A DNA stretch of 8,269 nt from contig JAFAPL010000087.1 of NCBI GenBank assembly GCA_019247135.1, positions 1-8,269 of the forward strand. Reading direction: 5' to 3'. Position numbers and translations under genes: made by a program. Source of the stretch: Chloroflexota bacterium (GTDB lineage: Bacteria > Chloroflexota > UBA6077 > CF-72). Below the pieces are notes generated by a model. It did not search any database. It saw only the letters and a program-made list of their open reading frames with translations, and was not told the origin of the DNA. Below, piece after piece: positions 1 through 8,269 of this stretch. How positions within the stretch are numbered: position 1 is the stretch's first letter; each line of letters begins with the position of its first letter.

Positions 1-583
1 CTCCCGGCGGGGATCCGTCAATTCCGTTGATGTTGTTCTCGGCGCAGAAAGGATGGCCATACCACGGATTGGTGCCCTGGAGTACCGGCGCGTTCGCGAG
101 CCACGGTTCAAACGGCTTATCACCCGCGCTCCAGCCCTGAAATAGCATTATCGCGACGTATATGCCATGGTCACGTGACTCAAGCACGCGAGTCCGCAGA
201 CGCTCGAACCAATCCTCATCAAACTGGGTCAGGTCGAACTTTCGTTTTCCGTCGCGGGCGATACCAGGCCCTGTGCGTGCCCATGGCAAGGGCTCAAAGT
301 AGTAATCGCCTTCCCACCACGATCCCCAGCGAGCGTTCTCCCAGTTCCACAAGCGCATGAAGTTATGCCCGTATTCGGTCATGAACGCTAACCATCCACG
401 CCAATCGAACGGAGATGGCGGATCAGCGATGCCCGCTTCCTGCAGGGTCGCCCACGTGTGCGAGCCGGCCAGCAGCAGAGGGCGCCCTAAAGCGTCGGCG
501 AAGTAGCGCGGATTCCTGGAGTCCACCCGCAACGGACCACGCGTGGGTGCCGATCGCTCCGTTCCGATTGGAGCCTCAGGCAT
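1..583 (-). CDS. Glycoside-hydrolase-like TIM-barrel protein (apiosidase-like/DUF4038 type), partial
   Basis: The reading frame is open from an ATG at 583 to the left edge, giving 194 N-terminal residues; the C-terminus lies outside the window. The N-terminus has the pattern GPLRVDSRNPRYFADALGRP followed by LLLAGSHTWATLQE, which resembles the opening strand of DUF4038/apiosidase-like and GH5-like barrels (a residue-then-GRP-then-LLLAG-then-W pattern). It then shows NFMRLWNWE, the usual second-strand region, and later a long surface loop with several Trp/Tyr residues (WWEGDYYFEPLPW) that looks like a carbohydrate-binding cleft. No signal peptide is visible, so a cytoplasmic enzyme is inferred. 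The ATG overlaps the stop of the upstream hydrolase gene by 8 bases (ATGCCTGA), so the two are probably translationally coupled in one operon. The catalytic acids would lie in the missing part, so activity cannot be confirmed; the family call rests on recalled motif similarity. Confidence 0.75.
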   Translation of the reverse strand, partial: MPEAPIGTERSAPTRGPLRVDSRNPRYFADALGRPLLLAGSHTWATLQEAGIADPPSPFDWRGWLAFMTEYGHNFMRLWNWENARWGSWWEGDYYFEPLPWARTGPGIARDGKRKFDLTQFDEDWFERLRTRVLESRDHGIYVAIMLFQGWSAGDKPFEPWLANAPVLQGTNPWYGHPFCAENNINGIDGSPPG

Positions 584-1514
584 CGTCGCCCAGATCAGCC
601 GTGCTCTCGGAGGACACAGCCTGGACCGAATGGTCTAGGCCGACCGTGCCATCCGGATGACGGTCGAAAAACCCCCAATCGTGGTGCGGAACGACTATGT
701 CAGCGTTCATTCGCATCCAGGCGTATGCCCGGATAACGGCCTCCACATCGAAAAAAGCGCCCATCGGCCAGTTCAGTTCGATGTTTTGATAGAAGGGCAC
801 CAAGTCGCCCGGGATACACACGCGTCCGACCTGCGTGTCGAGCAGGACCACCTGCGTACCGGGGCTATGGCCGCCTAGCAGGTGAACAGTAACCCCGTCG
901 GTGACCCGCAGATTCCCGTCCACGAGCTCTAGACGATCGCGGACATCGAGCAGATTGAACGCCATTTCGGGGTAGTAATAAAGCGCCCAACGTGGAGGAT
1001 GGATCGCGAGAGGAAGCTCTCGCTTTTGCACGATGAATGTGGCGTTCGTAAATCTGGTGTTGTTGCCAATATGATCGAAGTGACAGCAAGTATTGATTAC
1101 CACGTCGATGTCTGCGGGCTCAAGGCCAAAACGGGCAAGCTGTGCCTCGACCGTCCACTCTGGCCGACGGCGAGTCCAGATTGCGTGCTGGCGGAGGACG
1201 GAGCCCCCTATTGCGGGACTCTGCTCGCTCAGATCACACCCCGTGTCGACCACGATATTCAGGCCTGCTCCTTCGATTAGCCACATCGTCAGCGGCGAGC
1301 GAAGGCCCGCCATCTTGACATCGCCGAAGTCGAGTTCGTCCTCCCAACCGCACGGCCGGTGTTCGGGCTCGATCGTGAGATTCACTCCATGCAAGGCATA
1401 CGGCGCCGGCGCAGGTCCTGCCTCGTCGCCGAGAGGCAGTAGGTGTGCTCTTATCGTCGTTCGCGCGTCATCCACCCCATGACGTCCATCGTACGACCCC
1501 AACTGTTCTCGCAC
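576..1514 (-). CDS. Metallo-beta-lactamase-fold hydrolase, N-acyl homoserine lactonase-like family
   Basis: This 312-residue protein has the layout of the AHL-lactonase-like MBL branch (AiiA/AttM type), which hydrolyses lactones or related esters in the cytoplasm with two metal ions. Visible landmarks are WLIEG-then-VVDTGC (about 78-93), the metal motif region TCCHFDHIGNN (142-152), GGHSPGTQ (214-221, His216), PGD (235-237, Asp237) and VPHHD (275-279, His277 or His278). The first ligand of the usual HxHxDH motif is Cys143 instead of His; the other ligands are present. The GTG at 1514 gives the longest frame, but the AAGG run directly abuts it; in-frame TTG (codon 5) and GTG (codon 14) are alternatives, so the first about 14 residues are uncertain. 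It is the first gene of an operon with the glycosidase-like gene, and diverges from tetR. True substrate is unknown; quorum quenching is only one possibility. Confidence 0.88.
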   Translation of the reverse strand: MREQLGSYDGRHGVDDARTTIRAHLLPLGDEAGPAPAPYALHGVNLTIEPEHRPCGWEDELDFGDVKMAGLRSPLTMWLIEGAGLNIVVDTGCDLSEQSPAIGGSVLRQHAIWTRRRPEWTVEAQLARFGLEPADIDVVINTCCHFDHIGNNTRFTNATFIVQKRELPLAIHPPRWALYYYPEMAFNLLDVRDRLELVDGNLRVTDGVTVHLLGGHSPGTQVVLLDTQVGRVCIPGDLVPFYQNIELNWPMGAFFDVEAVIRAYAWMRMNADIVVPHHDWGFFDRHPDGTVGLDHSVQAVSSESTADLGDDA

Positions 1515-1538
1515 CTTAGGAATTGAGTTTGGACATGT

Positions 1539-1566
1539 GGTCAGCCTTGACTGACCGCTGAGACAA
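1539..1566. promoter_or_regulatory. Candidate TetR operator between hydrolase operon and tetR
   Basis: Two overlapping signals are seen. First, a perfect 6-bp inverted repeat, GGTCAG (1539-1544) and CTGACC (1551-1556), with a 6-base spacer. Second, a 21-bp box at 1546-1566 read as CTTG-A-CTGACC-N5-GACAA, which recurs at 5299-5319 with all the fixed letters identical. The site covers the -35 and spacer of the tetR promoter and the first transcribed bases of the hydrolase operon, so a bound repressor would block both. Assignment to the adjacent TetR protein is inferred from position. Confidence 0.6.
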
Positions 1567-1576
1567 AGAGTATTAT
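1547..1576 (+). promoter_or_regulatory. Promoter of tetR
   Basis: TTGACT (1547-1552) and TATTAT (1571-1576) are separated by 18 bases and match the housekeeping sigma consensus closely. Transcription should begin at about 1583-1586, which coincides with the GTG start codon at 1586, so the transcript is predicted to be leaderless. No Shine-Dalgarno sequence precedes the GTG, which agrees with this. Confidence 0.7.
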
Positions 1577-1596
1577 GCGCGCCCAGTGGTTGTCAA
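1567..1596 (-). promoter_or_regulatory. Promoter of the hydrolase/glycosidase-like operon
   Basis: On the minus strand TTGACA (1596-1591) is followed after 18 bases by TACTCT (1572-1567). The lipoprotein gene has the same hexamers with the same spacing at 5372-5343. Its -35 lies inside the first codons of tetR, and its -10 shares two bases with the tetR -10, so the two promoters cannot be occupied together. The predicted start at about 1560 gives a leader of about 45 bases containing the inverted repeat. Confidence 0.6.
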
Positions 1597-2440
1597 GCGT
1601 GCGCAGTCCCAAGACGCGCCGTCGACTGGTGACCGACTGGATGGGCTACTCGTCGCCGCCTGTCGGATGATCGCGAGGTACGGAGCGCGCAAACTGAGCT
1701 TCCGTGACGTCGCAGAGGAAGCGGGCGTCTCGAAGGCACTAATCTCCTATTACTTCTCGGGGCGCAACGATCTGCTCGCGCGCGCGTACGAGTTCTCCGA
1801 CGACCGCGCGCGCGAGCGCGTCTCCGATGCGTTCGAGCCTGTCGAGTCAGGAGCAGTCCGTCTCTCCCGCGTGCTGGCGCTGTATCTAACTGATGATCCG
1901 AACATGCAAGAGGACTGGATCCTCTGGTCTGAGTTATCGTCTGCCGCGATGTTTGAGCCGGACCTCCGCCCGGTCATGGAGGCCTCGTTCGTGCGTTGGA
2001 CCGATTGGATTCGAGGCCTCGTACGGGATGCTGTCGAGGAGGGTTCTATCGATATCGGGGCCGACGCCGACAAGACCACGCTGCGCCTGGTGGCGCTCAC
2101 CGATGGACTAGGATCTCTTCTCGCCCGGGGATTGATCGAACGGGAGGCCGCGCGCGAAGTACTGGCTCAACACCTTGACGCCAGCCTTGGCCGAACCTCC
2201 CGCAGTTCCACCGAGGGCTCCTCACGCGCCGAGCCACCGGCGATCGGGTACATGCGGCTGCTCGCGTATCAATTGCAAAATGCGGTGGAACAGCTCGAGG
2301 GCTTGGCATCTACTTCCGCGGAGAGAGACGCGATCCAAACGGTGACCGAACTCATCAGATCTCGGACCGGCCAGCACAGCATGAACACCCCCTCAGGAGA
2401 GCGGTTAAACAAGCACGCCGAAAGACCGCCGTTGTCGTAA
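1586..2440 (+). CDS. TetR/AcrR-family transcriptional regulator with long C-terminal extension
   Basis: This 284-residue DNA-binding repressor-type protein has a typical TetR N-terminal domain: a first helix at about 17-32 (LDGLLVAACRMIARYG), then a helix-turn-helix at about 39-58 (FRDVAEEAGVSKALISYYFS) with the conserved turn glycine (Gly47) and the Tyr-Phe end of the recognition helix, then GRNDLL. The ligand domain (about 65-200) is acidic and helical, with tryptophans at DWILWSE and VRWTDWIRG. Most TetR proteins end near 190-220 residues; this one continues about 80 residues past a Ser/Arg-rich linker (about 203-215) into another predicted amphipathic helix region (YMRLLAYQLQNAVEQLEGL). 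The GTG start fits the TATTAT box 9 bases upstream and a leaderless message. It diverges from the hydrolase operon and is the likely reader of the boxes at 1546-1566 and 5299-5319. The inducer is not deducible. Confidence 0.92.
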   Translation: MVVKRAQSQDAPSTGDRLDGLLVAACRMIARYGARKLSFRDVAEEAGVSKALISYYFSGRNDLLARAYEFSDDRARERVSDAFEPVESGAVRLSRVLALYLTDDPNMQEDWILWSELSSAAMFEPDLRPVMEASFVRWTDWIRGLVRDAVEEGSIDIGADADKTTLRLVALTDGLGSLLARGLIEREAAREVLAQHLDASLGRTSRSSTEGSSRAEPPAIGYMRLLAYQLQNAVEQLEGLASTSAERDAIQTVTELIRSRTGQHSMNTPSGERLNKHAERPPLS

Positions 2441-2592
2441 GCGGGTGATCCTTCAAGTGGGGCGCGGGATCATCGCACGCGCAGATCCATACGCCGTCAG
2501 AGGAGCCGGGATCTGTGCCGATTCCGACCGCTAGCCCGCTGGCTGCTGGGCGCGACGGGGCCGAGTTGACGGCAGTCGGTCAGCCCTCAATT
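2441..2592. other. Convergent gap between tetR and the isomerase-like gene
   Basis: The two flanking genes end toward each other across 152 bases. A weak inverted repeat, CAGATCC (2482-2488) and GGATCTG (2509-2515), has a 20-base loop and no following T-run, so I do not call a terminator. No gene is seen here. Confidence 0.4.
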
Positions 2593-3594
2593 TCAATCGC
2601 CGGTTAGGGCCGCGTAGACAATCTCGTGGGCACGTACCGCGTCGTGGCCTGCGCGCGCTTCCTCCAGTGCCGCGTCGTCGATGCGCGACGCGATCTGCCC
2701 GAGCGCATGCCATTGCTCCACGCTCCGTCGAACGGCGGCGATTCCGTCCTCCGTGTAGGGATAGAGATCAAGGCCGAGCCGACCGCCTGAGCTTTCATAA
2801 GAGGAGCTTCGCAGATAGTGCGCGAGCTCCAAAGTCTCGATGAACTTCAGCGATCCTACCATCGTCTTGTCATCGAGCGTCCCCCATCCTGAGCTCGCAT
2901 GCATGTGCCCGAGCGCGCCATCGCGCTCGAGCAGAGCCGCGCATTCGGCAAGCCCTTCGCCGGTCATGAACACGTTCTGCCAGTCGAGATTGACCTTGAT
3001 GTTGGAGTGACCGCGTTCTCGGAGAACGCCAACCATATGTAAAGCGGTCGACACATTACGAAGCAGTACTTTCATCGCGGGCTCGGAGTTCTTCGGCTCC
3101 AACCACAGGTCTATGCCATGTCGCTGACACCGCGCAGCTGCTTCATCAAGCGCGTCGATCAGCAAATTCCAGGCTTCTTGGTACCGAATCTGAAATGGGT
3201 AGTTATAACCCTCGTTACCCGGCCAAATGATCACGTTCGCGCCCAATTCACCCGCGAGATCGATACATGCGAGCGTCCTTCGCAGCGCAGCAGCTCGAGT
3301 GGCAGGCTCTGGCGAGGTGAGACCGCCCCGAGCAAAATGCGGCTCAGGATGCAGCGCCGCGGCCAACACATAGATGTCGTGGTCGCCAAGGGCGATGCGA
3401 ACCTCGTCCAGGTTGTCCTCGTTGAGTGACTCGGGGTAGTAGAACTCGTAACCGTCCACGTACCCCTCCAGCCCTTCCACGGCGCGACTGACGCGCTGGG
3501 CCGTCGTCTCGCCGGCGAGTTCCGGCCGGTGGCCCCCGGGCACGAATCGCGTCACTAGCGGACCCAGGCTTCCAAGGGCTAGGCTCGTCTTCAT
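2593..3594 (-). CDS. Sugar phosphate isomerase/epimerase-like TIM-barrel protein (xylose isomerase-like)
   Basis: This 333-residue cytoplasmic protein belongs to the xylose-isomerase-like/AP-endonuclease-2 barrel group. Recognisable blocks are YEFYYPESLN (49-58), LHPEPHF (81-87), IIWPGNEGYNYPFQ (122-135, comparable to the WGGREG strand of XylA), LWLEPKNSEP (163-172, comparable to IEPKPNEP with metal ligand Glu166), VNLDWQNVFMTGE (201-213, Asp204 at the place of the second acidic ligand), GHMHASSGWGTLDD (229-242) and LDLYPYTED (275-283, Asp276 as a late ligand). The metal site therefore looks largely kept but differs from true XylA, notably His at the HMHA strand instead of Asp. Members of this group include isomerases, epimerases, dehydratase-like enzymes and C-deglycosidase subunits, so the exact reaction is open. 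The ATG at 3594 is the only good start; GGTGG lies 6 bases upstream. It follows the lipoprotein gene by 115 bases and is probably co-transcribed. Confidence 0.87.
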   Translation of the reverse strand: MKTSLALGSLGPLVTRFVPGGHRPELAGETTAQRVSRAVEGLEGYVDGYEFYYPESLNEDNLDEVRIALGDHDIYVLAAALHPEPHFARGGLTSPEPATRAAALRRTLACIDLAGELGANVIIWPGNEGYNYPFQIRYQEAWNLLIDALDEAAARCQRHGIDLWLEPKNSEPAMKVLLRNVSTALHMVGVLRERGHSNIKVNLDWQNVFMTGEGLAECAALLERDGALGHMHASSGWGTLDDKTMVGSLKFIETLELAHYLRSSSYESSGGRLGLDLYPYTEDGIAAVRRSVEQWHALGQIASRIDDAALEEARAGHDAVRAHEIVYAALTGD

Positions 3595-3709
3595 CCTCGG
3601 CCACCGCTACGCATACCACGTCGCTTCGCTGGAGTCACGCTCATCGGCGATCCACACATCTCCCGCATCCTATTCAGCAGCGGAAGTGCGTGATGACCCG
3701 CAGAGGAAG

Positions 3710-5287
3710 TCAGCTCACCCAGACGTCGGTGAAGGCCTTGCCGCCGAGCGGCCCGAGCGGAGATGGTCGCATGCCTCCGACGCGGTGGCCGACACCGTCG
3801 AGAATCGGGTAGAAGCCCCAGATCAGATAACCGCCCTCGTCCCACAGCAGCTTCTGGAGCTCGTTGTATAGATCTTGCTGTTTTGCCGAGTTCGATTCCG
3901 CCAGCACTTGATCATAAAGGCTCTGGAACCGGGCGTTATGCCAATGAGTTTCGTTAAAGGGAGCACCCTGCACAAGCGACTTCGCATAATGCGTGACCAG
4001 TGGCTCCGTAAACCATTCCGACTGAGCGAAGTTTTCCTTCAGGTAGACAGGCCCGAAGTAGATGGACGACGGCTGTTGATTGAGGCTCATCGTGACCCCC
4101 GCACCGGCCGCCTGACGCGCGAATACCGTCGCGGACTCGAGCATGCCCGTCGCAACAGTGGAGGTGTTCAGTGTGACGTGTAGACCTTCGCGACCGGCCG
4201 CTTTTAGCAGGTGTTTCGCCTGTTCCAAGTCTTGCGTGCGCTGGGGCAAAGCGGTGTCGTAATGTGGAAGATGTTTGCCATATATGTCGTTTCCGATGGT
4301 CCCGTACCCGCTCTGCGCTTCTTCGACGAGCTGGGGGCGGTTCGCGATCAGCCGCATAGCCTGGCGCACTCGCACGTCGCGGAATGGCTCCAAGTCAACG
4401 GCCATGTAGATCGGCACCATGTTCGACCCTTGAGCCTCGAGGACGCGGAACTGTTTTGACTGCTTTTGGCTGGTGGCCTGGGCGTAGCTAATGCTTTCGA
4501 TCGCGTCCACCTGGCCACCCAACAGCGCGTCGTATCGGGCGGTGGCATCGGGGATCGATACCAGCTCGAGCGTATCCACGTACGGTTTGCCGTGCTGCCA
4601 ATAGTTCTCATTGCGAGTAAACGTGCTGTACTGTCCTGGCTTCCACTTCACGAACTTGAACGGCCCGGTGCCTATCGGATGGTTGAAGCTCGTCGTCCCG
4701 TTCTTCACGATAGCCATATAGTCGAATGCAAAGAAATAAGGCAGCAGTGTGTTTGGCTGCGTGAGAGGGATGCGCAGCGTGAGCCGATCCAGCTTGCGAA
4801 TCCCATTCGCGTTGATGAAGTTGGCGATATAGAGACCGACGAGCCCGAGTTTAGGATTAGCAATTCGGCGCAAGGTGTAGATCACGTCGTCGGCGGTGAG
4901 AGGCGAGCCGTCGTGGAATGTCACGCCACTTCGTAGTCGAACGGTCCAAGCGTCGAATGCGGCGTTCGGTTCGAATGACTCTGCAAGGTAATGAGCAAGA
5001 GAAAGGTCTGGAGCCAGAGACACAAGGGGATCGAAAAGGTTCTCCGCTCGCGCATCATCGACGTCCGCCACCGGACCGTTGGGATCTAGAGTTTCACTCG
5101 ATCCGCCACCTATGAACGCAATCTTCAACGTTCCACCGCGCCGGGGACGAGCTGTTGTTGTGCTCTTTGACGTGCCGCCGCAAGCCCCGAGTGCGCCGAG
5201 CGCCAAACCTGCGCCAGCCCATGTTGCTCCCTTGACGAACTCGGCACGCGTCAGACGTCCATCACGCGGGGGTTCTGGTGAATCCAT
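3710..5287 (-). CDS. ABC transporter substrate-binding lipoprotein, family 5 (peptide/nickel/sugar type)
   Basis: The 525-residue product has a lipoprotein signal: a basic N-region with TRAEFVKGA (13-21), a hydrophobic stretch, then the lipobox LGAC with Cys36 as the lipidated residue. TRAEFVK resembles a Tat motif with the second arginine replaced by alanine. The mature part shows the family-5 pattern: RRGGTLKIAF (start of the fold), LDPNGPVADVDDARAENLFD, then LAESFEPN, WTVRLRSGVTFHDGSPLTAD and GTGPFKFVKW, each standard in DppA/OppA-type proteins. It should capture an extracellular solute at the membrane face. The ATG at 5287 is preferred over an in-frame GTG at 5299 because GAGGA ends 5 bases before the ATG. 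No ABC permease or ATPase genes are in the window, so it is an orphan here. Its promoter and a TetR-box candidate lie directly upstream. Substrate specificity within the family is not readable from sequence; the nearby isomerase suggests a sugar-containing solute. Confidence 0.93.
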   Translation of the reverse strand: MDSPEPPRDGRLTRAEFVKGATWAGAGLALGALGACGGTSKSTTTARPRRGGTLKIAFIGGGSSETLDPNGPVADVDDARAENLFDPLVSLAPDLSLAHYLAESFEPNAAFDAWTVRLRSGVTFHDGSPLTADDVIYTLRRIANPKLGLVGLYIANFINANGIRKLDRLTLRIPLTQPNTLLPYFFAFDYMAIVKNGTTSFNHPIGTGPFKFVKWKPGQYSTFTRNENYWQHGKPYVDTLELVSIPDATARYDALLGGQVDAIESISYAQATSQKQSKQFRVLEAQGSNMVPIYMAVDLEPFRDVRVRQAMRLIANRPQLVEEAQSGYGTIGNDIYGKHLPHYDTALPQRTQDLEQAKHLLKAAGREGLHVTLNTSTVATGMLESATVFARQAAGAGVTMSLNQQPSSIYFGPVYLKENFAQSEWFTEPLVTHYAKSLVQGAPFNETHWHNARFQSLYDQVLAESNSAKQQDLYNELQKLLWDEGGYLIWGFYPILDGVGHRVGGMRPSPLGPLGGKAFTDVWVS

Positions 5288-5292
5288 CTCTT

Positions 5293-5297
5293 TCCTC
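5293..5297 (-). promoter_or_regulatory. Ribosome binding site of the lipoprotein gene
   Basis: GAGGA on the minus strand lies 5 bases before the ATG at 5287. It supports that ATG over the in-frame GTG at 5299, which overlaps the operator-like repeat. Confidence 0.7.
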
Positions 5298-5298
5298 A

Positions 5299-5320
5299 CT
5301 TGTCTGACCTACCGGACAAG
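5299..5320. promoter_or_regulatory. Candidate TetR operator in the lipoprotein-gene leader
   Basis: The 22-bp element has perfect outer arms, CTTGTC (5299-5304) and GACAAG (5315-5320), and contains the box CTTG-T-CTGACC-N5-GACAA at 5299-5319. This matches the site at 1546-1566 at all 15 fixed positions, with differences only in the six variable ones. It sits between the predicted transcription start (about 5336) and the ribosome binding site, a roadblock position. That TetR binds it is inferred. Confidence 0.6.
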
Positions 5321-5342
5321 AGCAGCTGGCCAACCGTACAGG

Positions 5343-5372
5343 AGAGTATCTCTGCGTGCCGTGCTCTGTCAA
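5343..5372 (-). promoter_or_regulatory. Promoter of the lipoprotein/isomerase operon
   Basis: Minus-strand TTGACA (5372-5367) and TACTCT (5348-5343) are separated by 18 bases, the same hexamers and spacing as the hydrolase-operon promoter at 1567-1596. The predicted start near 5336 gives a leader of about 49 bases that includes the operator-like repeat. Confidence 0.65.
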
Positions 5373-5410
5373 GCAAGTCGCCCGCGCCGCTCTGTCACGC
5401 AAGTCGCTCG
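5363..5410. repeat. Tandem direct repeat overlapping the -35 region
   Basis: Two 22-base copies, starting at 5363 and 5389 (period 26), differ at only two positions: the core is GCTCTGTCA then (A or C after C) GCAAGTCGC. The left copy contains the TTGACA -35 on the minus strand; in the right copy the same place reads GTGACA. It may be a duplicated promoter segment or a pair of activator sites. Confidence 0.55.
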
Positions 5411-5854
5411 GCCGGTGAGCCCCGAAGAAGGTTGGCGAGTTGACTTGTAGCGGCAGGCCATTCGCTTGAGAGCGAGCTGCGACCTGGACGAGCGTTCAGC
5501 CTGGATTTGAGGATCCGAGGGACGCGAACCGGCTCTCCACGCCGAAGATCTCCTCGACCCAACTGTCGAGCGAGGAAGACTCGATCAAGCGCGACTGCCC
5601 GCAGGGCACAACCCTGACAAATGGGCTGTACGGAAGCGGGCAAAGCGAGCCTTGCCGACCCGTACCGACCCCGCTGCCTCTACTCTGGGGAGAAGCTGGC
5701 ACGACAACGCCTTGATTGGCCGTTCACGTCGCCGAAACGGCAAGCTCCTACACCGCTTCCGGCAGCCTGGCGCCGCGCGGCTAGCTGGGGATCACGTCAT
5801 CTCGACGAGCCGGCGAGTGCGTTCCCCGCGCGGGTCCTGGTAGGAGTCGCTCGC
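5411..5854. other. Long intergenic stretch between lipoprotein and permease genes
   Basis: No intact gene is supported here. It holds a probable decayed excisionase-type reading frame (about 5496-5640) and a short hairpin at 5639-5656 (arms GGCAAA and CTTGCC, one wobble pair) without a T-run. A GC-rich palindromic stretch just after the permease stop (CCCGCGCGGG, about 5826-5835) might help end its transcript, but it also lacks a T-run. The mixed character suggests degraded accessory DNA. Confidence 0.45.
5496..5640 (-). pseudogene. Remnant of a small excisionase/helix-turn-helix DNA-binding protein
   Basis: The minus-strand frame ending at the stop at 5498-5496 reads PYSPFVRVVPCGQSRLI then ESSSLDSWVEEIFGVE before about 14 more residues. 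The pattern VRVVPCG-x-x-RLI-x-x-x-x-LD-x-WVEE is what the second half of excisionase-family (MerR-like winged) helix-turn-helix proteins in actinobacterial integrative elements looks like. Third codon positions in this stretch are strongly G/C, as in real genes. The expected first half, with the helix-turn-helix, is not found in any of the three frames immediately upstream (5641-5854), and no good start or ribosome site is seen. I infer a truncated relic of a mobile element; no integrase or att site is visible nearby. The family call is from recalled pattern only. Confidence 0.38.
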
Positions 5855-7345
5855 TCATCTTCCGCCGCTGGCTCCTGTGGCCGCAACCTCGACTTCGGTG
5901 CGCTCGCCTTCGTCCATCGCCCTGCCTGCCAGGGTGAGCCATTCCTCTCGGCCGCGTGAGCGTAGGTAAATCAACACCACCACGCAGACAGCAAGCCAGA
6001 CGGCGAGCACGATCGGAGCGTACTTCTCCGGCGCGGCCGGGAGGGGCACAACCGTCTTGTAGAACACGATCCCTACGGCAATGGACGAGGCGATGGGAAA
6101 GATCAGGTGCTTGATCGGGTTGAAATCGGGCCGCCGCTTCCACCCGTAGAACAGCATCACGCCGATATTCGCGAGGATGTACAGGACAATCAGTCCGAGT
6201 GTGATCGTCGTTGCCCAGGTGAGATACGTGTCAGCCGGACCGAAAATCACGGCCAGCGTGAACGCAAGCGCGCTTGTGGCAACGGTCAGATGAATTGCGT
6301 TATCCGGCGTGTGACGCGTTCTAGCAACCCGCCCGAGGGCGCGCGGCAAAGCTCCGCTTCGCCCCATGCCAAACCAGGTCCGCGTCGCGCCGTTAAAGCA
6401 CGCCACCGATACCGCAATCGCGGAGTTAATCAGCGCAAACAGGATCACAACCCAGGCGCCATGCCAGACGCGGACCGCAACCGTGAAGCCAGGAAATGCG
6501 GACGCCGTGGCAATGCTCCCGACCTTCGCGGTACCAAACCCAATCAGCAGGCCCCACGTCACAAACAGCAGGTAGGCGCCGAAGATCACGACCGAGAGAA
6601 CGAGGGCACGTGGGACGTTACGTCTCGGTTCCCTGCTCTCCTCCGCGATGGGCCCCACCGCCTCCCAGCCGCTGAACGCGAAAATCGAAAACACGAAGCC
6701 CAGAAACAGGTTCGGCGCGGCACTGAAATGAGAGGGATTAAATGGCTGACCATTGAACCCTCCGGCGCCTGGGGAGACCATCCCGGAAATCGCCAGCGCA
6801 ACCATAATTACCATTTCGAGAATGCCGGTGATCAAGAGCACGCGGCCAGAGAGGACAATTCCCCGGTAGGCGACGAATATGACGATCGCCATCCCCGCCA
6901 AGGTGTAAACCCACCACGGAATATTCACGCCGTACTGACTGTTGATCGAAGGCTGCAGGACTTCTTTTGACAGGAAGGCGAACGTCAGCGCCGCCGTCGG
7001 GGGCAGCCAAATGGACCACAGCCAACCGCCTACGAATCCCGCGCGGGGATGAAATGAACGAGCAATCCACGTATACCAGCCCCCGGCCGACGGAATCGCC
7101 TTTGCAAGTTGGCTAACGGAGACGCTGAGCATTAGCACAACCAGCATCGCGAAGAAGAACGCCAGTGGTGCGACAATGCCCGCGTTCCCGACGGTCGCCT
7201 GGAAGGTCGCGAGAATCGCGTAGGCGGGCGCAATCGTCGCGATGCCCTGCATCATTACCGCGGGCAAGCCGAGCGCGTCCCTCATGAGTCCGGGCCCTCG
7301 CTCCTGTGGAGCCGTGGTTGCGGCTTGCGAAACCGCTTCACTCAT
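5855..7345 (-). CDS. APC-superfamily amino acid/amine permease
   Basis: This 496-residue inner-membrane protein has about 12 hydrophobic segments and hydrophilic ends, as in the amino acid-polyamine-organocation family of proton- or sodium-coupled uptake systems. Family marks are GIATIAPAYAI (34-44, unwound first segment), AIPSAGGWYTWIAR (83-96), the FSGWE sequence (224-228) followed by IAEESREPRRNVPRA (233-247), and a late charged loop FYGWKRRPDFNPIKH. The C-terminal about 30 residues are acidic and soluble. The ATG at 7345 is chosen because a perfect AGGAGG ends 6 bases before it; a frame extending 11 codons upstream (to 7378) lacks such a site. The gene diverges from the trimethylamine-dehydrogenase-like gene, which suggests import of an amino acid, betaine or amine that this flavoenzyme or the neighbours then process. 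The exact substrate cannot be assigned. Confidence 0.93.
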   Translation of the reverse strand: MSEAVSQAATTAPQERGPGLMRDALGLPAVMMQGIATIAPAYAILATFQATVGNAGIVAPLAFFFAMLVVLMLSVSVSQLAKAIPSAGGWYTWIARSFHPRAGFVGGWLWSIWLPPTAALTFAFLSKEVLQPSINSQYGVNIPWWVYTLAGMAIVIFVAYRGIVLSGRVLLITGILEMVIMVALAISGMVSPGAGGFNGQPFNPSHFSAAPNLFLGFVFSIFAFSGWEAVGPIAEESREPRRNVPRALVLSVVIFGAYLLFVTWGLLIGFGTAKVGSIATASAFPGFTVAVRVWHGAWVVILFALINSAIAVSVACFNGATRTWFGMGRSGALPRALGRVARTRHTPDNAIHLTVATSALAFTLAVIFGPADTYLTWATTITLGLIVLYILANIGVMLFYGWKRRPDFNPIKHLIFPIASSIAVGIVFYKTVVPLPAAPEKYAPIVLAVWLAVCVVVLIYLRSRGREEWLTLAGRAMDEGERTEVEVAATGASGGR

Positions 7346-7351
7346 CGATCT

Positions 7352-7357
7352 CCTCCT
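7352..7357 (-). promoter_or_regulatory. Strong ribosome binding site of the permease gene
   Basis: AGGAGG on the minus strand, followed by a 6-base spacer and the ATG at 7345. It is the best Shine-Dalgarno match in the window and fixes the permease start. Confidence 0.85.

Positions 7358-8269
<912 letters not shown>

What the first reader, a model, noticed from the sequence alone, without database searches (positions are those of the whole stretch)
1546..5319. A shared 21-bp box links tetR, the hydrolase operon and the lipoprotein operon
CTTG-N-CTGACC-N5-GACAA occurs at 1546-1566 and 5299-5319, with 15 identical fixed bases and only the six spacer positions differing. Both copies sit beside TTGACA-N18-TACTCT promoters. 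A TetR gene lies next to one copy, so a local regulon with a new operator sequence is the simplest reading. This would define the genes that belong to one catabolic system.
Basis: partly seen in the sequence, partly recalled or inferred. Interest (0 to 1): 0.78.

Follow-up and report, generated by a model that had tools for sequence, protein, structure and literature searches.

The report
A TetR repressor's two operator boxes
Two nearly matching DNA boxes in this bacterial sequence look like docking sites for the repressor protein encoded beside one of them, a common kind of gene switch that here probably controls two neighbouring operons.

Summary
The boxes are real and exact. Each is the core of a 22-bp imperfect palindrome: S1 (1546-1567) between tetR and the divergent hydrolase operon, S2 (5299-5320) just before the solute-binding-lipoprotein operon. 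The raw match (15 of 21) is unremarkable in this window; other tests carry the case. A palindromic matrix from either box ranks the other as the best remaining of 8,248 positions. The exact pattern has 1 hit in 399 genomes of one class (Thermoleophilia by the record title of G002's locus). The S1+S2 matrix finds a palindrome at the TetR start in 23 of 27 relatives' loci. A motif learned from those 27 loci alone, without the window, converges on the same TGACTgac..gtcAGTCA-type sites and ranks S1 first and S2 second in the window. The operator region seems conserved before a 69%-identical TetR gene. So an autoregulatory operator at S1 is very likely, and control of the lipoprotein operon through S2 is likely. 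The operator is not new in kind: it is a diverged copy of a subfamily operator akin to published TetR sites. Binding is unshown, the host genome was unavailable, the effector unknown.

The parts
1546..1567 (.). Operator S1: 22-bp imperfect palindrome in the tetR / hydrolase divergent promoter region
   Evidence: exact box; rank 1 of 8248 with a motif learned without the window; 21 of 22 bases compatible with the orthologue's upstream translation
5299..5320 (.). Operator S2: 22-bp imperfect palindrome (arms CTTGTC/GACAAG) between promoter and start of the lipoprotein gene
   Evidence: exact box; inverted repeat; predicted from S1 as best other position; rank 2 of 8248 with a motif learned without the window
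1547..1576 (+). tetR promoter-like site TTGACT-N18-TATTAT; its -35 lies inside S1; transcript probably leaderless or nearly so (inference)
   Evidence: sequence
1567..1596 (-). hydrolase-operon promoter-like site TTGACA-N18-TACTCT (scan: N16-AATACT); -10 abuts S1
5343..5372 (-). lipoprotein-operon promoter-like site TTGACA-N18-TACTCT (scan: N16-GATACT)
1586..2440 (+). tetR: TetR_N + BetI-type C-terminal domain (PF13977), with a C-terminal helical extension
576..1514 (-). metallo-beta-lactamase-fold hydrolase (lactonase-like), first gene of the divergent operon
2..583 (-). cut-off gene downstream of the hydrolase, overlapping it by 8 bp; weak DUF6298 match below the curated cut-off
3710..5299 (-). 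family 5 extracellular solute-binding protein (SBP_bac_5), lipoprotein-like; likely start is the ATG at 5287 (by eye), so S2 lies upstream of it
2593..3594 (-). xylose-isomerase-like TIM barrel (AP_endonuc_2), downstream of the lipoprotein gene

Best explanation
S1 and S2 are operators of the TetR-family regulator encoded at 1586-2440. A TetR dimer binds the 22-bp palindrome S1, which covers the tetR -35 box and abuts the -10 of the divergent hydrolase operon, and so represses both (autoregulation). The same protein binds S2, downstream of the lipoprotein-operon promoter and before the gene's start, and blocks that operon. An unknown small effector, possibly the imported solute or a breakdown product, releases the dimer. 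Shown by computation: the boxes, their symmetry, their positions, and an operator of the same register beside relatives of this TetR gene. Inferred: physical binding, repression rather than activation, S2 as a target of this protein, and the effector.
For: Exact boxes. A matrix from S2 alone ranks S1 best of the other positions (15.3, next 9.3) and the reverse (14.9, next 13.3). The exact pattern has 1 hit in 399 genomes, reversed control 0. The S1+S2 matrix finds a site of at least 10 near the TetR start in 23 of 27 relatives' loci, each the best site of its locus, against 16 of 1,197 overlapping segments elsewhere in the same loci and 10 of 540 simulated segments. A palindromic motif learned from the 27 loci with no input from the window recovers the same 24 sites (those 23 plus L077) and ranks S1 1st (16.0) and S2 2nd (7.0, next 3.5) of 8,248 window positions. 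Orthologue P0002's N-terminal extension matches the window's operator-region translation at 9 of 19 residues; 0 of 20,000 permutations reach this. Exact contig-length matches suggest that tetR and the lipoprotein gene share a contig in 3 other assemblies, against a control mean of 0.15 (0.017 for contigs of at least 4 kb).
Against: No binding data. The host genome is not held. With the matrix, S2 scores only 2.2, below the mean best score of shuffled windows (3.5, 60 shuffles; 95% point 10.1); the 95% point for the matrix was not computed. In the second leave-one-out test the margin is small (14.9 against 13.3). Both boxes carry TTGTC half-sites, whereas relatives' position 5 is A in 47 of 48 half-sites. 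4 of 27 relatives' loci fall below the threshold (L063, L077 at 9.9, L081, L082), and L081, the one relative in which I saw a divergent solute-binding gene, has no such palindrome. 7 of 41 remote TetR loci also reach 10, among them TGACTG-type palindromes at L053 and L054 and a near one at L018, so the operator type is not exclusive to the subfamily. With no matrix at all, the most self-complementary 22-mer carries TGACT or AGTCA in only 16 of 27 loci. The relatives are related, so the counts are not independent events.
Confidence: 0.8

Rival explanations
1. S1 is the autoregulatory TetR operator, but S2 is a chance or unrelated resemblance, so the TetR does not control the lipoprotein operon.
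For: S2's absolute score with the matrix is low (2.2 against a mean shuffled maximum of 3.5); 15-of-21 pairs are common in the window. In 25 relatives' genomes the operator pattern with up to one mismatch gives 81 places against 54 for its reversed control (sums rows, recounted), an excess of about the number of autoregulatory sites.
Against: S2 is the best other position predicted from S1 and ranks 2nd with a motif learned without the window; it is a palindrome in the right register directly before a gene start; inferred tetR-lipoprotein linkage in 3 other contigs. Several relatives' genomes (G152, G197, G217, G219, G286) hold further perfect palindromes away from the tetR locus, so second targets are plausible there.
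Confidence: 0.14
2. The boxes are sites for a different, non-local regulator, and the neighbouring TetR is incidental.
For: The host genome could not be scanned, so the full set of sites is unknown.
Against: The palindrome sits beside relatives of the TetR gene that have different neighbours; 1 exact box in 399 genomes.
Confidence: 0.04
3. The similarity only reflects shared promoter elements or chance.
For: The left half of S1 contains the tetR -35 TTGACT; raw identity is unremarkable.
Against: S2 is not at a -35; the symmetry and the relatives' sites extend beyond promoter hexamers; single hit in 399 genomes.
Confidence: 0.02

Closest known systems
SbtR (TTHA0167) of Thermus thermophilus, TetR family; consensus TGACTGGCCAGTCA (PMC4948773, passages seen)
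   Same: TetR protein; palindrome built from TGACTG half-sites; the site listed for TTHA1315/TTHA1316 reads TGACTGACCGGTCA
   Different: TGACTG arms are 2 bp apart there, 6 bp in the subfamily here; the window's boxes have TTGTC half-sites. The published change TGACTG to TGTCTG in one arm weakens SbtR about 10-fold (KD 2.2e-9 against 2.2e-10 M, Table 2 passage)
Autoregulated TetR-family local repressors with divergent targets (TetR/tetO type; recalled, no call)
   Same: Palindromic operator overlapping divergent promoters
   Different: A second operator lies before a separate operon about 3.7 kb away; effector unknown
BetI-type choline-responsive repressors (TIGR03384)
   Same: BetI-type C-terminal domain; Foldseek hits include 4kwa, a Saccharomonospora viridis regulator solved with choline
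   Different: Far below the BetI curated cut-off (46.9 against 201.3 bits); no choline gene was recognised among the window proteins scanned

Membership tests
TetR family of regulators | TetR_N helix-turn-helix domain and TetR fold | tested here: met
   PF00440 46.2 bits, cut-off 24; model matches 2g3b, TM 0.88 normalised by target
TetR family of regulators | binds a palindromic operator as a dimer | tested here: inconclusive
   palindromes present and conserved beside relatives; binding not testable with these tools
Autoregulated local TetR repressor | operator-like palindrome in the divergent promoter region of its own gene | tested here: met
   S1 overlaps the tetR -35 and abuts the hydrolase -10
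Autoregulated local TetR repressor | represses, relieved by an effector | not testable with these tools
   needs an experiment
BetI (choline repressor, equivalog) | score above the curated cut-off | tested here: not met
   46.9 bits against 201.3
AiiA-type N-acyl homoserine lactonase (hydrolase gene) | score above the curated cut-off | tested here: not met
   68.2 bits against 375
SbtR-type operator | TGACYR-N2-YRGTCA, 14-bp spacing | tested here: not met
   similar half-site, but the subfamily sites have 6 bp between the TGACTG arms

The most novel reading that the evidence does not exclude
This TetR clade may have undergone a natural switch of operator specificity. Residue 54, in the model's recognition helix (helix 50-56), is His in all 27 relatives' loci L059-L085 and in the 16 other orthologues P0003-P0018, but Ser in the window and Asp in its closest orthologue P0002. 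The window has, and P0002 is compatible with, a TTGTC half-site on one side where relatives have TGACT (position 5 A in 47 of 48 half-sites). If causal, this is a compact natural case of protein-operator co-evolution. Against it: operators of the 16 other orthologues are unseen, and the 12 Streptomycetaceae relatives have Tyr (11) or Ser (L012) at this residue while some of them have TGACT/AGTCA-type sites (L011, L015, L016), so His is not needed for TGACT.
Probability: 0.22. Interest if true: 0.5.

Novelty: new member of a known kind. Interest (0 to 1): 0.36.

Why it matters
It ties an undescribed hydrolase operon and a solute-binding-protein operon to one regulator and gives a testable operator for a TetR subfamily spread through Thermoleophilia (25 of 399 genomes sampled). 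My five literature searches surfaced no characterised operator from this class, but none was aimed at the class by name. The residue-54 and half-site correlation is a small, directly testable case of operator specificity.

Tried and rejected
The genome-contig scan for the TetR alignment gave 58 loci, with relatives of at most about 40% identity over most of the protein and none of the 46-69% orthologues (contigs under 3 kb are not held). Searching 399 genomes for the hydrolase gave 3 with copies at 43-51%. Family and order searches around them gave the same 2 of 103 and 2 of 129; 0 of 3 handles and 0 of 232 in another order. The regions fetched around the three copies hold none of the other six window proteins at E 1e-3, so these distant copies do not show the same neighbourhood. 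One search scored at most 6 candidates per genome, so relatives may have been missed there. Plasmid records gave only weak TetR matches, none covering 80% of the query.

Contig-length matching is indirect. It used 17 of 21 TetR hits (own entry P0001 and three weak hits P0019-P0021 dropped), 64 of 65 hydrolase hits (own entry dropped) and 119 of 1,093 lipoprotein hits (the listed 120 less the window's own). Results: 3 tetR-lipoprotein matches; 0 tetR-hydrolase matches; 1 hydrolase-lipoprotein match (20,561 bp; control mean 0.43, or 0.12 for contigs of at least 4 kb), which is weak.

Rejected: the palindrome at 7610-7631 (S3) as a third operator. It scores -1.2 with the S1+S2 matrix, ranks 9th with the matrix and 4th with the window-free motif (3.4); it scored well only when put into the matrix itself. 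Rejected: raw 15-of-21 identity as evidence. Rejected: hit L092 as a regulon member (inside a 439-aa ORF). The extension of hydrolase P0034 was looked at for an operator trace and is too uncertain to use. The family matrix was built from sites chosen with the window matrix and so is partly circular; one search was run to remove that. Literature: five searches, seen as listings, showed no paper evidently about this regulator; passages of PMC4948773 and PMC7022988 were seen, no whole paper.
Full report
What is there. The window (61% G+C) carries on the minus strand a lactonase-like metallo-beta-lactamase hydrolase (576-1514) followed by a cut-off gene overlapping it by 8 bp (2-583); on the plus strand a TetR gene (1586-2440); on the minus strand a family 5 solute-binding protein (3710-5299) followed by a xylose-isomerase-like TIM barrel (2593-3594), and an amino-acid permease (5855-7378); and on the plus strand part of an FMN oxidoreductase. 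Extended by one base, each is a 22-bp imperfect palindrome: S1 CTTGACTGACCGCTGAGACAAA and S2 CTTGTCTGACCTACCGGACAAG.

Is it more than chance? Alone, 15 of 21 shared bases is weak: the window holds 2,675 pair counts of 21-mers at least that similar (inverted counted twice). Fairer tests are positive. Leave-one-out: a palindromic matrix from S2's half-sites ranks S1 second of 8,248, after S2 itself (15.3, next 9.3); a matrix from S1 ranks S2 second after S1 (14.9, next 13.3, a small margin). Rarity: the exact pattern occurs once in 399 genomes of the class of G002 (whose contig is titled Thermoleophilia), reversed control 0; that hit lies within a 439-aa ORF.

Relatives. 25 of 399 genomes have a TetR relative at E <= 1e-25, the best at 39% identity. 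In the 27 loci L059-L085 (these 25 genomes, G197 twice, plus a weaker second locus of G004) the matrix built from S1 and S2 alone finds a site of at least 10 centred from -38 to +20 of the estimated TetR start in 23 of 27, each the top site of its locus. They are palindromes of the general type TGACTgac..gtcAGTCA, some with one arm altered (L062, L067, L068, L069). Background: 16 of 1,197 overlapping segments elsewhere in these loci and 10 of 540 simulated segments. Below threshold: L077 (9.9, same type), L063, L081, L082. Of 12 Streptomycetaceae loci 6 reach 10, two of them (L013, L014) at +48, inside the gene; of 41 remote TetR loci 7 do, among them TGACTG-type palindromes at L053 and L054 and a near one at L018. 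The relatives are not independent of one another.

The reverse test. A matrix from 24 relatives' sites ranks S1 first (14.7) and S2 second (2.2) in the window, but those sites had been chosen with the window matrix, S2's score is below the mean shuffled maximum (3.5), and only S1 passes the 95% point (10.1). I therefore learned a palindromic motif from the 27 loci with no input from the window. It converges on the same 24 sites (those 23 plus L077) and ranks S1 first (16.0) and S2 second (7.0; third 3.5) of 8,248 positions. Without any matrix, the most self-complementary 22-mer carries TGACT or AGTCA in 16 of 27 loci.

A trace in an orthologue. Besides the window's own entry the protein database gave 17 relatives at E of 1.1e-25 or better, 16 of them 46-69% and P0018 41% identical, and three weak hits. 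P0002 (69%) has an N-terminal extension that lines up with the in-frame translation of the window's operator region (window SALTDR*DKEYYA, P0002 SGLTDRGDKYYYG within the stretch) at 9 of 19 residues. None of 20,000 permutations reaches this, and of 16,424 places in the window 1, the site itself, does. 21 of 22 bases of S1 are compatible with P0002's residues; at 12 of the 22 the residue allows a single base, and 11 of those 12 match, the exception lying in the box's N5 spacer. As the window's frame has a stop there, this looks like conserved operator DNA rather than protein. Part of it may be promoter conservation, since S1 overlaps the tetR -35.

Linkage. The orthologues' DNA could not be fetched. 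The three compare with a control mean of 0.15 per offset (0.017 for contigs of at least 4 kb); the fourth is weak (0.43; 0.12); no tetR-hydrolase match was seen. This is inference from lengths, not from seen sequence.

Mechanism. S1 contains the tetR -35 and abuts the hydrolase -10; S2 lies between the lipoprotein -10 and the gene start. A dimer at S1 would block both divergent promoters, and at S2 would block the start or passage of the polymerase. In the 25 relatives' genomes the pattern TGACTG-N6-CAGTCA with up to one mismatch gives 81 places against 54 for the reversed control (sums). The excess is about the number of autoregulatory sites, which fits local regulators, but G152, G197, G217, G219 and G286 hold further perfect palindromes elsewhere, so wider regulons or similar paralogues are not excluded. 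Neighbours vary: of 6 adjacent proteins that I picked from the 27 loci because they looked coding, 3 are Rieske oxygenases, 1 aminomethyltransferase-type, 1 decarboxylase and 1 solute-binding protein. The BetI-type domain and Foldseek hits to Saccharomonospora viridis structures solved with choline and other small amines hint at an amine effector but prove nothing; BetI membership fails its cut-off.

Relation to known systems. SbtR of Thermus thermophilus binds TGACTGGCCAGTCA, and an A-to-T change at the third base, the change seen in the window's half-sites, weakens binding about ten-fold (PMC4948773, passages). The half-site class is therefore known; spacing and sequence here differ. The window protein and P0002 differ from the 27 relatives and the 16 other orthologues at residue 54 of the recognition helix (Ser/Asp instead of His); Streptomycetaceae relatives with Tyr there count against a simple rule.

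Verdict. The regulon reading is likely (0.8), strongest for S1. The operator is a new member of a known kind. On checking, I lowered the probability of the novel case from 0.25 to 0.22 because of the Streptomycetaceae residues.

Noticed in passing
window 7610-7631: Another strong palindrome (TCTTGCTGTCCGGACAGGACGA) just downstream of a TTGACA seen by eye (not listed by the promoter scan) before the permease gene; it fits the box poorly and may serve a different regulator.
   Followed up: partly
window 7557-8269, + strand: The FMN oxidoreductase (OYE-like) reading frame is split between two frames around 7814-7895, so the gene is broken or the sequence has an error there; described only.
   Followed up: no
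window 576-583: The hydrolase stop and the next gene's start overlap by 8 bp, suggesting translational coupling.
   Followed up: no
window 1586-2440 (residues about 220-261): The TetR has a C-terminal extension with two predicted helices beyond the usual TetR fold, present in 16 of the 18 aligned rows (absent from P0011 and P0018); function unknown.
   Followed up: partly
L060, L061, L075: TetR relatives lie divergent to Rieske-type oxygenase genes with the operator palindrome between them.
   Followed up: partly
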